Shown here in pieces: positions 1-64,000 of a stretch of 64,000 nucleotides of DNA. The DNA is taken from NCBI GenBank assembly GCA_002772745.1, contig PFDV01000005.1, positions 197,609 to 261,608 on the forward strand. Reading direction: 5' to 3'. Under the pieces are notes generated by a model that saw only the letters and a program-made list of their open reading frames with translations, did no database searches and was not told the origin of the DNA. The stretch is from Candidatus Peregrinibacteria bacterium CG10_big_fil_rev_8_21_14_0_10_55_24 (GTDB lineage Bacteria > Patescibacteriota > Gracilibacteria > Peribacterales > Peribacteraceae). Each line of letters opens with the position of its first letter. The first letter of the stretch is position 1. Position numbers and translations under genes: made by a program.

Positions 1-65
1 GGCTTTGGCTCTGTAGCGGCGAGCGGAGCGTTCTCTGCCTGTGGTTGCGGCGTTGTGTCAGCCAT
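1..65 (-). CDS. 5' end of a gene running off the left edge
   Basis: An ATG at 65-63 on the minus strand opens a frame through the window edge. The visible start reads MADTTPQPQAENAPLAATE, which is polar and proline/alanine-rich. It begins 3 nt after the stop codon of the PrgI gene, so the two are probably co-transcribed. In many Patescibacteria PrgI is followed by a VirB4-type ATPase or other secretion genes, but the roughly 20 visible residues do not identify the product. I see only that the frame is open and closely spaced. Confidence 0.5.
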   Translation of the reverse strand, partial: MADTTPQPQAENAPLAATEPK

Positions 66-68
66 GGA

Positions 69-707
69 TCATGCAGGGTGGGGAGGGGAGAGATCCCGCA
101 TAGGGGATGAAGGTTGGGTTTTTGCCGGCTCGTTTCGCTGAGTGATACCGTCCAGAGGCGTGTTGGTTGCAGTGGTATCGACGGAAACACGACTGGGATC
201 AACGGGCTTGGGAGGCCCATTGAATTCGGGGGTGTCCGGGCGCACGTTGGGGTTTGGACTGACGTCCGGATCGTACTTATGTGCGCTTTCATCAAGGAGT
301 GAACTCAGCTGTTGGAGTTTATCCTTGCCGACAGGCTCGGTGGATTCCTGCTCATTGGTGCTCTGTTGTGTCTGGAAGTATGAACGTACATTGATGCGGA
401 TTCCGGCACGCGGCTGCCAGACGCGCATGGAAGGTTTCTCTGTTCGCTCCACTATCAGGAGGAGGATTCTCAAGAGACTCAAGTTCTGCACCTTTACAAA
501 AGCGAATGCCGCTGCAATGACGAAGGGGATCCAGGCCACCAGCAGATGGAAGGTCGATATGAGCCCGGATTGCTTCATGATGTTCCAGATGACAAAGCTG
601 ATGCCGCCACCGATGAGGCAAATGATGACCTGCCTGAGCGTGATCGGCCCGATCAGGCGGTCTTCGATCTGCACGTTCTGTGGTACCTTGACGGGTTCCA
701 GGGCCAT
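69..707 (-). CDS. PrgI family type IV secretion membrane protein
   Basis: A 212-residue protein. Residues 1-22 (MALEPVKVPQNVQIEDRLIG) followed by two membrane segments at about 24-42 and 52-75 are the pattern of the PrgI family, small inner-membrane partners of VirB4 in type IV secretion-like systems of Gram-positives and Patescibacteria. The C-terminal 120 residues are polar, proline-rich and probably disordered. I chose the ATG at 707 because the family begins there; the frame stays open for 26 more codons upstream, but these look non-coding. It is followed after 3 nt by a gene cut by the window edge. VirB4 lies far away at 31-33 kb, so the apparatus is not in one operon. Confidence 0.75.
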   Translation of the reverse strand: MALEPVKVPQNVQIEDRLIGPITLRQVIICLIGGGISFVIWNIMKQSGLISTFHLLVAWIPFVIAAAFAFVKVQNLSLLRILLLIVERTEKPSMRVWQPRAGIRINVRSYFQTQQSTNEQESTEPVGKDKLQQLSSLLDESAHKYDPDVSPNPNVRPDTPEFNGPPKPVDPSRVSVDTTATNTPLDGITQRNEPAKTQPSSPMRDLSPPHPA

Positions 708-839
708 GGAAAGCGGAGAAATCCCATTATTGTAGCACAGAATGTGGCTTGTTCCAAGTGCGCAGGATGCGCAAAGCCAAAGCAATCAACACGCACAGAA
801 CGTTCAACAATGGTTCCTTTCCAGGCTCTTTTCCCATGG

Positions 840-3443
840 TCAGGTTGTGACGGACTGCGTCACTCTGTGACGCGGAGGAATCGCTTTCTGCTGCGCTTCC
901 CCTGGCAGGAACTCCAGTTGATCCTCCCCCTTGCGTACCACGTGGATTGTGTCGCCTTCGTTGAAGATGCCCTTGAGGATATGCTCCGCAATTTCGTCCT
1001 CCACCATTTCCTGAATCACTCTGCGCACGGGGCGGGCGCCGTACTCCGGGTCGAAGCCCTTCTTAGCAAGCAGACTCAGGGCTTTGGGCTCCATATCCAA
1101 GCTGAAGCCTTGCTTCTTGAGGCGCTCTTCAAGCATGTCGAGGTGTAAGCGCACGATCTTGCGGATACTCTCCTGCCCCAAGGCATTGAAGACAATGATG
1201 TTATCGACGCGGTTGAGGAACTCTGGGCGCAGTGCATTCTTGAGTTCACTGAGCACCTCTGCACACTTCTCCTCATAGTCGTGCTCCTCCTTCTGGGCTT
1301 CGCTCTCCACGCGGAAGCCGATCTTGGCTGCCTGTTTGGTCAGCTTCTCCGCTCCAATATTACTGGTCATGATGATGATCGTATTCGTGAAATCCACTTT
1401 CTTCCCCTGTCCATCCGTCAGTGTTCCGTCCTCGAGGATTTGTAGGAGAATGTTGAAGAATTCGGGGTGAGCCTTTTCCACCTCGTCGAAGAGAACGACG
1501 GAATAGGGCTTTCTGCGTACGGCTTCGGTGAGTTGACCGCCTTCCTCATACCCCACGTATCCGGCAGTCGTTCCCGTCAAGCGCGAGACGTTGTGTCGTT
1601 CCATGAATTCGGACATGTCAATCTTAATGAGAGAATCCTCTTTGCCGAAGACCTCTGCCGCAATGGTACGGACAAGTTCGGTCTTCCCGACGCCTGTGGG
1701 TCCCAGGAAGAGGAACGATCCGATTGGACGGCGAGCGTCGCTCAAGCCCACGCGACTACGACGGATGGCTCGTGCGACTTTCTTAATCGCCTCGTCCTGT
1801 CCCACGACGCGCTTCCTGAGTACGCCTTCCAGGTTCTGCAATCGTTTGCGTTCGGAACGCAGGAGTTTGGTTACGGGGACGCCCGTCATACGAGCGATCA
1901 CTTGAGCTATGTCATCGTCGTTGATTTGCAGTGGCGTGCGACGGTCTCCGTCCTGCGCGCTCTTGAGGGTCTGGAGCTGATCCTGCAGTTCTTCCTGCTG
2001 CTGCTTCAATTTGAGGGCAATGTGATACTTCTGCCCCCGCACAGCTTCCTGCTGTTGGAGGATGAGTTTTTCCAGCTTCTCCTCCATTTTGCGGATCTCC
2101 GGCGGCGGCGCGCTCTGTTGCAGGCTGCGCTTAGCGGCGGCCTCGTCGAGCACGTCGATGGCCTTGTCTGGCAGGAACCGTTCCGCGATGTAGCGTTTGC
2201 TGAGTTCCACCGCGGCGACAATCGCCGTGTCGGTAATGGTGAGGCTGTGGAACTCCTCGTAACTCTTCCTGAGTCCCTGGAGGATCTTCACGGTGTTCTC
2301 TACAGAAGGCTCCTCCACCATGATCGACTGGAAGCGTCGTTCAAGAGCGCGATCCTTCTCTATCGTGCGATACTCGTCGGTGGTCGTTGCGCCGATGACC
2401 TGCACGGAACCACGACTGAGTGCCGGCTTAAGGATATTTGCGGCATCGAGCGATCCTTCTGCAGACCCGGCGCCCACAACGGTGTGGATCTCGTCGATGA
2501 AGAGAATGATCTCTTTGTCGCTCTGCACCGCTTCCTTGATGAGGTCGTCGAAACGCTGCTCGAACTCTCCGCGGTACTTGGTCCCCGCGACAAGCGAGCC
2601 CATGTTGAGCATGAGCACGCGTTTCTTGCGCAGTGACACCGGCACGGTGCCCGCAGCGATGCGTTGGGCAAGTCCTTCGATGATGGCGGTCTTCCCCACG
2701 CCCGGTTCCCCGATGAGCACCGGATTGTTCTTGGTCTTGCGGTTGAGGATGTGGATGATACGTTCGATTTCTTCATCGCGGCCGATGATGGGGTCCACCT
2801 TTCCCTCCTTCACCTTTGCAATGAGATCATCGGTGAAGTAGTCGAGGACGGGAGTCTTGCTCTTGCCGTCGGTGCGTTGTCTCTTCAGTCCGTCGGGCTC
2901 GAGCATCGTTCCACCCTGCATGCCGACAATTGCGCCCTGAAGTCCCTGGAAGAACGCTTCCAGTGATTGCTCCATGTTTCGGTTCTGCTGCTTGAATTGA
3001 CTGATTTGTCCGAACATCTCTTCCACGTGCGCTTTGAGGTCCTCGGGGTCCACCTGCATCTGTTCGAGGATTGTCGTTGCGGCATTCTTTCCCGTGGAAA
3101 CAAGCGCATGAAGCAGATGTTCTGTTCCTACATTCGTATGACGGAATTTGTGCGCGATAACCACGCTCTGTTCAATCACGGTATGCAGCTGTGTCGAGAG
3201 TCCGTGCTTCGCGTCCTTGCCTTCCAGATCCTGCGTCTTCATTGCCTTGAGGAGGATGCGAATATTCTCCTGTGTCACTCCCGCACCCGTGAAAATGGAG
3301 AATCCCAGCGATTTGGGTATGGACAGGAGTCCCAAGAGCAGGTGCTCCGTGCCGATGTATGTACTCTTCATATTCTTTGCCTCCTGCTCGGCGATCTGGA
3401 GTGCGAGCTTGGCGTTAGGCGTGAAGCGATCGAATGGGTGCAT
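840..3443 (-). CDS. clpC: ClpC-type AAA+ unfoldase (Clp ATPase subunit)
   Basis: An 867-residue Hsp100 protein that would unfold substrates for the ClpP protease in the cytoplasm. Domain order: double Clp_N repeat (about 1-140), linker, first AAA module with Walker A GEPGVGKT (245-252), Walker B ILFIDEIH (313-320) and arginine finger segment RALERRF, a coiled middle domain with a UVR-like stretch (about 450-495), second AAA module with Walker A GPTGVGKT (581-588) and FDEVEKAH, then the ClpB-type D2 small domain. The length is slightly above typical ClpC. A CIRCE-like operator lies 22 nt upstream of the start codon, implying HrcA control. The AI-2E transporter gene upstream is separated by 200 nt, so clpC is probably transcribed alone. 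Confidence 0.95.
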   Translation of the reverse strand: MHPFDRFTPNAKLALQIAEQEAKNMKSTYIGTEHLLLGLLSIPKSLGFSIFTGAGVTQENIRILLKAMKTQDLEGKDAKHGLSTQLHTVIEQSVVIAHKFRHTNVGTEHLLHALVSTGKNAATTILEQMQVDPEDLKAHVEEMFGQISQFKQQNRNMEQSLEAFFQGLQGAIVGMQGGTMLEPDGLKRQRTDGKSKTPVLDYFTDDLIAKVKEGKVDPIIGRDEEIERIIHILNRKTKNNPVLIGEPGVGKTAIIEGLAQRIAAGTVPVSLRKKRVLMLNMGSLVAGTKYRGEFEQRFDDLIKEAVQSDKEIILFIDEIHTVVGAGSAEGSLDAANILKPALSRGSVQVIGATTTDEYRTIEKDRALERRFQSIMVEEPSVENTVKILQGLRKSYEEFHSLTITDTAIVAAVELSKRYIAERFLPDKAIDVLDEAAAKRSLQQSAPPPEIRKMEEKLEKLILQQQEAVRGQKYHIALKLKQQQEELQDQLQTLKSAQDGDRRTPLQINDDDIAQVIARMTGVPVTKLLRSERKRLQNLEGVLRKRVVGQDEAIKKVARAIRRSRVGLSDARRPIGSFLFLGPTGVGKTELVRTIAAEVFGKEDSLIKIDMSEFMERHNVSRLTGTTAGYVGYEEGGQLTEAVRRKPYSVVLFDEVEKAHPEFFNILLQILEDGTLTDGQGKKVDFTNTIIIMTSNIGAEKLTKQAAKIGFRVESEAQKEEHDYEEKCAEVLSELKNALRPEFLNRVDNIIVFNALGQESIRKIVRLHLDMLEERLKKQGFSLDMEPKALSLLAKKGFDPEYGARPVRRVIQEMVEDEIAEHILKGIFNEGDTIHVVRKGEDQLEFLPGEAQQKAIPPRHRVTQSVTT

Positions 3444-3465
3444 GGGGAGAGGAAGAGGGGAAGAG

Positions 3466-3492
3466 TTGGCAGTCTATCACTATGAGTGCTAA
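3466..3492 (-). promoter_or_regulatory. CIRCE-like HrcA operator of clpC
   Basis: In the direction of clpC the sequence has TTAGCACTC, a 9-nt spacer, then GACTGCCAA. The classical CIRCE is TTAGCACTC-N9-GAGTGCTAA, so the left arm matches at 9/9 and the right arm at 7/9, with exactly the right spacing. It lies between 22 and 49 nt upstream of the clpC start codon, where HrcA normally blocks transcription of chaperone genes. hrcA is not in this window, and the grpE gene at 48.5 kb shows no such site. Confidence 0.8.
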
Positions 3493-3524
3493 TTGGTCGA
3501 GGGGATTGAGTTACTCTAGCAGAT

Positions 3525-3541
3525 TCCACGAGCGTCGTGGA
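3525..3541. repeat. 17-bp palindrome upstream of clpC
   Basis: TCCACGA-GCG-TCGTGGA is a perfect inverted repeat with 7-bp arms, about 33 bp upstream of the CIRCE site. A second, weaker hairpin (TTGAGCAC-GAAAT-GTGTTCAA) sits at 3581-3601. Neither has a T-run on either strand, so they do not look like standard terminators. An operator role, or decay products of dispersed palindromes, are both possible. Together with the CIRCE they fill the 200-bp gap between clpC and the AI-2E permease gene. Confidence 0.4.
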
Positions 3542-3643
3542 GTGACAAACTGCAGTTTTCCATGACGTAATCATCGTATGTTGAGCACGAAATGTGTTCA
3601 ATAAAAAGCGCTTGCCAACGCTGCATTCTTTCCGCAGGACGTG

Positions 3644-4891
3644 CTAACGCCGGTGAAGCTTTTGCCAGTCTTCCAGGAAGAGGGCGAGGATGGTCGTGGC
3701 GGGAATGGCGAGCATCACGCCCAGTACGGGGTGGATGGTGTCCGGGAAGCTAATGCCCACGAGCATGGCAAAGAGAATTGCAATGGGGGAAAGGCCCACG
3801 GCCCTGCGCATGATGAGAGGGACGAGGAGGTTGTTCTCACACCACTGAATGACATAGAACACACCGGCGACTGTGAGCGCCCAGAGGAATCCTTTTTGGG
3901 TGAGAGCAATAATCACTGCTGGTATTGCAGCGATAAGCGGGCCTACGACGGGTATGAATTCGCAGAATCCTGCCAGTGCCGCCAGGGTGAGCGCATAGGG
4001 CATCTGTAGGATAATGAGTGCAACGAAGGTCAATATAGCAATGGAGATCATGAGCAGGAGTTCGCCGCGAGCCCACTGGCCGATCTTCGTATGGATCGCC
4101 TCCGACTTTGAATTCGTGTAGTGGCGGTAGCGCTCGGGCATGAAGCTTAAGACCCACTGGAGGATCTTCTCTTTCTCCAGCTGGATGAAGAACGCAAAGA
4201 CCAGAACGACGATGAGGTTAATGAAGAAGTTGAGCACTGATCCCGCCAGCTGTGCGGCGAAGACCACGGATCCCTGTGCAGCCGTGGAGAGCGTTTGTCC
4301 CATGCGTTGCAGAGCATCCGAGAATTCCGTGATGCTCAGGTTCTGCATGGTGGATTGCACCAAGTGTGTCAGGCGGAGGTTTGTTTCCGCCGATACGATG
4401 GGAAGAGTAATCTTCGGGTTGGAGATGAAGACGTCGAATTCGCTGCTGATGAAGAGGGCGATCTGTTGCAGCTGTGCCGCAATGATCGGAATGAAAGAGA
4501 AGAGCAGGAAGAACACAAGGAACAGGGCGACCACGTACTGGAAAAGAATTGCGATACCTCGAGGAATGCCGTGCCGCTGCATGGCTTGGACGCCAGGATC
4601 AATGACTGCTGCAACGAACAAGCCCAGGAGCAAAAGAATTATTTTTCCACGCAGGTGGTACACCGCCAGAATTGCGAGCGTAATGCAGACAATGGCGAGC
4701 GTCGCTTTGACGACGCTCATGATGGAGAGGTGCACCAGAATTTGATCCTGTTCTTCAGCACGAGGAGGGATGACAGACTTGGTCTTTCCCTGGTTTTGTG
4801 CAGCAGAGCGCGCTCGTTCGAGAAGCTTCTGCGCCTTCTTGCCGACGATGCGCAGGGAGGTAAATGCGTTGGAGGACTTGGAGTGTGCCAT
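3644..4891 (-). CDS. AI-2E family transporter (permease)
   Basis: A 415-residue polytopic membrane protein. After a basic cytoplasmic N-terminus (1-55) there are paired helices at about 60-95 and 105-130, an amphipathic middle (130-210), and four to five helices from 215 to the end, including a glycine/proline-rich stretch around FCEFIPVVGPLIAAIPAV. This is the AI-2E family fold (PF01594), whose members export small molecules or serve in Na+/H+ exchange; the substrate cannot be read from sequence. The ATG lies 3 nt after the stop of the upstream pilin-like gene, so the two form an operon. Confidence 0.85.
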   Translation of the reverse strand: MAHSKSSNAFTSLRIVGKKAQKLLERARSAAQNQGKTKSVIPPRAEEQDQILVHLSIMSVVKATLAIVCITLAILAVYHLRGKIILLLLGLFVAAVIDPGVQAMQRHGIPRGIAILFQYVVALFLVFFLLFSFIPIIAAQLQQIALFISSEFDVFISNPKITLPIVSAETNLRLTHLVQSTMQNLSITEFSDALQRMGQTLSTAAQGSVVFAAQLAGSVLNFFINLIVVLVFAFFIQLEKEKILQWVLSFMPERYRHYTNSKSEAIHTKIGQWARGELLLMISIAILTFVALIILQMPYALTLAALAGFCEFIPVVGPLIAAIPAVIIALTQKGFLWALTVAGVFYVIQWCENNLLVPLIMRRAVGLSPIAILFAMLVGISFPDTIHPVLGVMLAIPATTILALFLEDWQKLHRR

Positions 4892-4894
4892 AGT

Positions 4895-5260
4895 TTACGT
4901 ACCGGAAAGGGCGCCAATAACAAAGCTGATGATAGCAAAGGAGAGCGCGGAAATCATAAAACCGATGATGGCCCAGCGCAGGCGCTCGAATCCTGCCTCC
5001 TTTTGGCCGGTGAAGGAACCGATGGCGATCTGGTAACCAGCAACGATGATCATGAGGAGAAAGAATGCACCAATGAACATGAAGATCAGACCGATTAAGT
5101 ACTGCAAATACTCTACAACACACGATGCATGGATATCCCCCGTGAGGAAATTGCAGCTTCCTATGGTGCCGCTCGATGGAATGAGTGATGGATTCTGTGC
5201 GTATGCCAGCGACGGTGCGAGTATGAACAGTGCCGATGCGATCCTGCTTCGATGCAACAT
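4895..5260 (-). CDS. VirB2/pilin-like small membrane protein
   Basis: A 121-residue protein with a signal peptide (MLHRSRIASALFILAPSLAYA) and two hydrophobic helices (about 55-78 and 92-118) separated by a short polar loop. A cysteine pair (CNFL...ASC) lies just before the first helix. This layout matches the small VirB2/TrbC-like pilin subunits that recur in Patescibacteria genomes, like the trio at 23.7-25.1 kb. The start was chosen for the signal peptide; the frame runs 81 codons further upstream across the start of the divergent dus gene, which is not credible. It is followed 3 nt later by the AI-2E permease gene. Confidence 0.65.
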   Translation of the reverse strand: MLHRSRIASALFILAPSLAYAQNPSLIPSSGTIGSCNFLTGDIHASCVVEYLQYLIGLIFMFIGAFFLLMIIVAGYQIAIGSFTGQKEAGFERLRWAIIGFMISALSFAIISFVIGALSGT

Positions 5261-5360
5261 CTTGCGGCTATTGTGCTGCAAGCGTGGTGTGCTCTGCGAT
5301 ACACTGGTGTAAGTTTCGCTCGTCACAGCGCGGAAACTGTGGTCTATTGTGCCTCTCTCC

Positions 5361-6320
5361 ATGTTCTCCTGGAGCAACCTTCCCCGGCCGATTGTCGCGC
5401 TTGCTCCCATGGCGGGTGTGACGGATGCTGCGTACCGCCAGATTATCAAGCGGCTTGCGCCCGAGGTTGTCGTGTACTCCGAATTTCTCAGCACCGATGC
5501 CATTCACTACGGAGCGAAGAAGACGATGAAGATGCTCCACTTTGATCCTGCTCTCGAGCACCCCTTCATTGTGCAGATCTTCGGCAAAAAACCCGAACAC
5601 TTCCTTTCGGCGGCGAAGGTGGTGGAGGAAATGGGAGCAGACGGCATTGATATCAACATGGGATGCCCTGCTGCGAAGGTGGTGAGTTCCTGTCATGGTT
5701 CCGCGCTCATTCGCGATCCCGTGCTCGCCAGCGAGCTCGTGCGTGCAACCAAAGAAGCGGTGCGCATTCCCGTGAGCGTAAAGACGCGACTGGGATGGGA
5801 GAGTCCCGATACCCTCATTCCGTTCTGCAGGGCGCTCGTTGACGCTGGCATTGATGCGCTGGCAATCCACGGTCGTACATACAAGGAACAGTATTCGGGA
5901 TGTGCACACTGGGAACCCATGTACGCGCTCAAAGATGTCATCTCGGTACCGGTGATCGGTAATGGGGATATCCTCACGGCACAGGATGCGTTGGAGAAGA
6001 TCGGGAACCTCGACGGGGTCATGGTGGGGCGGGGGACGTTTGGGAATCCGTGGGTGATGCGAGATATCTGCGACGCGTTCGCGTCACACGCTCTGTCCAT
6101 GCCGACGCGTGACCGTCTGACATTCGCACAAAAGGTTCCTCTCATTCTGGAGCACTGCGCGCTAGCTATTGAGCTCAAGGGTGAAGAGCGCGGGATGCTG
6201 GAGATGCGCAAGCACCTGGCGAGTTATGTGAAGGGGATCGAGGGTGCACGGGAACTCCGTGCGCAGCTCGTACGGGTGGAGACCCTTGCAGAGGCGGAGA
6301 AACTCCTGGGGGAGTATTGA
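5361..6320 (+). CDS. dus: tRNA-dihydrouridine synthase
   Basis: A 319-residue flavoenzyme that reduces uridines in the D-loop of tRNA using NADPH. It shows the Dus TIM-barrel start ALAPMAGVTDAAYR, the active-site segment DINMGCPAAKV with the catalytic cysteine, VKTRLGW, the AIHGRT phosphate/FMN loop and GNGDI. The C-terminal helical tRNA-binding part is short but present. A start 12 nt upstream (5349) is also possible; I prefer 5361 because a TATTGT box lies 10 nt before it. Its stop codon lies inside a heptamer array that continues to the convergent rplA gene. Confidence 0.92.
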   Translation: MFSWSNLPRPIVALAPMAGVTDAAYRQIIKRLAPEVVVYSEFLSTDAIHYGAKKTMKMLHFDPALEHPFIVQIFGKKPEHFLSAAKVVEEMGADGIDINMGCPAAKVVSSCHGSALIRDPVLASELVRATKEAVRIPVSVKTRLGWESPDTLIPFCRALVDAGIDALAIHGRTYKEQYSGCAHWEPMYALKDVISVPVIGNGDILTAQDALEKIGNLDGVMVGRGTFGNPWVMRDICDAFASHALSMPTRDRLTFAQKVPLILEHCALAIELKGEERGMLEMRKHLASYVKGIEGARELRAQLVRVETLAEAEKLLGEY

Positions 6321-6397
6321 GTATTCAGTATCCAGTATCCAGTTATCCGGGGAATGTCCCCTTCAATACCAGATACTCCATACTCCATACTACTGAC
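6313..6397. repeat. Inverted pair of 7-bp AGTATNN arrays between dus and rplA
   Basis: Heptamers start at 6313, 6320, 6327, 6334 and 6341 (AGTATTG, AGTATTC, AGTATCC, AGTATCC, AGTTATCC). The right side (6372-6397) carries the same units on the other strand (GATACTC, CATACTC, CATACTA). Between them is a GGGGA-ATG-TCCCC hairpin at 6349-6361. The array overlaps the stop codons of both convergent genes. It could fold into a long hairpin and act as a two-way transcription end. Similar arrays lie at 11702, 25141, 55978 and 59859. Confidence 0.75.
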
Positions 6398-7088
6398 TCA
6401 CCCGTATTCCCGGTCCCATGGTCGGCGTTATCGTCACCGAGTGAATATAGGCACCTTTGATACCGGCGGGACGTGCTTCCTCGATTGCTTTAAGGATGCA
6501 TTCCAAATTCTCCTGAAGTTTCTTCGCTCCAAAGGAGATCTTGCCGAACGTTGTGTGGATGATGCCGAACTTGTCCATTTTGCACTCGATACGGCCCTTT
6601 TTAAGCTCTGCAATCACCTGTTCAATCTTGGGCGTGACCGTGCCGGCTTTGGGGTTGGGCATCAGTCCGCGCTGGCCGAGGATCTTGGCGACCTTTCCCA
6701 GATTCTTCATCACCGTGGGGTGTGCAACGGCGACCGTGAAGTCGATCTTCTCTTCCTGCACTTCCTTGATAAGGTCCTCGTTGCCTACGCGGTCCGCTCC
6801 CGCATTCTTCGCCTTCTCGATGAGATCGTCGGGGACGAAAGCGGCAACCCGAACGGTTTTGCCAGATCCATGGGGGAGGCTGACTACCGTGCGGACAAGC
6901 TGGTCGGCCTTCGCCGTATCCGCATTGATGCGGATGTGAACCTCTGTAGTTGCATCAAAGGAAACGGTGCTCACTTGCGTGAGCAATGCCACTGCCTCAT
7001 CAATGGGGTAGCGGTCTTTCTGGATAAGGGCGGCTTTCTCCATGTACTTCTTTCCGCGTTTTCGCTCGGTGACTTTTCTCTGTTTCAT
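6390..7088 (-). CDS. rplA: Ribosomal protein L1
   Basis: A 232-residue large-subunit protein that binds 23S rRNA at the L1 stalk. It has the family landmarks GSGKTVRVAAF, the MKNLGKVAKILGQRGLMPNPKAGTV signature near 130-150, and the closing segment KGAYIHSVTITPTMGPGIRV. Length is normal. In most bacteria rplA directly follows rplK; here a membrane-protein gene (7191-7787) separates them, and rplJ/rplL are not downstream. The 3' end meets a heptamer repeat array shared with the convergent dus gene. Confidence 0.97.
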   Translation of the reverse strand: MKQRKVTERKRGKKYMEKAALIQKDRYPIDEAVALLTQVSTVSFDATTEVHIRINADTAKADQLVRTVVSLPHGSGKTVRVAAFVPDDLIEKAKNAGADRVGNEDLIKEVQEEKIDFTVAVAHPTVMKNLGKVAKILGQRGLMPNPKAGTVTPKIEQVIAELKKGRIECKMDKFGIIHTTFGKISFGAKKLQENLECILKAIEEARPAGIKGAYIHSVTITPTMGPGIRVSQ

Positions 7089-7190
7089 GATGATGGGGGG
7101 AACGTGGTACGAATGTCCCGCAAGTGCGAGACTCCCACGAGGGGGCCTTAGTCTGCAATAACTCTCTTACGCTCGCAACGAAATGCTGCG

Positions 7191-7787
7191 CTATTTTCTG
7201 CCGTGTTTTTTCCTGCCCTTGGCGGGTGTACCTATGTGAGGCAAGAACTGGGCAGGGGATTGCTCCGTTCGGGTGCTCCACATCACGAGGAGGCCGTAGA
7301 GCAGCACGGTTGTCGGCATCACCCACCAGCCCGTGTCGCCGCCACCAAAGATAAGGGTGAGGAGGAGCGAGAGCAGCGAGAGGAGTGTGGCGAGCACACC
7401 GATGGCTTTAAAGAGGTACAGGTACACGAGCGAGGGAACTAGGGCAGATGCCTGGTCGATGGATTGCAGCCAGCGGTCATGATGCAGAAACACCGCTCCT
7501 CCTGTGAGGAACAGAGTGAGGAAGGCGATATACGTACTGCCGGAATACGACATGCTCGCGAGCACGCTGGCCACTGTCGGGATGGCAGCGACAGTCATGA
7601 GAAGGATACCGATGCTCATCATGATGACGCAGTACGTTGCCTGGAGAACTTTCTGCACTTTTGCACCAGGAGTATGCATTCCTGCGAATACAAAGAGGAG
7701 CAGGAGCAGGATGATGGTGAGTGGCGCGAAGAGCCCGTACACAACGCCAACCATGCCGAACATGGTGGAGAGAGGATTATCAACCAT
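7191..7787 (-). CDS. Polytopic membrane protein of unknown function
   Basis: A 198-residue protein with about six hydrophobic helices (roughly 10-35, 45-65, 70-95, 100-115, 120-160, 168-185) and a basic tail ending GRKKHGRK. I do not recognise a family. It sits between rplK and rplA on the same strand, with about 100-nt gaps on each side, so it may be carried on a ribosomal-protein transcript, but nothing in the sequence links it to the ribosome. Confidence 0.6.
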   Translation of the reverse strand: MVDNPLSTMFGMVGVVYGLFAPLTIILLLLLFVFAGMHTPGAKVQKVLQATYCVIMMSIGILLMTVAAIPTVASVLASMSYSGSTYIAFLTLFLTGGAVFLHHDRWLQSIDQASALVPSLVYLYLFKAIGVLATLLSLLSLLLTLIFGGGDTGWWVMPTTVLLYGLLVMWSTRTEQSPAQFLPHIGTPAKGRKKHGRK

Positions 7788-7883
7788 GGTCCGATGGGGA
7801 AGAGTTGCCGCAAAGCGTACGGAATTCCCATGTTTTGCGCACGGGAAAACGATTGCACGGAATCCTCGACCATGCTCTAGCTC

Positions 7884-8306
7884 TCAGTCCACCGTGACGC
7901 CCATATTGCGCGCAGTCCCTTCAATGATCTTCATTGCCTGTTCCACATCATTGGTATTAAGGTCCGGCAATTTGATCTGTGCAATCGCCCTGAGATCGGC
8001 ACGGGAGATGGAACCTACCTTATTCTTGTTCGGCTCGCCGCTGCCCTTTTGAATCTTTGCTTTCTCCAAAATCATGCTCGCAGCGGGTGGCTGCTTGAGC
8101 TCAAAGGTAAAACTTCGATCCTCGTAGACCGTGATCACGATAGGGACGATCTGGCCCATGCGATCTTTCGTCTTCGCGTTGAACTTGGTGCAGAAACCGT
8201 TGATATCCACGCCAGCCTGACCGAGCACCGGCCCGAGTGGGGGGGCGGGATTCGCTTGGCCTCCGCGAGCCTGTGCCTTGATGACTTTGGCGATTTTCTT
8301 TGCCAT
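7884..8306 (-). CDS. rplK: Ribosomal protein L11
   Basis: A 140-residue protein of the GTPase-associated centre that binds 23S rRNA and release/elongation factors. The N-terminal domain has [23 protein letters not shown] and the C-terminal RNA-binding domain has [39 protein letters not shown], both standard. Full length. A possible TACACT box lies 12 nt upstream of the ATG. nusG and secE, often upstream, are not seen next to it. Confidence 0.97.
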
Positions 8307-8391
8307 ACAATGGCGCGCAGTGTACGCAACACACCAAAGAACGTCAACGGAAAGTCCGAGGAATTCGTTGCCGTTGATCTTTGGATCCTCT

Positions 8392-9108
8392 CTATTGCGT
8401 CAGGGCATCAATGAGTGCGAAGACGGTATCTTCCTGCCCCTGAGCGATATGGAATTCATAGAGGCGTTCACGCACGCGGACGAATGCCAGCCGTTCTTCG
8501 CTGATGCCGGTATCACGGAACGTGAGGAGGTTCACCGTTGGGTGCCCCTCGCGCTGCTGCGTTTCGTCGATGAGGTCGGCGATTGCCGGGGAGAACGAAC
8601 CGTGCAACGCTTCCTTCAGTCCCAGGAACTGCACCTTCACGCGCGGTGATTCGGTCCAGGAAAGGAGACCGATGCGGTCATTGTCCTTGAGGAGCACCAG
8701 CGTGCTGATCTGCGTATCTGGAAAGAGGAGGCTCATAATGCTCGTCTCGCGTGTGTCCCCGACAGTGAGTTGCGCGGCGGCGATTGTTTGCACGACATCG
8801 GGTCCCTGAGCGGGGCGGATGCCGACGGGGGGTTCGGGTTGGGGTTCGATGGGGACCGATGCCTGAGACGATGACGTGGACGATTGCACTACGGCCGGCT
8901 CGGATGGTTGGAGGGGGAGTGCGGAGGAGGACGAAGATGGAGAAGGTGCGGGAAGTGTAGGAGACGATGGTTCCTGCTGAGCTATCTCTGTGGGTTCACC
9001 GGTGCTCTCCGGAATGTGCGCATCCGTCAGGAACGCATCTGCAGCACCGAGTGCGACGAGGATCACGATAATGCTCACTGCCCATGCGATGGTGCCTTTG
9101 CGTTCCAT
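8392..9108 (-). CDS. Membrane-anchored protein with proline/serine-rich stalk
   Basis: A 238-residue protein: one N-terminal membrane anchor (about 5-25), a low-complexity stalk rich in S, P, Q and E (30-105), and a compact C-terminal domain (about 115-238) of mixed alpha/beta character. I do not recognise the domain. The start at 9108 is supported by a TACCAT box 8 nt upstream; the frame stays open further up through a palindromic repeat (9211-9230) but that part is not credible coding. It is divergent from ruvB and downstream of rplK's 5' side, with no clear partner. Confidence 0.65.
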
Positions 9109-9210
9109 GGAGGGGAATGGTAGCGGACCTTGAGAGTACTCTACCATGGGAAAGTGCTGGAGGCGCTGAAGGTGCGGGAAGTCTGAAAATGTCTTACCTT
9201 CGGCACATTC

Positions 9211-9230
9211 CCTGCCTGCCGGCAGGCAGG
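9211..9230. repeat. Perfect 20-bp palindrome CCTGCCTGCCGGCAGGCAGG
   Basis: A perfect palindrome in the gap between the divergent ruvB and the 8392-9108 gene. The identical 20-mer lies at 62916-62935, inside the anticodon loop of a tRNA-Ile copy, and a copy lacking one central base is at 23574-23592 inside a tRNA-Gly fragment. It is therefore a dispersed element and not an operator private to ruvB. Confidence 0.85.
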
Positions 9231-9264
9231 CGCAACCTTCTGCACCGGTACGTTCTCCATCTGC

Positions 9265-9270
9265 TACACT
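9265..9270 (+). promoter_or_regulatory. -10 box of a leaderless ruvB transcript
   Basis: TGC-TACACT is an extended -10 motif ending 9 nt before the ruvB ATG at 9280. No Shine-Dalgarno sequence is present. Transcription would begin at or within 2 nt of the start codon. Confidence 0.5.
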
Positions 9271-9279
9271 GGTTCCCTC

Positions 9280-10323
9280 ATGGCCCTCACGCGCACTCAG
9301 GAACCCAAGCACATTGTCCGGCCTACAAAAACCGTGCGTGACAGTGATGCCTTCGAGCAGTCACTGCGGCCGCAGCGACTGAGCGAGTACGTCGGACAGG
9401 GCGAGATTAAGGGGCACCTGCTCATCCACTTACAGGCGGCTCAAGAACGCAAGGAACCCATGGGACATGCACTTCTCCATGGGCCTCCAGGTTTAGGCAA
9501 GACCACGCTTGCGTACATCATTGCACGAGAGATGGGCGCACAAATCCGCGTGACGAGTGGTCCTGCGATCGAGAAGCCGGGGGACTTAGCATCACTTCTC
9601 ACCAACTTGGAGGCAGGTGATGTGCTCTTTATCGACGAGATCCACCGGTTGCGTCCCGCGATCGAAGAGGTTCTTTACAGTGCCATGGAGGACTACGCGC
9701 TCGACCTCGTCATCGGCAAGGGGCCAACGGCCAGATCAATGCGCTTGGATCTCAAACCCTTCACGCTCGTCGGAGCAACCACCAAGGCGGGGTCCATCAG
9801 TGCTCCCTTGAGAGATCGCTTCATCCACAACTTCAAACTTGCCTTCTACACTGCAGGAGAAATGGAGCGGATCGTGGAACGCAGTGCGCGCATCCTCTCC
9901 ATAGTTCTGGAAGAGGAGGCTGCCCAAAACATTGCGCGTTGTTGCCGCGCAACGCCTCGCGTGGCCAACCGCCTGGTACGTGCAGTGCGCGATTTTGCGC
10001 AGGTGGCGGGGGAGAAGAGCGTTACACTCGCGCGTGTGAAAGAGACGCTCGAGGCGCTGGGTGTGGATGAGCAGGGTCTCGATCGCACGGATCGTCTGGT
10101 GCTCTGTGCCCTCATTGAGAAGTTTGCCGGTGGTCCCGTAGGGCTCTCCACTTTGGCAGCCGCGACAGGAGAAGAAGAACAAACTCTGGAGGACATGGTG
10201 GAGCCGTACCTGTTGCAGCAGGGCTACCTGCAGCGTACGCCCAAGGGACGCATGGTCACGCAGCGCGCGTGCGATTTCCTGGGTCTTTCCATGCCCGAGA
10301 GCGTGCAGCGACAACTCCTGTAA
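9280..10323 (+). CDS. ruvB: Holliday junction branch-migration helicase RuvB
   Basis: A 347-residue AAA+ motor that drives branch migration of Holliday junctions with RuvA; RuvC, the resolvase, is encoded at 59.9 kb. It has the opening [13 protein letters not shown], Walker [10 protein letters not shown] (about 72-80), Walker [11 protein letters not shown], sensor 1 [10 protein letters not shown], the arginine finger segment APLRDRF and the C-terminal winged helix ending [16 protein letters not shown]. Full length. Start fixed by the TACACT box 9 nt upstream. Confidence 0.97.
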
Positions 10324-10337
10324 CGTACACTGTGCGT

Positions 10338-10778
10338 GTGTCCCCACAGGTTCTGGGCATTCTCATCGGCGGCATCCTCCCGGCGGTGAGCTACGGGCTT
10401 GTTGGCGTGCTCACGAAAGCGGGGAGCAAGTGGGGACTCAGTGCGGGGCCCTTCCTCCTGGTCGTGGGAGTCGCCATCGTGCTTGCGAGTATTCCGTTCT
10501 TCCTCCTTGTTCCCGAGCGTGCGTTCTCCATGCGCTCGGCACTGTGGTCCTTTGCCGTGGGGCTCGTGTGGGCGGCAGGAACAGGGTGTCTGGCCATCGG
10601 CATTGTGCGCTATGGCATGCCGGTGGGGAAACTGGTTCCCATCCATGCTTTAAGCACGCTCGTTGCCGTGTTCCTGAGCTTGTGGCTTTTGCGCGAGTGG
10701 CGCGAGGTGAATGCCTTCCAACTCCTCTTAGGATCGTTTTTCGTCGTTGCGGGGGCGATCCTTGTCGCGCGTTCCTAA
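10338..10778 (+). CDS. Half-size EamA/DMT-like membrane protein
   Basis: A 146-residue protein with four to five helices, equal to one half of the usual ten-helix EamA transporter, as in SMR-like or single-domain DMT proteins. The segments GKLVPIHALSTLVAVFLSLWLLREW and LLLGSFFVVAGAILVARS match the end of an EamA domain. I set the start at GTG 10338, since TACACT lies 6 nt before it; GTG 10332 is the alternative. It begins just after ruvB and ends overlapping the convergent glycosyltransferase gene by 4 nt. Substrate unknown. Confidence 0.7.
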   Translation: MSPQVLGILIGGILPAVSYGLVGVLTKAGSKWGLSAGPFLLVVGVAIVLASIPFFLLVPERAFSMRSALWSFAVGLVWAAGTGCLAIGIVRYGMPVGKLVPIHALSTLVAVFLSLWLLREWREVNAFQLLLGSFFVVAGAILVARS

Positions 10779-11911
10779 TGCGCCATCACGCGGTCGACTG
10801 CGCTATGCAATCCTTCTTCAAAGCGCGCGCGCGAAAATCGCCGTGTATGCTCTGTGAGTTTTGCAGTATCGAAGTGCTGTGCAGAGACCGTTTCGAGCGC
10901 GGCAAGGAGATCATCGGGATTCGGGGCGCAGAAGTAAACGCCGGTTTCTCCTTCAATAACCGTCTCCAATGCACCGCCTTTGCGGTATGCGACAACGGGC
11001 GTAGAGCACGCCATGGATTCGAGCGGTACCAGGCCAAAATCCTCGTCCCCCGGGAAGATCGTCGCGGTCGCGCGCGCATAGAGCTCCTTCAACTTCTGCT
11101 GGGGTTGGTACCCCAGGAATTCTACGGTTGAACCCGCGCGTTCTTCCAGGCGCTTGCGCTCTGGCCCCTCGCCGACAACGGTTAAGCGCTTGCCACCCTT
11201 TGTGCAGGCATCCACGGCGAGCTCGATCCTCTTGTACGGGACAAGTGTAGAGACGACGAGGTACGTTTCCTCTTCTGATTTCCTGCCTTCCCCCTCCTGT
11301 TCCTCAAACCAAAAGTCGTCGAGCGGCGGGTAGAGCACGCTGCTTTCCCTGCGCCAGTAGAGCTCGATGCGCCGCTTAACTTCCTTGGATGCCGCAATGA
11401 GCATATCTGCGCGATCCGAAACTTCCGCATCCCAAAGTCGCAGCTTGTGGAAGGCGCGTTCCAGGTACCGCCGTTTGAGAGGCCCCAACGGCCCCTTCCC
11501 CGCGCGCGCGAGCACCTCGTGGGTGCGGTCCCACAGGTAGCGTGCAGGAGAGTGAATGTAGCTCAGGTGCTTAGGCTTTCCATTGGTGATGATGCCGTGG
11601 GCGAAGGCCGAGGAACTGCTTATTACCAGGTCATGCTCGCAGAAGTCCCAGGCTTCCACCGCAGAAGGGAAGAAGGGGAGGTAAAGATGGTGGTTGTTTG
11701 CAGTATGCAGTATTGAGTATGCAGTATGCAGGAGTGAGTTTTGAACCGTACTTGTTCGGATGCGTTCCTTGGGGAACCAGTTCCCAAGCTTCTCCTCGTC
11801 GTAGAGGAGTGTGTAGATCGGCGCATTGGGGAACATGTCGGCGATCACCTTGAGCGTGCGCTCGGCACCGCCGCGAATAGTCAGGAGTTCATGTACCAAT
11901 GCAACACGCAT
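10775..11911 (-). CDS. Glycosyltransferase, GT4 family
   Basis: A 378-residue GT-B enzyme that probably transfers a sugar from a nucleotide donor during surface polysaccharide synthesis. It starts MRVALVHELLTIRGGAERTL, has LVVSTLVPYKRIELAVDA before the donor-binding domain, and the GT4 motif ATIFPGDEDFGLVPLESMACSTPVVAYRKGGALETV with the E-x7-E pattern. Residues about 59-72 (LLHTAYSILHTANN) are encoded by a 35-bp heptamer array (11702-11736) that appears to be an in-frame insertion relative to relatives. Acceptor unknown. Confidence 0.88.
   Translation of the reverse strand: MRVALVHELLTIRGGAERTLKVIADMFPNAPIYTLLYDEEKLGNWFPKERIRTSTVQNSLLHTAYSILHTANNHHLYLPFFPSAVEAWDFCEHDLVISSSSAFAHGIITNGKPKHLSYIHSPARYLWDRTHEVLARAGKGPLGPLKRRYLERAFHKLRLWDAEVSDRADMLIAASKEVKRRIELYWRRESSVLYPPLDDFWFEEQEGEGRKSEEETYLVVSTLVPYKRIELAVDACTKGGKRLTVVGEGPERKRLEERAGSTVEFLGYQPQQKLKELYARATATIFPGDEDFGLVPLESMACSTPVVAYRKGGALETVIEGETGVYFCAPNPDDLLAALETVSAQHFDTAKLTEHTRRFSRARFEEGLHSAVDRVMAH
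11702..11736. repeat. 7-bp AGTATNN array inside a glycosyltransferase gene
   Basis: Five units on the plus strand: AGTATGC, AGTATTG, AGTATGC, AGTATGC, AGGAGTG. The same heptamer family otherwise lies between genes. Here it is translated on the minus strand as LLHTAYSILHTA. The total of 35 bp plus one base keeps the frame. Confidence 0.8.
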
Positions 11912-11978
11912 GGTTCTAGTTTGCCTGTTCTGAGCGAGCGAAGCGAGTCACATATGTAATGCAAATCTATCAATCAAT

Positions 11979-13124
11979 TCAATAATAGATATTGGGTAGC
12001 GCTTTGAATTCCTGAATCAGTTTCTCCGTCGTTCCTTCGATAATATTAATTGCGCTAATGTGATCATTAATCGCTATGGATTCATTATAGATTTTTACGT
12101 ATTCGTTGAAGCGCAAGACAAATTCATCCTCGATCATGTCCAGTTTTCTGAGCCCTTCAGTTGCTTTCATCTCAACGTAACCCTTTCCGAGTTCTAGCAT
12201 CTCTCCTTGAATCTTTCTCCAATAATCCAAGTTCGTATTCATTCTTGTACGAATTTCACCACTTTTGACTGTGCCAAATATATTTGTTTTGGGGACAGAG
12301 CACTCTTCTACCGTGTCTGGCTTAACTAAGCCGGCATCTCTACATGTATTATCAATAAGAGTACATGTTCTATGCTTTTTGCCACTTTCGCATTCGCCGT
12401 AATCCTCGCAATCCCAAGCAATTTCAGTGCACGGTCGCACTGAGTTTTGTTCGTTTGTGACGGGTACAAATATGTTCTTTTCCTGTTGTTGAGTATTATC
12501 TTCGGATTGGTCGCTTGTTGTTGTTTGTTCAACAGAAGGCGGTGGGGAGGAAGTGATTTGGCCAGTTGTGGTCGGAGAGATTGCTTCACTAGAAGTTGCT
12601 GTTGTAGCAACTTTGGCTCCTCTATTCTTAGCTTGTTTTTCAAAGTTAAATCGAATGTTCTCCTGAATTTCGTTGTACTTATCGGATGCAAGCTTCTGTG
12701 CCTCTAAAATGCCTTCCAGCGTCATGCTTTCAGTAATTTCTTGAAGTGCGATAGTTGCTTCTCGGTGTTGCTGTGCCTTGGCTAAACTCCACCAAAGATA
12801 TGCTTTAATATTGTTTTCGGGTAATCCTAGTCCATTGGCAAATATCCGCCCAAGTGCATATTGTGCTGATTTATCACCAAGATGTGCTGATTCTGCAAAC
12901 CATTCTTTTGCTTTTGAATAATCTTGGTTGGTTTGATAACCCAGTGCGTACATTGTTCCCAACAAGGTTTGTGCAGAGACATCACCATTTTCTGCATTAT
13001 TAATTGTAGCATTGAAATCAGCACCGGATGGTATGGTGATACCAAAATAATTCTGATTTGCGGAATTTTGGCATGCCACGAGCAACAGTGATGCTAGCGC
13101 CACAGAAAAGAAACGGTTTTCCAT
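11979..13124 (-). CDS. Sel1-repeat lipoprotein
   Basis: A 381-residue exported protein with a lipoprotein signal (FFSVALASLLLVAC, lipid-modified Cys at 18). Residues about 48-125 hold two Sel1-like repeats (AQTLLGTMYALGYQTNQDYSKAKEWFAESAHLGDKSAQYALGRIF...), then a helical segment, a Thr/Ser/Gln-rich linker (170-220), a Cys-rich patch (CTEIAWDCEDYGECESGKKHRTC...C...C) and a helical C-terminus. Sel1 repeats mediate protein contacts. Base composition is clearly more AT-rich than the flanks and codon use differs, suggesting transfer. Partners unknown. Confidence 0.8.
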   Translation of the reverse strand: MENRFFSVALASLLLVACQNSANQNYFGITIPSGADFNATINNAENGDVSAQTLLGTMYALGYQTNQDYSKAKEWFAESAHLGDKSAQYALGRIFANGLGLPENNIKAYLWWSLAKAQQHREATIALQEITESMTLEGILEAQKLASDKYNEIQENIRFNFEKQAKNRGAKVATTATSSEAISPTTTGQITSSPPPSVEQTTTSDQSEDNTQQQEKNIFVPVTNEQNSVRPCTEIAWDCEDYGECESGKKHRTCTLIDNTCRDAGLVKPDTVEECSVPKTNIFGTVKSGEIRTRMNTNLDYWRKIQGEMLELGKGYVEMKATEGLRKLDMIEDEFVLRFNEYVKIYNESIAINDHISAINIIEGTTEKLIQEFKALPNIYY

Positions 13125-13192
13125 GCTCAGCAGGAAACACTAGTTTGGTGTTGGCTTAAATGCAATATCCAATGTTTGATTATGGTCCAGTG

Positions 13193-13260
13193 GTGGGTCA
13201 GGTGGGGATCGAACCCACGGCCAACCCCGCACGCGCTTACGCGTTGCGGGGCTGCTCTAC
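13193..13260 (-). pseudogene. 3' half of a tRNA-Lys-like copy broken by a palindrome
   Basis: On the minus strand, GTAGAGCAG is followed by a 27-nt palindrome (CCCCGCA...TGCGGGG arms), then TTGGCC and a T-arm, acceptor strand and CCA end identical to the intact tRNA-Lys at 13497-13571. The first 17 or so bases of the tRNA are missing; the GIY-YIG gene is joined in their place and its stop codon TAA lies within the palindrome. It cannot fold as a functional tRNA. Confidence 0.75.
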
Positions 13261-13482
13261 GATCCAGCGGGAAATATTCTTCGACTTTTTAATGCGAGTT
13301 TCCAGCGAACGAGCTTCCTCGAGAGAATGACAGGGAATGAATTTTTTCAATTCCCATTTCCCGATTCTTTTCGTTGTGTGCGTGTGTCCGTTTGCATGTT
13401 CAAGGAGCCTGCGATCCAAATCGTTTGTGCTACCGACGTAGTAACGGGTTCCCTGGAGAATATAGACGCCAATTTTTGCCAT
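13237..13482 (-). CDS. Small GIY-YIG nuclease next to tRNA-Lys
   Basis: An 81-residue single-domain GIY-YIG protein of the UvrC N-terminal/URI type. Visible catalytic pattern: VYILQ, then YYVGSTNDLDRRLLEH (GIY-YIG tyrosine, glycine and arginine), and the glutamate region LEEARSLETRIKKSK. The start ATG is 14 nt downstream of the tRNA-Lys CCA end and has a TATACT box 8 nt before it, so it has its own leaderless promoter placed directly after the tRNA. The last seven residues (VEQPRNA) are encoded by tRNA-derived sequence. Members of this family may cut branched DNA or act in homing; the target is unknown. Confidence 0.8.
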   Translation of the reverse strand: MAKIGVYILQGTRYYVGSTNDLDRRLLEHANGHTHTTKRIGKWELKKFIPCHSLEEARSLETRIKKSKNISRWIVEQPRNA

Positions 13483-13496
13483 GAGAACGGAGTATA

Positions 13497-13571
13497 TGGT
13501 GGGTCAGGTGGGGATCGAACCCACGGCCAAAGGCTTAAAAGGCCTCTGCTCTACCACTGAGCTACTGACCC
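13497..13571 (-). tRNA. tRNA-Lys(TTT)
   Basis: A complete cloverleaf on the minus strand: acceptor GGGTCAG/CTGACCC, D-arm GCTC..GAGC, anticodon loop CTTTTAA giving anticodon TTT, T-arm GTGGG-TTCGATC-CCCAC, and an encoded CCA. It is followed after 14 nt by the GIY-YIG gene and preceded by two broken tRNA copies. Confidence 0.95.
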
Positions 13572-13584
13572 GATGGAGGTAAAA

Positions 13585-13668
13585 GGAACAGAAAGGGATC
13601 GAACCCGGCGGCCAACCCCGCACGCGCTTACGCGTTGCGGGGCTGCTCTACCACTGAGCTACTGACCC
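13585..13668 (-). pseudogene. tRNA-like copy with palindrome in the anticodon arm (copy 1)
   Basis: 84 nt on the minus strand. The 5' part (GGGTCAG acceptor and D-arm) is identical to tRNA-Lys, the anticodon region is replaced by the 27-nt CCCCGCA...TGCGGGG palindrome, and the 3' part ends CTGTTCC without an encoded CCA. The T-stem pairs poorly (three mismatches) and the acceptor has a mismatch. An active tRNA is unlikely, although the anticodon stem GCCCC/GGGGT with a 19-nt loop could form. Confidence 0.65.
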
Positions 13669-13681
13669 GATGGAGGTAAAA

Positions 13682-13765
13682 GGAACAGAAAGGGATCGAA
13701 CCCGGCGGCCAACCCCGCACGCGCTTACGCGTTTCGGGGCTGCTCTACCACTGAGCTACTGACCC
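13682..13765 (-). pseudogene. tRNA-like copy with palindrome in the anticodon arm (copy 2)
   Basis: Same structure as the copy at 13585-13668 with one base change, which breaks one pair of the palindrome (CCCCGAA instead of CCCCGCA). That the change damages the hairpin argues that this copy is not under selection to fold. Confidence 0.6.
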
Positions 13766-13836
13766 GCACGAGCATTGTACGCATTCGAGGAATGTTGGTA
13801 CAGCAACCAACGGAAAACTCCGTATACTGCTGGGTG

Positions 13837-14601
13837 ATGATCGACACCCACTGCCACCTCACCGACCGCAAGTTTGCGCACGATCTCTCCGCGGTGATCG
13901 CACGGGCGCAAGCGGCAGGCATCGAGGGCATGGTCACGATTGCCGATACTATGGAGGAGAGCAGAGAAGCGGTTGCGCTTGCGAAGATTTATGAACACAT
14001 TTTTTGTACAATTGGGGTGCATCCCCATGGGGCTAGGGCTTGGGTTAGGGCTAGGGATGAGAAAATACTGCAACAGTATTTCTCTCATGAGAAGGTGGTG
14101 GGTATTGGGGAGATAGGACTCGATTATCACTACAATCATTCCCCACAGGATGTGCAGCGAGATGTTTTCCGAGATCAACTCCAGCTTGCACGAGAGCTCT
14201 CGGCCCCGGCAGTGATTCACTGCCGTGAGGCTATTGCAGATCTGAAGCGCATTCTCAAAGACACTGCGCCGGAGAAGTTCGTCATTCACTGCTGCACGGA
14301 GCGCTGGGAAGACGTAGAGGAACTCGTCGCCGAGGGATGTTTCCTGGGGTTCACCGGCATCGCCACGTACCCGCATGCCGAGGTGATCCGCACAACCATC
14401 GGGCATTGTCCGCTCACGCAGATGCTCATCGAGACCGACGCGCCGTACTTGGCGCCTACCCCGCACCGTGGCAAGAGGAATGAGCCTGCGTTTGTGGCTG
14501 AAGTTGCCAAGCTCATTGCCAAGCTCAAAGGAGTGAGTCTCGAGGAGGTCGATCAGAGAACGACGCACAATGCAGTGGCGTTCTACGGCCTTCCTTCGTA
14601 A
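13837..14601 (+). CDS. tatD: TatD family metal-dependent hydrolase
   Basis: A 254-residue TIM-barrel metallohydrolase, probably a 3'-5' exonuclease or DNase. Metal ligands visible: HCHLTD near the N-terminus, GEIGLDYHY, HCRE, HCC and the late Asp in ETDAPYLAP. The start ATG has a TATACT box 8 nt upstream (13823-13828); the frame is open 15 codons further up but that part overlaps the promoter. Residues about 66-74 (GARAWVRAR) come from a G-rich repeat array at 14029-14056. Confidence 0.93.
   Translation: MIDTHCHLTDRKFAHDLSAVIARAQAAGIEGMVTIADTMEESREAVALAKIYEHIFCTIGVHPHGARAWVRARDEKILQQYFSHEKVVGIGEIGLDYHYNHSPQDVQRDVFRDQLQLARELSAPAVIHCREAIADLKRILKDTAPEKFVIHCCTERWEDVEELVAEGCFLGFTGIATYPHAEVIRTTIGHCPLTQMLIETDAPYLAPTPHRGKRNEPAFVAEVAKLIAKLKGVSLEEVDQRTTHNAVAFYGLPS
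14029..14056 (+). repeat. Telomere-like G-tract array within tatD
   Basis: Five G-tracts separated by CTA, CTT, TTA and CTA (GGGG-CTA-GGG-CTT-GGG-TTA-GGG-CTA-GGG). This meets the usual intramolecular G-quadruplex pattern and is on the coding strand. It replaces a variable loop after the HPH motif of TatD. Related arrays lie at 49114-49136 and 57281-57302. Confidence 0.75.
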
Positions 14602-14704
14602 GATTCCCGCAGTGCCCTCGCCAGTCTTCGTTCGCTCGGGGAGAACTACGGCCGGCGAGTCACTCATACTTGTTCATTCTCTCATGCATCGGTTGGCACT
14701 CTTT
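14602..14704. other. Spacer between tatD and tRNA-Arg
   Basis: About 100 bp with no convincing gene. It probably contains the promoter of the tRNA, but I see no clear -35/-10 pair. Beyond the tRNA, up to 14977, there is only a dispersed palindrome. Confidence 0.3.
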
Positions 14705-14779
14705 GCCCCCGTAGGCTAATGGATAGACTGTCGGCTTCCGGAGCCGAATGTACAGGTTCGATTCCTGTCGGGGGTACCA
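14705..14779 (+). tRNA. tRNA-Arg(CCG)
   Basis: Complete cloverleaf: acceptor GCCCCCG/CGGGGGT (G1-U72 wobble), anticodon stem TCGGC/GCCGA with loop TTCCGGA giving anticodon CCG, T-arm ACAGG-TTCGATT-CCTGT, encoded CCA. Unlike four other tRNA or tRNA-like 3' ends here, no palindrome abuts its CCA end. Confidence 0.93.
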
Positions 14780-14865
14780 AAATTCAATAGAATCAAAATA
14801 CATCCAGGATTCTTGTATCTGCGAAAGACCCCTCGTGGCCCGAAGGGCGAAGTGGGGTCGGGGAT

Positions 14866-14905
14866 ACCATTCGACTCGTCCGCCTGCGGCGGATTCGCTC
14901 ATGGT
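14866..14905. repeat. ACCATTCGACTC...ATGGT palindromic element
   Basis: ACCATTCGACTC, an inner hairpin TCCGCC-TGC-GGCGGA, then GCTCATGGT. The outer ACCAT/ATGGT and inner arms form a nested inverted repeat. Relatives with other inner hairpins lie at 45360, 51683, 51932 and 51965, so it is a dispersed repeat family between genes. Confidence 0.75.
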
Positions 14906-14977
14906 CAACCATCTGCTTCGCACGAGGATCGGATGACGTCCGTACACGTGGCGAGCCTAAACGCTCTCCTGCGGCGG

Positions 14978-15190
14978 CTAACGCCCGATCATCGTCTGGA
15001 GTCTCCTCTTCACCTCGCAGGCGATGTCTGCCACGGCGGCCCCTCCGCACAAGAGTGCCATCGCCATGGCCTTCCTCGGAGCGCCGATCAGCGCCGCGAT
15101 CACTTGTTCTTCCACGCGCTTACTGGGAGGGAGATCTTCCCAGATTTCCGTGATCATTCGGTGGGCCTGTTGGGTTCTCTTCCACTGCAT
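14978..15190 (-). CDS. Possible small helical protein
   Basis: A 70-residue frame starting 17 nt after the stop of the large membrane protein gene on the same strand. It reads as one polar N-terminal helix and one alanine-rich amphipathic helix (VIAALIGAPRKAMAMALLCGGAAVADIACEVKRRL). I recognise no family. Spacing and strand support it as the last gene of the operon, but a chance open frame in GC-rich DNA is a real alternative. Confidence 0.35.
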   Translation of the reverse strand: MQWKRTQQAHRMITEIWEDLPPSKRVEEQVIAALIGAPRKAMAMALLCGGAAVADIACEVKRRLQTMIGR

Positions 15191-15207
15191 GGAGGGGGGA
15201 GCTTATC

Positions 15208-16947
15208 CTATGCTTTCCCCTTCCGAAAGCTATTCCTCCATAGTCCTTGTAGGAGAATGATTCCTATGCAGGAGAGGAGCGTAAGGAGACTCGTCCAATT
15301 TGCGATGTGCTGGAGGAGTGACATGCGCCAGGTCACGGGTTCGCCATGCGTAAAGCGCTCCAGGTTCTCACGGTCCTCCGTACGGATGCGATCCCCCGGT
15401 TGGCAATCATTCTCCCGCGGGTACACGTAACAGGAAGGGTTGATCAGGTTGTATGCCCCCTCCGTCACGTCGTCCACGGGTCCGGCATGGAGCACGAGTT
15501 TCTGCGGTTGGCGTGCCCATACGAAGAGCGCATCAAAGTCGCAACTTCGAGAGCTCGCTGTGTCGAAGCTCGGTGGCATTGTGTCGTTAACGACGGTCAC
15601 CGGTGCCGACAGCCATGCGGGACTCACCGAGCGCAGGTGTTCTTCTGTTACTGCGATGTTGTAGTTCAAGCGCACGTGTTGCAACGTGTACGGCGTCATG
15701 ACGGCCATCATGCTCAAGATGGTGATGATGCCGATGAAGAGCGGGGTGGTGTGCTCCTTGTCCGACTCCAATCGTTGTGTGCTTCTTTGCAGCGCCAGGA
15801 TTGCAACAATGCTCAAGAGGAGCGAGAGGGGATAGAGAAACCGCAGCGAGACGCGGAAGCTGGAGAACACGGGGAGGTGCACCAGTCGAGACGCGATCAT
15901 CCCTTGCCCGGCGATGAGTTCCATGAATGCGAGGAGTATCAACGCGCCGATGCTCAGCGCAATGGCACTGCGCCGCCATGAGCGATACAGCATGTCGCGC
16001 TCTTTCCACGCGAGGACGAGCGCGCACAGGAGTCCGATGGCAACCACGGGCGAAAGCGGCAGCAGGTGTTCGTGGAACTCCCAGGGGATTTTGCGGTAGA
16101 GCTCAGGTTTCTGCGGCAGTGCCCACAAGGCAAGTGCAATGTATTTGGGGACCGCAAGGAACGGTACTTGGCTCATGTGTGCTGTGCGGGGAAATTCCTG
16201 CATCAGGCTGAGGATGGCCACGATTTTCTCTGCGCAGAGGAGAGCGCTCAGCGTTCCGCAGGTGATGGCTCGTAGTGCGATGATGCGTACTCGTTCCCAT
16301 GGGTGTTGCGTGAGGATCACATCGAAGAGCGCAAGGGGGAAAAGGAGCAGGATTCCGAGGACGAGGACGTACGCCCCCGCGGCGTGGAGAATCATTGCCG
16401 TGAGGAGCGCCCCCGCGGCAGCGCGCGCAAGGAGAGATCGCTGCGTGTCTCCTCGCTGATCTAGGAGAATCCATGGGTAAGCGCCCAAGAGCGGTGCCAT
16501 GAGGAAGTTGATGTGGCCGACCAATGCGTGCATCACGTGGAATCCATTTGCCGTGCAGAGGAGTGCGAGTGCGTGCGCCCACGCGGGTGAAAGTCTCCAT
16601 GCACGGCGTGCACTGCCATACCACGCGACATATCCGGCGCCGAGCGCCAGGAAAATGCTCAGTTGGAACGCTGTCCACGGCGAAAACACCTGTCCCAAGA
16701 GTTGCAGGTGCGAGTAGAAAAAGCTGTTGGGGTTCCCCTCAATGGGCAACCCGCCGCACAGGTGCACGCCGTATCGAAGCGGTGTCCATCCCTGGTGAGC
16801 AATGTGCCACTGTCCCTCAATAAGGTAGGGAAGAAAGCTTCCAAAATCGTGCCCGACAAACGGATAACGGACATTGAGAAGCGTTGCGACTACGACGAGG
16901 AATGCCGCAAGTACACAAAGCCAAAGGAGGTGTGAGCGTCGTGTGAT
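15208..16947 (-). CDS. Polytopic GT-C-like membrane protein, start unresolved
   Basis: A membrane protein of about 520-580 residues with some 11-13 helices and an extracytoplasmic C-terminal part rich in Cys and acidic residues before a last anchor. The fold and the early motif VGHDFGSFLPYL resemble GT-C type glycosyltransferases. It follows a GT2 gene (16985-17689), so sugar transfer to a lipid or surface polymer is likely. The frame is open back to a TGA at 16951-16953, and the region 16768-16947 encodes a convincing first helix, but it contains no ATG, GTG or TTG; the first usual start is GTG 16767. An ATG at 16969-16971 in the same frame is cut off by that TGA after six codons. Either an unusual start or a frameshift is involved. 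Confidence 0.7.
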   Translation of the reverse strand: MTRRSHLLWLCVLAAFLVVVATLLNVRYPFVGHDFGSFLPYLIEGQWHIAHQGWTPLRYGVHLCGGLPIEGNPNSFFYSHLQLLGQVFSPWTAFQLSIFLALGAGYVAWYGSARRAWRLSPAWAHALALLCTANGFHVMHALVGHINFLMAPLLGAYPWILLDQRGDTQRSLLARAAAGALLTAMILHAAGAYVLVLGILLLFPLALFDVILTQHPWERVRIIALRAITCGTLSALLCAEKIVAILSLMQEFPRTAHMSQVPFLAVPKYIALALWALPQKPELYRKIPWEFHEHLLPLSPVVAIGLLCALVLAWKERDMLYRSWRRSAIALSIGALILLAFMELIAGQGMIASRLVHLPVFSSFRVSLRFLYPLSLLLSIVAILALQRSTQRLESDKEHTTPLFIGIITILSMMAVMTPYTLQHVRLNYNIAVTEEHLRSVSPAWLSAPVTVVNDTMPPSFDTASSRSCDFDALFVWARQPQKLVLHAGPVDDVTEGAYNLINPSCYVYPRENDCQPGDRIRTEDRENLERFTHGEPVTWRMSLLQHIANWTSLLTLLSCIGIILLQGLWRNSFRKGKA

Positions 16948-16984
16948 GTCTCAGTATGGCGCGAGCGGCATGTGCGCGCAAAAA

Positions 16985-17689
16985 CTACGTTGTTCTCCTC
17001 AGCAGCCGCAGGTGTATGAACAGCGAGACCGCATCCCACGTTGCCTGTATTCCTAAGAGGGGATTCCCGCCGCGTGCTTTCCCAGCACGGCGTTTCTCTG
17101 TGGGGATGTGGATTACCGTGAAGGTGCGTCCGTTCCGTACTGCACGGATCACCCGCTCCGCTTCGGCAAAGATGCCACGGGATCGGATCGGCGTTTCCTC
17201 GATCACACTCCTCTTCATGCACTTGCTGCAGCCTGTGTCGACAAGATCGATGCCAAAGAGCACCATCGGCACCAATCGGTATCCTGCGGAGAGCAACCAA
17301 CGCCACGGACCGTAGTACTTATGCTCACGCGCGAGGAGAACGATGTCATGTTTGCTGAGCAGGGGCAGGGCATCCTTCAGGGATTCAGGAGGATACTGGC
17401 CGTCTCCGTGGACGAAGAAGATGACGTCCTTTGATGCATTCCTATAGAGCTCTTCAAACGTTGCAGCCATACCCCTGCGATGCGGATGGCGGATGCAGCG
17501 AAGACGATCGGGGAATCTGTGGAACCATTCCTCGATACGTGCAGGGGTTTCGTCCTTGCTCCCGTCGTCGGCGATGACAATTTCCCAATCCTGCGTATGT
17601 TCCTGCAGCGTGCGCACGCTGCGGCCAAGCATATCGTCAAGCGTTGCTGCTTCGTTGTACGCCGGAATGACAATGCTCACCGAAGACAT
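16985..17689 (-). CDS. Glycosyltransferase, GT2 family (DPM1-like)
   Basis: A 234-residue GT-A enzyme of the dolichyl-phosphate mannosyltransferase type, which would load a sugar on a lipid carrier at the inner membrane. Motifs: VSIVIPAYNEAATL, IVIADDGSKDET, HRRGMAATFEELY, FVHGDGQYPPESL (DxD-like Asp) and the acceptor region. No C-terminal membrane helices, so it is a short form. Start fixed by TAGAAT 6 nt upstream of ATG. The membrane protein gene downstream may use the product. Confidence 0.88.
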   Translation of the reverse strand: MSSVSIVIPAYNEAATLDDMLGRSVRTLQEHTQDWEIVIADDGSKDETPARIEEWFHRFPDRLRCIRHPHRRGMAATFEELYRNASKDVIFFVHGDGQYPPESLKDALPLLSKHDIVLLAREHKYYGPWRWLLSAGYRLVPMVLFGIDLVDTGCSKCMKRSVIEETPIRSRGIFAEAERVIRAVRNGRTFTVIHIPTEKRRAGKARGGNPLLGIQATWDAVSLFIHLRLLRRTT

Positions 17690-17723
17690 AGCTGGATTCT
17701 AGCAGTGTACAGTTTGAGTTGCA

Positions 17724-19133
17724 TCAGCTTGCGAACTTGGGCAGCTCGTATGCGCCGCTCAAGATTCTGCTCGTCTTGTAGGCGAGCTCGATGTCGCCGT
17801 GCTCAGCGAACCTGCGCAGGATTTCCTTGGCGATCTGCGTGGCAATGGGACGACGCTCGCCGATGGGTATCGAGAATCGCAGGGTGAAATCAATGCCGTC
17901 CGCGGCGATGTCCACATGGACGGCCGGTCCTCGCGACTGCTTAGGAACGAAGTACATCTTCGTGCGCGAAGCGTACTGCCGCTTGTCCTTCTCCTCGAAC
18001 GCGCCCGTCTGCTCCTCGAGAGTCGTGAGGAGAATCTTCTCCGCTTTCTCCCAATTACTCTCGTACGTCACCGTCACGTGCATCTCGGCGCGGACGAAGT
18101 CCGAAGTTGCGCTGTGATTGATCACGTGCTGCGTGAGCACGACCGAATTGGGAAGCGAGAGAATCTTTCCCGTTCGTTCGAGCACGGGACTGCCTTCGAT
18201 GCCGACTTCCAACATGCGTGTGCGCAGGACACCGATGTCGATGATCTCCCCTGTATCGTTGCCTATGGTCACGCGCTGTCCCTGCGTGAAGAGCCTGTGC
18301 TGACGGATCATCATCCAGCCGAGGATGTCCTTGACCACGTCCTGCAGCGCGATGGCGATACCAGCACCGATGATGGCGAAGGACGTGATGATGCTGGGAT
18401 GCCGTGCAAGAAGCGCGCTCAAGATCCAGAGGACCGTGATCGTGTACACCGCTGCGGTGAAGATCTTGATAGCCGCGTAGCGGTACTCTCTTCGACCGAT
18501 GCGTGTGAGCACAGCCGTGCGTACCACGTGCTCGAAGAGCCAGACCAAGAAGAGCAGGATTGCGTAGAATCCCATGGAGCGCAGAAATGTGAACTGTTCT
18601 CTGCGTTGCTCCGTTTGCAGCTTCTCCAGGCGTTGCTCATTTGCCGAAAGCACAGCTTCCAGTGCGGCGACGCGCTCCTCGAGCACCGCGCGCTTGGCCA
18701 GGAGTTCTGCGTGGGATTTGGTCAGCCGTATGGACTCCGTTGCGCCTGTTTCCGTCGGCGGGTTCAGGTACACCTGCTCCTCCTCTGTATTGAGCAGATC
18801 CAAGTCTGCGCTGTGTTCGGCGATGCGATCATGCAGTGAATTCACCACCACTTGCTGGCGGTCGAGCGCGCGCACAGGGTCCGACTCGCTGAGCTCATCA
18901 CTCACTGGTGCTGCAATGGTCTGCAAGAGCTCCTCCTGCACCGTGTCCCTAAGATCTTTGCGCTCTTTATCAATGCTCTCCTGGACACTCGTATCCTTCG
19001 GATTGCGCTCCTGCAGGGTATAGAGGTACGTCAAACGGGACTCCTGCTGCGCGTACGCGTTCTGCTGTGCTGCGCATGGCAGAGCGATGGCAATGAGGAA
19101 GAGAGCCGTTGGAAAGATAGCGAAACGTCGCAT
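17724..19133 (-). CDS. MscS family mechanosensitive channel with coiled-coil N-domain
   Basis: A 469-residue protein: signal peptide (MRRFAIFPTALFLIAIALPCAAQ), a long exported helical/coiled-coil region (about 30-190), then the MscS core with three helices (about 200-300) and the pore-lining segment SFAIIGAGIAIALQDVVKDILGWMMI, followed by the beta domain (VTIGNDTGEIIDIGVLRTRM) and the alpha/beta C-terminus. Such channels open on membrane tension to release solutes. The start is supported by TACAAT 9 nt upstream. Confidence 0.9.
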   Translation of the reverse strand: MRRFAIFPTALFLIAIALPCAAQQNAYAQQESRLTYLYTLQERNPKDTSVQESIDKERKDLRDTVQEELLQTIAAPVSDELSESDPVRALDRQQVVVNSLHDRIAEHSADLDLLNTEEEQVYLNPPTETGATESIRLTKSHAELLAKRAVLEERVAALEAVLSANEQRLEKLQTEQRREQFTFLRSMGFYAILLFLVWLFEHVVRTAVLTRIGRREYRYAAIKIFTAAVYTITVLWILSALLARHPSIITSFAIIGAGIAIALQDVVKDILGWMMIRQHRLFTQGQRVTIGNDTGEIIDIGVLRTRMLEVGIEGSPVLERTGKILSLPNSVVLTQHVINHSATSDFVRAEMHVTVTYESNWEKAEKILLTTLEEQTGAFEEKDKRQYASRTKMYFVPKQSRGPAVHVDIAADGIDFTLRFSIPIGERRPIATQIAKEILRRFAEHGDIELAYKTSRILSGAYELPKFAS

Positions 19134-19197
19134 CGTGCGCGGATTGTACGCTGGCGTTTCGCGCTGCGCCATTGGTTGAGCGAATACGGGTTTTCTC

Positions 19198-19536
19198 TCA
19201 CGCAGTGATTGCCCACGCCGGAAGCGGTCCGACGTGCCATGTTCCCTGGGGAGACAGGAAGACGCCGTTGAGTCTTGCGCACGCGTTTCCGCGCGTTTCT
19301 TCGATCACGTACCGCAAGGCGCCCCTTCCGTTCTCCGGTCCTTCCTCCGGGGGCACGAGCGCCATTGTCACGCCACTCTCCGCCCAGTCGAGGAATCTCT
19401 CGCCTTGCGCCGCCAGATACTTCTCGAAGCATAACCGTACGGTGCCCATGTGTTCAGGCGCAACGTGGTCGAGTTGTACGTTCCCCGTTTCCAGGAGAGC
19501 ATGCGCGCGACCCTGTAGCGGTTCGGGAGTTGTCAT
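19198..19536 (-). CDS. Hypothetical protein of 112 residues
   Basis: A soluble alpha/beta-looking protein (MTTPEPLQGRAHALLETGNVQLDHV...) with no motif I can place. The upstream ATG at 19548 is an alternative start; TACTAT is 10 nt before 19536. It lies upstream of the MscS gene on the same strand with a 64-nt gap. Confidence 0.5.
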   Translation of the reverse strand: MTTPEPLQGRAHALLETGNVQLDHVAPEHMGTVRLCFEKYLAAQGERFLDWAESGVTMALVPPEEGPENGRGALRYVIEETRGNACARLNGVFLSPQGTWHVGPLPAWAITA

Positions 19537-19704
19537 GATCCAATCCATAGTATGAGCGTTCCCCGTCCGCGGGCATGGAAGGCGGGGGAACGTATGATGT
19601 TATCGTAGAACATTTAGAAAAGAAGACCAGGATTTCCTCCGTTGTTCTGTGGACTATTTTAGAGTGAAAAATCCCATGGTAATTGTAGAATGAAGGAAAA
19701 TTTC

Positions 19705-19713
19705 TGCTATACT
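19705..19713 (+). promoter_or_regulatory. Extended -10 promoter of the cold-shock gene
   Basis: TGC-TATACT is an extended -10 motif about 86 nt upstream of the csp start, so the mRNA would have an unusually long 5' leader for this genome. Long leaders are typical of cspA-type genes, where RNA folding senses temperature. Confidence 0.55.
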
Positions 19714-19799
19714 GTATTCGTAATCTTAGTTTTGAAAGAGGTAGAGATGCTTCTCCCAGAGTTACGATTACATTTCTACTTTTTTTCATCCTTATCTCT

Positions 19800-19994
19800 A
19801 TGGATACGGGTACAGTCAAGAAACTGTTGAACGGTTTCGGCTTCATCTCCCGCGAGGGCAGTGAAGATCTTTTCTTCCACTCAGCGGATCTGGTGGATGT
19901 GTCTTTCGACTCTCTCCGTGAGGGCGATGCCGTGCAGTTCGAAGTCGGCAGCGGGCCAAAGGGCCCCAAGGCTCAGAAAGTTTCCAAGGCGTAA
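19800..19994 (+). CDS. Cold-shock domain protein
   Basis: A 64-residue single cold-shock domain (MDTGTVKKLLNGFGFISREGSEDLFFHSADL), a beta-barrel that binds single-stranded nucleic acid. RNP1 is represented by NGFGFIS and RNP2 by LFFHS, slightly different from the KGFGFI and VFVHF of CspA. The long leader and a strong terminator make it a stand-alone unit, in contrast to the leaderless genes around it. Confidence 0.92.
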   Translation: MDTGTVKKLLNGFGFISREGSEDLFFHSADLVDVSFDSLREGDAVQFEVGSGPKGPKAQKVSKA

Positions 19995-20009
19995 TTCCTT
20001 AGAACTTCA

Positions 20010-20042
20010 AAAACACGCGACAAAGAGTCGCGTGTTTTTTTT
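20010..20042 (+). terminator. Rho-independent terminator of the cold-shock gene
   Basis: AAACACGCGAC-AAAGA-GTCGCGTGTTT is an 11-bp hairpin followed by a T-run. It lies 16 nt after the csp stop codon and is one of the few textbook terminators in the window. Confidence 0.92.
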
Positions 20043-20120
20043 AAAAAATATTTCGAAGCTCTTGGAGTAGGATATGAGAATCAAAACTGACTTTCTGGCT
20101 TGGGAAACCAATTCGCAATT

Positions 20121-20687
20121 TTATTTGCGAGTTGTCTTGTTGCACACCATCAACCATGCGTCCGTCGGCTGGCCTGTGTGCTGCTCCCAGTTACGGAGGA
20201 TCTTTAGTTTCCTAAACCCGGCTTTTTCGTAGGCGCGTATGGCGCGGGTGTTGCGCATGTCAGGGTCGATGATGACGGTCTTCGCACTTCGCTGCTCAAA
20301 CAGGTATCGCAACATGAGCTTGAGCGCCGTTGATCCGATGCCCTTTCCGAAGTGATCTGGTTCTCCGATGAGAATATCCATCGCCCAAACATGGGGTTGT
20401 TCAAGGAGAGGCTCCTTTACGTTGTACTCTTTCTCCTCTCGTGTTTCGTAGAATTGTAGGTACCCCACAGGGGCAGAGTGCCATTCGATGATAGCTGCTT
20501 GTATGTGACTCTCGCCCACAACGCGGGGTCTGTACTTAGCTTTGATCGCATCTACCGTTTGTCCCGCGCGGTTCTCGTACCACTCCTCAACCGTGGGGTT
20601 CGTCAACCACTTCAAGAGCAATGCGTACTCTTGTTCCGTGTCCTCCATCGTACGGACACGCATGCCTGCATCTGCGATGAGTTCCAT
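20121..20687 (-). CDS. GNAT acetyltransferase, AAC(6')-like
   Basis: A 188-residue GNAT enzyme that transfers acetyl from acetyl-CoA. The segments VWAMDILIGEPDHFGKGIGSTALKLMLRYLF (CoA loop) and IDPDMRNTRAIRAYEKAGFRK are close to the aminoglycoside 6'-N-acetyltransferase group. Resistance to aminoglycosides is possible but not shown; chromosomal relatives often have other substrates. The start has TATGCT 6 nt upstream. It is in the lower-GC stretch between 19.5 and 23.1 kb. Confidence 0.8.
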   Translation of the reverse strand: MELIADAGMRVRTMEDTEQEYALLLKWLTNPTVEEWYENRAGQTVDAIKAKYRPRVVGESHIQAAIIEWHSAPVGYLQFYETREEKEYNVKEPLLEQPHVWAMDILIGEPDHFGKGIGSTALKLMLRYLFEQRSAKTVIIDPDMRNTRAIRAYEKAGFRKLKILRNWEQHTGQPTDAWLMVCNKTTRK

Positions 20688-20768
20688 AATTTGAGCATAG
20701 AATTACTCGGAGCTCCTTACGGGAATGCATGAGGAACTGACAAGGGAGCACATGGAAGCTAAGGATAA

Positions 20769-21101
20769 TCAAAGAGACATTCCTATTGCGATGATGAGAA
20801 CCATACCGAGAAATGCGGCGAGCCACACCGCGCTCCAACAGATGATCTCTATAGTGCGTCGTACGTTGTTTTCGACAAGGAGAACAAGAGGGTACCCCAG
20901 TACGGCACTGCCGCACACCAAAGCAGAAAACACGAACGCTGTCAGAAAGAAGGCTATGCCAACGAACGGGTTTGGGAATAGGTTGTCGCCTAGCCAGCCA
21001 TGAACGGTTTGCAGCGTGAGTGCGAAGAGAAGGACGTAGCTAAGTACAAGTATCGCCTGCGCCAGGCCGACTTTCCAAGAGGGGATACGTAGGAGTTCCA
21101 T
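20769..21101 (-). CDS. Small three-helix membrane protein
   Basis: A 110-residue protein with three hydrophobic helices (about 10-35, 45-75, 85-108). No family recognised. TATCGT lies 6 nt before the ATG at 21101, fixing the start; the longer frame upstream has no coding character. Same strand as the GNAT gene, gap 81 nt. Confidence 0.55.
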   Translation of the reverse strand: MELLRIPSWKVGLAQAILVLSYVLLFALTLQTVHGWLGDNLFPNPFVGIAFFLTAFVFSALVCGSAVLGYPLVLLVENNVRRTIEIICWSAVWLAAFLGMVLIIAIGMSL

Positions 21102-21150
21102 GGGTGAACGATACCACAAATGGCCCCCTGTGTCCGGCGGGAGACTTTCT

Positions 21151-21170
21151 GGAGCGGGATACTGGAGCTT
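21151..21170. repeat. 20-bp direct repeat, left copy, with tRNA-Gly 3' end
   Basis: GGAGCGGGATACTGGAGCTT; the copy at 22179-22198 differs at one base. Together with the preceding T it contains TGGAGCGGGATA, the complement of the last 12 nt of tRNA-Gly(CCC), including CCA. The two repeats bracket about 1 kb holding one ORFan gene. This looks like attachment sites of an integrated element that used a tRNA 3' end. Confidence 0.6.
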
Positions 21171-21171
21171 C

Positions 21172-21990
21172 TTAGGAATCAGGTGACACTCTTTGTACTG
21201 TTCGCGTAACTTCGGGCAGCGGCACCTCAAGCGATTTAGACCAGTCCTTATCCTGTTGTGACGAACGGAATGACACAAATGACTGCATCCGGGGATGATT
21301 GCCCCAGTTGTCGAAAAGCGAATCCGGCACGTGCGTGCGAAGAATTATGCGCGGGGTTCGATCGTATTTCCAGTTCACAGTGTCCGTGTCATCGAGCAGC
21401 TGTTGAACCTGTTTACGGCTCATTGCACCTCGAATATTCGAAAGCAGGACGCCGGAAGCATGGTTGGGCATCTCAAATGCACTTGTGTCGAACCCGTTAT
21501 TTTTCAGATGAGCGACATCATGCAGCAACATGGTATCTGCATCGATGTTCCCGTAGGTTCCTTGTGGAGTTGTGAGGCTTATGCGGTGTCGGATGGATTC
21601 ATCAATATGTCTGCGATATCGTCGCATAAGGGTGACAAAGAGATTGTAGGTTCCCCCCAATCCGACTTGCTCGAAGATGCAATCGACGGCTGCGTCGATG
21701 GGTGGGCTGTGACGACGTCGATTTCCCGAGGGAGAGCCGATTCCTTTCAATGTGGTTTGGTGGAAGATGGCGCTCAGATCATTGCGGATTCCGGTCTCCT
21801 GAAGGACGATTGCTGTTTGGAGATCGAATGCAATTCCCGTGTTCCTATCGGTATCACGAATGCCGGGTAGTGTGTACTTCAGTTGAGTGAGGGATCGGCT
21901 GCGTTCGCCGCTGAAACCACCTGTTTCGCGTACTCGACGATACTCCGCATGAAATTCACTCCTCGGATATCTGACGACTTCTTGGGGCAT
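21172..21990 (-). CDS. ORFan protein of 272 residues
   Basis: A soluble, mostly polar protein (MPQEVVRYPRSEFHAEYRRV...) with no motif I recognise. A segment around residues 140-165 (TTPQGTYGNIDADTMLLHDVAHLKNNGFDTSAFEMPNH) looks like an alpha/beta core. The gene's stop is 1 bp from one copy of a 20-bp direct repeat, and its start is about 190 bp from the other. It lies in a lower-GC stretch. Possibly a recently acquired gene. Confidence 0.55.
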   Translation of the reverse strand: MPQEVVRYPRSEFHAEYRRVRETGGFSGERSRSLTQLKYTLPGIRDTDRNTGIAFDLQTAIVLQETGIRNDLSAIFHQTTLKGIGSPSGNRRRHSPPIDAAVDCIFEQVGLGGTYNLFVTLMRRYRRHIDESIRHRISLTTPQGTYGNIDADTMLLHDVAHLKNNGFDTSAFEMPNHASGVLLSNIRGAMSRKQVQQLLDDTDTVNWKYDRTPRIILRTHVPDSLFDNWGNHPRMQSFVSFRSSQQDKDWSKSLEVPLPEVTRTVQRVSPDS

Positions 21991-22080
21991 ATATGTATTT
22001 AAATCCTACAGATACCATTATGTCAATGGAGCTCTAGGCTAGAGGAAGTGAGAACCAGGCTCATCGGTTAGAACCGCAGA

Positions 22081-22180
22081 TGGCCGCGCCACGTGATTGC
22101 GCGCAGGGACGTAAAGCGACTATGTCGCCACGTCCCACGTAAAATTTGCTGCTCGCTTCGCTGCGCGCAATTTTACGTGG
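22081..22180 (-). repeat. 100-bp structured repeat abutting a tRNA-Gly 3'-end fragment
   Basis: Read on the minus strand it begins CCACGTAAAAT directly after the tRNA-like TATCCCGCT, so that CCA is shared. It contains an ATTTTACGTGG partner arm, a GCGAC-ATA-GTCGC hairpin and an outer arm CTGCGCGCAAT pairing with ATTGCGCGCAG. A second copy (43255-43353) is about 90% identical and has paired changes. The rest of the gap 21991-22338 holds no gene. Confidence 0.85.
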
Positions 22181-22198
22181 AGCGGGATAATGGAGCTT
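22179..22198. repeat. 20-bp direct repeat, right copy, with tRNA-Gly 3' end
   Basis: GGAGCGGGATAATGGAGCTT, 19/20 identical to 21151-21170. Its first bases are the tRNA-Gly 3' end and also touch the 100-bp structured repeat. Confidence 0.6.
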
Positions 22199-22338
22199 AT
22201 TCAGAACTAGAGTGTATCCTACAGAAGTGACTCTGCCCAATGTAGGTACAGGTGAATCTTGTAATAAGAATAATAATGTGATATTATATATATATCCTTA
22301 AAGAGGAACGAATATCGGGCCCAGGTGAATACGACGAT

Positions 22339-22986
22339 GTGGCTACATTGCCGCATTTTGCGTTTAGTAATAAGAAAAATGGCCATGTGATGAGTTGCAG
22401 AACACAAGATAGTGCCGGTGTTAGTGCAAATGTCATGGACGATGGTTCGATTGTCATTATGTATCAAATGAATAAACAGGAGGGAAAAGGTGGACAAGAA
22501 TGTTTGCGATGGCGAGTTAAGGTTGAGGAGAAACGAATCACAGGTCTCATCGGATATAACCATACAATTGGAAAACACAGAAACATGCAGCCTCCGATAA
22601 CGCTACAGGATGTGCTTTCTATGGAAACTGATGCAGGCGGAACAGTCCTCGACAGAATCGGTAAGGAGTTGTTTCTAATACCCAATGAGAATATCAGCCG
22701 GTTGAGTGATGTTAGTGGACAAGAAGTACGTTTGCTCCTTGCGAAGGATCAGCAAAAACACGAGAAGGAACTTGTCTCTGAAGTTATTGGTGATGTTGCT
22801 GATTGGCAACGTTTGGGTTATCAGCCAACACGCGAAGAATGGGATTCAATTGTTAAGAATTGTACTGAGACTTGGTACGGTAATGGGACACAGATTGGGA
22901 GGGCGACTAGGAAAAGGGTGATGGAAACACTGAGGAAGGTGGAGCCGAAACGGTCGTGGTGGGCACGGTGGGCATTGGGAGTGTAA
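22339..22986 (+). CDS. Hypothetical low-GC protein of 215 residues
   Basis: A mostly polar protein starting at GTG 22339, the only usual start in a frame open from 22282; an internal ATG at 22390 is the alternative. The C-terminus (KRSWWARWALGV) is basic and tryptophan-rich. No family recognised. Base composition is lower in GC than the flanking core genes and an AT-rich tract (22280-22296) precedes it, consistent with an acquired gene. Confidence 0.5.
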   Translation: MATLPHFAFSNKKNGHVMSCRTQDSAGVSANVMDDGSIVIMYQMNKQEGKGGQECLRWRVKVEEKRITGLIGYNHTIGKHRNMQPPITLQDVLSMETDAGGTVLDRIGKELFLIPNENISRLSDVSGQEVRLLLAKDQQKHEKELVSEVIGDVADWQRLGYQPTREEWDSIVKNCTETWYGNGTQIGRATRKRVMETLRKVEPKRSWWARWALGV

Positions 22987-23140
22987 AGAAGCCGTGTATT
23001 GGTTTTTTTCTCCAACATTATTCAGGGTGCGTGTTGGTAAAAAGGCGATCCAATAACTCAGGAATAGACACCCCAAGAGGACTTCTTCCGCTTACGTCGA
23101 AAAAGCGCCCGAAACCGAACGCTTACCTTACGAAGCCGGA

Positions 23141-23214
23141 TGGAGCGGGATACGAGAATCGAACTCGCGTCTCAAGCTTGGGAAGCTTGCATACTACCAC
23201 TGTACTAATCCCGC
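23141..23214 (-). tRNA. tRNA-Gly(CCC)
   Basis: Complete cloverleaf on the minus strand: GCGGGAT/ATCCCGC acceptor, anticodon stem CAAGC/GCTTG with loop TTCCCAA giving CCC, T-arm CGAG-TTCGATT-CTCG, encoded CCA. Its last 12 nt recur at 21150-21161 and 22178-22189. Confidence 0.94.
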
Positions 23215-23352
23215 GCGCGCAATGCATACTACGCAGTTTCGAAAAACGTGCCAAGGTGGCCCCCCTTTGCCTGAGGCATACATTGGTATAGAGCCGACGA
23301 TGTGCCAGATATCGTGGTTTTAGGTTCCGCGACAATCACGGTGAAGGATCAG

Positions 23353-23395
23353 TGCCCTTCGACAAGCTCAGGGCAAAATTCGCACTGCGAATTTT
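23353..23395. repeat. Two palindromes next to the tRNA-Gly(GCC) CCA end
   Basis: On the minus strand, the tRNA CCA runs directly into CAAAATTCGCA-G-TGCGAATTTTG, an 11-bp hairpin that uses the C and A of CCA (23375-23396). Next to it is TGCCCTTCGACAAGCTCAGGGCA (23353-23375), a palindrome of a widespread type. The TTTT in the first could serve as a weak terminator. Confidence 0.7.
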
Positions 23396-23471
23396 GGAGC
23401 GGATGACGGGAGTCGAACCCGCGACCTTCTCCATGGCAAGGAGACGCTCTAGCCAACTGAGCTACATCCGC
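23395..23471 (-). tRNA. tRNA-Gly(GCC)
   Basis: Complete cloverleaf on the minus strand: GCGGATG/CATCCGC acceptor, anticodon stem TCTCC/GGAGA, loop TTGCCAT giving GCC, T-arm GCGGG-TTCGACT-CCCGT, encoded CCA. Confidence 0.95.
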
Positions 23472-23520
23472 ATTAGTGAAGAAATGAACAATAAATACCA
23501 TTTTATCGCTCCTTCGGAGC

Positions 23521-23603
23521 GACTAGCCAACCCGTCTTCGTCCGCCGCAGGCGGACTGCGCCGGGCAAGCAGACCTGCCTGCGGCAGGCAGGGCTACATC
23601 CGC
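23521..23603 (-). pseudogene. tRNA-Gly 5' fragments separated by palindromes
   Basis: On the minus strand GCGGATGTAGC (first 11 nt of tRNA-Gly(GCC)) is followed by a near copy of the CCTGCC...GGCAGG palindrome (23574-23592), a TCCGCC/GGCGGA palindrome, and then GTTGGCTAGTC, which matches the tRNA's D-loop GTTGGCTAGAG. So a partial tRNA copy was split inside the D-arm by about 60 bp of palindromic DNA. A GCTCCTTCGGAGC hairpin (23508-23520) follows. Between tRNA-Gly(GCC) and the pilin operon there is no gene. Confidence 0.65.
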
Positions 23604-23722
23604 TTGAAAGGGAAAAGAACAACTGCACGGGGCATCCTACGGAGAACAGGCGTCCGGTGCAAGCCTGTGCATCCCTTTGGTACCGGTGGCAGGAACCCCT
23701 CGCTTTGCGCAGCAGAATGCGG

Positions 23723-23728
23723 TATAAT
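23723..23728 (+). promoter_or_regulatory. TATAAT box of the leaderless pilin operon
   Basis: A perfect TATAAT ends 6 nt before the ATG at 23735. There is no Shine-Dalgarno sequence. The predicted transcription start coincides with the start codon. Confidence 0.65.
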
Positions 23729-23734
23729 AGTTTG

Positions 23735-24199
23735 ATGGCTCGATGTATTCTCACTGCGGGGTTCTCCACGGTAATGCTCCTCCTTTGGGCTGCGCCTGTG
23801 ATAGCGGCGACAGAGGACATACATGCGCTCCTCCATCCGGTTCTCGTTGCGGATAGCGCCAACTACGAGCTCCCCAAGAACACGGTGAAGCAACACGAAG
23901 CCTCCGTGCCCATTCTGGAGGACCTTGGTGGCGGCGGCGGGGGAACCAGTATTCCCGTTTCCGGTGGCCCCATTGTGTTCATCACCTACTTCAACAGTGG
24001 GTTACAACTGATTCTGGAGATCGCTGTGGGCATGGCCACGCTGTGGGTGCTCATCAGTGGAGGGCAGATCATGCTCTCCGGGGGCGGGGCGCAAAAGGAT
24101 GCAGCCATCGAGCGCATGAAGTACGCAGTCGTTGGTCTCATCGGCCTCATCTTCGTCGGTGTGCTCCTCAAGTTCCTCAACGCCAGTTTCTTCGTATGA
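23735..24199 (+). CDS. VirB2/pilin-like membrane protein 1
   Basis: A 154-residue protein: signal peptide (MARCILTAGFSTVMLLLWAAPVIAA), a polar exported segment with a GGGGGG run (about 60-70), and two helices (about 85-110 and 130-150) with the loop GGGAQKDAAIERMKYAVVG, typical of TrbC/VirB2-like pilin subunits in Patescibacteria. First of a three-gene operon; its stop overlaps the next start (ATGA). Confidence 0.75.
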   Translation: MARCILTAGFSTVMLLLWAAPVIAATEDIHALLHPVLVADSANYELPKNTVKQHEASVPILEDLGGGGGGTSIPVSGGPIVFITYFNSGLQLILEIAVGMATLWVLISGGQIMLSGGGAQKDAAIERMKYAVVGLIGLIFVGVLLKFLNASFFV

Positions 24200-24771
24200 T
24201 CCGCCTTTTCCGTGCCGCTATCGGCATCCTTACGCTCTTTGCCCCCGGTGTTGCCGTGGCGGCGGTAGATCCCTGCACCTTCCTGGGCGGCAACTGCGGA
24301 ATGCAGAACGTGCCTTTGAATGCCGTTGTTCCCCTCGCGACGTTCATGGTTGTGATTGCCGCCGGTGCGTCCGTCGTTTTTGTGATGGTGGGGGCCATGC
24401 TCATGGCTCTCAATATGGGGGACGAATCGAAAATCGCCCGTGGACGTACCGCCATCCTCTACGCGCTCGGCGGGCTGGCGCTCACCTTTCTCGCGCAGAC
24501 AATTGTTTCCTTCATTACGATCTACTTCGGCGGCGTCTCCGCCGCAGATCCTGCGGTCTCGCTCATGAGCATGGCTGTTTCCGCTATGAAGAGCCTCTTC
24601 ACCATCACCTTCGTCATCATGATGATCTTCGGCGGTTTCTGGATGGTCTATGCCCGCGGAAAGACCGATGAATTCAATAAGGCCAAGATCATGGTGATCT
24701 GGTGCTGCATCGCGGCGATTGTCGTGAATGTGGCGCACGCGTTGGTCCAGGCGGTTCTCAACCTCTTCTGA
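24196..24771 (+). CDS. VirB2/pilin-like membrane protein 2, two pilin units long
   Basis: A 191-residue protein with signal peptide (MIRLFRAAIGILTLFAPGVAVAA), a Cys pair (CTFLGGNC), and four helices in two pairs, as if two pilin-like units were joined: 40-70 and 85-110, then 120-150 and 165-190. The loop GDESKIARGRTAILYALGG is the usual pilin loop. Translation is coupled to the previous gene by an ATGA overlap. Ends in TGA, which shows that UGA is a stop here. Confidence 0.72.
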   Translation: MIRLFRAAIGILTLFAPGVAVAAVDPCTFLGGNCGMQNVPLNAVVPLATFMVVIAAGASVVFVMVGAMLMALNMGDESKIARGRTAILYALGGLALTFLAQTIVSFITIYFGGVSAADPAVSLMSMAVSAMKSLFTITFVIMMIFGGFWMVYARGKTDEFNKAKIMVIWCCIAAIVVNVAHALVQAVLNLF

Positions 24772-24776
24772 TTCCT

Positions 24777-25133
24777 ATGTACTTTCTCATCATTCTCTTT
24801 CGCGCCATTCTCCCCGTTGCCGAGGCGAGCAATGTCTTCACGGACAAGTTCTGCGGCATCTTGCATGGTGGCGACTGCTCCTCCGGTGCGGGATTCATAG
24901 CGGTCATGTCCGTGCGTGTGGTGAATTTCTTCTCCACCCTTATCGGCGGTGCGGCGGTGATTGCCATCGTCTATGGTGCTTTCAAAATCGTAAGCTCCGC
25001 CGGGAACGATCAGGGCAGAGAAACAGGCAAGCAGGTGATCACCGCCGCGGTGATCGGCCTCATCCTGGCCTTAAGCGCCGAGGCCATCGTGCAGTTCGTC
25101 GTGAACTTCGTGCTCGATATTCCGGGGACCTAA
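24777..25133 (+). CDS. VirB2/pilin-like membrane protein 3
   Basis: A 118-residue protein with signal-like N-terminus (MYFLIILFRAILPVAEA), a Cys pair (CGILHGGDC) and two helices (about 45-72 and 88-112) flanking the loop SSAGNDQGRETGKQVITAAVIG. Starts 5 nt after the previous stop. The three proteins probably form a pilus or membrane channel with PrgI and VirB4 encoded elsewhere. An inverted heptamer array ends the operon. Confidence 0.75.
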   Translation: MYFLIILFRAILPVAEASNVFTDKFCGILHGGDCSSGAGFIAVMSVRVVNFFSTLIGGAAVIAIVYGAFKIVSSAGNDQGRETGKQVITAAVIGLILALSAEAIVQFVVNFVLDIPGT

Positions 25134-25140
25134 ATTTTCG

Positions 25141-25209
25141 GGTATCACGTATTGCGTATCCAGTAGTTAGGGAGATACTCCTCAATACTTGATACATTTG
25201 CTCTATACT
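25141..25209. repeat. Inverted 7-bp arrays between pilin operon and metG
   Basis: Left side GGTATCA, CGTATTG, CGTATCC, AGTAGTT, AGGGAG; right side has the complement type (GATACTC, AATACTT, GATACAT, TATACTG). The last unit contains the TATACT that serves as the -10 box of metG, so the repeat supplies a promoter. Confidence 0.7.
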
Positions 25210-25216
25210 GATTCCA

Positions 25217-26761
25217 ATGAGTGCACGTCAGTACATCACGACGGCTATCGACTACCCCAACGCGGCTCCTCACATGGGGCATGTTTTGGAGAAGGTACTC
25301 GCGGATGTGTGTGCCCGATGGATGCGCCTTCGGGGGGATGCGGTGCGCTTCCAGATCGGCACCGATGAGCATGGCGTGAAGATCGCACGCAAGGCCAAGG
25401 AGGAAGGTGTCATGCCGCAGGAACTCGTGGACCGCAATGTGCCGCTCTTCCAGGATCTCTACGGGCGGCTCCAGATCTCCTACGACGCCTTTGTGCGCAC
25501 GACCGACCGCAAGCGGCACTGGCCGACGGTGGAGGCGCTCTGGCGCAAGCTCCAGGAGGCCGGAAAACTCGAAAAGCGCAGCTACACCGGGCTCTACTGC
25601 TCTGGATGTGAGCGATTTCTGACCAAGAAGGATCTGGAAGACGGCAAGTGCGTTACGCACAAGGTCGCTCCCGAGGAGGTCACCGAGGAGAACTGGTTCT
25701 TCACGTTGGGCGAGGATGCGCTGTGGCTTAAAAAACTCCTCACGAAGAAGGGGAAGGGCGGGTACACCATCGTCCCGGAGTTCCGTGCGCCAGAAACACT
25801 CATGCTCATCGAGCAGGGACTTGAGGACGTGTCCTTCTCGCGTTCACGGGAGAGCCTCACGTGGGGGATTCCCGTCCCCGACGATCCCGATCACGTGATG
25901 TACGTGTGGTGCGATGCGCTCACGAACTACATCTCCGGGCTGGGGTTTTTCACCAACCATGAGGATCGCACGTTCTGGGATGATGCGCAGGTCACGCATG
26001 TGATCGGCAAGGACATCGCGCGGTTCCATGCGCTCATCTGGCCGGCAATGCTCAAGGCGGCCAATGTGCGTACTCCCGATACGCTCCTCATCCACGGGTT
26101 CCTCACGAGTGAGGGGGAGAAGATGTCCAAGAGCCTGGGGAATGTGGTGAATCCCGAGGATGTCCTCTCGCGATTCTCCGGCAACCCCGACCCGTTGCGG
26201 TTCTACCTGAGTCACGAGGTGCCGGTGGGGCGCGACGGAGATTTCTCGTGGGAGCGCATCACGGAACTCTATGACTCCGCATTACGTAACCAACTGGGTA
26301 ATCTCTTGAATCGGATCCTCGTGATGCTCAAGAAGGAGAGTGGCGCATTGCAGATTGACTCCAAAGCTTCCGATGCCAAACAGGTTGCTGAGAAATGGGC
26401 ATCCTACACGGAGCGCATGGATGGTTTTACTCTTCACGAGGGAATTAAGCTCAGCATGGAGTGGGTGAGGTTGATGAATGAGGGGTTCAATGATGCGGCC
26501 CCCTGGAAGATCAAGGATGATGCGAAGCAGAAAGTCAGTGTCCTCAGCGCGTTTGCAGAGTACGTGCGGCATGTCGCCCTCATGCTTCTGCCCTTCATTC
26601 CTCAGACCGCGCAGGAGATCTCCCGCCAGCTCAACGTACCCTACGCAGAAAAAATGCTCGAGAAGGACTTCGTGATCACTCCGGCGATGCGAGAGTGGGG
26701 AAGTCAAAAAGACTGGAGGACGGTAGGGGAACCCAAGATCCTCTTCGCGCCGCTTGAGTAG
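25217..26761 (+). CDS. metG: Methionyl-tRNA synthetase
   Basis: A 514-residue class I synthetase that charges tRNA-Met. HIGH-type motif PHMGH (about 18-22), zinc knuckle CSGCERFLTKKDLEDGKC, KMSKS at about 303 and the alpha-helical anticodon-binding domain. It lacks the C-terminal EMAP/Trbp111 domain, as is common in small genomes. TATACT lies 7 nt before the ATG, so the transcript is probably leaderless. Confidence 0.96.
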   Translation: MSARQYITTAIDYPNAAPHMGHVLEKVLADVCARWMRLRGDAVRFQIGTDEHGVKIARKAKEEGVMPQELVDRNVPLFQDLYGRLQISYDAFVRTTDRKRHWPTVEALWRKLQEAGKLEKRSYTGLYCSGCERFLTKKDLEDGKCVTHKVAPEEVTEENWFFTLGEDALWLKKLLTKKGKGGYTIVPEFRAPETLMLIEQGLEDVSFSRSRESLTWGIPVPDDPDHVMYVWCDALTNYISGLGFFTNHEDRTFWDDAQVTHVIGKDIARFHALIWPAMLKAANVRTPDTLLIHGFLTSEGEKMSKSLGNVVNPEDVLSRFSGNPDPLRFYLSHEVPVGRDGDFSWERITELYDSALRNQLGNLLNRILVMLKKESGALQIDSKASDAKQVAEKWASYTERMDGFTLHEGIKLSMEWVRLMNEGFNDAAPWKIKDDAKQKVSVLSAFAEYVRHVALMLLPFIPQTAQEISRQLNVPYAEKMLEKDFVITPAMREWGSQKDWRTVGEPKILFAPLE

Positions 26762-26762
26762 C

Positions 26763-26781
26763 GTATATACAATGTATATAC
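26763..26781. repeat. GTATATAC repeat after metG
   Basis: GTATATAC-AAT-GTATATAC: two copies of a self-complementary octamer. It could be an operator or a small hairpin. It lies 2 bp after the metG stop; the following 150 bp lead to the next gene and contain a TGC-TAGAAT extended -10 motif (26831-26839). Confidence 0.5.
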
Positions 26782-26934
26782 AGTCTGCTTCGCAATAGTC
26801 GGCTATTTCCTCGACAGCATGGAGTCGTGTGCTAGAATTGCCCTGCTTCCGAAAGCTCAACCACACGCACACGCGGAAGGTACCAGGCGAAGGGAGCACG
26901 ATTACTTCTTACCCCTTTTGGTATGTTTGATCCT

Positions 26935-27228
26935 ATGGCGGACCTGGTTGGTGACCAGGGCGTCGGCGACGACGATTCCAGCCCTGCTCCGGCCCCCGTT
27001 CGCAGCGGCAGAGGAGACGGCAACCGCAAGTTTGCGGATGAGCTGCACTCCATCACCATTCATGCGCAGCAGCGCACGTTCTACATCGACCTCAAGCAGT
27101 CGGGGAACGGCAAGTTCTTTAAAGTCTCCGAAAAGTCCCGCGGTGGGCAGAAGACCACCATCATGTTCGATGCCGAAGACCTGCCCAAGTTCATCGAGGC
27201 GCTCCAGGAGATGCAGAATCATCTTTAG
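26935..27228 (+). CDS. PUR-alpha-like nucleic acid-binding protein (DUF3276)
   Basis: A 97-residue protein. After an acidic/proline-rich tail (1-30), residues about 32-95 form one PUR repeat (ELHSITIHAQQRTFYIDLKQSGNGKFFKVSEKS...TTIMFDAEDLPKFIEALQEM), a Whirly-like fold that binds single-stranded DNA or RNA and usually acts as a dimer. An ATG 12 nt upstream is possible; TATGTT 7 nt before 26935 favours this start. The stop overlaps the convergent SLH gene by 4 nt. Confidence 0.8.
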   Translation: MADLVGDQGVGDDDSSPAPAPVRSGRGDGNRKFADELHSITIHAQQRTFYIDLKQSGNGKFFKVSEKSRGGQKTTIMFDAEDLPKFIEALQEMQNHL

Positions 27229-28655
27229 AGAAACAGCAGAGACCGCTCTCTGAGGAGCGTCTCAGAATCCGGGGAAGCCGCTTGCGGCTCCTCGGGTTCC
27301 TGCGTGTCTAAGGATTCCTCGTTCTCTGTTGCTTCTTTTGTGTCCGTGAGATCTTCTGTCGTGCCCAAGGAGGATTCCTCTTCGGCCGGCAGTGTCTCCT
27401 CATCGTCCGTGGGAACCACGTAGCCGTTGATCCTCGGGTTCGTGACGAGGAGCAGATAGACGAGCTTTGCCGCCTCTGCACGGGTGATCGGCTGCTGAGG
27501 GCGGAAGGTACCGTCGCCGTACCCTTCGACGATATTGAGCTGCACGGCCCGATCCACGTAGGGAAAGAACCAGGAATCAAAGGGAACGTCGGCAAAATTC
27601 ACGTTGATGTAATAGCCCTCAGGCGGTTTGATGTCCGTGGCCTCAAAGAGCATTTTGAGCGCCTCTGCTCGGCTGACCGGCTGGTCCGGACGGAACGTGC
27701 CGTCTTCGTACCCCTCAACGATGCCGTAGTGCAGGGCGGTATAGACTACGCGCCGTCGCAGCGTGCGATCCGCGCTCTCGCGGGGACGTGCGATTGCCGG
27801 GAGGTCTGCAAAACCCTGTGCGGTTGCATCGACGTCGGTATCCAGTCGGGTGCAGCTGCTTAAGAGAGCGAGTTTGAGAAGTTCGAATCGCGAGATGAGT
27901 TGGTCCGGTCGGAACGGACGCGTGTGCCCTTCGCCGAAGCCGTCGACGATGCGGGTGTAATCGGGGAGCGTTTTAATGTTGTGGAGTTTGAGTACGGCAT
28001 CACGTACCCAGTGATCCTCAATATCCGTGAAGAGCGTGACTGGTGCCGCCCAGATCAGGCAGGCGTTCTCCAGTGGGTTTTCTCCGCTCGTCACCTCCTC
28101 GCCGTCCATGACGCTGTCACGGTCTGTGTCTGCTTCTGTGGGGTTGGTGCCTTCCACGAACTCTTCGCGATTACTGAGGCCATCGTCATCCGCGTCCGCG
28201 TCGGCATCCTGTGCATCCTGACCGGAGAGGTCGTGCGCCGCCTCGTACTCGTCGGGCAAACCGTCTCCGTCCGTGTCGGTACGGTAATCGCTATCCAGCG
28301 GGAACGGATCGTCGAAGTCATTGATGCCGTCACCGTCGGTATCGGGGTTACTTGGTTCGGTGCCAAAGTAGAGTTCCTGTCCGTTGGGGAGGCCATCGCC
28401 ATCCAGATCGTAGGTGTAGTCGTCGCGACGATCGAGAGGGTTGCGACCTGCGGAAACTTCCGATCCGTCGGCTTCTCCGCCCCGATCCGTATCTGCGTTA
28501 AAAGGATCCGTTTCTCCCGAATCCACGATGCCGTTCCCGTTTATATCCTCGTCAACGTTGAGAATGCCGTCGCCATCCGCATCCGACGGGAGCTCCTGTG
28601 CTTGCGCAGGGTGGGCACAGAAGAGAAGCAGCAGGAAACAGAGGAATGTGCGCAT
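27225..28655 (-). CDS. Exported protein with thrombospondin-3 repeats and three SLH domains
   Basis: A 476-residue protein: signal peptide (MRTFLCFLLLLFCAHPAQA), then seven or so Asp-rich calcium-binding repeats (DADGDGILNVDEDINGNGI..., about 20-195), then SLH-type domains around 205-260, 290-350 and 355-420 (VEGYEDGTFRPDQPVSRAEALKMLF, VEGYGDGTFRPQQPITRAEAAKLVY), and an acidic tail. SLH domains hold proteins on cell-wall polymers, so this is a candidate S-layer or surface anchor protein. Start placed at the second Met, 10 nt after TATCAT. Confidence 0.9.
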   Translation of the reverse strand: MRTFLCFLLLLFCAHPAQAQELPSDADGDGILNVDEDINGNGIVDSGETDPFNADTDRGGEADGSEVSAGRNPLDRRDDYTYDLDGDGLPNGQELYFGTEPSNPDTDGDGINDFDDPFPLDSDYRTDTDGDGLPDEYEAAHDLSGQDAQDADADADDDGLSNREEFVEGTNPTEADTDRDSVMDGEEVTSGENPLENACLIWAAPVTLFTDIEDHWVRDAVLKLHNIKTLPDYTRIVDGFGEGHTRPFRPDQLISRFELLKLALLSSCTRLDTDVDATAQGFADLPAIARPRESADRTLRRRVVYTALHYGIVEGYEDGTFRPDQPVSRAEALKMLFEATDIKPPEGYYINVNFADVPFDSWFFPYVDRAVQLNIVEGYGDGTFRPQQPITRAEAAKLVYLLLVTNPRINGYVVPTDDEETLPAEEESSLGTTEDLTDTKEATENEESLDTQEPEEPQAASPDSETLLRERSLLFL

Positions 28656-28780
28656 GGCCTCAAGCATGATAGCACGTGTGCGCGAAGCATCGCGCGAGTA
28701 TTACGCTGCCGCGCACCGGCGTCCTTCTCCTCTTGAACCATCGCGTCCGCGAAGGGGCGCTCTGTTGTGTGTGTAGGGTT

Positions 28781-29653
28781 CTATGCCCGATGTCCTCTCT
28801 GCCACTCGGCACCGCTCATCGGACGCTTCCCCGGCGATTGCAGCATGCGGACGAAGAGGGTGGTTCCCTGTGCGCAGGGGAGAGGGAGCGTGTCCGGTGC
28901 AGCATCGAGTTCTGTAGCGAGGAGCTTTACCTCTTCTCCCGTAATGCGGCAGCGTACGCCGGGCCACGGGACCAGCGCGCGCACATGCCGGTCAATCTCC
29001 TCTGCTGTCTGCTCACGCGGGTCTGCAATGCCGTCGCTGCGCGTGAGCTTGGTGCACTGCGTGGCATCGCGTTCCTCCTGAACATGGGGATGGAGAGGTT
29101 CCTTGAGCGTGCGAACGAGCAGGGAGGCGCCCAGTACACTCAGCCGGTCATGCAGCGTCTGTGCCGTCTCGCGCGGTTCGATGGCCGTACGCTCCTGCGC
29201 GAGGATCGGCCCGGCATCCAAGCGTTCTACGATGTGTTGGATGGTGACGCCCGTCTCGCTGTCTCCCGCGAGGAGCGCGTGTTGGATGGGGGAGGCCCCT
29301 CGCCAACGCGGCAAGAGCGATGGGTGCACGTTTACGGGAGCGATTGAGGGTATGGTGAGCAGGGCGGGCTTGAGGAGTTGTCCGTACGCCACCACCACGA
29401 TGAAATCAGGTTGGAGTGGTGCAATCTCCTCTGCATGGGCGTTGATATCCTCGGGTTGGAGCACGGGGATGCCGTGGTTCTCTGCGAGGAGTTTTACAGG
29501 GGGAGGACACATCTCCTGCGAGCGTCCAACGGGCTTATCGGGCTGCGTAATCACCGTGTGCACGTTCAAAGATTGATCTTCCAGGAGTGCCTGGAGTGAA
29601 GGAACCGCAAAAGCGGGTGTTCCGCAGAAAACGATGCGTAAGGGTTCTGCCAT
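28781..29653 (-). CDS. fmt: Methionyl-tRNA formyltransferase
   Basis: A 290-residue enzyme that formylates initiator Met-tRNA. Motifs: IVFCGTPAFAVPSL, QPDKPVGRSQ, VVAYGQLLKPALL, VNVHPSLLPRWRGASPIQHALLAGDSETGVTI (catalytic Asn, His and Asp region), and the C-terminal OB domain. It shares a divergent promoter with rbfA; a TACACT ends 7 nt before its ATG. Confidence 0.95.
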   Translation of the reverse strand: MAEPLRIVFCGTPAFAVPSLQALLEDQSLNVHTVITQPDKPVGRSQEMCPPPVKLLAENHGIPVLQPEDINAHAEEIAPLQPDFIVVVAYGQLLKPALLTIPSIAPVNVHPSLLPRWRGASPIQHALLAGDSETGVTIQHIVERLDAGPILAQERTAIEPRETAQTLHDRLSVLGASLLVRTLKEPLHPHVQEERDATQCTKLTRSDGIADPREQTAEEIDRHVRALVPWPGVRCRITGEEVKLLATELDAAPDTLPLPCAQGTTLFVRMLQSPGKRPMSGAEWQRGHRA

Positions 29654-29660
29654 CCTGCGT

Positions 29661-29670
29661 AGTGTACACT
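29661..29670. promoter_or_regulatory. Palindromic divergent -10 box of fmt and rbfA
   Basis: AGTGTACACT is self-complementary and provides TACACT on both strands: 7 nt before the fmt ATG on minus, 14 nt before the rbfA ATG on plus. One palindrome could thus drive two opposite transcripts, of which only one can be made at a time. Confidence 0.55.
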
Positions 29671-29684
29671 GCTTCCCGTTCGCC

Positions 29685-30008
29685 ATGCCTCGTCGCCCCG
29701 CCATGCTCGCCTCTGTTATCCGGGAGTTGATTGCCCCGGAACTCCCGCAGTGTCCTCAGGAGTGCGGGGTCGTCACGATCACAGAAGTCGAAGTTTCGCG
29801 GGATTACTCCTACGCCACGGTGTACGTGAGCGCGATAGCGCACCCTGATCTCGCATTGGAACATTTCGAAGATCGTGTGCACGAACTCCAGCACCGATTG
29901 AGCGTTCTCAAGCGCAAACGCATTCCGCTCCTGAGGTTTCGTATTGACCGGAGGGGCGAACGTGCTGCTCGTTTGGAGGCCTTGCTTGATGCGGAAGAGG
30001 AGCGGTAG
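29685..30008 (+). CDS. rbfA: Ribosome-binding factor A
   Basis: A 107-residue KH-like protein for 30S maturation. ASVIRELIAPELPQC...GVVTITEVEVSRDYSYATVYVSAI matches RbfA, with the C-terminal RIPLLRFRID before the last helix. Start at 29685; an ATG at 29703 is also possible. Confidence 0.9.
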   Translation: MPRRPAMLASVIRELIAPELPQCPQECGVVTITEVEVSRDYSYATVYVSAIAHPDLALEHFEDRVHELQHRLSVLKRKRIPLLRFRIDRRGERAARLEALLDAEEER

Positions 30009-30126
30009 ATTCCGCTTAGCATTTCGTTACCAGAAGATAGCCTGATTTTTTGGCAACACGGAGCGGTTGAAGCGTTTGCTGTGCCCCTCGTAAACTAACT
30101 CCCTTTTGGGTCTCTCTTCTCCTTAT

Positions 30127-31182
30127 ATGCTCGTCAAGCACGACACAGATCGGGTGCGCGACCTCCTCGCCGGGGCACAGCGCATCGTCTGCGTCTGTCA
30201 CCGCAATCCCGATGGGGATGCCATTGGCGCACTCTTGGGGATGGGGTTACTGGTGGAGCGTGCCCTTCCTTCGTGCTCCGTAGTTTTCCACTGTCTGGAT
30301 CCCGTCCCCGAGACATTCCACTTCCTACCCGCTGCACAGCGCGTGCAGCAAACCTGTGGGTGGCGCAGTGGAGATCTCGTCCTCTTTCTCGATAGTGCCG
30401 AACCCAAACTCACGGGACTCCACGAAACGCACCCCGAACTCTTCGATGGGACATATCCCTCCATCGTTCTGGATCATCATCCTACAAATACGCGCTTCGG
30501 CACGGTGAATATCATTGTTGACGGGGCGGCTTCGACGTGCGAGATCGTGGTGCAGCTTGCCGATGCTCTGAGCTGGCCCATCGATGGGAATATCGCCACG
30601 TGCCTGCTGACGGGCGTGTACACGGATACGGGAGGACTTCTCCATAGCAATACCACCACGATGGTGTACCGCACGGTGGCGAGATTGCTTCGCAGCGGGG
30701 CGCGTCAGCAGGAGATCGTGCGCGCGGTATTCCGCACTGCGCGCGTGAGTACGCTCAAGCTTTGGGGGCGCGTGCTCGAAAAAATTTCCCTTACTCCGGA
30801 GGGGGCTGCCGTCTCTGCGGTGACGGAAGGTGATTTCCGCGCTACGGGTGCGGGCTACTCCGACCTCACCGGTGCCATTGACTACGTGAACGCCGTCCCA
30901 GGTATGCGTTTCTCCCTTATCCTTTCGCAGCGCGGCGATGTCGTCAAAGGATCACTCAGAACCCTGCGTGACGATGTGGATGTGTCGGCGATGGCGGGGC
31001 GCTTTAAGGGTGGGGGCCATCGCAAGGCTGCCGGGTTCTCGCTCCACGGGACACTTATGCCGGAGGTTCGCTGGAAGGTGGTGGAGTCTCCTGAGGATGC
31101 TCAGTCTCCGTCTTCTCAGCAGTCGTCTCCTTCGCTGGTGTCTCTTGCTTCGGTGCCGGAGGAGTGGCCTGGCGCGTCATGA
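30127..31182 (+). CDS. nrnA: DHH/DHHA1 phosphoesterase, NrnA-like
   Basis: A 351-residue oligoribonuclease/pAp-phosphatase type enzyme that degrades nanoRNA or cyclic dinucleotide products. DHH motifs: CHRNPDGDAIGALLG, FLDSAEP, VLDHHPTN, GVYTDTGG; DHHA1 motif GGGHRKAAGFSL. The last 40 or so residues (from about 31055) are low complexity and overlap, on the other strand, the Pro/Glu/Thr-rich end of virB4; one of the two tails may be looser than it looks. Confidence 0.9.
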   Translation: MLVKHDTDRVRDLLAGAQRIVCVCHRNPDGDAIGALLGMGLLVERALPSCSVVFHCLDPVPETFHFLPAAQRVQQTCGWRSGDLVLFLDSAEPKLTGLHETHPELFDGTYPSIVLDHHPTNTRFGTVNIIVDGAASTCEIVVQLADALSWPIDGNIATCLLTGVYTDTGGLLHSNTTTMVYRTVARLLRSGARQQEIVRAVFRTARVSTLKLWGRVLEKISLTPEGAAVSAVTEGDFRATGAGYSDLTGAIDYVNAVPGMRFSLILSQRGDVVKGSLRTLRDDVDVSAMAGRFKGGGHRKAAGFSLHGTLMPEVRWKVVESPEDAQSPSSQQSSPSLVSLASVPEEWPGAS

Positions 31183-33376
31183 TATTTGCAATAAGGCGGG
31201 GATCGATGCGTTTGGATGCAGACTCGGATTTGAGTTGTGGATTGGGGGTTTGGGGCTTGGACTCAAACGTGGGTTGAGGTTTGGCTCCCGTTGAGGTCGT
31301 TTCTTGCTTTGGAGCGTTTGGAGGTTCTTGTCCGACGTTCTCTCTCTTGGAAAAATCCTCGTCCGTGGCGGCTTCCTGCTGCATGGTTTCCAGGTTTGCC
31401 TGCGTCTCTTCTTCCGCTTGGAGAGCATCGGCACGCTTCTTTTGTTCCTTTGCCTCTCTCTGCTCGAACTGCCGTTGTTGCTGCTTGTGCATCACCTCTT
31501 CGGGTTTGGTGGAGATGATCTCGGATTCCTTGGGGCTGGCAACCACCTGGATCGCCACGTGGCGATTGCCGGCGAAGAAGATGCCTTGTCCCACTTCTGA
31601 GTTGAGGAGCAGGTATTTCTCGCCGTCGGTGAGGTAGAAGATCTTCTGGAGGTTATCCACGGCGGAAGGCGATTGCTTGAGCAGAATCTGCAACGAGGCA
31701 TTCGTGATGATCGGTTTGCCGTAGGGGGAGTTCACGAAGTCTTCCACGTCCTGGGTGATGGTCGTCACTCCCAGGTAGTATTTGCGTGCGCGCTTGATGA
31801 GGCCGTAGAGAAATCGTGCGGAGTCTTCATGCTGGATCAGGTTCCATGCTTCGTCGATGACGAGCATGCGCTTCTTCATCTGTGCCCGGATACGGTTCCA
31901 AATCAGGTTGATCACCACATACATGGCGATAGGTCTCAACTGTTCCTCCAAATCGCGGATCTGAAAGACAACCATCTGGTTTTCCAGCTCCACGTTCGTC
32001 GGTTGGTCAAAGAGACCGGCGTAACTTCCATCGGTGAATTTGGAGAGCGTCTTTGCCATGTTCTCGCCACCATCCGTTGTGAGGAGAACATCCACAAGAT
32101 CACTCAAAACCGGCGGTTCCACTCCAGCGAGGTCCTCCGTATTCAGTGAGATGTTCTTGAGTGCGTAGGTGTCCAGAATGGCTTTGTCGAGGATGCCGTC
32201 TTCGGCGGGCGTGAGGGTGCCGAGCATGAGTTTGAAAAGCCCGTGCAGGTTGATCACCGCTGCGCGCAGCACCTCGCCCGTTGCGGCTTCCTCACCGCGA
32301 ACGGCCTTGGGAAGATCGAACGGGTTTATGCGGAAGGAGCTCTGCAGGGAGATCGGGATGTACGTTCCTCCTACGGTATCGCAGAGATCTCGGTATTCGT
32401 TCTCCGGGTCCACGACGTAGACATCTGTCTCGAACATGAGTGATCGCAGAATCTCCAGTTTGACCGTGAACGATTTTCCGGCACCGGATGTGGCGAAGAC
32501 CGTTGCATTTGCGTTGGGAAGATCAAAACGATCGAAGATGACCAAGCTGTCGTTATGGCGATTAATGCCGTAGAGGATGCCATGATCATCGGTGAGGTCG
32601 GAGCTGGAGAACGGGAAGCATGCTCCCACCGGGGACGTGTTCATGTTGCGGTTCACCTCCAGTTCATCCAGGCAGAAGGGGAGCGTGGAAATCCACCCGT
32701 GTTCCATCTGCATGTAGGCGGGCTTGGTGATAATGAGCTTTCCTCCGAGCAGAGATTCCATGTCGGTTTGGATCTTTTTAAGCTTCTTCTCATCGTCTGA
32801 GTACAGTGTGACGTAGAGGCCCAGCTGCAACAGCTTCTCGCGTCCGCGTGCGAGGAGGTTTCTCAGTTCCTCCGCATCCTGCAGCGCTGCTTCGAGCGTG
32901 GGGTCGCGCACGATGCCGCGTTGCTCGAGCATGCGTACCGATGACCGCATCTCCGTCACCTTCTTCCTCAGCATTTTCATGATCGCCTTGTTATCGGCGG
33001 GGTAGAGGAAGATGGAGATCAACATGTGTGCATCGAAGTTGATCTCTTCGGAGAGCCAGTTTGGGTACACGTAGTTTGGCCAGTTGATCGCGTAGAGCGT
33101 ACGGGCGTGCAGATCGTTGAGGATGAGCTCGTTGGGCTTTACCTGCATCGCGGCAGGAGCGATGATGTCGAGCGTTTTCTGCAGGCCCTCTTCGTACTGC
33201 AGGAGCGCCTTCTTTTCTTCGGTCGTCAGTTCGCGTTTGGTGAGGTACTTCTTCTTGCCTTTGAGTGTCTTCTCAAAACTCAAATTCAACCCCAGAAGAT
33301 CGTCGAAAGCTGCCAACATGACCTGCATCATCTTGACATGTTGCTGTGCCGGCATCCCTGGGGACTCATGTGCCAT
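31055..33376 (-). CDS. virB4: VirB4-family type IV secretion ATPase
   Basis: A 773-residue hexameric ATPase. N-terminal CagE/TrbE-like half (about 1-260), Walker A ATSGAGKSFT (about 292-301), FETDVYVVDPENEYRDL, Walker B RMLVIDEAW, and the helical ATPase part ending near 640 with ITQDVEDFV; then a 120-residue disordered P/E/T/Q-rich tail. It would energise pilus assembly or DNA transfer. An upstream lipoprotein gene (100-nt gap) may be in the same unit. Its C-terminus overlaps nrnA by 128 bp on the opposite strand. Confidence 0.92.
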   Translation of the reverse strand: MAHESPGMPAQQHVKMMQVMLAAFDDLLGLNLSFEKTLKGKKKYLTKRELTTEEKKALLQYEEGLQKTLDIIAPAAMQVKPNELILNDLHARTLYAINWPNYVYPNWLSEEINFDAHMLISIFLYPADNKAIMKMLRKKVTEMRSSVRMLEQRGIVRDPTLEAALQDAEELRNLLARGREKLLQLGLYVTLYSDDEKKLKKIQTDMESLLGGKLIITKPAYMQMEHGWISTLPFCLDELEVNRNMNTSPVGACFPFSSSDLTDDHGILYGINRHNDSLVIFDRFDLPNANATVFATSGAGKSFTVKLEILRSLMFETDVYVVDPENEYRDLCDTVGGTYIPISLQSSFRINPFDLPKAVRGEEAATGEVLRAAVINLHGLFKLMLGTLTPAEDGILDKAILDTYALKNISLNTEDLAGVEPPVLSDLVDVLLTTDGGENMAKTLSKFTDGSYAGLFDQPTNVELENQMVVFQIRDLEEQLRPIAMYVVINLIWNRIRAQMKKRMLVIDEAWNLIQHEDSARFLYGLIKRARKYYLGVTTITQDVEDFVNSPYGKPIITNASLQILLKQSPSAVDNLQKIFYLTDGEKYLLLNSEVGQGIFFAGNRHVAIQVVASPKESEIISTKPEEVMHKQQQRQFEQREAKEQKKRADALQAEEETQANLETMQQEAATDEDFSKRENVGQEPPNAPKQETTSTGAKPQPTFESKPQTPNPQLKSESASKRIDPRLIANIMTRQATPPAPKQETPAKETTAEKTETEHPQETPPPSSEPPA

Positions 33377-33475
33377 AAATCTTGTTATTGTAGCGTAAAA
33401 CTGGCTTTTCTTCCACGGTGAATAGTTGCTTGGATACTAGAAATATATCCTTGTAGTATTCTTGCCACTTTGTGG

Positions 33476-34294
33476 CTACTCTTCGATGATCAGGCCCAAA
33501 TCGCTGATCCCCGGTACATCGACCACGTGCAAACCTGCGACGAGTATTTCTCGGTTCTTGGTGATCGCGAGAGCGCGTTCCTGGCCGATATCGAGGAGTG
33601 TATTCAATACTTTGAGCACGCTCTTCGTGTGTTTTTCGCGCGTTTCAATCTCTGCGAGCGTCCCTTCTTCCTTGGTGAGTACTTCCTGTTTGGCGCCAGC
33701 AACGCTGAAGTTCTGGTCCTTCATGGCGGTGCGGATTTCGCGCTCAATCGTACGCACAACATTGCGCTGTTCCTTACGCTCATCTCCTATGGCGTCGAGT
33801 CGTACTTCAAGCTCTTCGCCCTTCTGCGTGATGCGTTCGTTTATTGCCTCCAGACTTCGGATGTACCCGTCCAGCGTTTTTACTCGATCCGTTGAACGGT
33901 TGAGCGTGTCGATGATATCGACCTGCAGGACGGTGCCGTATTCCTCGAGGAGAGCGAATGTTTCATCTCGTTCTACGGAGCTCTCAGCCCGCAAAAGTGC
34001 AATCTGCGCATCCATGCCCAAAAGCGATCCGCGGATAGGGAGCGTCGCACCGTGGGCAAGGTAGAGGCCTACGTAAATGCCCAGGGGGGCACCCGGCCGT
34101 ACAAGGGCAAGCGGATTCACTGTCTCTTCGGTTCGTAACAGAGAGAAGAGTGCAACAATCGCACTCTTTGCACCGCTGGTATCCACATCCATACGGGTTT
34201 CCTGCGCGGGTGGAGAGTTCGGTGCTCTACATCCTGCAATGCAGGATAGGACAATGGTACTCAAGATGAGGGCCGGTACACGGGTGTATTTCAC
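33476..34294 (-). CDS. Coiled-coil lipoprotein upstream of virB4
   Basis: A 272-residue lipoprotein starting at GTG 34294 (VKYTRVPALILSTIVLSCIAGC); TACAAT ends 6 nt before that codon. An upstream ATG at 34309 would include the -10 box and is less likely. After lipidation at the Cys it has an alpha-helical, coiled-coil body (about 90-220; IRSLEAINERITQKGEELEVRL...). Position directly upstream of virB4 suggests a periplasmic/outer part of the secretion system, but the sequence alone does not show it. Confidence 0.7.
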   Translation of the reverse strand: MKYTRVPALILSTIVLSCIAGCRAPNSPPAQETRMDVDTSGAKSAIVALFSLLRTEETVNPLALVRPGAPLGIYVGLYLAHGATLPIRGSLLGMDAQIALLRAESSVERDETFALLEEYGTVLQVDIIDTLNRSTDRVKTLDGYIRSLEAINERITQKGEELEVRLDAIGDERKEQRNVVRTIEREIRTAMKDQNFSVAGAKQEVLTKEEGTLAEIETREKHTKSVLKVLNTLLDIGQERALAITKNREILVAGLHVVDVPGISDLGLIIEE

Positions 34295-34351
34295 AGAACT
34301 ATTGTACATCTATACAGGTTTTTTCGCAATGCTGAGCGCAGCAGGTGCTTA

Positions 34352-34412
34352 TTGAACACAAGGTGAGTCCAATGGGAACAGTGCCAAAATTCCGCATACA
34401 ATTTGTGTTCAA
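34352..34412. repeat. Inverted repeat TTGAACACAA...TTGTGTTCAA
   Basis: Perfect 10-bp arms at 34352-34361 and 34403-34412 around a 41-nt loop, in the 220-bp gap between the lipoprotein gene and argS. A similar motif (TTGAGCAC/GTGTTCAA) is at 3581-3601. It could be a regulator site or an RNA hairpin in an argS leader. Confidence 0.45.
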
Positions 34413-34515
34413 AACATGGGGAGAATTTTTGAGCAAGATCAAATTTTGTTTTCATGTGGTAACCCTGGATTTAGGTGGTAAATTTGCGTCGTTTTCTGAG
34501 TATCAGATTTGTTCA

Positions 34516-36213
34516 ATGTACTCGTTTCTTACAGAGGAGGCCGTACGAATTCTTCACAATGCATTCGGAGTGCATACGGTGGATGTTGTTTGGGAGCCTG
34601 CGCGCGAGGAGGGGCACGGTGACATTGCGACAGCGGTTGCACTGCAACAAGCAAAGGCCTGCGGCAAATCTCCTCATATCATTGCCGAGGCGCTGAAAAA
34701 CGGCCTCTCTTCGCTGAAACAGGTGGAACGCATTGATGTTGCGGATCCGGGATACGTCAACGTGTGGCTTACACCGTCGGTACTCCTTGCAAACCTTGAG
34801 AGCGCGCGCAAGGCGTGCGCTCCTCAACCACTGAATGAGGGGTCTCCCGTCATCATTGACTACTGTGGTCCGAACATCGCCAAGCCCTTGGGGGTCCATC
34901 ACTTGGGCACGCATATCATCGGGCAGGCGCTCATTAATCTCTACCGGCATACGGGGTGCAACGTCATTGGCTGGAGCTACCCAGGAGACTGGGGGACGCA
35001 GTTCGGGAAGCTCGCCGTCGCCTATGCACTATGGGGCGAAGGTAAGCCAATTTCTCAGTATTCCGTTGACGATCTTCTCGCGCTCTACGTCCGTTTTCAT
35101 ACGGAGGTGGAGAAGGATGCTTCCCTGGATGATCAAGCGCGCGAAGCTTTTGCGAAGATTGAGAGGGGAGACAAGGAATTGCGTGCATTCTGGAAAGCCG
35201 TAGTAGATACCACCCTGCAGGCGCTCAGGCATACCTACGAACGTCTCCATATTTCCATCGATAAAGAGACAGGCGAGAGCTTTTACCAAGACAAGATGGA
35301 GCCGGTCCTCTCCGAGGGAATCACACGCGGTGTCTTTACCGAAGGGGAGGGCGGAGCGCTCATTGCCCATTTCCCCGAGGAAAGCAATCTGCCGCCACTC
35401 ATGGTGCGCAAGGGGGATGGCTCCACTCTGTATGCGACACGCGATTTGGCCATGGTGCGCTACCGTCTGGATACGTACCATCCGCGTGCGCTCTATTACG
35501 TTGTGGACAGAGCGCAGAGTCTGCACTTCCAACAGCTGGAGGCCGTGTGCCGGATGCTTGGATGGGATCTTCCGGAATTCGAGCATGTGGTCTTCGGTCG
35601 CATGCGCTTTGCGGATGCCGGAATGAGCACGCGCAAGGGGACCGTACTCAAGTTGGAAGAAGTGCTCGACGAAGCGGTCCGCCGTGCACGGGACGTTATC
35701 GAAGGGCACGGTGACAGTGTGCAGACCGACGACCCAGAGGCTCTCGCGGAGATGATGGGAGTGGGGGCTGTGGCGTACGGAATCCTGAGCCAAAACCGCA
35801 AAATGGACATTGTCTTCAGTTGGGAAAAGGCGTTGAGCTTCGACGGCAACAGCGCGCCGTACGTGCAGTACACCCATGCCCGGTGTTGTTCGGTGCTTGA
35901 GAAATCAACATCTGCAGACCAGACGGCGATGCCGGACGTCTCCTCGCTCACTGTGTACGAGCGCAAGCTCGTGAACAGGCTCCAGCAATTTTCGAATGTG
36001 CTTTGCTCCGCACGCGATGCGCGCATGCCGCACCTGCTTACGAATTACCTCTTCGGGCTCTGCCAGGAGTTCAACACCTTCTACAACGTCGAGCCGATTC
36101 TCAAGGCTCAGGATCCTCAGCGCGCGCTGCGCCTTGCACTGACTTCTCTCACTGCATCTGTCCTTAAGGCGGGTGCAGAGATTCTCACTCTCCGCGTTCC
36201 TCAGCGCATGTAA
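34516..36213 (+). CDS. argS: Arginyl-tRNA synthetase
   Basis: A 565-residue class I synthetase. N-terminal additional domain with GHGDIATAVAL, the active-site segment IDYCGPNIAKPLGVHHLGTHIIG (HIGH variant HLGT), GDWGTQFGKL, the KMSK region MSTRKGTVLKL, and the DALR anticodon-binding domain with YVQYTHARC and ALRLALTSLTASVLKAGAEILTLRVPQRM. Start set at 34516; the frame is open for 57 codons before it without coding character. Confidence 0.95.
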   Translation: MYSFLTEEAVRILHNAFGVHTVDVVWEPAREEGHGDIATAVALQQAKACGKSPHIIAEALKNGLSSLKQVERIDVADPGYVNVWLTPSVLLANLESARKACAPQPLNEGSPVIIDYCGPNIAKPLGVHHLGTHIIGQALINLYRHTGCNVIGWSYPGDWGTQFGKLAVAYALWGEGKPISQYSVDDLLALYVRFHTEVEKDASLDDQAREAFAKIERGDKELRAFWKAVVDTTLQALRHTYERLHISIDKETGESFYQDKMEPVLSEGITRGVFTEGEGGALIAHFPEESNLPPLMVRKGDGSTLYATRDLAMVRYRLDTYHPRALYYVVDRAQSLHFQQLEAVCRMLGWDLPEFEHVVFGRMRFADAGMSTRKGTVLKLEEVLDEAVRRARDVIEGHGDSVQTDDPEALAEMMGVGAVAYGILSQNRKMDIVFSWEKALSFDGNSAPYVQYTHARCCSVLEKSTSADQTAMPDVSSLTVYERKLVNRLQQFSNVLCSARDARMPHLLTNYLFGLCQEFNTFYNVEPILKAQDPQRALRLALTSLTASVLKAGAEILTLRVPQRM

Positions 36214-36234
36214 CTTTCTCTTCCCCTTACTGTC

Positions 36235-37650
36235 ATGGCACCGTTCCGCCGCCGCCGTTCCTCCATCTCTTCCGCGCGCCCACTCGTGGCGTTCCTCCTC
36301 ATTGCCTCGTTCGGTATTCTCTTTGCGGGCTGTAGCTCTTCTCCACAAGAGCCCGAAGAGGAATTTACGTTCACCGAGGAGGATGTGGCGCACTTCCGTG
36401 AGCTTGCGCAACATGCCGAAGAGGGTGTGAGCACTCCGGGGGCAGAGCCTCGTCTGGTTATGGATGGGGGGACAGGAGCGTTGGAGGAGGTGCCAACGCT
36501 TGATCTCTCCATGGCGCGTGAGTACCAGGCGATCCGTTCCGGTGCCGAGGGAGAGGGTGCGAATCTCTATCGCATCACGAACGAGTTTCTCAATGTGCGT
36601 TCCGCGCCGTCGGTGACTGCTGATCAGGTGGAGCGGTTGGATCGGGGGGATATGGTGACCGTACTCGATTTTGTTGATGCCGCATGGGCGCGCGTAACGC
36701 TCCCCGGGGGGCGTGAAGGCTACGTAGCGCAACGCTACATCGCCAAGCTTGCCTCGGAAGCACGTCTGGCGCAGGAGAAGGAGCAGTTCAAAGATACGTA
36801 CTTTGTGGATTTCGGCTTCCTCAATGTCCGCAAGGCGCCCGATACGTTGAGTGAGAAAATCGGGGAGTTGCCCGGTCAGGCGTTTGTGAAGGTTCTCAGT
36901 AAGGACAACGTGTGGGCGCGCATTACCTTCGATGGCAAAGAAGGGTACGTCGCCTCTGAATACCTAGCCCCCTTCCTTCCGAATTTCCTCGTTCGCCAGG
37001 AGATCTTCACGCTGCCCATCCTGCAGTACCGGATGTCCCAAGAGGGCATGCTTACGGCGATGATCAACCACATCGGCCGTCTCAAGGAGGAGGGGTACCG
37101 ACTTGTCACACTCAGAGATTTCCGCGATCTCCTTGTTGAGCAGGAGGAGCGCGACGTCCGTCTGGAACCCAAGACGATCGTCCTGGCCGTTTCGGATATC
37201 ACCCCCGATACATTCAAGGACGTTTCCGATGCGCTGCGTGCAAGCAATGTGCGCGCCACGATCTTTTTGCAGACCAATCTGCTGGGGATCAACGGCATCA
37301 CGGAGAAACAAGTGCTCACGCTCTTGGCCAACGGGCATGACATCCAGTCCGCTGCGCACACCGGCGATGATCTGCGTTCGCTAACCAATGCCCAGGTGGA
37401 ATTGGAGTTGAAGCAGAGCAGGAAGCTCCTCGAAGATATGACGCAGAAGGAAATCTTTGCCGTTGCCTATCCGCTGGGGGGTGTGAACAGCCGTGTGGAG
37501 GAGAAGGCGAAAGAAGCCGGGTATCTCCTGGGTCTGGGTGCAGCGCAGGATCGCACGTTCCAGAGAAGTGAGCTTCTCAATCTTCCCACTTTTGCTCTCT
37601 CAGCATCGTCCACGGCGGACGATGTCGTAGGATTGGTCAAAGGGGAATAG
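36235..37650 (+). CDS. Lipoprotein with two SH3b domains and a degenerate polysaccharide deacetylase domain
   Basis: A 471-residue lipoprotein (FGILFAGC lipobox). Two bacterial SH3 domains at about 110-172 (FLNVRSAPSVTADQVERLDRGD...GYVAQRYI) and 190-245 (FLNVRKAPDTLSEKIGELPGQ...GYVASEYL), then a NodB-like deacetylase fold (260-470). The usual TFDDG motif reads VLAVSDI and the HxxxH metal motif reads AHTGDDL, so the metal site looks incomplete. It may bind wall polymers without deacetylating them. Starts 21 nt after argS. Confidence 0.8.
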   Translation: MAPFRRRRSSISSARPLVAFLLIASFGILFAGCSSSPQEPEEEFTFTEEDVAHFRELAQHAEEGVSTPGAEPRLVMDGGTGALEEVPTLDLSMAREYQAIRSGAEGEGANLYRITNEFLNVRSAPSVTADQVERLDRGDMVTVLDFVDAAWARVTLPGGREGYVAQRYIAKLASEARLAQEKEQFKDTYFVDFGFLNVRKAPDTLSEKIGELPGQAFVKVLSKDNVWARITFDGKEGYVASEYLAPFLPNFLVRQEIFTLPILQYRMSQEGMLTAMINHIGRLKEEGYRLVTLRDFRDLLVEQEERDVRLEPKTIVLAVSDITPDTFKDVSDALRASNVRATIFLQTNLLGINGITEKQVLTLLANGHDIQSAAHTGDDLRSLTNAQVELELKQSRKLLEDMTQKEIFAVAYPLGGVNSRVEEKAKEAGYLLGLGAAQDRTFQRSELLNLPTFALSASSTADDVVGLVKGE

Positions 37651-37706
37651 GGTTGGGGATTGGAGCATTCTTCCAGGCAGCTGCTTTCGTGCCACGGTAC
37701 GTTGCT

Positions 37707-38000
37707 CTAGCGCCCCAGGAGCCCCTCGAATTGCTCCATGAAGGACCCCGCACCCTGCTGGGTCACGCTGGCGGCTTGCTCAGCCGCTTGCTGCGCGATT
37801 TTCGCGAGAAGCTCGTCGCCGTGCTCGTAGAAGTACCATACGGAGAGCAGGAGAACGGCAATGGGGATCAAGCCGATAACACCGCGGAAAAATCCGCCGA
37901 TGGTGCGCAGTCTGTCGCGGCGATCCAGGTGCTTGAGGCGCAGTACGATCTCGTCGAGCTTCTCTTCTACCGATGTTGTTGCAGGGGGTTTCTTGGGCAT
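37707..38000 (-). CDS. Small single-helix membrane protein
   Basis: A 97-residue protein: an N-terminal charged helix (VEEKLDEIVLRLKHLDRRDRL), one membrane helix (about 40-62) and an amphipathic glutamine-rich tail. No family recognised. Convergent to the SH3b lipoprotein gene. Confidence 0.55.
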   Translation of the reverse strand: MPKKPPATTSVEEKLDEIVLRLKHLDRRDRLRTIGGFFRGVIGLIPIAVLLLSVWYFYEHGDELLAKIAQQAAEQAASVTQQGAGSFMEQFEGLLGR

Positions 38001-38013
38001 ACGGAGAGCTTAG

Positions 38014-38042
38014 CAGTGGTCAGCGGTCAGTGGCCAGTGATC
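38014..38042. repeat. 7-bp CAGTGGT array
   Basis: CAGTGGT, CAGCGGT, CAGTGGC, CAGTGAT: four 7-bp units in the gap before femAB. The same period as the AGTATNN arrays but another unit. A single CCACTGC unit in inverse orientation is at 38080-38086. Confidence 0.65.
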
Positions 38043-38096
38043 ACAATTATCGAGTACGTGTTGTTTCCTGGTTCATAGCCACTGCCTCCTAATCTC

Positions 38097-39107
38097 TCAG
38101 AAACCCCTCCTCCACTTCCGTATGGTTTCGAACGTGCGCGTGAACATGTACGAGGGGTTCAGCGGAAGATCGCAGCAGTGCACGAGCTCTAGGATCTCCC
38201 CGCCGAATCCTGTTTTGAATGTGCGCACGCCGGCGAAGGGGTGATTCTTCACTCCTTCCGGGGAGATGCCCCAGAAGTTGAACAAGTGGTCGCCCCGCGC
38301 GATGGCATCACGAATGGCCTGCCACTGCAGGGCGTAACTCGCCGGGATTTTCGGATGCACCAAAGAGCTTGCTCCATGGTGGTAGCTCGTCTCTCCGCCA
38401 AAGTGCATGTGTACCGACGCCGCGATCGTTTCCTCCTGATAGCGGGCGAGGTAGAGCGTGCATGCGCCGTCAGCCGCGAAGCGGCGTACTTGTGCGCGGA
38501 TGAAGTCTGCAGGATACGGGACGAAATGGTGACGCCTGCGTGTTTCCTCGTAGAGGCGGAAGAATTCCTCGATGTCTTCGTTGGGGTTCTGCGAGGCCGT
38601 GACGCTCACGCCTTCACGCTGTGCTCTGCGGATGAGGTTACGGTGATTCTGGCGCATGCCCGCAAGGAGTTCCTCCTCCGTCTTCCCCTTGAGTCTAAGG
38701 AGCCACACGTGCTCTGCGAGGAGATGGAGCGGTGCGGGCTTCGTCCCCGGGATTGGCTCTGTTCCCATGGGCCAGAACGGGGAAAAGCGCAAAAAAGAGC
38801 ACCGATGATCCGTTGCAACGTCCCTGAGAGCTCTCACAAGAAGTTGCATCGTCTGTTCCCTTTCATTCTCATTTCTCAGCACCGGTCCGTAGGGGATGGC
38901 AAGGTGCCTGCCCCTGCGTGCGGGGACGATGAGAGCCTGGCAGATGCCGACGAGTTCATCTCCTTCGCGGATTTCCAGCCGCACGGGTTCCTCGCCGCTG
39001 TCGCGGTACACCTCGCCCATTGTCCAGCTCTGGAGGAAGGGGGAGTACGGTTGGGCGACGAGGAACGCATCCCACGCAGCCGCCTCTGGTGCCTCACACA
39101 CGTGCAT
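38097..39107 (-). CDS. FemAB-family peptidoglycan bridge transferase
   Basis: A 336-residue protein with two GNAT-like folds, as in FemX/FemA enzymes that use aminoacyl-tRNA to add residues to the peptidoglycan stem. Landmarks: QSWTMGEVYRDSGEEPVRL, LLRLKGKTEEELLAGMRQNHRNLIRRAQREGV, ASVHMHFGGETSYHHGASS and the C-terminal INFWGISPEG-type motif (HLFNFWGISPEG). Last gene of an operon with a MurF-like ligase and a DegT aminotransferase, so a role in cell wall cross-bridging is likely. Confidence 0.9.
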   Translation of the reverse strand: MHVCEAPEAAAWDAFLVAQPYSPFLQSWTMGEVYRDSGEEPVRLEIREGDELVGICQALIVPARRGRHLAIPYGPVLRNENEREQTMQLLVRALRDVATDHRCSFLRFSPFWPMGTEPIPGTKPAPLHLLAEHVWLLRLKGKTEEELLAGMRQNHRNLIRRAQREGVSVTASQNPNEDIEEFFRLYEETRRRHHFVPYPADFIRAQVRRFAADGACTLYLARYQEETIAASVHMHFGGETSYHHGASSLVHPKIPASYALQWQAIRDAIARGDHLFNFWGISPEGVKNHPFAGVRTFKTGFGGEILELVHCCDLPLNPSYMFTRTFETIRKWRRGF

Positions 39108-39128
39108 GGGCGGTATCCTACCGGATTT

Positions 39129-40376
39129 CTATCTCGTGTTCAGTGCTTTGGTGAGTTCTCGTACAAGGGAGTCCGCTTGTCGCACGCTCATCGTCGGGTG
39201 CGTGGGGAGCGTGAGGACGTTCCGTGCGACTTCCTCTGCCTTGGGACAACTCCCGGGTCGGTAGTTCATCGCGCTCTGGTCCACGGATCGCGGGCAGATG
39301 ACTGCCTGTGTCCAGCCGTCATGCAGGTGAATGTTGCGGTGTTTGAGTTCTTCGCGAAGCGTTTCGGGGTTTTCGATGAACAGAGGGAACTTCTGCATGG
39401 GGAGATCGCCGTTCATTGCTGCGGGGATCTTCCATTGATGTTCACGCGCAGCAGAGAGGTAGATGCGCGTGAGTGCGCGGCGGTGGTCGTTCACGCTGCG
39501 GTGACGGGAAAGCTGGAACAGCGCAAGTGCCGCACAGACGTTGGGCATACGCTTGAGGACAGGGGACATGGTTCCCTTCTTTTCCCCCTGCGTGAGTATG
39601 GGGACCAAAAGATGCAGCTTCTTGGCAGCGAAGAGAAACGCTTTGCCGAGTCCCAGGCCATAGAGCGGCCGGGCAATCAGGTAGAAGCAGGGATAGAGGA
39701 GCAGTCGCGCAATTGTCCACGTATCAATGTCCACGGCACGGTCTTCCTCCTCGCGCATACGTTCGAGCAGCGTGGGATCACGCACAATCGCCGCGCCGCC
39801 GATGATACCGGTCGCCGCCTTGTCCCTGCCGAAGCTGAAGAATGCTGCGTCGCCCATGCGCGCGACTCCTTGCGGCCCGGTTTCGTCGGGGAGGACATGG
39901 GCGCAATCCTCAATCAGTGCGATACCGTGCTTGGCGCAGAGAGCTCTGAGCTCCTTGAGCGGTCCGGGAATGGCGAACGTATGCTGGCAGATCACCGCGC
40001 GCGTGCGGTGCGAGATGGCGGTTTCCACCTTTGTAGGATCCAGGTTGAGGGTCGTGGGATCGATGTCCACGAACACGGGAACACCTCCTGCTGTGTGAAT
40101 CGCATTCGGTACCGCGACGCATGTGTAGCCCTGGATGATCACCTCTTCCCCTGCGGCGAGTTTCATGGAACGCAGGAGTGCGCACAACGCCTCGCGTCCC
40201 GAGGAGAAGAGCACACAGGGCGCATCGAAACGTCGTGTCATTTCTTCCTTCATCCTGTTCAGTGCCTTGCCGCGCTTCCAGTGCCATGGGCTCAGTGCCA
40301 GAAGTGAGCGTTTCCACCAGAATCGCAGGTCCACGTGGGGCGCAAAAGTGTGGTGGATGGGGGAGAAGAGACTCAT
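39129..40376 (-). CDS. DegT/DnrJ/EryC1/StrS aminotransferase
   Basis: A 415-residue PLP enzyme that usually aminates a keto group on a nucleotide sugar. Motifs: SSGREALCALLRSMKL, VDIDPTTLNLDP, the PLP-aspartate region ALIEDCAHVLPDE and the lysine motif FSFGRDKAATGIIGG. The substrate cannot be told. The start ATG overlaps the upstream MurF-like stop (ATGA), so the genes are translationally coupled. Confidence 0.88.
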   Translation of the reverse strand: MSLFSPIHHTFAPHVDLRFWWKRSLLALSPWHWKRGKALNRMKEEMTRRFDAPCVLFSSGREALCALLRSMKLAAGEEVIIQGYTCVAVPNAIHTAGGVPVFVDIDPTTLNLDPTKVETAISHRTRAVICQHTFAIPGPLKELRALCAKHGIALIEDCAHVLPDETGPQGVARMGDAAFFSFGRDKAATGIIGGAAIVRDPTLLERMREEEDRAVDIDTWTIARLLLYPCFYLIARPLYGLGLGKAFLFAAKKLHLLVPILTQGEKKGTMSPVLKRMPNVCAALALFQLSRHRSVNDHRRALTRIYLSAAREHQWKIPAAMNGDLPMQKFPLFIENPETLREELKHRNIHLHDGWTQAVICPRSVDQSAMNYRPGSCPKAEEVARNVLTLPTHPTMSVRQADSLVRELTKALNTR

Positions 40377-41887
40377 GGGATGAGCGATTCTATCACGGTT
40401 TCCTTCATTCTTCCTACGCAGAGCAGGAGGGATTTTTCTGGGATACGTGCGGTTTCCCCGGCGCGGAAGATCTCCACGGGGTTCCCGTATCCGCGTGCAA
40501 AGGCCTGCGACGTTGTGCGATTGAGAAAGATCACCCGCTCGACGATGGATGCTGCTTGCTCGCCGAGTTCCTCGTGGATGCGGTCCTGCGCTTCCCCGAG
40601 TTCGATCATGCCGCTCGTGAGCAGGATCTTGTGCGCTGCCGGTTGTCCTCTGGCCCATCCCAGCGCAGCCTGGAAGCTCGCGGGGCTTGCATTGTGCGTA
40701 TCGTCGAGGATGGTGGTTTCACGCTCCTCGCGTACCGAAAACGTGTGGAGCATCGGGGAAAAACTTGAGAGTTTTGCTGCGATTTCTTCATCCTTCATTT
40801 CCAGTGCTCGTGCGACAGCGATCGCCAGGAGCACGTTCGTCACGTTGTGCGTTCCGTGGAGTGGAACGGAGTAGCGTGTTGTTCCCACGCGGAAGCGAAT
40901 GCCCTGCGGCGTTTCTTCAATCTCAAACGCTTCGATGTCCACGGGACCGCCGGTTCCTACGAGCACCACGGGGCAGGGAGCTTTGTCCTTGAGTGACGCA
41001 CACAACGAGCAATCGCCGTTGAGGAACGCATGCCCCTCCGGCGGGAGCGCTGCGAGGAGTTCCCCCTTGGCCTGTGAGAGCACTTCCTGTGATCCGAAGA
41101 GGCCGATGTGCTGCGTGCCGATGAAGGTAAGGATGCCGAACTGTGGTTGGACAATGGAACAGAGTAGAGCGATCTCGCCGGGGCGGTATGCCCCCATCTC
41201 TACGATGAGTGTGTCGATGTTCTGGTGAGCGGGAAGCATTTGGGAAAGCCACTGGGAAACGCCCATCTCGGTATTCACATGTGCGGGAGTGGCGAGAGTT
41301 TTCTCCTTTCCCAGAATGTGGGCCAGAAGTTCTTTCGTGGTGCTCTTTCCGACACTCCCCGTGATGCCGATAACCCTGAGGTCGTTCCTCTGTGAGCGCA
41401 CTGCTCGTGCACGGCGCATGACACGCCGCTTGAGGAGGGCATCCGCCGGTTGCCACAGCATCCAGGCGATGAGCAGGAATGCGGGTACAAGGAGCGGTAG
41501 GAAGGGGAGGTGTCGCGGAGAAGTCTCCAGAGCGGCGACAGCGATGAGGAGAGTGCTCGTCATGCACAGTGCGATGGCTTTTTGGGTCCATACAGGTTCA
41601 CGTTGCTTCTTGAGCACGATTTGCAGCGCATTCGCAGCGATGAAGAGCAGCAGGGGAGTGAGCGGCCAGAGGTGTTCGGGCAGCACGCCCACGATGTACG
41701 GTATTCCCGTGAGTGCGAGGAGTGCCGGTCGTGTGACGCCGAACAGTTGACGCAGGATCCCCTCACTCCTCAGGTGCTCGCGCAGGCGATCGGTGCGCCA
41801 TTCCTTCACTTGCCAGAGCGCCGCAAGCGTGCAGAGAGGAGATAGGCTCGCGATGACGACGATGAGGGCGAGAAGACCGGTACTCAT
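40373..41887 (-). CDS. Membrane-anchored MurF-like Mur ligase
   Basis: A 504-residue protein: four to five membrane helices in the first 155 residues, then a Mur ligase with GITGSVGKSTTKELLAHIL (ATP loop, about 172-190), NTEMGVSQWL, HGTHNVTNVLLAIAVA and DDTHNASPASFQAAL (MurF style D-x-x-N-A-x-P). MurF adds D-Ala-D-Ala to the UDP-MurNAc tripeptide. The membrane domain is unusual for MurF but seen in Mur ligase relatives; it may act on a lipid-linked or other substrate. ATGA overlaps on both sides. Confidence 0.85.
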   Translation of the reverse strand: MSTGLLALIVVIASLSPLCTLAALWQVKEWRTDRLREHLRSEGILRQLFGVTRPALLALTGIPYIVGVLPEHLWPLTPLLLFIAANALQIVLKKQREPVWTQKAIALCMTSTLLIAVAALETSPRHLPFLPLLVPAFLLIAWMLWQPADALLKRRVMRRARAVRSQRNDLRVIGITGSVGKSTTKELLAHILGKEKTLATPAHVNTEMGVSQWLSQMLPAHQNIDTLIVEMGAYRPGEIALLCSIVQPQFGILTFIGTQHIGLFGSQEVLSQAKGELLAALPPEGHAFLNGDCSLCASLKDKAPCPVVLVGTGGPVDIEAFEIEETPQGIRFRVGTTRYSVPLHGTHNVTNVLLAIAVARALEMKDEEIAAKLSSFSPMLHTFSVREERETTILDDTHNASPASFQAALGWARGQPAAHKILLTSGMIELGEAQDRIHEELGEQAASIVERVIFLNRTTSQAFARGYGNPVEIFRAGETARIPEKSLLLCVGRMKETVIESLIP

Positions 41888-42612
41888 GCGTGTTCAATGA
41901 TACTCCGTATGCGCTGCGCGATCTCCTGTGCCTTGTCGCGGTGCACGCGATGACGCACATGGGGATAGGTGTGGAGCGTGCTCTGTGCGATTTCCTGCTG
42001 CATGATCCGTGCGTCTTCCAACGGAGTCATCGTATCCTCTTCGCCCCAGAAGATGTCGGTGGGAACGGCGATCTCCTTGAGCAGAGGCCGCAGATCTTCC
42101 GCGGTCACCCGTTCCATCGTCGCACGCATCCTTGGCGACGCACACTCGTAATCGTGGACATGCAGGATCTTGTAGAGGATCTTTTTCGCGGGGTTCTGCA
42201 GTGCTCGCAGCGGCGGAAAACTCAGGAGTATCTTGCCGCTCTTGGCCATGGCCATACCCAGCAGCTGTTTGGCGGGTTGATCGTGCTTGATACCAGCTGC
42301 GGCGCAGAGAAGCAGGTGGCTGATCGTGAGCTTCCTGCGTGCAGCGAGCTTGATGGCGATGCGCCCGCCGAAGGAGTGTCCCAGAAGAATACGATTGTGC
42401 GGTAATTCCGAGCAGTGCTTCTCCACCCATGCGCTGACCCAATCGGCGTAGTCGTCCACGGACCAGGGGCAAGGAGGCTCGGGTTCCCCTCCGAACCCCG
42501 GCAGATCCGGTGTGAGTATTTCGATAGGCGCTCCCTTCAATGCCTCCCGGAGTTCCGTGAAGGATTCTTTTGACCCGCCCCATCCATGTAAGCAGAGAAG
42601 CGTTGCATTCAT
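41884..42612 (-). CDS. Alpha/beta hydrolase
   Basis: A 242-residue hydrolase: oxyanion segment LCLHGWGGSKESF, nucleophile elbow LLGHSFGGRIAI (GxSxG, Ser at about 93), acid near EEDTMTPLEDAR and the His near HVRHRVHRDKAQE. First gene of the four-gene envelope operon. Start at 42612, 9 nt after TATGAT. Substrate unknown. Confidence 0.85.
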   Translation of the reverse strand: MNATLLCLHGWGGSKESFTELREALKGAPIEILTPDLPGFGGEPEPPCPWSVDDYADWVSAWVEKHCSELPHNRILLGHSFGGRIAIKLAARRKLTISHLLLCAAAGIKHDQPAKQLLGMAMAKSGKILLSFPPLRALQNPAKKILYKILHVHDYECASPRMRATMERVTAEDLRPLLKEIAVPTDIFWGEEDTMTPLEDARIMQQEIAQSTLHTYPHVRHRVHRDKAQEIAQRIRSIIEHA

Positions 42613-42738
42613 ATGCGTTCTATCATAACGGATCAAAAGTATACGGCATGGAGCTGAGGTTTGGTGGACTCTTTTGCGCATTTCTCGACTTTCTCTGTTG
42701 TACTGTGTACAGTTTTGTTTGCTCTTCCCCCTGTTTCC

Positions 42739-43026
42739 ATGTTGCAACGCTTTGCATCGCTCCTCACCTTCGGTGCGCTCCTCTGCAGCTTCGCCGGATC
42801 TGCAGCTGCCTATTTCCCGCGGGATTTCCTCATCATGCCCTCTTCTCCGTTTGCCGTTGAGGAGTCAACCACGGCTCCCGAGGGTTGGCCCAGCTGGATC
42901 GGCCGATTCGGTTCCCGTCTGACGATTCCCACGACTGTCATCAACACCATGCGTAACTTCCTCCAGACGGAAGGTGCAGAAACTGTTGAGGGTTGGCCCA
43001 GCTGGATTGGGCCGTTGTCTCGGTAG
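42739..43026 (+). CDS. Small exported protein with two EGWPSWIG repeats
   Basis: A 95-residue protein with signal peptide (MLQRFASLLTFGALLCSFAGSAAA). The mature part has two copies of EGWPSWIG at about 51-58 and 84-91, each ending close to basic or polar residues. Nothing similar is known to me. It is divergent from the envelope operon. Possibly a secreted peptide or precursor. Confidence 0.6.
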   Translation: MLQRFASLLTFGALLCSFAGSAAAYFPRDFLIMPSSPFAVEESTTAPEGWPSWIGRFGSRLTIPTTVINTMRNFLQTEGAETVEGWPSWIGPLSR

Positions 43027-43181
43027 GCGACTATCCATCCTGCGTCTTTTCTTGTCCCTCCTTAAGGGGCTTGCTACTCTTGATGCACCCTTTGCCACGG
43101 CCCGCCTCCGTACTACGGATTCCGGCGGACGAGTAACTCTGCCGCTTTGCATTCTTGTTCTTTCATTCTCCATCGTTACTT

Positions 43182-43257
43182 GCCACGGTAGCTCAGTTGG
43201 TAGAGCACAGGACTCATAAGCCTGGGGTCGCCGGTTCAATCCCGGCCCGTGGCACCA
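43182..43257 (+). tRNA. tRNA-Met(CAT)
   Basis: Complete cloverleaf: GCCACGG/CCGTGGC, anticodon stem CAGGA/GCCTG region with loop CTCATAA giving CAT, T-arm GCCGG-TTCAATC-CCGGC, encoded CCA. The paired first base (G1-C72) argues for elongator Met, or Ile2 with lysidine, not the initiator. Its CCA is the start of the 100-bp structured repeat. Confidence 0.93.
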
Positions 43258-43353
43258 CGTAAAATCGCGCGCAGCGAAGCGAGCAGAGATTTTACGTGGG
43301 ACGTGGCGGCGAAGCCGCTTTACGTCCCTGCGCGCGATCACGTGGCGCCGCCA
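43255..43353 (+). repeat. Structured repeat abutting tRNA-Met CCA
   Basis: Second copy of the element at 22081-22180. It begins with the CCA of tRNA-Met (CCACGTAAAAT) and has arm ATTTTACGTGG, hairpin GCGGC-GAA-GCCGC, and outer pairing ATCGCGCGCAG/CTGCGCGCGAT. Compared with the other copy, T-A became C-G in the outer stem and A-T became G-C in the inner hairpin, so the fold is kept. Confidence 0.85.
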
Positions 43354-43436
43354 CTACATCCAATACATCAATTGCTCTTCCACAAGCGAGAAGCGCCTTT
43401 ACGCGACTTCAAACTATTCCGCTACAATGTTCTGCT

Positions 43437-43496
43437 ATGTATCACGTCTACCTCATCGAAAGCGAGCCGAAAAGCAGACTCCCCGAGCCCAAGTGA
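43437..43496 (+). pseudogene. Possible truncated GIY-YIG gene near tRNA-Met
   Basis: A 19-codon frame MYHVYLIESEPKSRLPEPK. The first nine residues match the start of GIY-YIG proteins (compare MYYVYVVQN at 63206), but the YIG half is missing. TACAAT lies 8 nt before the ATG, the same position as the TATACT before the intact gene at 13482. The rest of 43354-43726 holds no convincing gene. A chance match is possible. Confidence 0.3.
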
Positions 43497-43726
43497 ACCT
43501 TCTGCCAACACCCTGCGATAGAGATCCGGGTGATGAACGTGGATATCTTGCTGCCTTTCACCGCCGACCTGTACGTCTGCGATTTCCAACAGGCCACGCG
43601 CTGTTTGTTCAATGCGATTCATTTGAAAAATAGCTTAGCAGTTTGCAAATAGAGAGGCACTATCACACCTCTCGCACGAGATAATGTTGTTGAGAGCACG
43701 CGCTACCATCGGTGTTTCATCCCTCA

Positions 43727-44011
43727 TCACTTCGACTTTTGTTCATACTTCTTCTGCATTTCCACGTGCTTCCACCAGGGATACGGAGTTTGGTCGCCAC
43801 CCGTCATCCAGAAGAACAGCATCCTGCAGAAGAGTAGAGCCATGTAGAAGATGACAATGAGTGTGAGGAACCCCGCGAGCGTCCAGACATCCTCCAGCGC
43901 GACTTTGTTCTGAAGGAAGGCGACGAAGAAACCTACGACTACCAAGGCGACTATAAGAGCTTCTCCGAAGGTGTTGCGGCTTACCAGACGAGGATTGTGA
44001 GAATTCTCCAT
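43727..44011 (-). CDS. Small two-helix membrane protein
   Basis: A 94-residue protein (MENSHNPRLVSRNTFGEALIVAL...) with two helices (about 15-35 and 45-70) and a basic tail with aromatic residues (YPWWKHVEMQKKYEQKSK). No family recognised. The start at the internal Met removes a polar, improbable leader. Confidence 0.5.
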   Translation of the reverse strand: MENSHNPRLVSRNTFGEALIVALVVVGFFVAFLQNKVALEDVWTLAGFLTLIVIFYMALLFCRMLFFWMTGGDQTPYPWWKHVEMQKKYEQKSK

Positions 44012-44141
44012 ATCGGGCAGCGTATCGGAATCCGGTCTTCCAAGAAAGTGAGATTTCTCTCTTATCATGCCAGCAGCGACATTGGAGCACGGTCAATGTT
44101 TACAGATGTCATTTCCACTTCTGTCAGATCGTTCAACCAAG

Positions 44142-44170
44142 TTGACATAAATATACATAAATTGTAATTT
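44142..44170 (+). promoter_or_regulatory. Sigma-70 promoter of tyrA
   Basis: TTGACA (44142-44147), a 17-nt spacer, TAATTT (44165-44170). The best -35/-10 pair seen in the window. The -10 ends 6 nt before the ATG at 44177, predicting a leaderless mRNA and arguing against the ATG at 44171. Confidence 0.7.
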
Positions 44171-44176
44171 ATGCAC

Positions 44177-45301
44177 ATGCCAGAGACCTCATCGCTAGAC
44201 GGGAAAATGTTGACCGTGATCGGTGGAGGTCGCGGATGGGGTGCGAAGATCGTGCAAGCAGGAAAGCAAGCTGCTGCAGAAGTGAGCATCATCGAACAAG
44301 ACACAGACAACAGCACTCGCAATGATCGCATCCGTCACGCTGACAGTGTCTTTTTCGCAGCTCCTGATACCGAGATACCGAACATTCTCCGTGACACGCG
44401 CAAGCTCCTTGGAGGGAAGCGCGTCCTCGACTGTGCCTCAAACAAGGGGCCGTTCGAGAAGATGCTTCTTGAGATTTCGGAGGAAGCAAGCACCTGCTCC
44501 ACGCACCCTCTCGTCCGCCCTGAAACTCCCACGCGTGGGCAGAATGTCCTCATCATGCCCATAGGAGCAGGGGCTCAACGCGCAACTGAAGATGCCGAAG
44601 CAATCTACCGTGGGATGGAGATGCAACTGCGGCGTTTTGATTTCAAGCGCCACGGAGACTTCATGGCTGTTGTGCAGTTCCTTCCTCACCTCATTCAACG
44701 CACGCTCATTGCGGCACTTGGGAAAGTATTGGGTGAACAAGGTCTTTCGCTCGATCAGATTGCAGACATCGCTCCGGCAAACTTTGGAATGACAGAGATG
44801 GGCATGGGTCGGGTGGCAATCCAACGACCAGATGTATCGGCTGGCATAATGGCGGAAGCATTCAAATCTGAACTTGGGCGACGAATTCATGCAATCGTAT
44901 CAGAGACTTTGGAACAGATAGCTCGCATCGGCACCGATCGTGCAGCGCTGATTGAATTCGCGACAACAGGAGTGCATCGTCTCGATCAATCAGGAGAATG
45001 GAGAAAAGCAATGAACCCACTGACAGATACGGCAATAGAAGCGAGAGGAAATTTCAATCTCCGCTCATTCGTGCTTATCGTTGAAGAAGACAAACCCGGT
45101 CTTCTTGCTCAAATTGCTTCGCTCCTCGCTAGTTTCGGTCTCAACATGAATGCCATTCACTCGCATAGTTTGGAACGTGAGCAAGGTCGTGGCGTGAGAT
45201 TCCATATCGGAGTGGATCAAAAAGATGCCGACTGGGAAGCTCTTGCTCGTGCGTGTGCTGATCGCGGTTGGCAATTTACACGAACCAACCAAGGACATTA
45301 G
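44177..45301 (+). CDS. tyrA: Prephenate dehydrogenase-like protein with ACT domain
   Basis: A 374-residue protein: Rossmann start LTVIGGGRGWGAKIVQAG, DSVFFAAPDTEIPNIL, STHPLVRPET, the helical TyrA dimer domain with THPLV and HGDFMAVVQFLPHL, and an ACT domain at about 290-365 (FVLIVEEDKPGLLAQIASLLASFGLNMNAIHSHSLE). TyrA converts prephenate (or arogenate) for tyrosine synthesis, with the ACT domain sensing amino acid. No other aromatic-pathway gene is present, and its base composition is lower in GC, so transfer or a changed role is plausible. Confidence 0.85.
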   Translation: MPETSSLDGKMLTVIGGGRGWGAKIVQAGKQAAAEVSIIEQDTDNSTRNDRIRHADSVFFAAPDTEIPNILRDTRKLLGGKRVLDCASNKGPFEKMLLEISEEASTCSTHPLVRPETPTRGQNVLIMPIGAGAQRATEDAEAIYRGMEMQLRRFDFKRHGDFMAVVQFLPHLIQRTLIAALGKVLGEQGLSLDQIADIAPANFGMTEMGMGRVAIQRPDVSAGIMAEAFKSELGRRIHAIVSETLEQIARIGTDRAALIEFATTGVHRLDQSGEWRKAMNPLTDTAIEARGNFNLRSFVLIVEEDKPGLLAQIASLLASFGLNMNAIHSHSLEREQGRGVRFHIGVDQKDADWEALARACADRGWQFTRTNQGH

Positions 45302-45614
45302 TCATTTGGTGGCAGATGAAGTTTTGCTCTCAAAAGATACCATCCTGTGACTCTCTTGTACCATTCGACTCGGCCCTTCGGGCCTTGCTCATGGTCCTCG
45401 CGCTCTGGCGCTCGGGCCACGACTTCGCCGAATCGAATGACAGTGAGCGAACGAAGTGAGTCGAACTGCCCTTCCTCTCGCTCATGGCAGAGTCCTGTTG
45501 TGTTTTTTGATACGGGAAATGTGCCCCGCATCGTTCCTTGCTCCGAATTGGGCTTGCGCACCGTTTCTTGCTGAGCGTACGATGGGCTCCCGTTTTTCTC
45601 TTTCCCCTTTTTTT
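45302..45614. other. Intergenic region rich in palindromes
   Basis: No gene seen. It holds an ACCATTCGACTC-GGCCCTTCGGGCC-TTGCTCATGGT element at 45360-45395 and degenerate GAGTCGAA/TTCGACTC pieces up to about 45490. The stretch 45496-45614 is without clear signals; a promoter for the next gene must be here but I see none that is convincing. Confidence 0.5.
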
Positions 45615-46055
45615 ATGAAACCTATGAAGCTGTTCGCAAGTCTTGCAATTTTGGGTCTCCTTTCCGCCTGCACGCTCTCCGTTGGTGTTGATCGCGACGA
45701 AGATACAGAGAAAGACGGTGAAGAGGTGATGGATGACATGGAGCATGAGGGCATGATGGAGGATGACGAAGCGATGGAAGATGGAGGAATGATGGAGGAC
45801 GACGAAGTGACGGAAGACGAAGGCACGGTAGAAGATGACACAGTCGTAGAGGACGAAGGCACGACAGGAGATGACGATGCCGCAACGGAAGGCGAAGAGC
45901 CGGCAGCAGAGGAGGGGACTGATGATGCGGCTACGGAGGAGGGTACACAGAGCAGCCCCGCCGTGGAGGTCGATGTCGAAGTGGATGTCGGTGCCGAAGA
46001 AGGCGCATCTACATCTTCCGCTGCAGCAGAGGAAGATGCAGCAGTGCAAGAATAA
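45615..46055 (+). CDS. Acidic repetitive lipoprotein
   Basis: A 146-residue lipoprotein (LAILGLLSAC lipobox, Cys about 19). The mature part is almost only D, E, G, T, A and M, with repeats such as MMEDDE and EDEG, and a valine-rich VEVDVEVDVGAEE part. It is probably disordered, calcium- or cation-binding, and surface exposed. A strong hairpin terminator follows. Confidence 0.65.
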   Translation: MKPMKLFASLAILGLLSACTLSVGVDRDEDTEKDGEEVMDDMEHEGMMEDDEAMEDGGMMEDDEVTEDEGTVEDDTVVEDEGTTGDDDAATEGEEPAAEEGTDDAATEEGTQSSPAVEVDVEVDVGAEEGASTSSAAAEEDAAVQE

Positions 46056-46068
46056 TGGTGTACTTAGA

Positions 46069-46135
46069 ACAGTGTCATGGTGAGCCCTTCGACCATACTC
46101 AGGACGGGCTCCGTCAAATCATGACACTGTTTTTG
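46069..46135. terminator. Two-way hairpin terminator made of a dispersed palindrome
   Basis: AACAGTGTCATG...CATGACACTGTT form a 12-bp outer stem with TTTTTG after it, and an inner GAGCCC/GGGCTC stem. The inner part (ATGGTGAGCCCTTCGACCAT) belongs to the ACCAT/ATGGT palindrome family. It lies between convergent genes (stops at 46055 and 46141). Confidence 0.75.
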
Positions 46136-46140
46136 TGTGC

Positions 46141-47310
46141 TCACTGAGCAAGATCGTTCTCAAGCGCCTTGATCCACGCAGCCACGGCGTGTTGTGTGTG
46201 ATCCACGCGCAGCTCGGGATTGGTGATGGACTGGCGCACGCCGCCAGCCGCAAGGGGATCCGTGCGGCCATCTGCGGTGTACTCGTCGCCGGTCATCTGC
46301 AGCTCACGGACAAAGGCCGTCCCCAGGCGAATGGCCTCTGCGTACCCCTGTGTGCGTTCCTCGTCGCCAACGCTCTTGGCTAGTTTGTATGCGTCGTTGA
46401 TCCCTTCCAGGTAACTTGCGGTGGAGATCGTCGGTGCACTGATGTATCTGCGTGTTCCCGTGGCAGGATTCGTCCCTTGTTTCTGGAAGGTGAGCATCCA
46501 GTCGGTCATTTCAAAGACGAAGTCACGCACCTGTGGATCGGGTGTGCTGCGGTAGAGCCGTGAGAGTGCCTGTGCGTGCCATGGGATGAACGCGAGGGTC
46601 TTGTTCCCTCGCCAGTACTCGCGGTAGTACGGGAAGGACCGCTCCACGGCTTCGCGGTAGCGCTCAGCGCCCGTTTCTTCGTAGAGTGCCATCAGGGCCA
46701 GATTCGCTTCGCCGGGATAGTAATCCACTCCTGTTGCTTGATCGGAATGGAAGTAGGTTGCGTACGATCCGTCCCTGCGTTGCTGGTGCAGGATGCCTTC
46801 GGCAAGGAGGCTCATGAGCTCCGTGCGATCGGGGATGTCCTCCAGGTTGAGGAGCGCAAGGATGAGGAAGGCGTTAAAGCCGAGCTTGTGCTTGTTTGCG
46901 ATGTCCACATACGCATACCCCTCCGGGTCTTTTATGATAAAGGCGCGGAAAAATTCGATGCCGTTCTCGGCGAGCTTGGCAAAGCGTTCGTCTCCCGTAA
47001 ATCGGTGGAGCTCCGTGATACTCCAGAGCGCTCCGGCAATCCGAAGGCTGTTTCTTCCTGTATGGGGTTGCTGTTCGTTCGGCCAGTAGCCGTAGTGGAG
47101 GAATTCCTCTTCGTCTGCATGACGGAGGAACCATGTACCAGCCTGGGTGACAGAGTGCTCGGTGTCCGGCTGTATCTCCTCGTCGCTGCGATCAGCAAAG
47201 GTGTTGGGCTGGGGTTCCTCTTTCGGCATGCACGAGGAAACCCGTGCAGCGAGCACCAGGAGGAACATTGCGAGGATGACGATGCGGACGGTGCGGGCTC
47301 GATTGATCAC
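46141..47310 (-). CDS. Exported protein, predicted alpha/alpha-toroid fold
   Basis: A 389-residue protein, GTG start, N-terminal signal (IVILAMFLLVLAARVSSC; possibly a lipoprotein). The rest is helical with repeating hairpins (SLRIAGALWSITELHRFTGDERFAKLAENGIEFF..., GFNAFLILALLNLED..., GEANLALMALYEETGAERYREAVERSFPYYREYW), as in six-hairpin glycosidases, C5-epimerases or similar toroids. Catalytic residues cannot be assigned, so the substrate, perhaps a surface glycan, is unknown. Confidence 0.65.
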   Translation of the reverse strand: MINRARTVRIVILAMFLLVLAARVSSCMPKEEPQPNTFADRSDEEIQPDTEHSVTQAGTWFLRHADEEEFLHYGYWPNEQQPHTGRNSLRIAGALWSITELHRFTGDERFAKLAENGIEFFRAFIIKDPEGYAYVDIANKHKLGFNAFLILALLNLEDIPDRTELMSLLAEGILHQQRRDGSYATYFHSDQATGVDYYPGEANLALMALYEETGAERYREAVERSFPYYREYWRGNKTLAFIPWHAQALSRLYRSTPDPQVRDFVFEMTDWMLTFQKQGTNPATGTRRYISAPTISTASYLEGINDAYKLAKSVGDEERTQGYAEAIRLGTAFVRELQMTGDEYTADGRTDPLAAGGVRQSITNPELRVDHTQHAVAAWIKALENDLAQ

Positions 47311-47334
47311 GGAGTGTGCGGGACAGTGAACACA

Positions 47335-48336
47335 TTATCCCCTCCAACCGATGTATGCGATGTACGCAATGTAGCCGATAAGGAGCAAGGCTCCTTCCCA
47401 CCGGCGGATGATGAAGTCCCTCTGTTGCTGCCACCACAGGAAGAGTCTCTTGTGTGCAGCGCCATTGTGGACGATGAAGAAGAGGAAGAGTGTTGAGAGG
47501 ATGACGATGAGGAGGTCGAAGTTGAGTGCAGGCTGGAAGGGGAGGGGTTTGATGACCGAACTCAAGCCGAGGATCCAGAGGATGTTGAAGATGTTGCTTC
47601 CGACGATGTTTCCCACGGCGATGTCTGCCTTGCCCTTGTGGGCGGCCACCGCGGAGGCGGCGAGCTCGGGGAGCGAAGTTCCCACGGCAACGACCGTGAG
47701 ACCGATGAGGGATTCACTGATACCTAGTGCCAGTGCGATCGTTACCGCACCGTCCACGGCGAGTTTTGCTCCAATGACGAGTCCCCCAATACCAACGAAG
47801 AAGAGGGTCAATGCGAACCAAACGGATTGTGTCGGCATGGTGAACTCCTCGTGATTCTCCTCCTGAACGTGCCGGATGCCGAACGTGTAGTAGAGGAATA
47901 TCACGAAGAACGCCATGAAGGCCAGACCATCGCCTCTCCCCAGTTCCGAGATCACATACCCGTCAATCAAGCGGTCGTTGGCCATCACGAAGAGGACAAC
48001 GCTCGCAAGCAGGCAGAAGGGGATTTCCTTGAGTACGGTGGAACGCTGCACGGCCAGAGGAGCGATCATTGCGCTTATGCCAAGGATCAAAAGGACATTG
48101 GCGATGTTGCTTCCCACAACGTTTCCGATAGCGATTGCCGCGTTGCCCTGGATGCTGGCAATGATGTTCACGACAAGCTCCGGTGCCGAGGTGCCGAAGG
48201 AAACCACGGTAAGCCCGATGACGAGGTCGGAGATCTTCAATCTCCGTGCAATGCTCGAAGCACCTTCCACCAGCCAATTGGCACCCTTGATAAGGAGGAC
48301 GAATCCGGCAACGAGGGAGAGGAGAGCCAGGAGCAT
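47335..48336 (-). CDS. CaCA family Na+/Ca2+ antiporter (YrbG-like)
   Basis: A 333-residue membrane exchanger with two inverted halves, each with an alpha repeat: GLTVVSFGTSAPELVVNIIASIQGNAAIAIGNVVGSNIANVLLILG and GLTVVAVGTSLPELAASAVAAHKGKADIAVGNIVGSNIFNILWILG. TACACT lies 7 nt before the ATG at 48336. The end of the gene is a 9-bp tandem repeat (ATGTATGCG, ATGTACGCA, ATGTAGCCG) read as IGYIAYIAYIG. Confidence 0.93.
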   Translation of the reverse strand: MLLALLSLVAGFVLLIKGANWLVEGASSIARRLKISDLVIGLTVVSFGTSAPELVVNIIASIQGNAAIAIGNVVGSNIANVLLILGISAMIAPLAVQRSTVLKEIPFCLLASVVLFVMANDRLIDGYVISELGRGDGLAFMAFFVIFLYYTFGIRHVQEENHEEFTMPTQSVWFALTLFFVGIGGLVIGAKLAVDGAVTIALALGISESLIGLTVVAVGTSLPELAASAVAAHKGKADIAVGNIVGSNIFNILWILGLSSVIKPLPFQPALNFDLLIVILSTLFLFFIVHNGAAHKRLFLWWQQQRDFIIRRWEGALLLIGYIAYIAYIGWRG

Positions 48337-48360
48337 TGCGGGGAGTGTAGCGTAGGTGCG

Positions 48361-48416
48361 GAAGGTAAGAAAGGTTTGGTGGGTCAGGGAGGTTAAGGAG
48401 GTCAGGAAGGTTTGAA
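48361..48416. repeat. AGG(A/T)AGGTT-type short tandem array
   Basis: Purine-rich repeats with a period of about 8-9 bp (GGTTTGGTGGGTCAGGGAGGTTAAGGAGGTCAGGAAGG) just upstream of the CaCA antiporter promoter. Another of the short tandem arrays found at gene borders in this window. Confidence 0.5.
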
Positions 48417-48496
48417 GCCTCTCTGCCCTCACGCAACTTCTCAAACGTTGTCCTGTACCTGCTTGAGCTCCGTTCCCTTTCCGTTACCATAGAGGT

Positions 48497-49021
48497 ATGG
48501 AGCCCCATGCGAAACATCCGCCCAAGAAGCGTGTCGAGAAGCCCAAGGAGTGTGTCGAGTGTGTGGAGCTGCGCGCACAGATCACGAAGCTTCGTGACAT
48601 GGCCGGGCGCGCGCAGGCGGATCTGCAGAATGCCAAGGATCGTCTGCAGCGTGAGGGAGAGGAAGTACGCAAGTATGCGCTCGAGAACACGCTCCTCGCG
48701 CTCCTGCCTACCGTGGAGAATTTCCAGCGGGCGTTCACGCACCTGCCCGAGGAACTTAAGGCGCACGACTGGGTGAAGGGCGTGAGTGCTGTCGAACAGG
48801 AGCTCATTCGGCACTTGAGTGGCTTAGGCCTTGCCAAGATGGAGTGTCTTGGTGAGTCCGTAGATCCCCACAAGCATGAGGTGCTCCAGACAGGACCCGG
48901 GAAACAGGACGCTATCATCGAAGTCTTTGAGGATGGTTACACGCTCAACGGCAAAGTGCTCAAACCGGTGAAGGTCAGAGTGGGGGATGGAACTGAAATG
49001 CAATCTGTACCACAGAGTTAG
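48497..49021 (+). CDS. grpE: GrpE nucleotide exchange factor
   Basis: A 174-residue co-chaperone that releases ADP from DnaK. N-terminal coiled coil (about 20-65, LRAQITKLRDMAGRAQADLQNAKDRLQREGEEVRKYA), four-helix part and the beta domain with GVSAVEQELIRHLSGLGLAKMECLGESVDPHKHEVLQ and ILKPVKVRVGDG-type ending. dnaK and dnaJ are not adjacent. TACCAT lies 6 nt before the ATG. The stop overlaps the convergent murD by 4 nt. Confidence 0.94.
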   Translation: MEPHAKHPPKKRVEKPKECVECVELRAQITKLRDMAGRAQADLQNAKDRLQREGEEVRKYALENTLLALLPTVENFQRAFTHLPEELKAHDWVKGVSAVEQELIRHLSGLGLAKMECLGESVDPHKHEVLQTGPGKQDAIIEVFEDGYTLNGKVLKPVKVRVGDGTEMQSVPQS

Positions 49022-50292
49022 TCTTTCAGTGCTGACCGCGCGAACGCATCTCCGCGCTCCTCAAAATTCTTGAACATGTCGTAGCTGGGCGCTGCGGGTG
49101 AGAGGAGACAGATGGGGGTTGGGGATCGGGCTCGGGTTCGTGCAAGCCTGACGGCGTCCTCCATGGACTCGACCTGAGAGATTTCGACATGCACGTTCGA
49201 TTCCGCGAGCGCTTTACGAATGCGCTCTGCGTTCTCACCCAAGAGGATCACCTGCTCCACACTGCTTTCAAGCATGCGCTGGGAAAGTGCACGGTACTCA
49301 AGTCCACGATCCTTCCCGCCAAGGATGATCGTCTTCACTGCGGAGCCCAGCGCATCGAGCGCGGCAATGGTGCTCTGCGGCGTTGTGGATATTGAATCAT
49401 CCACCCATCGGATGCCGTGGTGGACGCCTAGGTCCTGCAAGCGATGTGGGAGTCCGTGGAAGGCAATCAGGGCCCTGCGTACGGTTTGACGCTCGATGCC
49501 GAAGTGCTCGCCCACCATGCTCGCGATGGCGAGGTTCCTGAGGTTGTGTGTTCCCAAGAGGTGCGTCTCCTCCAGTCGTACGACGGCATCCTCTTCCTTG
49601 CAGGCGACGCGTGTCCCCTTGCTCTCCTGCGCAATGTGCTCTACGCCTGGGGAAGTGGCATCGAAGAAGACGAAGTCTTTAGGGTTTTGGTAATGGGTTA
49701 TGTGCCTCTTCGCCTCCTCGTATGCCTCCAGCGTCCCGTGGTAATCCAGGTGCTCGGGGAAGAAGCTCGTAATGACGGCGATGTGCGGACTCACAGTTGT
49801 GTCCATCAATTGATAGCTGCTCATCTCGAGCACGAACCACGCACCTTCCTCCGCCGCATTGAGGTGCGCGATCGCCGGCTCTCCGATGTTTCCAACGAGG
49901 TGTGCGTTGATACCGCCTGCTTTGAGGATCGCGGCAATCAGGCTCGCCGTGGTGCTCTTTCCCTTCGATCCTGTGACACCGATGACCTTGGCGCCGCGCT
50001 CTACCGCCGTATCCAGGAAGATCTGCGTGGAATTCGTGATCTTCGCACGCATATCCGGAGGGATTTCCTCCGGCGGAATGCCGGGGGACTTGATGAGGAC
50101 ATCGCATCCGCTCACGTTCTTAAGGTACTCGGGTCCCGCGTGCACGGGATAATTGAAGTGCTGCGTTTGGGGATTGGCGTCGGCAATCGTGATGCGTGCT
50201 TCGGGTGTCTCTTCCTCCATGGCCTTGAGCATGGCTTGACCCTCCCGGCCGAAGCCGAGGATGCACACACTCTTGCCGCTGAGGTCACGCAT
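49018..50292 (-). CDS. murD: MurD-type ligase, probably MurD2
   Basis: A 424-residue Mur ligase adding glutamate to UDP-MurNAc-L-Ala. N-domain LSGKSVCILGFGREGQAML, IKSPGIPPEEIPP, ATP loop GVTGSKGKSTTASLI, SSYQLMDT, HNLRNLAIA and the C-domain VDDSISTTPQSTIAALDAL with ILGGKDRGLEYRAL. It follows and overlaps murL, so by analogy with Xanthomonas it may use L-Glu (MurD2), with MurL making D-Glu after. The specificity cannot be read from sequence. A G-rich array (49114-49136) lies within the gene and encodes RARTRARSPTP. Confidence 0.92.
   Translation of the reverse strand: MRDLSGKSVCILGFGREGQAMLKAMEEETPEARITIADANPQTQHFNYPVHAGPEYLKNVSGCDVLIKSPGIPPEEIPPDMRAKITNSTQIFLDTAVERGAKVIGVTGSKGKSTTASLIAAILKAGGINAHLVGNIGEPAIAHLNAAEEGAWFVLEMSSYQLMDTTVSPHIAVITSFFPEHLDYHGTLEAYEEAKRHITHYQNPKDFVFFDATSPGVEHIAQESKGTRVACKEEDAVVRLEETHLLGTHNLRNLAIASMVGEHFGIERQTVRRALIAFHGLPHRLQDLGVHHGIRWVDDSISTTPQSTIAALDALGSAVKTIILGGKDRGLEYRALSQRMLESSVEQVILLGENAERIRKALAESNVHVEISQVESMEDAVRLARTRARSPTPICLLSPAAPSYDMFKNFEERGDAFARSALKD
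49114..49136 (+). repeat. G-tract array within murD
   Basis: GGGGG-TT-GGGG-ATC-GGG-CTC-GGG: four G-tracts with 2-3 nt loops, G-quadruplex-like, on the template strand of murD. Confidence 0.65.
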
Positions 50293-51619
50293 GTGCATCG
50301 AGTGCAGGGAGGAACGGTGCGGGGATGCGGTGCTCCTTACTTGGACTGAGTGCCCTCTGGATGAGTGCGTCGGGGTCGGTGATCGTAGGGAGGGACTCCT
50401 TGAGGAAGAGCTGCATCGCCGGTGTTTCCTCCAGTTCGCCGCGCCGGTGCGCGAGCAGGAACGCCGCTTGGATGTCTTCGCGCGATCCCACGCACTCAAA
50501 GGGTTTGAGCCCCTCTATTCCGAGGAGTTCCCTGTAGAGGAGCGTGAGCGTTGGATCATCAAAAAGATTACTCCCAAAGATCTCCGTGAGGGTTTTGCGT
50601 GGGAGGAATGCTGCAAAGAGAGCGAAGGATGACGCGCACTTGGGGCACTCGCCGCACCAGCGTTCCCCCGTGCCCTTCTCCAGGATCTTCCAGTTCCTGT
50701 TGCAGCTTGTGACAAGCGGGAAGTACTGCGGCATGCGGGAGAACTCCTCGACGATTTTGAGTTCGCTCCACGGACGCAGCAGGCTGAAGACCGCGAGGTC
50801 CGGCGTAATCCAATCGCGGATGTACGCAGAAATCAGATCCTCCGCTTCCAGGCTCTTGCTCCACTGGTGGTTCACGCTCTGCCCATTCACGGTCGCGTTC
50901 CCCTCGTCTGCACTGCGCTCATTGCTCAGGACCACCGCATCGAAGCCGTAGATGATGGCCGTGAGTACGCTTGCGAACGTCAGGTACGCGGTGATGGGCA
51001 CGTGTCCGTTGAGCGCTCCTTCCTGGTTGAGTGTGAAGAGGAGAGGGGAGAGCGTTCGCTCAATCGTGAGCATGGGGAGCTTGAGCTCCACTGCCAGTGC
51101 ATCGATGAGCGGGTGGCTATTCATTCTTAGGAGAGTCACGTCGTGGCCTGCGTGCTTGAGGAGTTCAATGGCGACGATGGAATCTTTGCCTCCTCCAATG
51201 GGGACGAGTACGCGCCCCGGCGCTTTCGGCCGAATGATGGGACGGGGAGACTTCTTGGGTTCACTGGGGAAGCGGATGCGTCCCGTGGGGTCGATGTGGT
51301 TTCTATAGAAGAACTCAGCAAGTCCCCGTGTATAGAGCGTTTCGAAGAACGCGGCTTGCCTGGGGTCGAGCGGAGCCGATTCCACGCTGATCTCTTTGGG
51401 GCAGCAGGTTTTGAAGTAGCTCGCCCCGCCCGTGAGGTGCAATGCCTGGAGAGCGCGTTCCACAAGTTCCAGCGAGACCTGCTGGAAGAGCACTCCTGCA
51501 GGGAAATCGACGGTCTCTAAGAATTTGATTACGCCATCCAGGCTGTACCGAAGCTCCGCCCGGCGTTCATCGGCATCAAATGCCGCCGATGCGAAGATGA
51601 AGGAGTTATATGGCTCCAT
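50285..51619 (-). CDS. murL: MurL, UDP-MurNAc-L-Ala-L-Glu epimerase
   Basis: A 444-residue protein with the MurL layout: an N-terminal domain, a PP-loop-like ATP motif VPIGGGKDSIVAIELLK (about 141-157), SNERSADEGNATVNGQSVNHQWSKSLE, and the zinc-like WCGECPKCASSFALFAAFL motif. Known MurL inverts the terminal L-Glu to D-Glu in UDP-MurNAc-L-Ala-L-Glu using ATP, replacing the MurI racemase. The overlap with murD fits. TATGCT lies 8 nt before the ATG. Confidence 0.9.
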   Translation of the reverse strand: MEPYNSFIFASAAFDADERRAELRYSLDGVIKFLETVDFPAGVLFQQVSLELVERALQALHLTGGASYFKTCCPKEISVESAPLDPRQAAFFETLYTRGLAEFFYRNHIDPTGRIRFPSEPKKSPRPIIRPKAPGRVLVPIGGGKDSIVAIELLKHAGHDVTLLRMNSHPLIDALAVELKLPMLTIERTLSPLLFTLNQEGALNGHVPITAYLTFASVLTAIIYGFDAVVLSNERSADEGNATVNGQSVNHQWSKSLEAEDLISAYIRDWITPDLAVFSLLRPWSELKIVEEFSRMPQYFPLVTSCNRNWKILEKGTGERWCGECPKCASSFALFAAFLPRKTLTEIFGSNLFDDPTLTLLYRELLGIEGLKPFECVGSREDIQAAFLLAHRRGELEETPAMQLFLKESLPTITDPDALIQRALSPSKEHRIPAPFLPALDAHA

Positions 51620-51682
51620 GGATTCCTAGCATACGCGAAAGCGCTTCCGAGGGGAGGGGAGAGGAGGTAAGATTCTCCCCGT

Positions 51683-51778
51683 GTCATGGTGAGCGGAGTC
51701 GAACCATGACATTCCTGTCCTTTCGTGTCACCCTGAGTAGCCTGTCCTGAGCTCGCCGAAGGAGAGTCGAAGGGTGAC
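51683..51778. repeat. Two palindromes before tRNA-Leu
   Basis: GTCATGGTGAGCGGAGTCGAACCATGAC (51683-51710) and GTCACCC...GGGTGAC with inner CCTGAG/CTCGCC parts (51727-51778). Both belong to the dispersed palindromes with TTCGAC/GTCGAA cores. Confidence 0.7.
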
Positions 51779-51795
51779 TTCGATAAGCATCGTTG

Positions 51796-51882
51796 GCCAT
51801 GGTGGCGGAATTGGTATACGCGCGCGACTCAAAATCGCGTTCTCGCAAGGGATTGTGGGTTCAAGTCCCACCCATGGCACCA
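51796..51882 (+). tRNA. tRNA-Leu(CAA)
   Basis: A class II tRNA with acceptor GCCATGG/CCATGGC, anticodon stem CGCGA/TCGCG, loop CTCAAAA giving CAA, a long variable arm (TTCTCGCAAGGGA), T-arm GTGGG-TTCAAGT-CCCAC and encoded CCA. Confidence 0.94.
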
Positions 51883-51931
51883 CCATCCATATTTGAATAC
51901 CCAGAAGATAACAACCAGTAACCCCGTCACC

Positions 51932-51981
51932 ACCATTCGACTCGCTGCCGCTCGCTCATGGTAAACCATTCGACTCATGGT
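51932..51981. repeat. Two ACCATTCGACTC/ATGGT palindromes after tRNA-Leu
   Basis: 51932-51962 has an inner GCTGCCGCTCGC part; 51965-51981 is the minimal form ACCATTCGACTCATGGT. The minimal form suggests that the outer 5-bp arms plus TCGAC are the core, into which other hairpins are placed. Confidence 0.7.
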
Positions 51982-52023
51982 CCCCGGCCACAGCTTCGCA
52001 AGCCGACATTTCCCCCTCAATCT

Positions 52024-52593
52024 ATGAGAAAAATTTTGCCCCTCCTCCTCGTCAGCATCCTTGCAATGACTGCTTGCAATCGCTCTGTATCCACAGAGTC
52101 CGGTACGCCCGGTACGGCGATCAGCGAAAGGAGTACTGCAATGCAAGTGTCTCCTGCCTCTCAGCAGCCTGTATGGGTCGCAATCAAAGCATGGGCTCCT
52201 GATCTCACCTGGTCTGAGCTGAACACTGGCACGAATGATGATCTTTTATGGATCGATATGGAGCATTCGATTCCCGCCCACGCTCTGCAAACTCAATTCA
52301 TACAATCGGCCCCCGTTGTGTCACACCAGTTCAATGCTCTCTCTGTTTCCCGCGATGCTCTCGCAAGTGACCTCTCTCCACTTGGCTGGAAGTCGTCGAA
52401 TATGCTGGATGCCGATGGGCCGACAGGCACCATCTGGGGATATAGAATGGAGAGTGATGTTGGCATTCGTTTCCTTATCATGTCCATCCATGGCAAGGAG
52501 TGTGTCGCCAGCAGCGATCGACCGATCGGGTGCTCTTCATTCGTCACACAAGCGACTGTTACCGACGTATTCCCCGCAGGTGCCGATCTTTGA
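52024..52593 (+). CDS. Lipoprotein of unknown function
   Basis: A 189-residue lipoprotein (LLLVSILAMTAC, Cys about 17). The mature part has Trp-rich segments (WVAIKAWAPDLTW) and two late Cys (ECVASSDRPIGC) that may form a disulfide. No family recognised. It lies downstream of tRNA-Leu on the same strand. Confidence 0.65.
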   Translation: MRKILPLLLVSILAMTACNRSVSTESGTPGTAISERSTAMQVSPASQQPVWVAIKAWAPDLTWSELNTGTNDDLLWIDMEHSIPAHALQTQFIQSAPVVSHQFNALSVSRDALASDLSPLGWKSSNMLDADGPTGTIWGYRMESDVGIRFLIMSIHGKECVASSDRPIGCSSFVTQATVTDVFPAGADL

Positions 52594-52641
52594 TCTTGGT
52601 ACTCAGGATGTTGTAATACTATGAGTGGGTCGTAGGTGCTC

Positions 52642-53277
52642 TTACGACGACGACAGCAGAGTTTGCACTTCTGTATCTTCCACCTGGGGAAAATCCCTGT
52701 ACCACTGTCCCACAGCGCAGAAGTCTGCAGGTGTTGAAAGGATCACGGCTTCGTCCGCCGCCTGTTTGAGCTTTTCCGCCGTATCCGGCGGGCAGACGGG
52801 GAGTGCAACGATGATCTTTGTTACCTCTGCATTCCTCAAATCCTCAATCGCGGCGAAGAGCGTCGCGCCGGTCGCCGCGCCGTCATCGGTGAGGATGATG
52901 GTTTTCCCCTTCAGTGGAGGTCGCTTAGCGATGCCGTAGACCTCTTTGCGCCGCTTGAGCTCCTGCATCTCCTCATTGATGATCGGTTCCATGTTCTCCC
53001 AGTTCACACCGTGCGCGCGCATCGTCTCTTCATCGAGCTGTGTGGCTCCACCCTCCGCGATGGCGCCCAGCGCGAATTCACGGTGAGTGGGGTGCCCGAG
53101 CTTCCTCACAACGAAAGGGAAGAGCGGGAGTGAGAGCGTTTCGGCAAGCGCCCCTCCTACAACCACGCCTCCCCGCACGAGCGCGAGCACCAGTGTGTCT
53201 TTGTTCTCCTTGTACTCCTGCAGCGCTTCAGCGAGCGCTCCGCCAGCTTCCTTTCGGTCAGGGAAGGGGAGGGTCAT
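52642..53277 (-). CDS. Phosphoribosyltransferase-domain protein
   Basis: A 211-residue type I PRTase. FPDRKEAGGALAEAL start, VLALVRGGVVVGGALAETL, FVVRKLGHPTHREFALGAIAEGG, and the PRPP loop IILTDDGAATGATLFAAIEDLR. Close to the group annotated as phosphoribosyltransferases of unknown substrate (like Rv0571c). TACAAT then GGAGGC directly before the ATG. Confidence 0.85.
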   Translation of the reverse strand: MTLPFPDRKEAGGALAEALQEYKENKDTLVLALVRGGVVVGGALAETLSLPLFPFVVRKLGHPTHREFALGAIAEGGATQLDEETMRAHGVNWENMEPIINEEMQELKRRKEVYGIAKRPPLKGKTIILTDDGAATGATLFAAIEDLRNAEVTKIIVALPVCPPDTAEKLKQAADEAVILSTPADFCAVGQWYRDFPQVEDTEVQTLLSSS

Positions 53278-53316
53278 GCCTCCATTGTACCGCTTCCTTC
53301 GGTAGGTTCTCTTCCA

Positions 53317-54444
53317 CTAGAAGAGGTACGGTGCGCTCTCCTCTCTCATACGCAGTTGGTCTGCGTCGTAGAGTTCTATGGGGAGGCGCTTGTCTCCTTT
53401 GACCCCCGAAAGATCCATGGTGCTGATCTGGTCGTCGCGTTTGCTCCCCCGTGGGAGGATGGCAACTTTCCCCACGTGCCCTGCAATCGCTTCTTCCGCC
53501 GCTCTTTCACCCAGCGTCTTTGCGAAGACAGAATCGCGTTCCGTTGCAGCTGCACTGCGGATTAAGTAGCTGGGGCAAGCGTACATTGTCTTGATATCGG
53601 CTTCGTTGAGCCAGCGTTCCACTCTCCTGCCTACGCCTCCCAGCCTCAGGTTCCCAAATGGATCCGGTTCGGTACTGACGTGGGTTTTCTGTCCGTCAAT
53701 GCGGAATGCTTCTGCAATGACCAAGAGCGCGTTAGATCGAGATTGAGCGCGCAATGCTCTGATGCGTTCAACGACGTGGTCGCGCGGCACTTCCACTTCC
53801 GCAATGAGGAGCGTGCTCGCTTCTGCGGCCGTTGCAATGCGTGCGGCGAGATCTCCGGAATCCCTGCCCATGATCTCCAGGATGCTCATTTTATCGTTGC
53901 TCTCTCCTTCTGCTTGCATGCGCTTGGCCCATTCGGCGCCCTCGCCGGCGGCCGTGAGAACACCGAATGATCGTTGCACTCCTCTGCCGATGTCGTTATC
54001 GACTGTCTTGGGAACACCGTTGAGGCGTTCGATGACGCCGTGCCTCATGAGGACACCCGCAGCACCCAGAGAATTATCCCCACCGATGACGATGACGATG
54101 TCGACGCGGTTGCGCGTTAGATTTTCCCTGATGATGGTACTGATCCGTGCAAATTGCTCCGGATCTTTGAGCTCCCCTGTCTTATCCACTGGCGCCGGAT
54201 TTGCCCGTGATGTGCCAATAGGGCTGCAACGTTGCTTACGCAATCCTTGGATGCCTGCTTGAACGCACGGCAGCCTGTGAATGTTGCAGAACGTCGCGTC
54301 CGGTTCCATGAGCTCTCTGTAACCGTCTTGACTGAAGAGCACCTCGTACCCCTCTTGCTCCGCTCTCTTCGAGACGCCGAACTGTGCGTCGCTCGACCCG
54401 GGGCACGAACCACCTGATTGCAGGACAAGTAAGCGTTTTCCCAT
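53317..54444 (-). CDS. pfkA: 6-phosphofructokinase
   Basis: A 375-residue glycolytic kinase of the group III PfkA type. LLVLQSGGSCPGSSDA, VIVIGGDNSLGAAGVL, GVPKTVDNDIG, IMGRDSGDLAARIA, PYLIRSAAATERDSVFA. The key motif is GGDNS, neither the GGDG of ATP enzymes nor the GGDD of pyrophosphate enzymes, so the phosphate donor is unsure. Start at the second Met, TAGAAC 9 nt upstream. Many CPR bacteria lack this enzyme. Confidence 0.9.
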   Translation of the reverse strand: MGKRLLVLQSGGSCPGSSDAQFGVSKRAEQEGYEVLFSQDGYRELMEPDATFCNIHRLPCVQAGIQGLRKQRCSPIGTSRANPAPVDKTGELKDPEQFARISTIIRENLTRNRVDIVIVIGGDNSLGAAGVLMRHGVIERLNGVPKTVDNDIGRGVQRSFGVLTAAGEGAEWAKRMQAEGESNDKMSILEIMGRDSGDLAARIATAAEASTLLIAEVEVPRDHVVERIRALRAQSRSNALLVIAEAFRIDGQKTHVSTEPDPFGNLRLGGVGRRVERWLNEADIKTMYACPSYLIRSAAATERDSVFAKTLGERAAEEAIAGHVGKVAILPRGSKRDDQISTMDLSGVKGDKRLPIELYDADQLRMREESAPYLF

Positions 54445-54646
54445 AGGAGGCATGTTCTACCCCCACGGTGCAGGTCGCGCAAATTCCTTGGACTTCTGAA
54501 CGTGCCTTACCGATGGTTTTGCTCATCTACTTGCTCTAAAACGAGGGATGCCAAACTACAGCGCGATGCGCATGGCATCCCCTGTATTCCCTGCGGTATC
54601 TCGGGTAGTGTGGTGCCGAACACTTCCATCGGTTTCCCCCTCTCCC

Positions 54647-55978
54647 ATGGCTATCGCCGCTGCTTCAAAGAAGCATTCTGCATCCGCTTCCGCAACCTCC
54701 ACTCCCTACACGCGGTTCCAGACGACGCTCAGTGCGGTTGTTGAACGATTGAAGCTCTCCCAAGCTGAACGCGCGTTCCTCACCGAACCGCAGGCAATCC
54801 GCGAGGCGCAGCTTTCAATTACCCGTGATGACGGGTCACAGGCGAGCTTCCCCGCGTTCCGTGTCCAGTTCAATAATGCGCGCGGTCCGTACAAAGGCGG
54901 CATTCGCTACCACCCCGCGGCGGATCGCGAGGAGGTGAAAGCGCTTGCAGCACTCATGGCGCTCAAGACCGCGGTGGTGAACATCCCCTTCGGGGGTGGT
55001 AAGGGCGGCATTCAGCTCAATCCCCGAGAGCTTTCTCGACATGAGCTTGAGGAGGTATCACGTGCCTACGTGCGTGCATTCAAAGAGTACTTGGGTCCGG
55101 ATATCGACTGCCCGGCACCGGACGTTAATACGACGCCGGAGATCATGGCGTGGATGCGCGACGAGTTCGAGAAGCAGACCAACTCCTACAGTCCTGCGAT
55201 GATCACGGGGAAGCCCATGAGCTACGGCGGATCACTGGGGCGTGATACGGCAACGGCACGGGGAGGATTCTTCATCTTAGAAGAGCTCATCGATCGTGCG
55301 GCACTGGATCCTACAGAACTCAAAGTGGCCGTTCAGGGCTTTGGTAATGCCGGAGGCACGATGGCGCACTTCCTCCACAACGTGGGGTTCACGGTGGTCG
55401 CGCTCTCCGATTCGCAGGGCGGCATCTACGGCCCCGATGGCATTGATCCCGTGCGCATCGAGAAGTACAAACGCAAGACCGGCGCGGTCGCCGGCGAGTA
55501 CTGCGAGGGGTCCGTCTGCGATATCCAGCGTATGAAGATGGATGGCGTGGAACACATTACGAACGAAGAGCTTTTAGAACTCCCCTGCGATATTCTCATC
55601 CCCGCGGCGCTCGACAACGTGATCACGGCGGAGAATGCGCAGAAGGTGCAGGCGCAGTACATCCTGGAACTCGCCAACGGTCCCACCACACCCGAGGCTG
55701 ACATCATCCTCGAAAAGAAGGGCGTGCAGGTGATCCCCGATATCCTGGCCAACGCCGGTGGCGTCACCGTGAGTTACTTCGAGTGGGTGCAGGGGCGCAG
55801 CGGCGAGCAGTGGACAGCAGATCGCGTGGACACTGAGCTCAAACGCATCATGCTCGACGCCTACAAAGCGGTGCGCCGTGAGGCATACAGGACTAAAGTG
55901 AGCTACCGCCATGCGGCGTTCAGCGTGGGGCTTAAACGCATTGTGGATGCGATGCGGGCAAGGGGATGGGTCTCGTGA
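54647..55978 (+). CDS. gdhA: Glutamate dehydrogenase
   Basis: A 443-residue enzyme for glutamate/2-oxoglutarate interconversion. ARGPYKGGIRYHP, ALMALKTAVVNIPFGGGKGGI with the catalytic lysine, DCPAPDVNTTPEIMAWM, TGKPMSYGGSLGRDTATARGG, Rossmann VAVQGFGNAGGTMA and ANAGGVTVSYFEWVQ. I chose ATG 54647; upstream residues are low complexity. The stop lies next to a heptamer array before trxB. Confidence 0.93.
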   Translation: MAIAAASKKHSASASATSTPYTRFQTTLSAVVERLKLSQAERAFLTEPQAIREAQLSITRDDGSQASFPAFRVQFNNARGPYKGGIRYHPAADREEVKALAALMALKTAVVNIPFGGGKGGIQLNPRELSRHELEEVSRAYVRAFKEYLGPDIDCPAPDVNTTPEIMAWMRDEFEKQTNSYSPAMITGKPMSYGGSLGRDTATARGGFFILEELIDRAALDPTELKVAVQGFGNAGGTMAHFLHNVGFTVVALSDSQGGIYGPDGIDPVRIEKYKRKTGAVAGEYCEGSVCDIQRMKMDGVEHITNEELLELPCDILIPAALDNVITAENAQKVQAQYILELANGPTTPEADIILEKKGVQVIPDILANAGGVTVSYFEWVQGRSGEQWTADRVDTELKRIMLDAYKAVRREAYRTKVSYRHAAFSVGLKRIVDAMRARGWVS

Positions 55979-56057
55979 GTATGGAGTATGGTGTATGCAG
56001 TATGGAGGGAGAATGAGATGCTGGCTGCATACTGCATACTGTTCCCTGTATACTCTG
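55978..56057. repeat. Inverted 7-bp arrays between gdhA and trxB
   Basis: Left: AGTATGG, AGTATGG, TGTATGC, AGTATGG, AGGGAG (55978-56011). Right: complement type with CATACTG twice, then TATACTC. The last unit supplies the TATACT 8 nt before the trxB ATG. Confidence 0.8.
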
Positions 56058-56062
56058 TTCGT

Positions 56063-57013
56063 ATGTACGACGTCGCCATCATCGGCCTGGGATGCGCCGG
56101 GTACACCGCTGCGATCTACGCGGCGCGCTACAAATTAACGACTCTTCTCGTTGGGGAGTTGGAGGGAGGGACGGGTATCGCTGCCGTGGAGGTGGGCAAT
56201 TGGCCCGGGGATATCGAAATTACGGGTACCGAACTTATGGAACGCATGCGCAAGCATGCAGTGAGCTTCGATGCGGTCACGCATAAAGTGGCCCGCATCG
56301 AGAAGGTGGAGAAGGAGGGGGAGACATTCCTGCTCACATTCCAGAACGGCGAAACCGCACAGGCGCGAACGGTGATCTTCGCCACGGGGTCCAAGCACCG
56401 GCACCTGGGTGTTCCTGGGGAAGAAGAGTACGCGGGCAAGGGTGTTTCGTACTGCGCTACGTGCGATGCATTCTTCTACCGCGGGAAGACCGTTGCGGTG
56501 ATCGGCGGCGGCGACAGCGCCGTGGAGGGAGCCGCTATTGTCGCGCAGGTGGCAAAAAAGGTGTACCTCATCCACCGACGCGACGCGTTCCGCGCAGAAC
56601 CCTACTGGGTGGATAGGGTGAAGGGACGACCGAACGTAGAGTTCGTGCTCTCCACAAACGTCACCAAGATCACGGGCGAACAAACGGTCAAAGCCATCGA
56701 GCTCAATACGCCATTTAACGGCTCAAAAGAGCTCTCGGTTGACGGCGTGTTCGTAGAGATCGGTGCCATTCCCGAGACCAAGCTCGCAGCAGATCTGGGA
56801 TGCGTGCTCGACGATCGGGGGCACCTCAAAGTAGACAGTGCGCTCCAGACGACGGTCCCCGGCGTCTTTGCCGCTGGCGACGTGAGCGGAGGCAGTAACC
56901 ACTTCGCGCAGTTCGCCACGGCGGCGGGGGAGGGGGCGATTGTGGGAAACAGTGCATTCAATTACCTCTCGAATCGCGGAGAAGTCGCCGGTGGCAGCAT
57001 GGGCGGGGGTTGA
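56063..57013 (+). CDS. trxB: Thioredoxin reductase
   Basis: A 316-residue flavoprotein passing electrons from NADPH to thioredoxin. FAD motif VAIIGLGCAGYTAAIYAA, redox-active CATC in YCATCDAFFYRG (about 133-136), NADPH motif VAVIGGGDSAVEGA, and late FAD motif GVFAAGDVSGG. Leaderless promoter from the repeat array upstream. Confidence 0.93.
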   Translation: MYDVAIIGLGCAGYTAAIYAARYKLTTLLVGELEGGTGIAAVEVGNWPGDIEITGTELMERMRKHAVSFDAVTHKVARIEKVEKEGETFLLTFQNGETAQARTVIFATGSKHRHLGVPGEEEYAGKGVSYCATCDAFFYRGKTVAVIGGGDSAVEGAAIVAQVAKKVYLIHRRDAFRAEPYWVDRVKGRPNVEFVLSTNVTKITGEQTVKAIELNTPFNGSKELSVDGVFVEIGAIPETKLAADLGCVLDDRGHLKVDSALQTTVPGVFAAGDVSGGSNHFAQFATAAGEGAIVGNSAFNYLSNRGEVAGGSMGGG

Positions 57014-57086
57014 GAAGACAGAGGACTCCCGTTGATCAAGTTTCTCCTTGCTTCATGGTCGTGCCTTCCTTAAGCTCCTTCGCGTT

Positions 57087-57281
57087 ATGCCACGTGGAAA
57101 ACGTACCGTCTTTGGGATTTTCTGCTCCGTCACGGGCAACCGCCTGGGAACGGTTCGTTTCCATAAGCAGGATAAGATGGGAAAGGCATGGAAGGAGCAT
57201 GCTGAGAAACTCACCAAATACTGCTCCAAGTGCCGCAAGAAGGTGGAGGTGAAACTAAAAGAGGAGAGACATTCGAAATAG
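57087..57281 (+). CDS. rpmG: Ribosomal protein L33
   Basis: A 64-residue basic protein with GTVRFHKQDKMGKAWKEHAEKLTKYCSKCRKKVEVKLKEER, the C-terminal half of L33. The CSKC knuckle is kept but the first Cys pair is reduced to a single Cys (FCSVTGNR), so zinc binding is probably lost. TAAGCT is 10 nt before the ATG. Confidence 0.8.
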   Translation: MPRGKRTVFGIFCSVTGNRLGTVRFHKQDKMGKAWKEHAEKLTKYCSKCRKKVEVKLKEERHSK

Positions 57282-57302
57282 GGTTGGGGTTCGGGTTGGG
57301 GG
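57281..57302 (+). repeat. G-tract array after rpmG
   Basis: GGG-TT-GGGG-TTC-GGG-TT-GGGGG, a canonical G-quadruplex pattern between the rpmG stop and the promoter TATGCT of the DMT gene. Confidence 0.75.
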
Positions 57303-57318
57303 TGGTTATGCTTTCGCT

Positions 57319-58242
57319 ATGGCACAGCGAGAACAGCAGGTCGGCGAGGTGATGCTCTTGGGTACGTGCGTACTCGAGGGACTTTTTCCCATCTTGGCGA
57401 ATCTTTCGATGCGTGTGTTCCCTCCGGTTCTCTTCACCGCACTGAGCGCGCTCCTTGCAGCTGCGGCGTTCGCATGCATTCTGTTGTGGTCCGGTGGGTG
57501 GCGGCGCATTCCCTTCAAAGGATTTCTCTACGCATGCGGTGTTGCCGTGTTCGTTGTGCTCGCATCGACGTTTATCTTTGTCGGTGCGCGTTCTACCTCC
57601 GGCATCAATACGACGCTCCTCCTGCAGGCGGAGATACTCTTCACGTTTATCGTGAGTACCCTGTTCCTACGCGAAACATGGCGGGTGCCGCAACTCCTGG
57701 GTGCGGCGGCCATCCTCTGCGGAGATATCTTCATTCTCTTCAACGGGACACTCGTGCTCAATCACGGAGATCTCTTCATATTGCTTGCTACTGCGCTCTT
57801 CCCCATCGGCAATATCTTCGCCAAACGTGCGCTTCACCTCCTCTCCTCGCAGATGCTCCTCTTCCTGCGCTACGCGGTGGGAGGCGTGTTCCTGCTCCTC
57901 TTGAGTCTGCTCATCGAAGGGGCACCGCCGTCTGCAGAAAGTCTCTGGGCTCACCGTTCGTTGTTCCTCGTGTACACGTTCCTTATTTTGGTGGGGTCCA
58001 AACTCTTTTGGTACGGGGGACTCAAGCGCCTTCCCCTGGGTCGTGCGGTGGCCATCATCTCCTCCGCTCCGGCCTTTGGACTCTTCTTCGCCTTCCTGTT
58101 TCTGCGGGAAATCCCCACTTTGTACCAGTTTGTAGGTTTCGGATTCTCTACCATCGGGGTTTTCCTCATCATCGCGCAGTCCCGGTTGACGCGGCCCCTG
58201 TCGGATCGCGGCACGTCGCCGTCTGTCTATGAACCCATATAG
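57319..58242 (+). CDS. EamA/DMT superfamily transporter
   Basis: A 307-residue transporter with ten helices in two EamA repeats (about 10-135 and 150-290). Features: FVGARSTSGINTTLLLQAEILFTFIVSTLFLRETW and GGLKRLPLGRAVAIISSAPAFGLFFAFLFLREIPTLYQFVGFGFSTIGVFLI. Substrate unknown. TATGCT 6 nt before ATG. Confidence 0.88.
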   Translation: MAQREQQVGEVMLLGTCVLEGLFPILANLSMRVFPPVLFTALSALLAAAAFACILLWSGGWRRIPFKGFLYACGVAVFVVLASTFIFVGARSTSGINTTLLLQAEILFTFIVSTLFLRETWRVPQLLGAAAILCGDIFILFNGTLVLNHGDLFILLATALFPIGNIFAKRALHLLSSQMLLFLRYAVGGVFLLLLSLLIEGAPPSAESLWAHRSLFLVYTFLILVGSKLFWYGGLKRLPLGRAVAIISSAPAFGLFFAFLFLREIPTLYQFVGFGFSTIGVFLIIAQSRLTRPLSDRGTSPSVYEPI

Positions 58243-58284
58243 GATGTTTGCGCATGCATGCTCATGGTCTTGTATAGTGGGCTC

Positions 58285-58758
58285 ATGCAGAAGAAAGGTG
58301 ACGTCTACCGTTCCTGTGCGGCCATTGTTGTCCTGCGTAAAACCGCGCAGGGTCACGAAGTACTTCTCCTCCACAAACCGCGCAAGCGCGATGCATGGCA
58401 GTTGCCCCAAGGAGGGAGAGAATCTGGAGAGAGCCTGGAGCAGGCAGCAGAGCGTGAGCTCATGGAGGAGGCGGGTATCCGTGTGCGACTCTTGGGAAGG
58501 ACTTCTACGGTGTACCAGTACGATTTTCCCGCGTCCTATAGGAGATTTCGCCCCGATAACGTCTGCGGACAACGCGTGGAATTCGTCTTCGCCGTCATGG
58601 ATCAACCCAAGGCGGTGCAGGTGGACGCACACGAGATTGATGCGTACGTATGGGTGCATCCGAGCAAGATCCACATGTACATCCGGCGCAAGCAATACCT
58701 TGGAGTCGTTCGGAGGATTGTCCAGGAGGCCATTGCCCTCCTCCCCCAAGCTGCATGA
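58285..58758 (+). CDS. NUDIX hydrolase
   Basis: A 157-residue pyrophosphohydrolase. NUDIX box GGRESGESLEQAAERELMEEAG (about 41-62). Opening RSCAAIVVLRKTAQGHEVLLLHKP and QLPQGG resemble RppH/Ap4A-type enzymes. TATAGT lies 6 nt before the ATG. The stop overlaps the recF start (ATGA). Confidence 0.88.
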   Translation: MQKKGDVYRSCAAIVVLRKTAQGHEVLLLHKPRKRDAWQLPQGGRESGESLEQAAERELMEEAGIRVRLLGRTSTVYQYDFPASYRRFRPDNVCGQRVEFVFAVMDQPKAVQVDAHEIDAYVWVHPSKIHMYIRRKQYLGVVRRIVQEAIALLPQAA

Positions 58759-59867
58759 GGATCTCCCGGCTCACCTTTGAGCAATTTCGCAGTTTCCGCA
58801 CTCTTGCGGTGGAATGCAGTGAGGGGTTGGTGCACCTCTTCCTGGGGCCCAATGGCGCGGGGAAGACCAATATCCTGGAGGGGGTCTCGGTTCTCTCCCT
58901 TCTGCGGTCGTTCTTGATTTCCCAGGAAGCCGATCTCATACACTGGGGAGAAGAGTACTACCGTCTACGCGCTGAAATGCAGACGGACGACGGTACGCTT
59001 GGCAGCGTCGAGGTGGTCAGCCAGCTCCAGCCGCGCAAGCGCAAGGTCTGTTTTCTCAACGACGTACAGGTGCCTCTCGTGAGCGCCATCGGTCGTTTGC
59101 CGACGGTGGCGTTTCTTCCTCAAGATCTGGAGCTTTCCTGCGGGGCTCCTGCCGTGCGTCGTCGGTTCTTCGATGAGCTTCTCTGCCAAGTCTCTCCTGC
59201 CTACGCGCAGACACTCACGCGCTACCAGAAGATTCTCAAGCAGCGCAATACGCTCCTCAGGCGCATAGGAGAGGGGGTATCCGGGGAAAAGGATCTTGCG
59301 CAGTGGGATCTCCTCCTCAGCGAACAGGGTGCCGCTCTCCTCGTCCCGCGTTTGGAACTTGCCGAGATCTTCGCGCGAGCACTCTGCGAAGAGGTCACGA
59401 ACTTGGGTGAATCATGGCAGGATGTGCGTTTGGTGTACGAGCGCCGCGGAAGCGCGCGCGAACAATCAGAAATTGCTTCAGAATTCCGAGAGCTCCTCAT
59501 GCACTATCGTGAGCGCGACATCATTCTGCAATCTACGAGCGTGGGTCCGCACCGTCACGACTGGCACGTGGAAGTGGAGGGAAGGCCGCTTTCCTCCTTT
59601 GCCTCGCGCGGGCAGCAGCGCACGGTTGTCATAGCACTCCTCTTCCTCAAAGTCTCGTACCTGGAGCTCAAGCGTTGCGAGAAACCTGTGATTCTCCTGG
59701 ATGACGTCTTTTCCGAACTCGATGATGCGCACCAGCAGGCGCTCCTCAAATCCTTCGATGCGTACCAGGTCTTCATTACTTCCACGCACAGTCCCGCGGC
59801 ACTCCACGGAGCGCACGTGCTCACCGTAGGAGAGGGGAAGGTGAGGGGAAAAGTAACTAGTATCTAG
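58755..59867 (+). CDS. recF: DNA repair protein RecF
   Basis: A 370-residue SMC-like ATPase that loads RecA at gaps with RecO/RecR. LTFEQFRSF, Walker A GPNGAGKTN, RRRFFDELLCQVSPAY, the signature FASRGQQRTVVIALLF and Walker B PVILLDDVFSELDD. Translation coupled to NUDIX. The last codons and the stop lie in a heptamer array (59859-59893). Confidence 0.93.
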   Translation: MRISRLTFEQFRSFRTLAVECSEGLVHLFLGPNGAGKTNILEGVSVLSLLRSFLISQEADLIHWGEEYYRLRAEMQTDDGTLGSVEVVSQLQPRKRKVCFLNDVQVPLVSAIGRLPTVAFLPQDLELSCGAPAVRRRFFDELLCQVSPAYAQTLTRYQKILKQRNTLLRRIGEGVSGEKDLAQWDLLLSEQGAALLVPRLELAEIFARALCEEVTNLGESWQDVRLVYERRGSAREQSEIASEFRELLMHYRERDIILQSTSVGPHRHDWHVEVEGRPLSSFASRGQQRTVVIALLFLKVSYLELKRCEKPVILLDDVFSELDDAHQQALLKSFDAYQVFITSTHSPAALHGAHVLTVGEGKVRGKVTSI

Positions 59868-59893
59868 TATCTAGTATGAAGTATGAAGTATGT
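59859..59893. repeat. 7-bp AGTATNN array overlapping the recF stop
   Basis: AGTATCT, AGTATCT, AGTATGA, AGTATGA, AGTATGT: five exact 7-bp units. The stop TAG of recF is formed by the array. It lies between convergent recF and ruvC. Confidence 0.85.
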
Positions 59894-59905
59894 GGAGAGG
59901 GTGGT

Positions 59906-60400
59906 TCAGGCGTTTTCGAACGCGAAGAGCTTCGCGTTAAGCAGCCCGTAGAGTGCCAATGCGAGCGCGTCGGCGGCGTCATCCGGCTTCGGTGGTTCTT
60001 GGAGTGAAAACGTGCGCGTAAGCATGTCCTGCACCTGGCGCTTATCCGCGTTGCCGTCGCCGGTGATGCAGTGTTTGAGTTCCAATGGTGTGGGTTCTAG
60101 GCAAGGGATGGCATGTTCGGCAAGTGTGAGCAGGATGACGCCGCGTGCTTGGGCGACGGCGATCGCTGTTAAGCGGTTGGTTGCGAAGAAGAGCCGCTCC
60201 ACCACCGCATACTGGGGTTTGGTGTCACGCAGGTACTCATGGAGGTCATGCTGAAGCTCGCAGAGCCTGTCGGGGAGGGGGAGGCCGGACTTCGTCGTAA
60301 TCGTTAACCAGTCCGTTCGCGTGAATTTTTGGGGCGAATCGGCCTCGATGAGTGCGATGCCGGTGATGGCCAACCCTGGGTCAATGCCGAGAATCCGCAT
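59906..60400 (-). CDS. ruvC: Holliday junction resolvase RuvC
   Basis: A 164-residue RNase H-fold nuclease. MRILGIDPGLAITG (first Asp), AVVERLFFATNRLTA (Glu), KHCITGDGNADKRQVQDML and PKPDDAADALALAL (final Asp pair). It works with RuvA and the RuvB encoded at 9.3 kb. ATG chosen at MRILGIDPG. Confidence 0.95.
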   Translation of the reverse strand: MRILGIDPGLAITGIALIEADSPQKFTRTDWLTITTKSGLPLPDRLCELQHDLHEYLRDTKPQYAVVERLFFATNRLTAIAVAQARGVILLTLAEHAIPCLEPTPLELKHCITGDGNADKRQVQDMLTRTFSLQEPPKPDDAADALALALYGLLNAKLFAFENA

Positions 60401-60495
60401 GGGTTCCAGCCTGAAGGGGAGCGACGATCTGCGCAAGTCCATCTGGTTGCCTTAGAATGGGTTTTCTGCTAATCTAAAAGGAAAACTCGCAGTGT

Positions 60496-62067
60496 ATGTA
60501 CCCTCGTATCCGCCGGCACCGGCACCTCCTGATTCTCCCTGTGTTCCTGCTCCTCCTGGGGCTCTCCTTCCTACGCGCTCCCCGTGCGGTCTTGGGTTCG
60601 CTTCCGGCTCCGCTGGGGGAGTTTAGAGATGCTTCCGTCGTTCAGTGGGAGCAGGGACGAGCATTTCTCGATGATGGCAGTCGATTTTCTCCAGAGGAAG
60701 TGGTGCCGTCTCTGACGGAAGGCAGCGCGCTCATGTTCGGAGAAGGCCTCTTCACCGTGCGTGCAGGGGAAACCGAGCTTCAGGGTTTGAGCGGTGCGTT
60801 CCATGTTACCGTGCGCGCTTCGGCTGTGACTGTCGCTGCACTCACGGCGCCTGTGCTTGCACGATCGGGGAGTGGAATGATGCTCATACCACCGGGCATG
60901 CAGTGGCGCACTCAAGGAGCAATAGCGACTCTGGAGGAGGGGAGTACAACGTGGTTTGCCGATCACACGCTCAAGAGCATCCCCACGCATTTCCTGCGCG
61001 AGAAGCTCATCGCACTCGATCAACTGTATTCCCCTCGGGAGGAGCAGGTATGGGAGAAGATGCGTAGCAGGGGGCAGCTTGCTCTTGTTTTAAAGCCCCT
61101 CACGCTTCCACAGGCGCGCGAACGCATAGAGGAGCATCGCAGCGATGCATTCCTCGCTCAGCTGCAAGCGGCGGTGCGTCAAGGTCAAACCGTGCGTGCC
61201 GCTCTTCTCCTACAAGATCCCGAGTTGAGTGCGCTCCTTGCTCTGCCTCAGGAGCGAGAATTCTTCGCACGTATCGTGGTTGCGGCTGCAGAGGATTTAC
61301 GTCTCCTTACCCCGCTCCTCCAGTACCTTGATCGGGACCCAACACTCTGGCTGCTTGCGGGGTTGCACCCGGCGTTGCGCGAACGTATTCAAGCGACCCA
61401 GGCACAGCCGAAGCTTCCTGCCGAGGAAACTATCGTTGCACTCCTTGTGCTCCCCCAATCCGATGTTCTTTCCAAGCCTCTCCCCGCAATGCTCCTGGAA
61501 GCGTGGGCAGAACGTTTCAAAGAAGCTGTGTGGGGACGAACGGATGCGGCTCAGCTCCTCCAGGGATTTGCAGTAACCCTCACGGATCTTGCTCAGCGCC
61601 AGTGGCGCCAGGAGTATCCTCAGCGCGCGCTCGAACTGACGCGCGCGCTCCTCGTTGTTGCTGAGCGGTATCCTACGTTCCTTTCCGGTGCCGACCGCGA
61701 ACGTCTGGACCGAATTTTACGCGGGGACATGGTTGCCATTGTGCCGCAGGAGGAGGTTTTTGAGGAGATGCCGAAATCGGAAGAAGAAGCTCAAACCTCC
61801 GCATTCGCTCCGCAGGAGGTGGAACGCTTGGCCTACGAGCTTCTGCGCGACAGTGGCGCACTCTTCACCGTAGAGACTTCCATCACCGCTTCCGCCGCCG
61901 ATACGGCGCTCGTGCGCGGAGTGATCTTCTCCTCAGCAGGGGGCGACCATACCTACGACTGTACACTCAACGTGCAAACGCACGAGGTATCGCAGATTGT
62001 TAAGGATGGCAGCATGCTCCCCAATGCGCTTTCCCTTGGTGCATTCGTGGTGTGGGTGGGGAGGTGA
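60496..62067 (+). CDS. Large exported ORFan
   Basis: A 523-residue protein with an N-terminal signal anchor (LLILPVFLLLLGLSFLRAP), a beta-rich part at about 30-175 resembling a FecR-like fold (VVQWEQGRAFLDDGSRFSPEEV..LFTVRAGETELQGLSGAFHV), a long helical middle (about 175-440) and a C-terminal alpha/beta domain (450-523). I do not recognise the family. Divergent from ruvC. Confidence 0.65.
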   Translation: MYPRIRRHRHLLILPVFLLLLGLSFLRAPRAVLGSLPAPLGEFRDASVVQWEQGRAFLDDGSRFSPEEVVPSLTEGSALMFGEGLFTVRAGETELQGLSGAFHVTVRASAVTVAALTAPVLARSGSGMMLIPPGMQWRTQGAIATLEEGSTTWFADHTLKSIPTHFLREKLIALDQLYSPREEQVWEKMRSRGQLALVLKPLTLPQARERIEEHRSDAFLAQLQAAVRQGQTVRAALLLQDPELSALLALPQEREFFARIVVAAAEDLRLLTPLLQYLDRDPTLWLLAGLHPALRERIQATQAQPKLPAEETIVALLVLPQSDVLSKPLPAMLLEAWAERFKEAVWGRTDAAQLLQGFAVTLTDLAQRQWRQEYPQRALELTRALLVVAERYPTFLSGADRERLDRILRGDMVAIVPQEEVFEEMPKSEEEAQTSAFAPQEVERLAYELLRDSGALFTVETSITASAADTALVRGVIFSSAGGDHTYDCTLNVQTHEVSQIVKDGSMLPNALSLGAFVVWVGR

Positions 62068-62337
62068 TTTTCGTCACCGGACAGAAGCTGTACGTAGTTT
62101 TGAATTGCCGCAGCCGCGAAGGGCTGCTTCCTACAAGGTTTTGCAGTGTTTCTGGGTCGGAACACCATCCCGTCGCGGTCCCGTATTTTGGGAAAATCTG
62201 CATTTGCATGTGGTGGCTTGCCACTGTCATCGCCTCGGCACGAAAGTGGCCCGAGTCCGCTGGAGGCGGACTCTGGTATGAGGAACAAAGAAAGTGCTGG
62301 GGTAGTAAAGAGGTTTCACGGGTAGTACTATGCGACT
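62068..62337. other. Intergenic region with hairpins, no gene
   Basis: Hairpins GCAGCC-GCGAAG-GGCTGC (62110-62127) and GAGTCCGC-TGGAG-GCGGACTC (62253-62273). The short frames here have no coding character. A TACTAT box at 62326-62331 precedes ridA. Confidence 0.5.
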
Positions 62338-62721
62338 GTGGAAAGGAAGAATGTGTCATCAGGGTCACCCATGGAAAAGCCGATCGGCTTCTCCCGCGCT
62401 GTTCGGTTGGGGAATGTGATCTCCGTTTCGGGTACGGCGGCTATTGCACCGGATGGAACAACAGCTTGCCCCAATGACGTGTACGGTCAGACGAAGTACT
62501 GCTTGGAGATTATGGAGAAAGCCATTGAGAAGGCGGGAGGAAGTCTGAGCGATGTTATCCGAACCAGAATTATGCTTGTTGATATCTCCAAGTGGGAAGA
62601 AGCAGCCAAAGCTCATGGAGAGTTCTTCTCGGACATTCGCCCTGCTTGTACATTCGTTGAGGTAAAGGGGTTCATTAAAAAGGACTGGTTAGTCGAAACG
62701 GAGGCAGATTGTATTGTTTGA
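62338..62721 (+). CDS. RidA/YjgF family deaminase
   Basis: A 127-residue protein of the RidA family, which hydrolyses reactive enamines/imines. RAVRLGNVISVSGTAAI, TKYCLEIMEKAIEKAGGSLSDVIRTRIMLVDISKWE and the C-terminal RPACTFVEVKGF with the substrate-binding Arg. The start is GTG 62338, 6 nt after TACTAT; ATG 62371 is the alternative. Confidence 0.88.
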   Translation: MERKNVSSGSPMEKPIGFSRAVRLGNVISVSGTAAIAPDGTTACPNDVYGQTKYCLEIMEKAIEKAGGSLSDVIRTRIMLVDISKWEEAAKAHGEFFSDIRPACTFVEVKGFIKKDWLVETEADCIV

Positions 62722-62854
62722 AGTGAATGATATGGGGAATGTATTGATGGTTACAGTTCGTTAGAGAGCCAGCCTTCGCTCCGGGTGGCTAGCCAACCGT
62801 AGCTCGGCTCCTAGTGTAAGAATACCATGTGAAAACGCCGGAGCTACGGCCGGC

Positions 62855-62875
62855 AACCTTCGCCGAGCGAAGGTT
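62855..62875. repeat. Hairpin abutting the CCA end of the broken tRNA-Ile
   Basis: AACCTTCG-CCGAG-CGAAGGTT. On the minus strand it starts with the last bases of the tRNA copy's CCA (CAACCTTCG/CGAAGGTTG). Confidence 0.75.
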
Positions 62876-62978
62876 GGTGGGCGATGGAAGACTTGAACTT
62901 CCGACTTCGACATTACCTGCCTGCCGGCAGGCAGGTCAGTGTCGCGCTCTAACCATCCGCCTGGGCGGATAATCGCCC
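62875..62978 (-). pseudogene. tRNA-Ile copy with palindromes in the D-arm and anticodon loop
   Basis: 104 nt with acceptor arms GGGCGAT/ATCGCCC, CCA and anticodon stem identical to tRNA-Ile(GAT) at 63220. The anticodon loop is cut between A35 and T36 by the 20-bp palindrome CCTGCCTGCCGGCAGGCAGG, and part of the D-arm is replaced by TCCGCC-CA-GGCGGA. The T-stem has changed but still pairs (GGAAG/CTTCC). Not a working tRNA unless the palindrome is removed. Confidence 0.8.
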
Positions 62979-63206
62979 TTTTAGAAATTCTCTTCCTTTT
63001 CCGGTTTTGAGAAATTTCTCACGTTCTCTTGCCTCTCTTTCGTTGGCATATTCCTCTCTATGTACGAGTTTCCAAGGTCCTTTGTTGTTCGTATACGAAG
63101 AAAATCCATCGTTCGCATTATGTTGTATGATTCGTTTCTCCAGATCATTGGTAAATCCTTTATAGAGTTTCCCTTTTGGATTTTGAACAACGTAGACGTA
63201 GTACAT
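62949..63206 (-). CDS. Small GIY-YIG nuclease next to tRNA-Ile
   Basis: An 85-residue GIY-YIG domain: MYYVYVVQNPKGKLYKGFTNDLEKRIIQHN (Tyr, Gly, Arg, His), then EYANEREAREREKFLKTGKGREFLKG, which is the usual end of the family with the catalytic Glu. The last residues (KGRLSAQADG) are read from the 5' end and D-arm palindrome of the broken tRNA-Ile. The ATG is 13 nt after the tRNA-Ile CCA, so it may depend on read-through from the tRNA promoter. Confidence 0.85.
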   Translation of the reverse strand: MYYVYVVQNPKGKLYKGFTNDLEKRIIQHNANDGFSSYTNNKGPWKLVHREEYANEREAREREKFLKTGKGREFLKGRLSAQADG

Positions 63207-63219
63207 CTTGCAAATGAGT

Positions 63220-63296
63220 TGGTGGGCGATTCAGGACTTGAACCTGAGACCTCGACATTATCAGTGTCGCGCTCTAACCAGCTGAGCTAATCGCCC
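63220..63296 (-). tRNA. tRNA-Ile(GAT)
   Basis: Complete cloverleaf: GGGCGAT/ATCGCCC, anticodon stem CGACA/TGTCG, loop CTGATAA giving GAT, T-arm TCAGG-TTCAAGT-CCTGA, encoded CCA. Confidence 0.95.
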
Positions 63297-63367
63297 AAAG
63301 GAGCAGAGAAAGGGTACAAAGCGAGGGCGGAGCTGTCAAAGCGTTTGACCGTGGGAAAACGCGCGCC

Positions 63368-63973
63368 CTATTCCTTCTGCTCCTCTTCCTGTGCGCCTTC
63401 GTCAGTAGGTTCCTCCTCCTGCTCCTCTTCCTCCCCACGCAGGGTGCGGCGCTCTTCCAAAATCCTTAAGCGGATTTCCTTGCGGCGTTCCTTGGCTTCC
63501 TCGCGCTCCTCAGAAACGCGTCGGCGGTAGGCAGTGCGTTTTTCCCTGTATTCCTGCTTGAGCTCGGCCAGTTTCTGCTTTCGCTCCAGCTGGATGGAGC
63601 GACTCAGCTCCCTGAGCTCGATTTGAGATTGCTTCTCCTGAGCAAGTGCTTCGACCTTCTGCTCCTTGCGCTCTCGCATGTCTTCCAGGCGTTCGACGCG
63701 GTTGCGCAGCGTGCTCCTGCGCTTCTGCTGCAGCGCCTCCTGTGCGCTCTTGTACTCCTCCTGCGTGGTTTCGCGCAGTCGCGTTCGCTCTTCTACGAAC
63801 TGACGTCGTAGTTCTTCTCGCACGCAGCGCGTGCGAGGAATGCCTTCCAGCAACAAGCAGGCTTCGGGGATGGTTCCGCTTGAGGATGTTGTTTCATCCT
63901 CTTCGGCCATGCCGACAGGTGCTGCGATAACAAAAAGGAGACATACGAAGAATGTCAGAGAGAATGGTTTCAT
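63368..63973 (-). CDS. Exported highly charged coiled-coil protein
   Basis: A 201-residue protein with signal peptide (MKPFSLTFFVCLLFVIAAPVGMA), two Cys (CLLLEGIPRTRC) that may form a disulfide, then a continuous Arg/Glu/Lys-rich helix (about 55-185) and an acidic tail. Probably a long periplasmic coiled coil. Function unknown. Confidence 0.65.
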   Translation of the reverse strand: MKPFSLTFFVCLLFVIAAPVGMAEEDETTSSSGTIPEACLLLEGIPRTRCVREELRRQFVEERTRLRETTQEEYKSAQEALQQKRRSTLRNRVERLEDMRERKEQKVEALAQEKQSQIELRELSRSIQLERKQKLAELKQEYREKRTAYRRRVSEEREEAKERRKEIRLRILEERRTLRGEEEEQEEEPTDEGAQEEEQKE

Positions 63974-64000
63974 AAGAAGAGCGGGGGAGACTTGGCCTTT

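Follow-up and report, generated by a model that had tools for sequence, protein, structure and literature searches.

Two copies of a repeat lie in the window, the whole 64,000-nucleotide stretch of Peribacteraceae DNA that was analysed, and they raise the question of what kind of sequence changes its letters in complementary pairs and why it stands where it does. Copy 1 comprises 100 bp on the minus strand (positions 22081-22180), and copy 2 comprises 99 bp on the plus strand (positions 43255-43353). A preliminary description of this DNA had reported an identity of about 90% between them together with at least two paired changes that keep base pairing, and had taken these changes as the mark of selection acting on a fold, be it a DNA cruciform or an RNA. 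The coordinates, the strands and the identity all proved correct. Nine alignment columns differ between the two copies, and both compensated pairs are found among them: columns 12 and 83 of the outer stem change from C-G to T-A, and columns 56 and 62 of the inner hairpin change from G-C to A-T (GCGGC/GCCGC versus GCGAC/GTCGC). The remaining five differing columns represent loop, unpaired or indel positions, and none of them breaks a pair of the fold formed by the outer stem and the inner hairpin.

The folding energies of the 99-100-nt copies lie beyond those of dinucleotide shuffles, both when folded as RNA and when folded as DNA (z -3.4 to -4.3). Both window copies beat the shuffles on the tRNA strand, and copy 2 does so on the opposite strand as well. 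We aligned 21 full-length copies without using structure and then scored pairing cell by cell; 97.1% of the cells in the outer stem and the inner hairpin were paired. Double changes occurred in 10 pairs, and the 54 double-change cells observed in this set compare with 16.5 ± 2.7 in shuffled data (0 of 500 shuffles reach the observed number) and with at most 14 when the partner column is slid. Additional copies therefore do not break the pairing as often as they keep it. When 62 long copies were aligned, likewise without using structure, 1578 of 1684 lettered cells were paired (1507 Watson-Crick, 71 G.T), and 106 were unpaired. Selection for a fold, as originally proposed from two copies, is thus supported by numerous further copies, which come from several genera and stand on various tRNAs.

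The unit from which this element is built is a bulged hairpin that reads CCACGT, AAA, stem, loop, stem, a pyrimidine and ACGTGG, followed by a short TGGC..GCCA tail. It is present either in a solo form of 37-61 bp or in a form of 90-100 bp, the one found in the window, which consists of the unit and an inverted copy of itself. The inverted minimal unit corresponds to the inner hairpin, located at 22107-22135 (minus strand) in copy 1 and at 43299-43327 (plus strand) in copy 2, where a single G faces TTT (on the complementary strand, AAA faces C). Compared with the solo 37-bp core, the inner hairpin in reverse complement has at most 3 mismatches over 25 positions in 43 of the 63 long copies, with 15 exact matches, while the forward strand, serving as the control, yields 8-13 mismatches in 62 of the 63. 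Since the inner hairpin matches the solo unit on the other strand, the long form is a unit plus an inverted unit and, in this sense, REPIN-like. We adopted the count of 43 because it derives from a comparison with real 37-bp copies; a stricter script gave 27 of 63, and regular expressions gave 30 and 49 of 63. Among the short forms, the TTTACGTG arm lies within 150 bp downstream in 29 of 54 rows, and a second hairpin is then mostly present as judged by eye. A pairing of the TGGC..GCCA tail with the acceptor strand of the tRNA was also considered; inspection by eye indicated that it is not general.

The first three bases of copy 2 are the CCA tail of the tRNA-Met(cat) gene (43182-43257, plus strand), which bears this copy on its 3' end. 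This junction recurs throughout the family of copies: 80 of the 111 distinct ones share their initial CCA with the CCA tail that a tRNA gene encodes. Of the 63 long copies among them, 44 stand at zero distance from the tRNA CCA, as do 36 of the 48 short ones. The 111 copies were drawn from 127 sequences by counting lengths of 86-103 and chosen lengths from 37 to 61, with 16 sequences dropped; the 127 sequences include some spurious opposite-strand matches of the regular expression, a few of which remain in the counts as misses. Sixteen kinds of tRNA carry the element, always in the same orientation relative to the tRNA, and a reversed element was found at none of the 194 tRNAs examined, a sample enriched for element-bearing and GIY-YIG-bearing loci. 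Several copies without an adjoining intact tRNA still begin on a tRNA-end repeat (e.g., of tRNA-Met, tRNA-Pro or tRNA-Trp) and look as if they had been displaced by later insertion. Near-identical 50-bp copies are present on different tRNAs in several genera. The whole host genome (1.29 Mb) contains three full-length copies, two diverged copies and one rearranged cluster. Four of these six loci adjoin a tRNA, namely Met, Cys, Leu(taa) and Leu(tag); 4 of the 47 host tRNAs bear the element directly, in addition to tRNA-Gly, which bears it by displacement.

Such a position would also befit a structured RNA, that is, a 3' trailer cotranscribed with the tRNA in which two competing 3' arms control either tRNA 3' processing or a downstream gene. 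We regard this explanation as unlikely, although several of its features are present. The element is sense to the tRNA and starts at its CCA, copies from different genera resemble one another when they share a tRNA, and the 5' arm can pair alternatively with the nearer TTTACGTG arm, a configuration in which 93.3% of the cells are paired when the inner hairpin is included and 88.5% in the arm helix alone. In a trailer RNA, one 3' arm would pair imperfectly and the other perfectly with the CCA-containing arm, and both of these pairings are kept in many copies. Moreover, alignment column 11 of the 5' arm has changed from A to G in four sequences, and both 3' arms follow this change in 4 of 4. The two arms differ in the extent of their pairing: the five bases behind CCACGTAAA match the outer arm perfectly in 86 of 106 copies (mean 4.63 of 5 versus 3.64 shuffled), while pairing of the nearer arm beyond TTTACGTG is weak (perfect in 12 of 79; mean 3.41 versus 3.09 shuffled), so that the second pairing is mostly confined to constant bases. 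These 106 and 79 rows are those among the 127 in which the arms could be located.

The intermediates between paired states speak against the trailer. With one conserved wobble pair excluded, the 62 long copies contain 19 G.T (G.U) and 26 A.C intermediates; G.U is not in excess of A.C, and a sense-strand RNA is for this reason not favoured. These counts are compatible with a DNA hairpin. The antisense strand folds as well as the sense strand, copies remote from any tRNA keep the fold, the direct carriers are few among the host tRNAs, and the carriers vary between genomes. At Rfam gathering scores, no match to the element was found in the window, where seven tRNAs are the only matches. The folded molecule may be DNA rather than RNA.

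A covariance model (E 0.1) detected the element in 45 of 74 Peribacteraceae genomes, representing 29 of 40 genera, and many of these genomes contain several copies. BLAST found it in 20 of 59 genomes including that of the host; these 20 all belong to the 36 family members, and the 23 genomes from other families gave no match. A class sample of 242 genomes yielded 28 matches under stricter filters, all in Peribacteraceae, and a pattern scan of named genomes, comprising 89 stretches, located the element in Candidatus Peribacteria and Peribacteraceae. Pattern matches in unrelated bacteria, for instance in one Latescibacterota genome, were dismissed as evidence for a wider spread: by eye the remainder of the element is missing from them, a search for adjoining tRNAs gave none, and we put them down to chance or to another repeat. 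At seven loci on Latescibacterota contigs, the search pattern happens to fall within another repeated motif, one that is rich in GTGCCAAGTG units. One pattern search of viral contigs and one distant phage search gave no match.

A gene for a GIY-YIG protein of about 90 amino acids starts 26-215 bp downstream of the element in 21 of 123 rows, a number that is probably too low because it derives from one tblastn query (600-bp limit). In the neighbourhood of most copies, no GIY-YIG gene was detected, and the genes of the minority, including one behind tRNA-Leu(taa) of the host genome, form one clade. Behind copy 2, a frame of 20 codons including the stop (43437-43496, plus strand) opens in the same way as the intact genes that follow other copies and then stops; we take it for a GIY-YIG remnant. 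Two further GIY-YIG genes of the window lie directly behind tRNAs: one (62949-63206, minus strand) follows tRNA-Ile (63220-63296) and is itself followed by a tRNA-end repeat at 62875-62885, and the other (13237-13482, minus strand) follows tRNA-Lys (13497-13571), with a tRNA-end repeat at 13191-13201. Pfam recognizes the GIY-YIG domain in both of these genes and in two genes behind the element. The proteins encoded behind the element match the T5orf172 and SegE models weakly, and in sequence, a UPF0213 protein (1zg2; E 0.0017) is the closest relative of solved structure.

The leader and the nuclease go together. In a tree of 64 proteins, the 23 with the element as leader form one side of one branch, opposite 22 with other leaders (support 94/82, not starred), and leader type changes once on this tree versus 19.0 times after shuffling (0 of 500). 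For this analysis, five rows were labelled by hand as carrying the element leader, their tRNA having been missed by the script or being absent; one row received the label C manually, and a gene at a distance of 789 bp carried no label. Eight genomes carry 4-11 GIY-YIG matches each. Among the matches listed, 17 of 30 GIY-YIG loci, themselves part of a longer match list, lie directly behind a same-strand tRNA; in the class sample, which represents mostly other families, 7 of 27 GIY-YIG genes lie behind a tRNA. GIY-YIG genes of other clades found behind tRNAs possess other hairpin leaders that also start at CCA and are by eye of similar build, and tRNA-end direct repeats accompany them as well. 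Leaders of the CGAAGT type (three loci) and of the TTCGA/CTCGA type (three loci) that precede GIY-YIG genes adjoin tRNAs; by eye, they appear to share a two-hairpin plan in other sequences.

An inverted pair of bulged hairpins is also the form of REP/REPIN sequences that a RAYT (Y1/HUH) transposase moves in other bacteria, and if the same applied here, the GIY-YIG neighbours would be passengers. Matches to Y1_Tnp are indeed present in 49 of 70 family genomes. However, their association with the element is weak, as 34 of the 49 genomes with a Y1 match and 10 of the 21 without one contain the element (p 0.11), and some of the latter 10 genomes are 99% complete. No pair of element ends was found at the eight Y1 loci examined, and it is the GIY-YIG clade that the leader matches. 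We therefore consider a RAYT as the mover of this element to be quite improbable.

Copy 1 does not adjoin its tRNA. It starts 0.96 kb behind tRNA-Gly(ccc) (23141-23214, minus strand) and begins on a second copy of the 3' end of this tRNA. Three 12-bp direct repeats of the tRNA-Gly 3' end including CCA, all on the minus strand, bound two units of about 1 kb (window 21150-23214). The first (23141-23152) belongs to the tRNA at the head of the array, the second (22178-22189) overlaps the start of copy 1, which heads the second unit, and the third (21150-21161) closes the unit begun by copy 1. The unit beside tRNA-Gly contains an ORF of 215 amino acids (22339-22986, plus strand), and that headed by copy 1 contains an ORF of 272 amino acids (21172-21990, minus strand). 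Repeats of this kind are frequent behind tRNAs: 25 of 194 tRNAs are followed within 1 kb by an exact 11-base copy of their own 3' end, versus 0.96 when the ends of other tRNAs are used, and the controls gave 1 upstream and 2 for the reverse complement. At several host tRNA loci (five were noted as examples), 60-130-bp pieces without an obvious gene end in a tRNA 3'-end repeat and hold other palindromes.

Both the Gly array and the frequency of tRNA-end repeats would be in keeping with relics of attachment sites, as left by integrative elements that enter tRNA 3' ends by means of a site-specific recombinase and whose single-gene units pile up as in an integron or a tandem island. Yet neither unit ORF has a Pfam match, to a recombinase or otherwise, and a recombinase would presumably need a matching site for each of the 16 kinds of tRNA. 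A closing tRNA-end repeat, tried as a general feature of the element, had to be rejected: within 8.5 kb and with no mismatch it was found for only 2 of 48 copies (control mean 0.35) and not for the other 46. Most copies thus show no integration footprint, and we hold an origin as attachment-site relics to be very unlikely.

Instead, we favour, with a confidence a little better than even, the view that the repeat is a mobile palindromic element of the Peribacteraceae that is specialised for tRNA 3' ends and associated with homing-type GIY-YIG nucleases. This view rests on the strict junction, the single orientation, the many kinds of tRNA, the inverted anatomy and the match to one nuclease clade. 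Movement itself we infer. At tRNA-Leu(taa) within one genus, the element is present in two species and absent from two others whose upstream genes can be aligned; in a fifth species, the alignment breaks off before reaching the tRNA, for which there is a separate match, again with no element seen. Sequences past the tRNA cannot be aligned from one species to another, so this comparison does not fix the right boundary.

The mean identity of long copies amounts to 0.809 within the same genus on different tRNAs (n = 44), to 0.826 between different genera on the same tRNA (n = 24), and to 0.774 when both genus and tRNA differ (n = 878). As far as sequence identity can tell, these figures show that copies have spread within genomes and also that those sharing a tRNA are alike. 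The similarity of the first two values counts against mobility, as vertical inheritance under a function would also fit it; likeness by tRNA, in turn, fits homing as well as vertical descent.

For a mobile element of this type, the following course of events can be envisaged. The element would attach with its first CCA serving as the CCA of the tRNA, so that the tRNA is left intact, and would head a small unit together with a GIY-YIG nuclease gene of the one matching clade, or with a gene since lost. GIY-YIG homing is the best candidate for the mover because leader and nuclease clade go together; the nuclease may cut tRNA 3' ends, and repair would then copy the element in, as in homing. The fold would most simply be the feature recognised by whatever moves the element, and recognition of the folded hairpin by the mobility machinery would keep its base pairing under selection.

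Several known systems resemble the element in part. REP/REPIN sequences (BIMEs) are short extragenic bulged palindromes that exist in solo and inverted-pair forms with many copies per clade, and all of this applies to the element of the Peribacteraceae as well; unlike them, it is bound to tRNA 3' ends and tied to a GIY-YIG clade, and no tie to a RAYT was found. Free-standing GIY-YIG homing endonucleases of the T4 Seg type are likewise small genes that adjoin tRNA genes, but in the present case tRNA and nuclease are separated by a folding repeat, and copies of it without an ORF are spread over many tRNAs. The attC sites of integrons form asymmetric hairpins with bulged bases, as the element does, and serial units at a single site are seen in the window at 21150-23214; in contrast to attC sites and to tRNA-integrated islands, the tRNA end itself is duplicated, and most copies show no closing repeat. 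We know of no constant CCA junction in the repetitive hairpin elements of mitochondria, which reside in organelles and consist of other sequences. What they share with the element is that they are small, dispersed, hairpin-forming repeats (PMC2800124). The Peribacteria genome paper reports 46 tRNA genes as well as short repeats close to the origin, and its text contains no word beginning with transpos, palindrom or integrase (PMC4736985). A full-text literature search found no description of the element. We file it between REPINs and GIY-YIG homing elements as a member of neither, since the link to a RAYT was looked for and not found and homing is an inference.

The preliminary description contained neither the location on tRNA 3' ends nor the alternative pairing of the 5' arm, and it did not mention the inverted units or the association with GIY-YIG genes. 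A folding repeat that sits exactly on the ends of many tRNAs and travels with a small DNA-cutting enzyme suggests a selfish mobile element of an undescribed kind. It is conceivable, though we put this forward tentatively and at somewhat less than even confidence, that there is a distinct class of mobile elements in which a GIY-YIG gene with a folding, REPIN-like leader homes into almost any tRNA 3' end, supplies the CCA, thereby sparing the tRNA, and breeds nuclease-free copies; within the bacterial class of the host, several leader families of like anatomy, each paired with a separate nuclease clade, would then live in this manner. The copies described here provide a ready set of natural variants with which selection on a DNA hairpin can be tested against selection on an RNA. 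Large islands classically insert at tRNA 3' ends, while the present case concerns a tiny repeat on 16 kinds of tRNA with a strict fold and one nuclease clade; if our reading is true, it would be a minimal selfish element that persists in a reduced genome without harm to its host.

Follow-up and report, generated by a model that had tools for sequence, protein, structure and literature searches.

Palindromes at tRNA CCA ends of Peribacteria are probably insertions of GIY-YIG mobile elements and their derivatives

Results and discussion

Palindromes and GIY-YIG genes at tRNA genes of the window

Peribacteria (Patescibacteria) are tiny groundwater bacteria. The stretch of DNA analysed here (the window; 64,000 nt, G000:C8:197609-261608) belongs to the genome of Candidatus Peregrinibacteria bacterium CG10_big_fil_rev_8_21_14_0_10_55_24 (G000; 1.29 Mb in 13 contigs), in which 47 of 47 tRNA genes encode their CCA end. 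According to a first-pass annotation, four palindromes of the window begin at tRNA CCA ends, namely at tRNA-Met, a tRNA-Gly 3' fragment, tRNA-Gly(GCC) and a broken tRNA-Ile. All four were found to be present, along with two GIY-YIG open reading frames (ORFs) behind tRNA-Lys and tRNA-Ile. The features are as follows (positions in the window).

13191..13250, minus strand: copy of the tRNA-Lys 3' part, downstream of the GIY-YIG ORF (long duplication)
13237..13482, minus strand: GIY-YIG ORF of 81 aa, starting 14 nt past the CCA of tRNA-Lys, with its stop TAA where the tRNA-Lys 3' copy begins
13497..13571, minus strand: intact tRNA-Lys (TTT) (ARAGORN)
22081..22180, minus strand: element A copy 2, at the tRNA-Gly 3' fragment; 91% identical to copy 1
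22178..22206, minus strand: tRNA-Gly(CCC) 3'-end fragment (TATCCCGCTCCA plus flank), with a repeat at 21150-21178
23374..23397, minus strand: perfect palindrome (C)CAAAATTCGCA-TGCGAATTTTG, beginning within the CCA of tRNA-Gly(GCC)
43182..43257, plus strand: tRNA-Met (CAT) with encoded CCA, the insertion target (ARAGORN, Rfam)
43255..43353, plus strand: element A copy 1, palindrome CCACGTAAAAT...CACGTGGCGCCGCCA, whose 5' CCA is the CCA of tRNA-Met (covariance model, E=2.8e-27)
43437..43472, plus strand: remnant of the linked GIY-YIG gene (MYHVYLIESEPK...), 84 nt past element A copy 1 (tblastn with clade proteins: 12 aa, 83% identity, E=6e-4)
62854..62877, minus strand: family-B palindrome CCAACCTTCGC...GCGAAGGTTG, starting at the CCA of the broken tRNA-Ile
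62878..62958, minus strand: second, broken tRNA-Ile copy (3' part) with the palindrome CCTGCCTGCCGGCAGGCAGG in its anticodon loop
62949..63206, minus strand: GIY-YIG ORF of 85 aa, starting 13 nt past the tRNA-Ile CCA; its stop TAG lies inside the tRNA copy (TAGAGCGCGACACTGA)
63220..63296, minus strand: intact tRNA-Ile (GAT) (ARAGORN)

The palindrome at tRNA-Met, referred to as element A, has the arms CCACGTAAAAT and ATTTTACGTGG, and its left arm runs from 43255. At the tRNA-Gly 3' fragment, the minus strand reads ...TATCCCGCT immediately followed by CCA and then by element A copy 2. The earlier proposal that the same element stands at both of these sites agrees with the 91% identity of the two copies, and the reported starts of the GIY-YIG ORFs 14 nt (Lys) and 13 nt (Ile) past CCA were confirmed.

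Sequence, fold and distribution of element A

Element A is a palindrome of 97-102 nt (CCACGTAAAAT...CACGTGGCRCNGCCA) with CCA at both ends, its 5' end being CCACGTAAAA and its 3' end CACGTGGCRCNGCCA. In an alignment of 33 copies, a cruciform-like fold of 25 pairs was kept in 97.8% of the cells, and 10 of the 25 pairs had changed on both sides. The covariation score of the element A alignment was 0.262, whereas shuffles gave 0.096 and slid versions no more than 0.09; element A has undergone double changes that preserve the palindrome. An alternative fold, in which the 5' arm pairs with the middle of the element, was also conserved. At the variable pairs of element A, G-T was found in 4 of 428 cells (0.9%, one conserved G-T column being excluded from this count), compared to 27 of 564 cells (4.8%) in tRNA stems. 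Since G-T is rarer in element A than in tRNA stems, these counts are suggestive of a palindrome that is selected or corrected at the DNA level. The idea that the variable base in ...CRCNGCCA depends on the tRNA was judged by eye and dropped.

The element was found in 45 of the 74 genomes of the family with a covariance model and in 33 of the 74 by a DNA search with the window copy. In a class sample of 353 genomes, matches occurred only within the family, and the element was absent from all 279 of the 279 sampled genomes of other families. A scan of 84,980 species genomes with an element A pattern returned matches only in Peregrinibacteria, Peribacteria and one Patescibacteria record. A viral origin was rejected, as the pattern had no match in viral contigs. 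Rfam 15 covariance models gave no credible match at element A besides the tRNA and its antisense.

Placement at the CCA ends of tRNA genes

The DNA search with element A gave five matches in G000, four of which start at the CCA of a tRNA (Met, Cys, Leu, Leu) and one at the 3' fragment of tRNA-Gly, and the covariance model added one short copy (C8:339693) without an adjoining tRNA. Overall, an intact tRNA CCA was the exact start of 59 of the 75 non-redundant copies having both termini (at least two rows of this 75-copy table are overlapping or antisense readings), while the chance that a position qualifies as an exact intact tRNA CCA is about 2 in 100,000. These 59 copies cover 14 isotypes (Leu 12, Arg 9, Met 8, Val 5, Ser 5, Ala 4, Cys 3, Thr 3, Glu 2, Trp 2, Gly 2, Gln 2, Phe 1 and Pro 1). 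Among the remaining copies, some lie at tRNA 3' fragments (Gly, Met), one is in a 5S rRNA gene (L060) and a few are at non-tRNA sites.

A genome-wide scan of tRNAs against shuffled sequence, as proposed with the first-pass annotation, gave clear enrichment at CCA. Perfect inverted repeats with a left arm starting from CCA and an arm length of at least 8 were present at 7 of the 47 G000 tRNAs, compared to 0.16 expected (maximum of 2 in 400 dinucleotide shuffles); with an arm length of at least 10, six were observed and 0.01 expected. The start positions of inverted repeats at G000 tRNAs peaked at CCA. Chance placement of the palindromes at CCA was rejected on the basis of the shuffles and of the 59 exact sites among 75. 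For 16 of the 47 G000 tRNAs, the gene's own 3' end with CCA was found to recur (11-33 nt including CCA) within 1.4 kb downstream.

Insertion and mobility of element A

An empty and a filled version of the same site were identified at a tRNA-Ala gene. The empty gene, in G000 (C8:415027), continues as CCA-TGACAACTTTGCACACTTTGATCGAGTTTGA, while the corresponding tRNA-Ala of G033 is followed by a 96-nt element ending in GCCA and then by the same flank (TGACAACTATGCACACTTTGATCGAGTTTGA). The pair, which comes from two different genera and has a matching flank of 31 nt, represents a clean 96-nt insertion between CCA direct repeats, and the inserted element has no ORF. Since the flank resumes directly after the element, tandem duplication of whole tRNA units was rejected for element A. 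Within a single genus (g6), identical tRNA-Thr genes carry the full element A (G008), its first ~20 nt (G007) or no element (G010). Four non-tRNA insertions follow the pattern X-[CCA element]-X'-CC(A), in which the left sequence is repeated at the right, with flank duplications of 54 nt in the 5S rRNA gene (L060), 41 nt (L067), 20 nt (L208) and 14 nt (L104). At tRNAs, in contrast, element A repeats CCA only, the long duplications being carried by its non-tRNA insertions and by other GIY-YIG clades.

Both presence or absence at the same site and target duplication were found, and element A is mobile DNA. It has inserted precisely at CCA and has moved between loci and between isotypes. Insertion at tRNA 3' ends, one of the reasons initially offered for the palindromes, was upheld by the tRNA-Ala pair, the tRNA-Thr genes of one genus and the duplicated flanks at the four non-tRNA sites. 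Because element A opens with the CCA of its target and closes with its own GCCA, the 3' end of the tRNA stays complete, and insertion is probably harmless for this reason.

A single clade of GIY-YIG nucleases is linked to element A

Among the first 38 element A copies, 8 precede a same-strand intact GIY-YIG ORF (27-216 nt further on) or the window remnant. To avoid circularity, the family was searched with the nuclease protein only, without reference to the palindrome. The 24 best matches shared 53-100% identity and were separated by a gap from the rest, which reached at most 49% identity apart from one 40-residue fragment. Element A, as located by the separate covariance-model search, lay directly upstream on the same strand in 23 of these 24 closest nucleases; the exception, in G013, had no listed palindrome. 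Of the 22 A-linked nucleases in a 75-protein GIY-YIG tree, 19 formed one group (support 100/93) and the other three fell in an unresolved neighbourhood; the loci of this tree were mostly chosen for containing element A, and the unbiased support is the agreement of the nuclease search with the covariance-model coordinates. The palindrome is tightly linked to one nuclease clade, which bears out the first-pass annotation in grouping the GIY-YIG genes with the palindromes.

The A-clade nucleases are single-domain proteins under strong purifying selection. Their PF01541 match had an E value of 1.8e-15 (57.4 bits compared to a cut-off of 22.6), the catalytic-motif residues VY, YIG, R, H and E were invariant across 22 A-clade sequences, and dN was 0.03-0.19 compared to a dS above 1.5, which is near saturation. 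Complete elements contain only a ~90-aa GIY-YIG ORF besides the palindrome. Most copies are ORF-less, given that 55 of the 75 showed no trace of the gene, and these copies look non-autonomous. Some genomes (e.g. G002 and G023) have several element A copies yet gave no match to the linked clade in the nuclease protein search. A duplication of the tRNA 3' part was sought behind A-clade elements at tRNAs and was found in 0 of 18. A scan of the window and of 18 related loci found no Rfam intron family at its gathering score, and a group I intron around the GIY-YIG gene was rejected for these loci.

Other GIY-YIG clades and palindrome families at the same site

The association with tRNA genes extends to other GIY-YIG genes. 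When genes were picked by Pfam alone, 22 of 47 lay within 300 nt downstream of a same-strand tRNA, compared to about 0.3 expected by our own estimate. Half of the non-A GIY-YIG genes linked to a tRNA (13 of 26) had behind them a duplicate of the tRNA 3' part that exceeded the 99% null. In elements of other GIY-YIG clades and of other palindrome families, 13-60 nt of the tRNA 3' part often recur on the far side. For several GIY-YIG ORFs (L118, L155, L122, L156, L125), the stop codon is located at the very start of this duplicated part, as though the target supplied the gene with its stop.

A further palindrome family, family C (CCACAGTTGAATTCGAGCTGA...), starts exactly at a tRNA CCA in 22 of 35 matches, some of which are counted twice. 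No linked GIY-YIG gene was found for it, and Rfam gave no credible match to it besides the tRNA and its antisense (one sub-threshold sRNA match overlaps the tRNA). Members of family C (L305, L330, L021 and the relatives L306-L334) have conserved purine-rich internal loops.

Proposed mechanism and alternatives

In our view, the palindromes found at the CCA ends of tRNAs are likely to be insertions of GIY-YIG mobile elements, and of palindromic derivatives of these, that target CCA. The ~96-nt element A inserts at CCA, and the CCA used is in nearly all cases the one encoded at the end of a tRNA gene, irrespective of isotype. A complete element comprises the palindrome and the directly following short gene for a single-domain GIY-YIG nuclease; most copies have lost the gene or never had it and behave as non-autonomous, MITE-like elements. 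We infer both that the nuclease catalyses cutting and insertion at CCA and what form the DNA intermediate may take: the enzyme would recognise the palindrome, whether in double-stranded, cruciform or single-stranded hairpin form, together with CCA and would nick there, joining or repair would finish the insertion, and ORF-less copies would be mobilised in trans. The CCA site is shared by related elements with GIY-YIG genes of other clades and by further palindrome families. A more specific reading, which we put forward tentatively as plausible rather than probable, is transposition by a single-domain GIY-YIG nuclease, and not by a DDE, HUH, serine or tyrosine enzyme, that moves the palindrome and its own gene; any tRNA gene would offer its structured 3' CCA end as a target, probably in the form of a DNA hairpin.

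Free-standing endonucleases of the SegB type spread by homing into homologous alleles, and we know of no palindrome and no precise CCA junction associated with them. If element A spread in a similar manner, a free-standing GIY-YIG homing endonuclease would cut tRNA genes, and repair of the break would copy its gene beside the tRNA and duplicate the tRNA 3' part, which would make the palindromes passengers of repair and not transposon ends. The position of GIY-YIG genes 3' of tRNAs, with a tRNA 3' copy directly behind the ORF and the stop codon at the start of this copy, would fit such a process, and PHROGs and NCBIfam label the domain as a homing or intron endonuclease. In T4-like phages, the genes of free-standing GIY-YIG relatives such as SegB likewise adjoin tRNA genes (PMC13096335). 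However, homology-directed homing does not explain a single palindrome family across 14 tRNA isotypes, 5S rRNA and non-tRNA sites, nor the ORF-less copy at the tRNA-Ala gene, which was inserted cleanly with CCA alone repeated. The spread of element A was not confined to homologous, element-free alleles, and we regard homing as an unlikely explanation for it.

REP sequences with their RAYT (TnpA-REP) proteins and the IS200/IS605 elements combine a non-autonomous palindrome, a single-domain nuclease that tracks it, a fixed short target on one side and an end sequence that matches it. Element A is likewise a palindrome with a tracking single-domain nuclease, but this nuclease is of the GIY-YIG and not of the HUH/Y1 type, and insertion takes place at the CCA end of tRNAs. 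With its fixed short left target (CCA) and matching right end, the palindrome recalls REP sequences, which Y1/HUH (RAYT/TnpA-REP) transposases mobilise in trans, and Y1 proteins occur in 53 of the 74 family genomes. Nevertheless, Y1 (PF01797) had no match at E<=1e-3 in G013 and G042 (99% complete) and in G033 (84%), all of which have element A, and a single weak match was obtained in G000. No Y1 gene was seen linked to element A, whereas the GIY-YIG gene is. A REP/RAYT system was rejected because the Y1 transposase did not track element A in the family-wide search, and we consider mobilisation by such enzymes very unlikely.

Insertion at the RNA level, raised in the first-pass annotation as reverse transcription primed from CCA, would mean that element RNA is copied into DNA by a reverse transcriptase that is primed at tRNA CCA ends or directed to them. 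The CCA end is the common denominator of the sites, and the variable flank duplications of 14-54 nt recall target-primed reverse transcription. We find this route scarcely credible, as GIY-YIG is the sole ORF of complete elements and the scarcity of G-U intermediates speaks for a palindrome at the DNA level. The least probable explanation, that the stable hairpins directly behind tRNA genes merely terminate or help to process the 3' ends of tRNA transcripts and use CCA by coincidence, conflicts with the lack of a T tract and of a predicted intrinsic terminator at 43255-43353, with the presence or absence of the element behind the same tRNA, with the occurrence of the same family in 5S rRNA and at non-tRNA sites and with the link of element A to a nuclease gene, and a role in 3' processing or termination, as raised in the first-pass annotation, is not supported as the primary explanation.

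Relation to known systems

Insertion of GIY-YIG mobile elements at CCA, the explanation that we favour, has partial parallels in other systems. The Ssn family consists of small single-domain GIY-YIG nucleases that act on NTS repeats in Neisseria and provides a precedent for site-specific single-strand cutting. By description, both systems pair a small single-domain GIY-YIG protein with a repeat; to our knowledge, NTS have neither been found inserted at tRNA ends nor been shown to be mobile. Like MITEs, element A is short, palindromic, multi-copy and mostly ORF-less, and has an end in common with the autonomous copy; unlike MITEs, it has no DDE transposase and targets the end of a structured-RNA gene. 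Integrative elements of tyrosine recombinases that insert at tRNA 3' ends restore the tRNA and leave a copy of its 3' end on the far side. The tRNA is restored here as well, and a far-side 3' copy is found in the non-A elements, but insertion is not isotype-specific, the elements measure about 100-350 bp and there is no integrase.

Non-intron insertion sequences that encode GIY-YIG have been described in CPR rRNA genes (PMC11270868). They are located at the top or base of stem-loops, and short ORF-less insertions (<200 bp) were left unexplained; the authors set GIY-YIG outside spread by homing and reported no 16S insertions in Peregrinibacteria, and their text makes no mention of tRNA, palindromes or hairpins (PMC11270868). 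The elements described here resemble these insertions in their occurrence in Patescibacteria, their non-intron GIY-YIG ORFs, their location at structured RNA genes and their short ORF-less forms. In contrast to that report, two genomes of the Peribacteria family do carry GIY-YIG genes inside their 16S rRNA genes (L163, L169). In a search of open-licence papers, which is weak evidence of absence, neither palindromes nor GIY-YIG elements were found described at the 3' ends of bacterial tRNAs, and a mobile element aimed at tRNA CCA ends appears to be undescribed so far.

If the proposed explanation is true, an isotype-independent and apparently harmless insertion site, the encoded CCA end, would join the known uses of tRNA genes by mobile DNA, and the abundant, unexplained small GIY-YIG genes and the short palindromes of Patescibacteria would have a common explanation. 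The model predicts an enzyme of ~90 residues that cuts palindromic or hairpin DNA at CCA. Such an activity would bear on GIY-YIG nucleases as transposases and could serve as a compact tool.

Additional structures at tRNA genes

Several other arrangements were observed at tRNA genes. Behind tRNA-Gly(CCC), the region 21150-23214 of the window contains two ~1-kb units, each terminated by a tRNA-Gly 3'-end copy. Their ORFs of 272 and 215 aa had no Pfam or PHROG match, and the units look like integrative cassettes of another kind. At 13584-13668 and 13681-13765, two tandem 97-bp tRNA-Lys pseudo-copies have the palindrome CCCCGCAACGCGTAAGCGCGTGCGGGG in place of the anticodon arm and an altered 3' end. 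Elsewhere in G000, tRNA-Tyr (C6:85897), tRNA-Glu (C8:1071), tRNA-Lys (C8:265428) and tRNA-Asp (C12:170304) are associated with inserts of ~100 nt that end in a copy of the tRNA 3' end; the arm before this copy is its perfect reverse complement, as if it had been mirrored into a longer hairpin.

Short palindromes (e.g. CCTGCCTGCCGGCAGGCAGG) were also found in hairpin loops, namely in the T or anticodon loop of tRNA copies and in the loop of element A (G000:C8:193143 and C8:260486; L068 and L095). That palindromes lie within loops, both in tRNA pseudo-copies and in element A, hints that hairpin DNA may be a target. Finally, the T stem of the broken tRNA-Ile copy (62878-62958) reads GGAAG/CTTCC, compared to TCAGG/CCTGA in the intact gene (63220-63296). 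Being different yet equally well paired, it suggests a separate origin of the copy rather than decay.

Follow-up and report, generated by a model that had tools for sequence, protein, structure and literature searches.

The locus lies in the window, which is the whole 64,000-nt stretch of DNA analysed and part of a 429-kb contig of a 1.29-Mb Peribacteraceae genome (99% complete). On the minus strand, an intact tRNA-Ile(GAT) gene with encoded CCA (63220–63296; ARAGORN, Rfam 72.5 bits) was followed 13 nt after the CCA by a GIY-YIG nuclease gene of 85 aa (62949–63206; Pfam PF01541, E 2e-15). Behind it lay a degenerate copy of the same tRNA, probably a displaced remnant (62875–62978, minus strand), recognized by its sequence match to positions 1–9, 17–36 and 37–77 of the intact tRNA. 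The copy is full length, since it spans the acceptor 5′ end to the CCA (62978 to 62875). The nuclease stop codon (62949–62951) fell inside its D arm, so that the gene end and the copy overlap. A sequence-only reading of the same DNA had noticed this order and the entry of the nuclease frame into the copy, and both are real.

The same reading had placed a palindrome in the anticodon loop of the copy. We found there a perfect 22-nt palindrome, ACCTGCCTGCCGGCAGGCAGGT (62915–62936), splitting the anticodon as GA|..|T, with a 20-bp core (62916–62935) that was absent from every shuffle of the window, even allowing 3 mismatches. Two features had been missed: a second hairpin (ATCCGCC-CAGG-CGGAT, 62955–62970; from sequence comparison), which occupies the position of the D arm's 5′ strand, and compensated changes in the T stem of the copy relative to the intact tRNA (GGAAG/CTTCC against CAGG/CCTG). 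The copy was not called as a tRNA by ARAGORN and had no Rfam tRNA match. Its predicted fold was cloverleaf-like, with an acceptor, a T arm and a longer anticodon arm (-53.1 kcal/mol, z -5.35).

Rfam gave no intron match in the whole window nor at the tRNA-Ile locus, and the upstream tRNA is uninterrupted; a group I intron or another known RNA was therefore rejected. The element consisted of the tRNA spacer, one GIY-YIG ORF and the tRNA copy, with no integrase. An assembly artefact or duplicate is unlikely, because copy and intact gene are not identical in sequence, the contig is long and homologous arrangements occur in other genomes. The genes flanking the locus were not found beside tRNA-Ile in any relative examined, the genus itself being represented by one genome.

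The PF01541 match (57 bits, cut-off 22.6) covered residues 1–70 of the 85-aa protein. Residues Y5, Y15, G17, R25, H29 and E63 were invariant in the alignment A1, and Y5, Y15, G17, R25 and E63 in 14 members. The closest solved relatives by sequence were the UPF0213 protein 1zg2 (E 3e-15) and SLX1 (7wme, E 4e-7). The AF2 model (pLDDT 84) had as nearest fold again 1zg2, then SLX1 (6sei), with I-TevI much weaker. The window protein belongs to the GIY-YIG superfamily, in its UPF0213/SLX1-like subgroup. It carries no separate DNA-binding domain and matched TIGR01453 weakly, so its choice of target may rest on DNA structure or on a very short sequence.

Companion locus, hairpins and a dispersed palindrome

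A tRNA-Lys locus in the window had been described as having the same architecture. It is real and more complex than described. The intact tRNA-Lys(TTT) (13497–13571, minus strand; ARAGORN) had behind it a GIY-YIG gene of 81 aa (13237–13482, minus strand; ORF with PF01541 match G000:C8:210884-211078) and a 3′ tRNA-Lys copy (13191–13260, minus strand; from sequence), in which a hairpin (13225–13251) stands in place of the anticodon arm. Upstream of the intact gene there were two more broken copies of the 5′ type (about 13584–13765, minus strand), each recognized by Rfam with 25.2 bits, under the cut-off. In all tRNA-Lys copies of this locus a near-identical hairpin replaces the anticodon arm, and the hairpin type recurs in another genus (G037/L168).

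Hairpins were found in copies of several tRNAs: Ile (D arm, anticodon), Lys (anticodon arm, in two genera), Val (D, anticodon and T), Met (anticodon), Phe, Ala and Gly (T loop), and a Bacteroidales Asn (anticodon, L214). The D-arm hairpin of the tRNA-Ile copy was common to the present genome (G000) and to G018, where G:C replaces one C:G pair; neither of the two changes alters the protein sequence of the overlapping ORF tail, RLSAQADG. A related D-arm hairpin, with its stem compensated or altered, was present in the tRNA-Val copy of G018.

The 20-mer of the palindrome occurred at nine sites in the genome, five of them without a tRNA and four in tRNA copies, where it lay once in the anticodon loop and three times in the T loop. 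Its second copy in the window (9211–9230) is intergenic between two genes and tRNA-free. Since it occurs both at tRNA copies and at tRNA-free sites, the 20-mer counts as a dispersed repeat rather than as a component of the nuclease unit itself. For the same reason, the reading hinted at earlier, in which the nuclease cuts the anticodon loop and the palindrome is excised from it, is not supported as stated; nor is an excisable palindrome or intron. Further copies of the 9211–9230 sequence, with long common flanks (gttccaacctcacc..cctcacccctctcc), were seen on contigs C1, C6 and C13.

Several other tRNA genes of this genome had tRNA pieces nearby. At tRNA-Gly(GCC) (window 23395–23602) there was an upstream 5′ tRNA scrap (GCGGATGTAGC), then CCTGCCTGCCGCAGGCAGG, and CCCTGAGCTTGTCGAAGGGC hairpin DNA immediately past the 3′ end. 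The tRNA-Thr(TGT) (L270) and tRNA-His (L280) genes had long tRNA copies directly behind them and no nuclease gene; hairpin DNA separated the tRNA-Thr gene from its copy. Two identical tRNA-Val(TAC) genes in inverted orientation (L006/L271/L272, C8:398.7–399.2 kb) had hairpin-interrupted D-arm fragments upstream, and a GIY-YIG gene about 440–670 nt off. A tRNA-Gly(TCC) gene (L012, C8:193.1 kb) had a near-complete upstream copy, with the 20-mer in its T loop; this copy reaches 39.5 bits when scored as a tRNA and may therefore be annotated as a gene.

GIY-YIG genes behind tRNA genes

The genome had eight GIY-YIG loci (PF01541). Five of the seven non-UvrC genes were situated 13–202 nt behind a same-strand tRNA (Phe, Glu, Leu, Ile and Lys), and another was about 670 nt downstream of tRNA-Val. 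Across 40 Peribacteraceae genomes, a same-strand tRNA was found less than 300 nt upstream in 46 of 97 PF01541 loci (expected 0.6), an opposite-strand tRNA in three and a downstream tRNA in four. The loci numbered from 1 to 14 per genome. Chance was rejected by the counts and by shuffles. The argument against chance that had been drawn from the two window loci is thus strongly supported, and extended to the family.

A protein tree was calculated for 113 GIY-YIG proteins. A sister clade from the same genomes, with the motif RCSDGSYYTG, served as a control and, unlike the cassette nucleases (those of the tRNA-linked units), showed no tRNA link: none of its 21 members had a tRNA neighbour within 400 nt, against 57 of the 91 others (Fisher p 3e-8). 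Recurrent subfamilies were found behind the same tRNA in different genera, namely Leu, Arg, Gln, Lys and Ile/Val. The subfamilies partly followed the tRNA isotype, with 44 label changes on the tree compared with 56.7 after shuffling (0 of 200 shuffles as low), on a tree limited by few alignment columns.

For the cross-phylum survey, GTDB genomes were scanned with one clade (A2), the broad alignment A1 being too diverse. Of 80 A2-related loci, 45 had a same-strand tRNA less than 400 nt upstream and none an opposite-strand one; seven of the 45 had a 3′ tRNA repeat, never upstream. The carriers included Patescibacteria (Falkow-, Moran-, Levy-, Roizman-, Davies- and Saccharibacteria), Omnitrophota and Bacteroidota, plus one Thermodesulfovibrionia bacterium. 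One carrier is a named cultured isolate, Robiginitalea aestuariiviva (L233). The Verrucomicrobia members of the scan had no tRNA link. A phage origin was rejected: viral contigs contained no confirmed relative of the A2 clade, phages gave one weak partial match to the window protein, and PHROG gave no strong match. In the Bacteroidales locus L214 (1660–2440), the C-terminal remnant of a second, different GIY-YIG gene was situated behind the intact one and before the tRNA-Asn copy, apparently two cassettes in layers.

Direction and breakpoints of tRNA duplications

We surveyed tRNA scraps at 121 distinct tRNA genes with both flanks, by searching the 13-mers of the tRNA ends on both sides. Of the 121 tRNAs, 25 had their last 13 nt repeated downstream, and no such repeat lay upstream or behind a different tRNA; 26 had their first 13 nt repeated upstream and one downstream. 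The set was partly chosen through GIY-YIG hits and is enriched for tRNA-Ile, so these frequencies are no population estimates; the direction and position of the scraps are less exposed to this bias. In every clear case the copy came from the same tRNA. In a larger set of 137 tRNAs, 27 had a 3′ repeat, about half of them with a GIY-YIG gene in the spacer. Spacers with the gene were mostly 270–440 nt long, and those without it 44–200 nt and often hairpin-rich. The automatic flag for the nuclease misses divergent or broken genes (e.g., L008, L048, L108 and L114), and the split was therefore checked against known loci. Duplications without a nuclease, 5′ types included, were about as frequent as those bearing one.

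The breakpoints were sharply placed and usually adjoined hairpins. The 3′ copies started in the T loop or the 3′ T stem in 18 of 25 cases, and the 5′ copies ended in the D stem or D loop in 24 of 27. The anticodon loop, which had been hinted at as the target, is not supported as such, as the tRNA duplication breakpoints are mainly in the D and T arms. The D- and T-arm segments are the most conserved between tRNAs, so that one machinery would reach all isotypes. In the His/Cys clade the units had terminal inverted repeats of up to 21 nt, whose ends coincide with the CCA and the T-arm repeat or miss them by no more than two bases. None were found at the Ile, Lys or Val units, and terminal inverted repeats as a universal model were rejected.

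An intact tRNA on one side and a 13–40 nt 3′ tRNA repeat on the other resemble a classical attL/attR pair, and breakpoints in the T loop or anticodon loop would suit it. The units could thus be tiny non-autonomous integrative elements, moved by a tyrosine recombinase in trans at tRNA 3′ ends, with the nuclease gene as cargo. We consider this improbable. The units are 270–440 nt long and lack an integrase, 5′-type duplications upstream are equally many and are not produced by att duplication, the inverted repeats are confined to one clade, and the nuclease subfamilies partly follow the tRNA isotype.

Plain tandem duplication of tRNAs, followed by unrelated insertions, would leave nothing special to the nuclease and would account for the copies without a nuclease gene at tRNA-Thr and tRNA-His (L270, L280). 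It is already disfavoured by the counts, namely the 46 strand-specific loci and the control clade without tRNA neighbours; together with the sharp breakpoints, these make it very unlikely. Equally hard to credit is a nuclease that acts on tRNA, as a ribonuclease or toxin, and for which the tRNA copy would serve as a decoy or antidote RNA. The cloverleaf-like fold of the tRNA-Ile copy, with its arms extended by hairpins, and the D-arm hairpin kept by a compensated change between G000 and G018 would fit such a role. Most copies, however, are just 13–20 nt of the tRNA 3′ end and cannot be decoys. A 3′ copy was detectable behind only about a quarter of the tRNA-adjacent GIY-YIG genes, and the nearest folds are DNA nucleases.

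Occupancy differed between close relatives. The congeners G037, G056 and G057 had cassettes at largely different tRNAs. At one tRNA-Lys slot with a common downstream flank, G037 had a gene like L008, G057 an unrelated GIY-YIG gene and G056 none; in G056 the tRNA is inverted and the site rearranged. A clean empty site with both flanks was not found in the congeners at tRNA-Lys or tRNA-His, the latter having no clear flank synteny. The Ile unit of G018, similar to that of the window, had two stops in the nuclease frame, as expected for homing elements in decay.

At the window locus itself, the intact tRNA-Ile and its copy were identical through the anticodon stem and differed in the T arm, where the copy has the stem of unoccupied relatives (L057–L059, L062); the intact tRNA differs only from the variable region onward. 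This pattern looks like a chimera, as predicted if an import displaced the native 3′ part; compensated drift of the copy could also account for the T-arm difference.

The nearest structures, UPF0213 and the branched-DNA nuclease SLX1, the hairpins clustered at breakpoints and the broad spread over phyla would also suit a host function. A resident SLX1-like nuclease behind tRNAs would then trim or resolve hairpins and stalled forks, and the duplications and palindromes would be by-products of fork trouble. The different tRNAs occupied in congeners, the unrelated gene at the same slot, the pseudogene in G018 and the range of 1 to 14 copies per genome make this explanation unlikely.

A candidate element family and its known analogues

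That dozens of related genomes, and other phyla too, show this arrangement at many tRNAs points to a so far undescribed family of very small selfish elements, which would settle in tRNA genes and leave one copy working. The window locus is probably a member of such a family, of homing type and living at tRNA genes. This reading is based on the same-strand tRNA association in the family (46/97), in the genome itself (5/7) and across phyla (45/80, none on the opposite strand), on the control clade (0/21), on the one-sided 3′ repeats and sharp T-arm and D-arm breakpoints, and on the subfamilies partly tracking the isotype. The differing occupied tRNAs in congeners, the two unrelated genes at one Lys slot, the chimera-like Ile copy, the two stops in the G018 nuclease and the His/Cys inverted repeats point the same way. 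From these observations we infer both cleavage by the nuclease and mobility of the element.

In its autonomous form, the element would consist of a single-domain UPF0213/SLX1-like GIY-YIG gene, which closely follows an intact tRNA on the same strand, together with either a displaced 3′ fragment of this tRNA or a degenerate copy of all of it. The nuclease would cut a cognate tRNA gene that is still empty, for the most part within the conserved T arm, and repair from a template carrying the element would then bring in the nuclease gene plus a complete tRNA 3′ part, so that the tRNA stays functional and the old 3′ part is shifted downstream. The strand bias and the 13-nt gap suggest that the nuclease gene may be expressed by read-through from the tRNA promoter. 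No longer selected for function, the displaced remnant would gather palindromic repeats, such as the 22-mer of the window. Similar hairpin DNA without a nuclease gene is also found between tRNAs and partial copies.

The strongest point against a homing-type element is the frequency of nuclease-free duplications, 5′ types included. The nuclease may be carried along by some other process, and the homing-type reading needs mobilisation in trans or some other cause for these duplications. Further points against it are the few detectable 3′ copies, the inverted repeats in one clade, the lack of a DNA-binding domain, the failure to find a clean empty site with both flanks in the congeners, and the choice of part of the tRNA set through GIY-YIG hits. 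A bolder and more doubtful proposal, which we put forward tentatively, is a distinct class of bacterial elements. Its minimal SLX1-like nuclease would recognise the D- and T-arm segments that all tRNA genes conserve, spread its gene together with a tRNA-restoring piece and mobilise gene-less hairpin elements in trans to the same breakpoints, leaving nested tRNA scraps around many tRNA genes in Peribacteraceae and other phyla. If true, these would be among the smallest autonomous mobile elements known (about 300–450 bp). They would account for many small GIY-YIG genes of Patescibacteria and Bacteroidota and for some of the palindromic repeats at the tRNA genes of these phyla; they would also represent an extra route for insertion into essential RNA genes without splicing.

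In a literature search that excluded preprints and included few subscription papers, we found no description of GIY-YIG cassettes that are linked to chromosomal tRNA genes and accompanied by displaced parts of the tRNA. UPF0213 and SLX1 nucleases resemble the cassette protein in sequence and fold; in the literature searched, UPF0213 proteins were not described as mobile genes linked to tRNAs.

In mitochondria, free-standing homing endonuclease genes, such as the Allomyces atp6 ORF, lie at the end of a host gene, supply a new end and displace the old one. The cassettes would be like them in restoring the host gene end. The host gene of the mitochondrial elements encodes a protein, whereas that of the cassettes would be a tRNA, with many isotypes and hairpin insertions. 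Integrative elements at tRNA 3′ ends and casposons share with the cassettes the tRNA 3′ end duplicated at the far end (25/121 tRNAs), and the inverted repeats of the His/Cys clade are a further likeness. The cassettes differ from them in having no integrase or Cas1, a size of about 270–440 nt and duplications of the 5′ type too.

The rRNA genes of CPR bacteria carry insertions with homing endonucleases, rarely including GIY-YIG ones, at stem-loops, many of them introns, in a paper whose text does not mention tRNA (PMC11270868). Shared with the cassettes are the CPR hosts, the homing endonucleases and the stem-loops of a structured RNA gene; those insertions are inside rRNA genes, whereas the cassettes are at tRNA genes.

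The nearest described analogue is SegB of phages T4 and T6, a free-standing GIY-YIG homing endonuclease significantly associated with phage tRNA genes and with a suggested role in breaking both strands of tRNA-containing DNA, which results in segmental duplication and tRNA-gene amplification (PMC13096335). As with SegB, the cassette gene adjoins its presumed target, tRNA genes of many isotypes. SegB is encoded by phages and, like I-TevI, has a separate DNA-binding domain, whereas the cassettes are bacterial and encode a single-domain nuclease of about 80–95 aa without one. In the cassettes, moreover, the gene is nearly always on the same strand behind the tRNA, with a partial copy of that tRNA.
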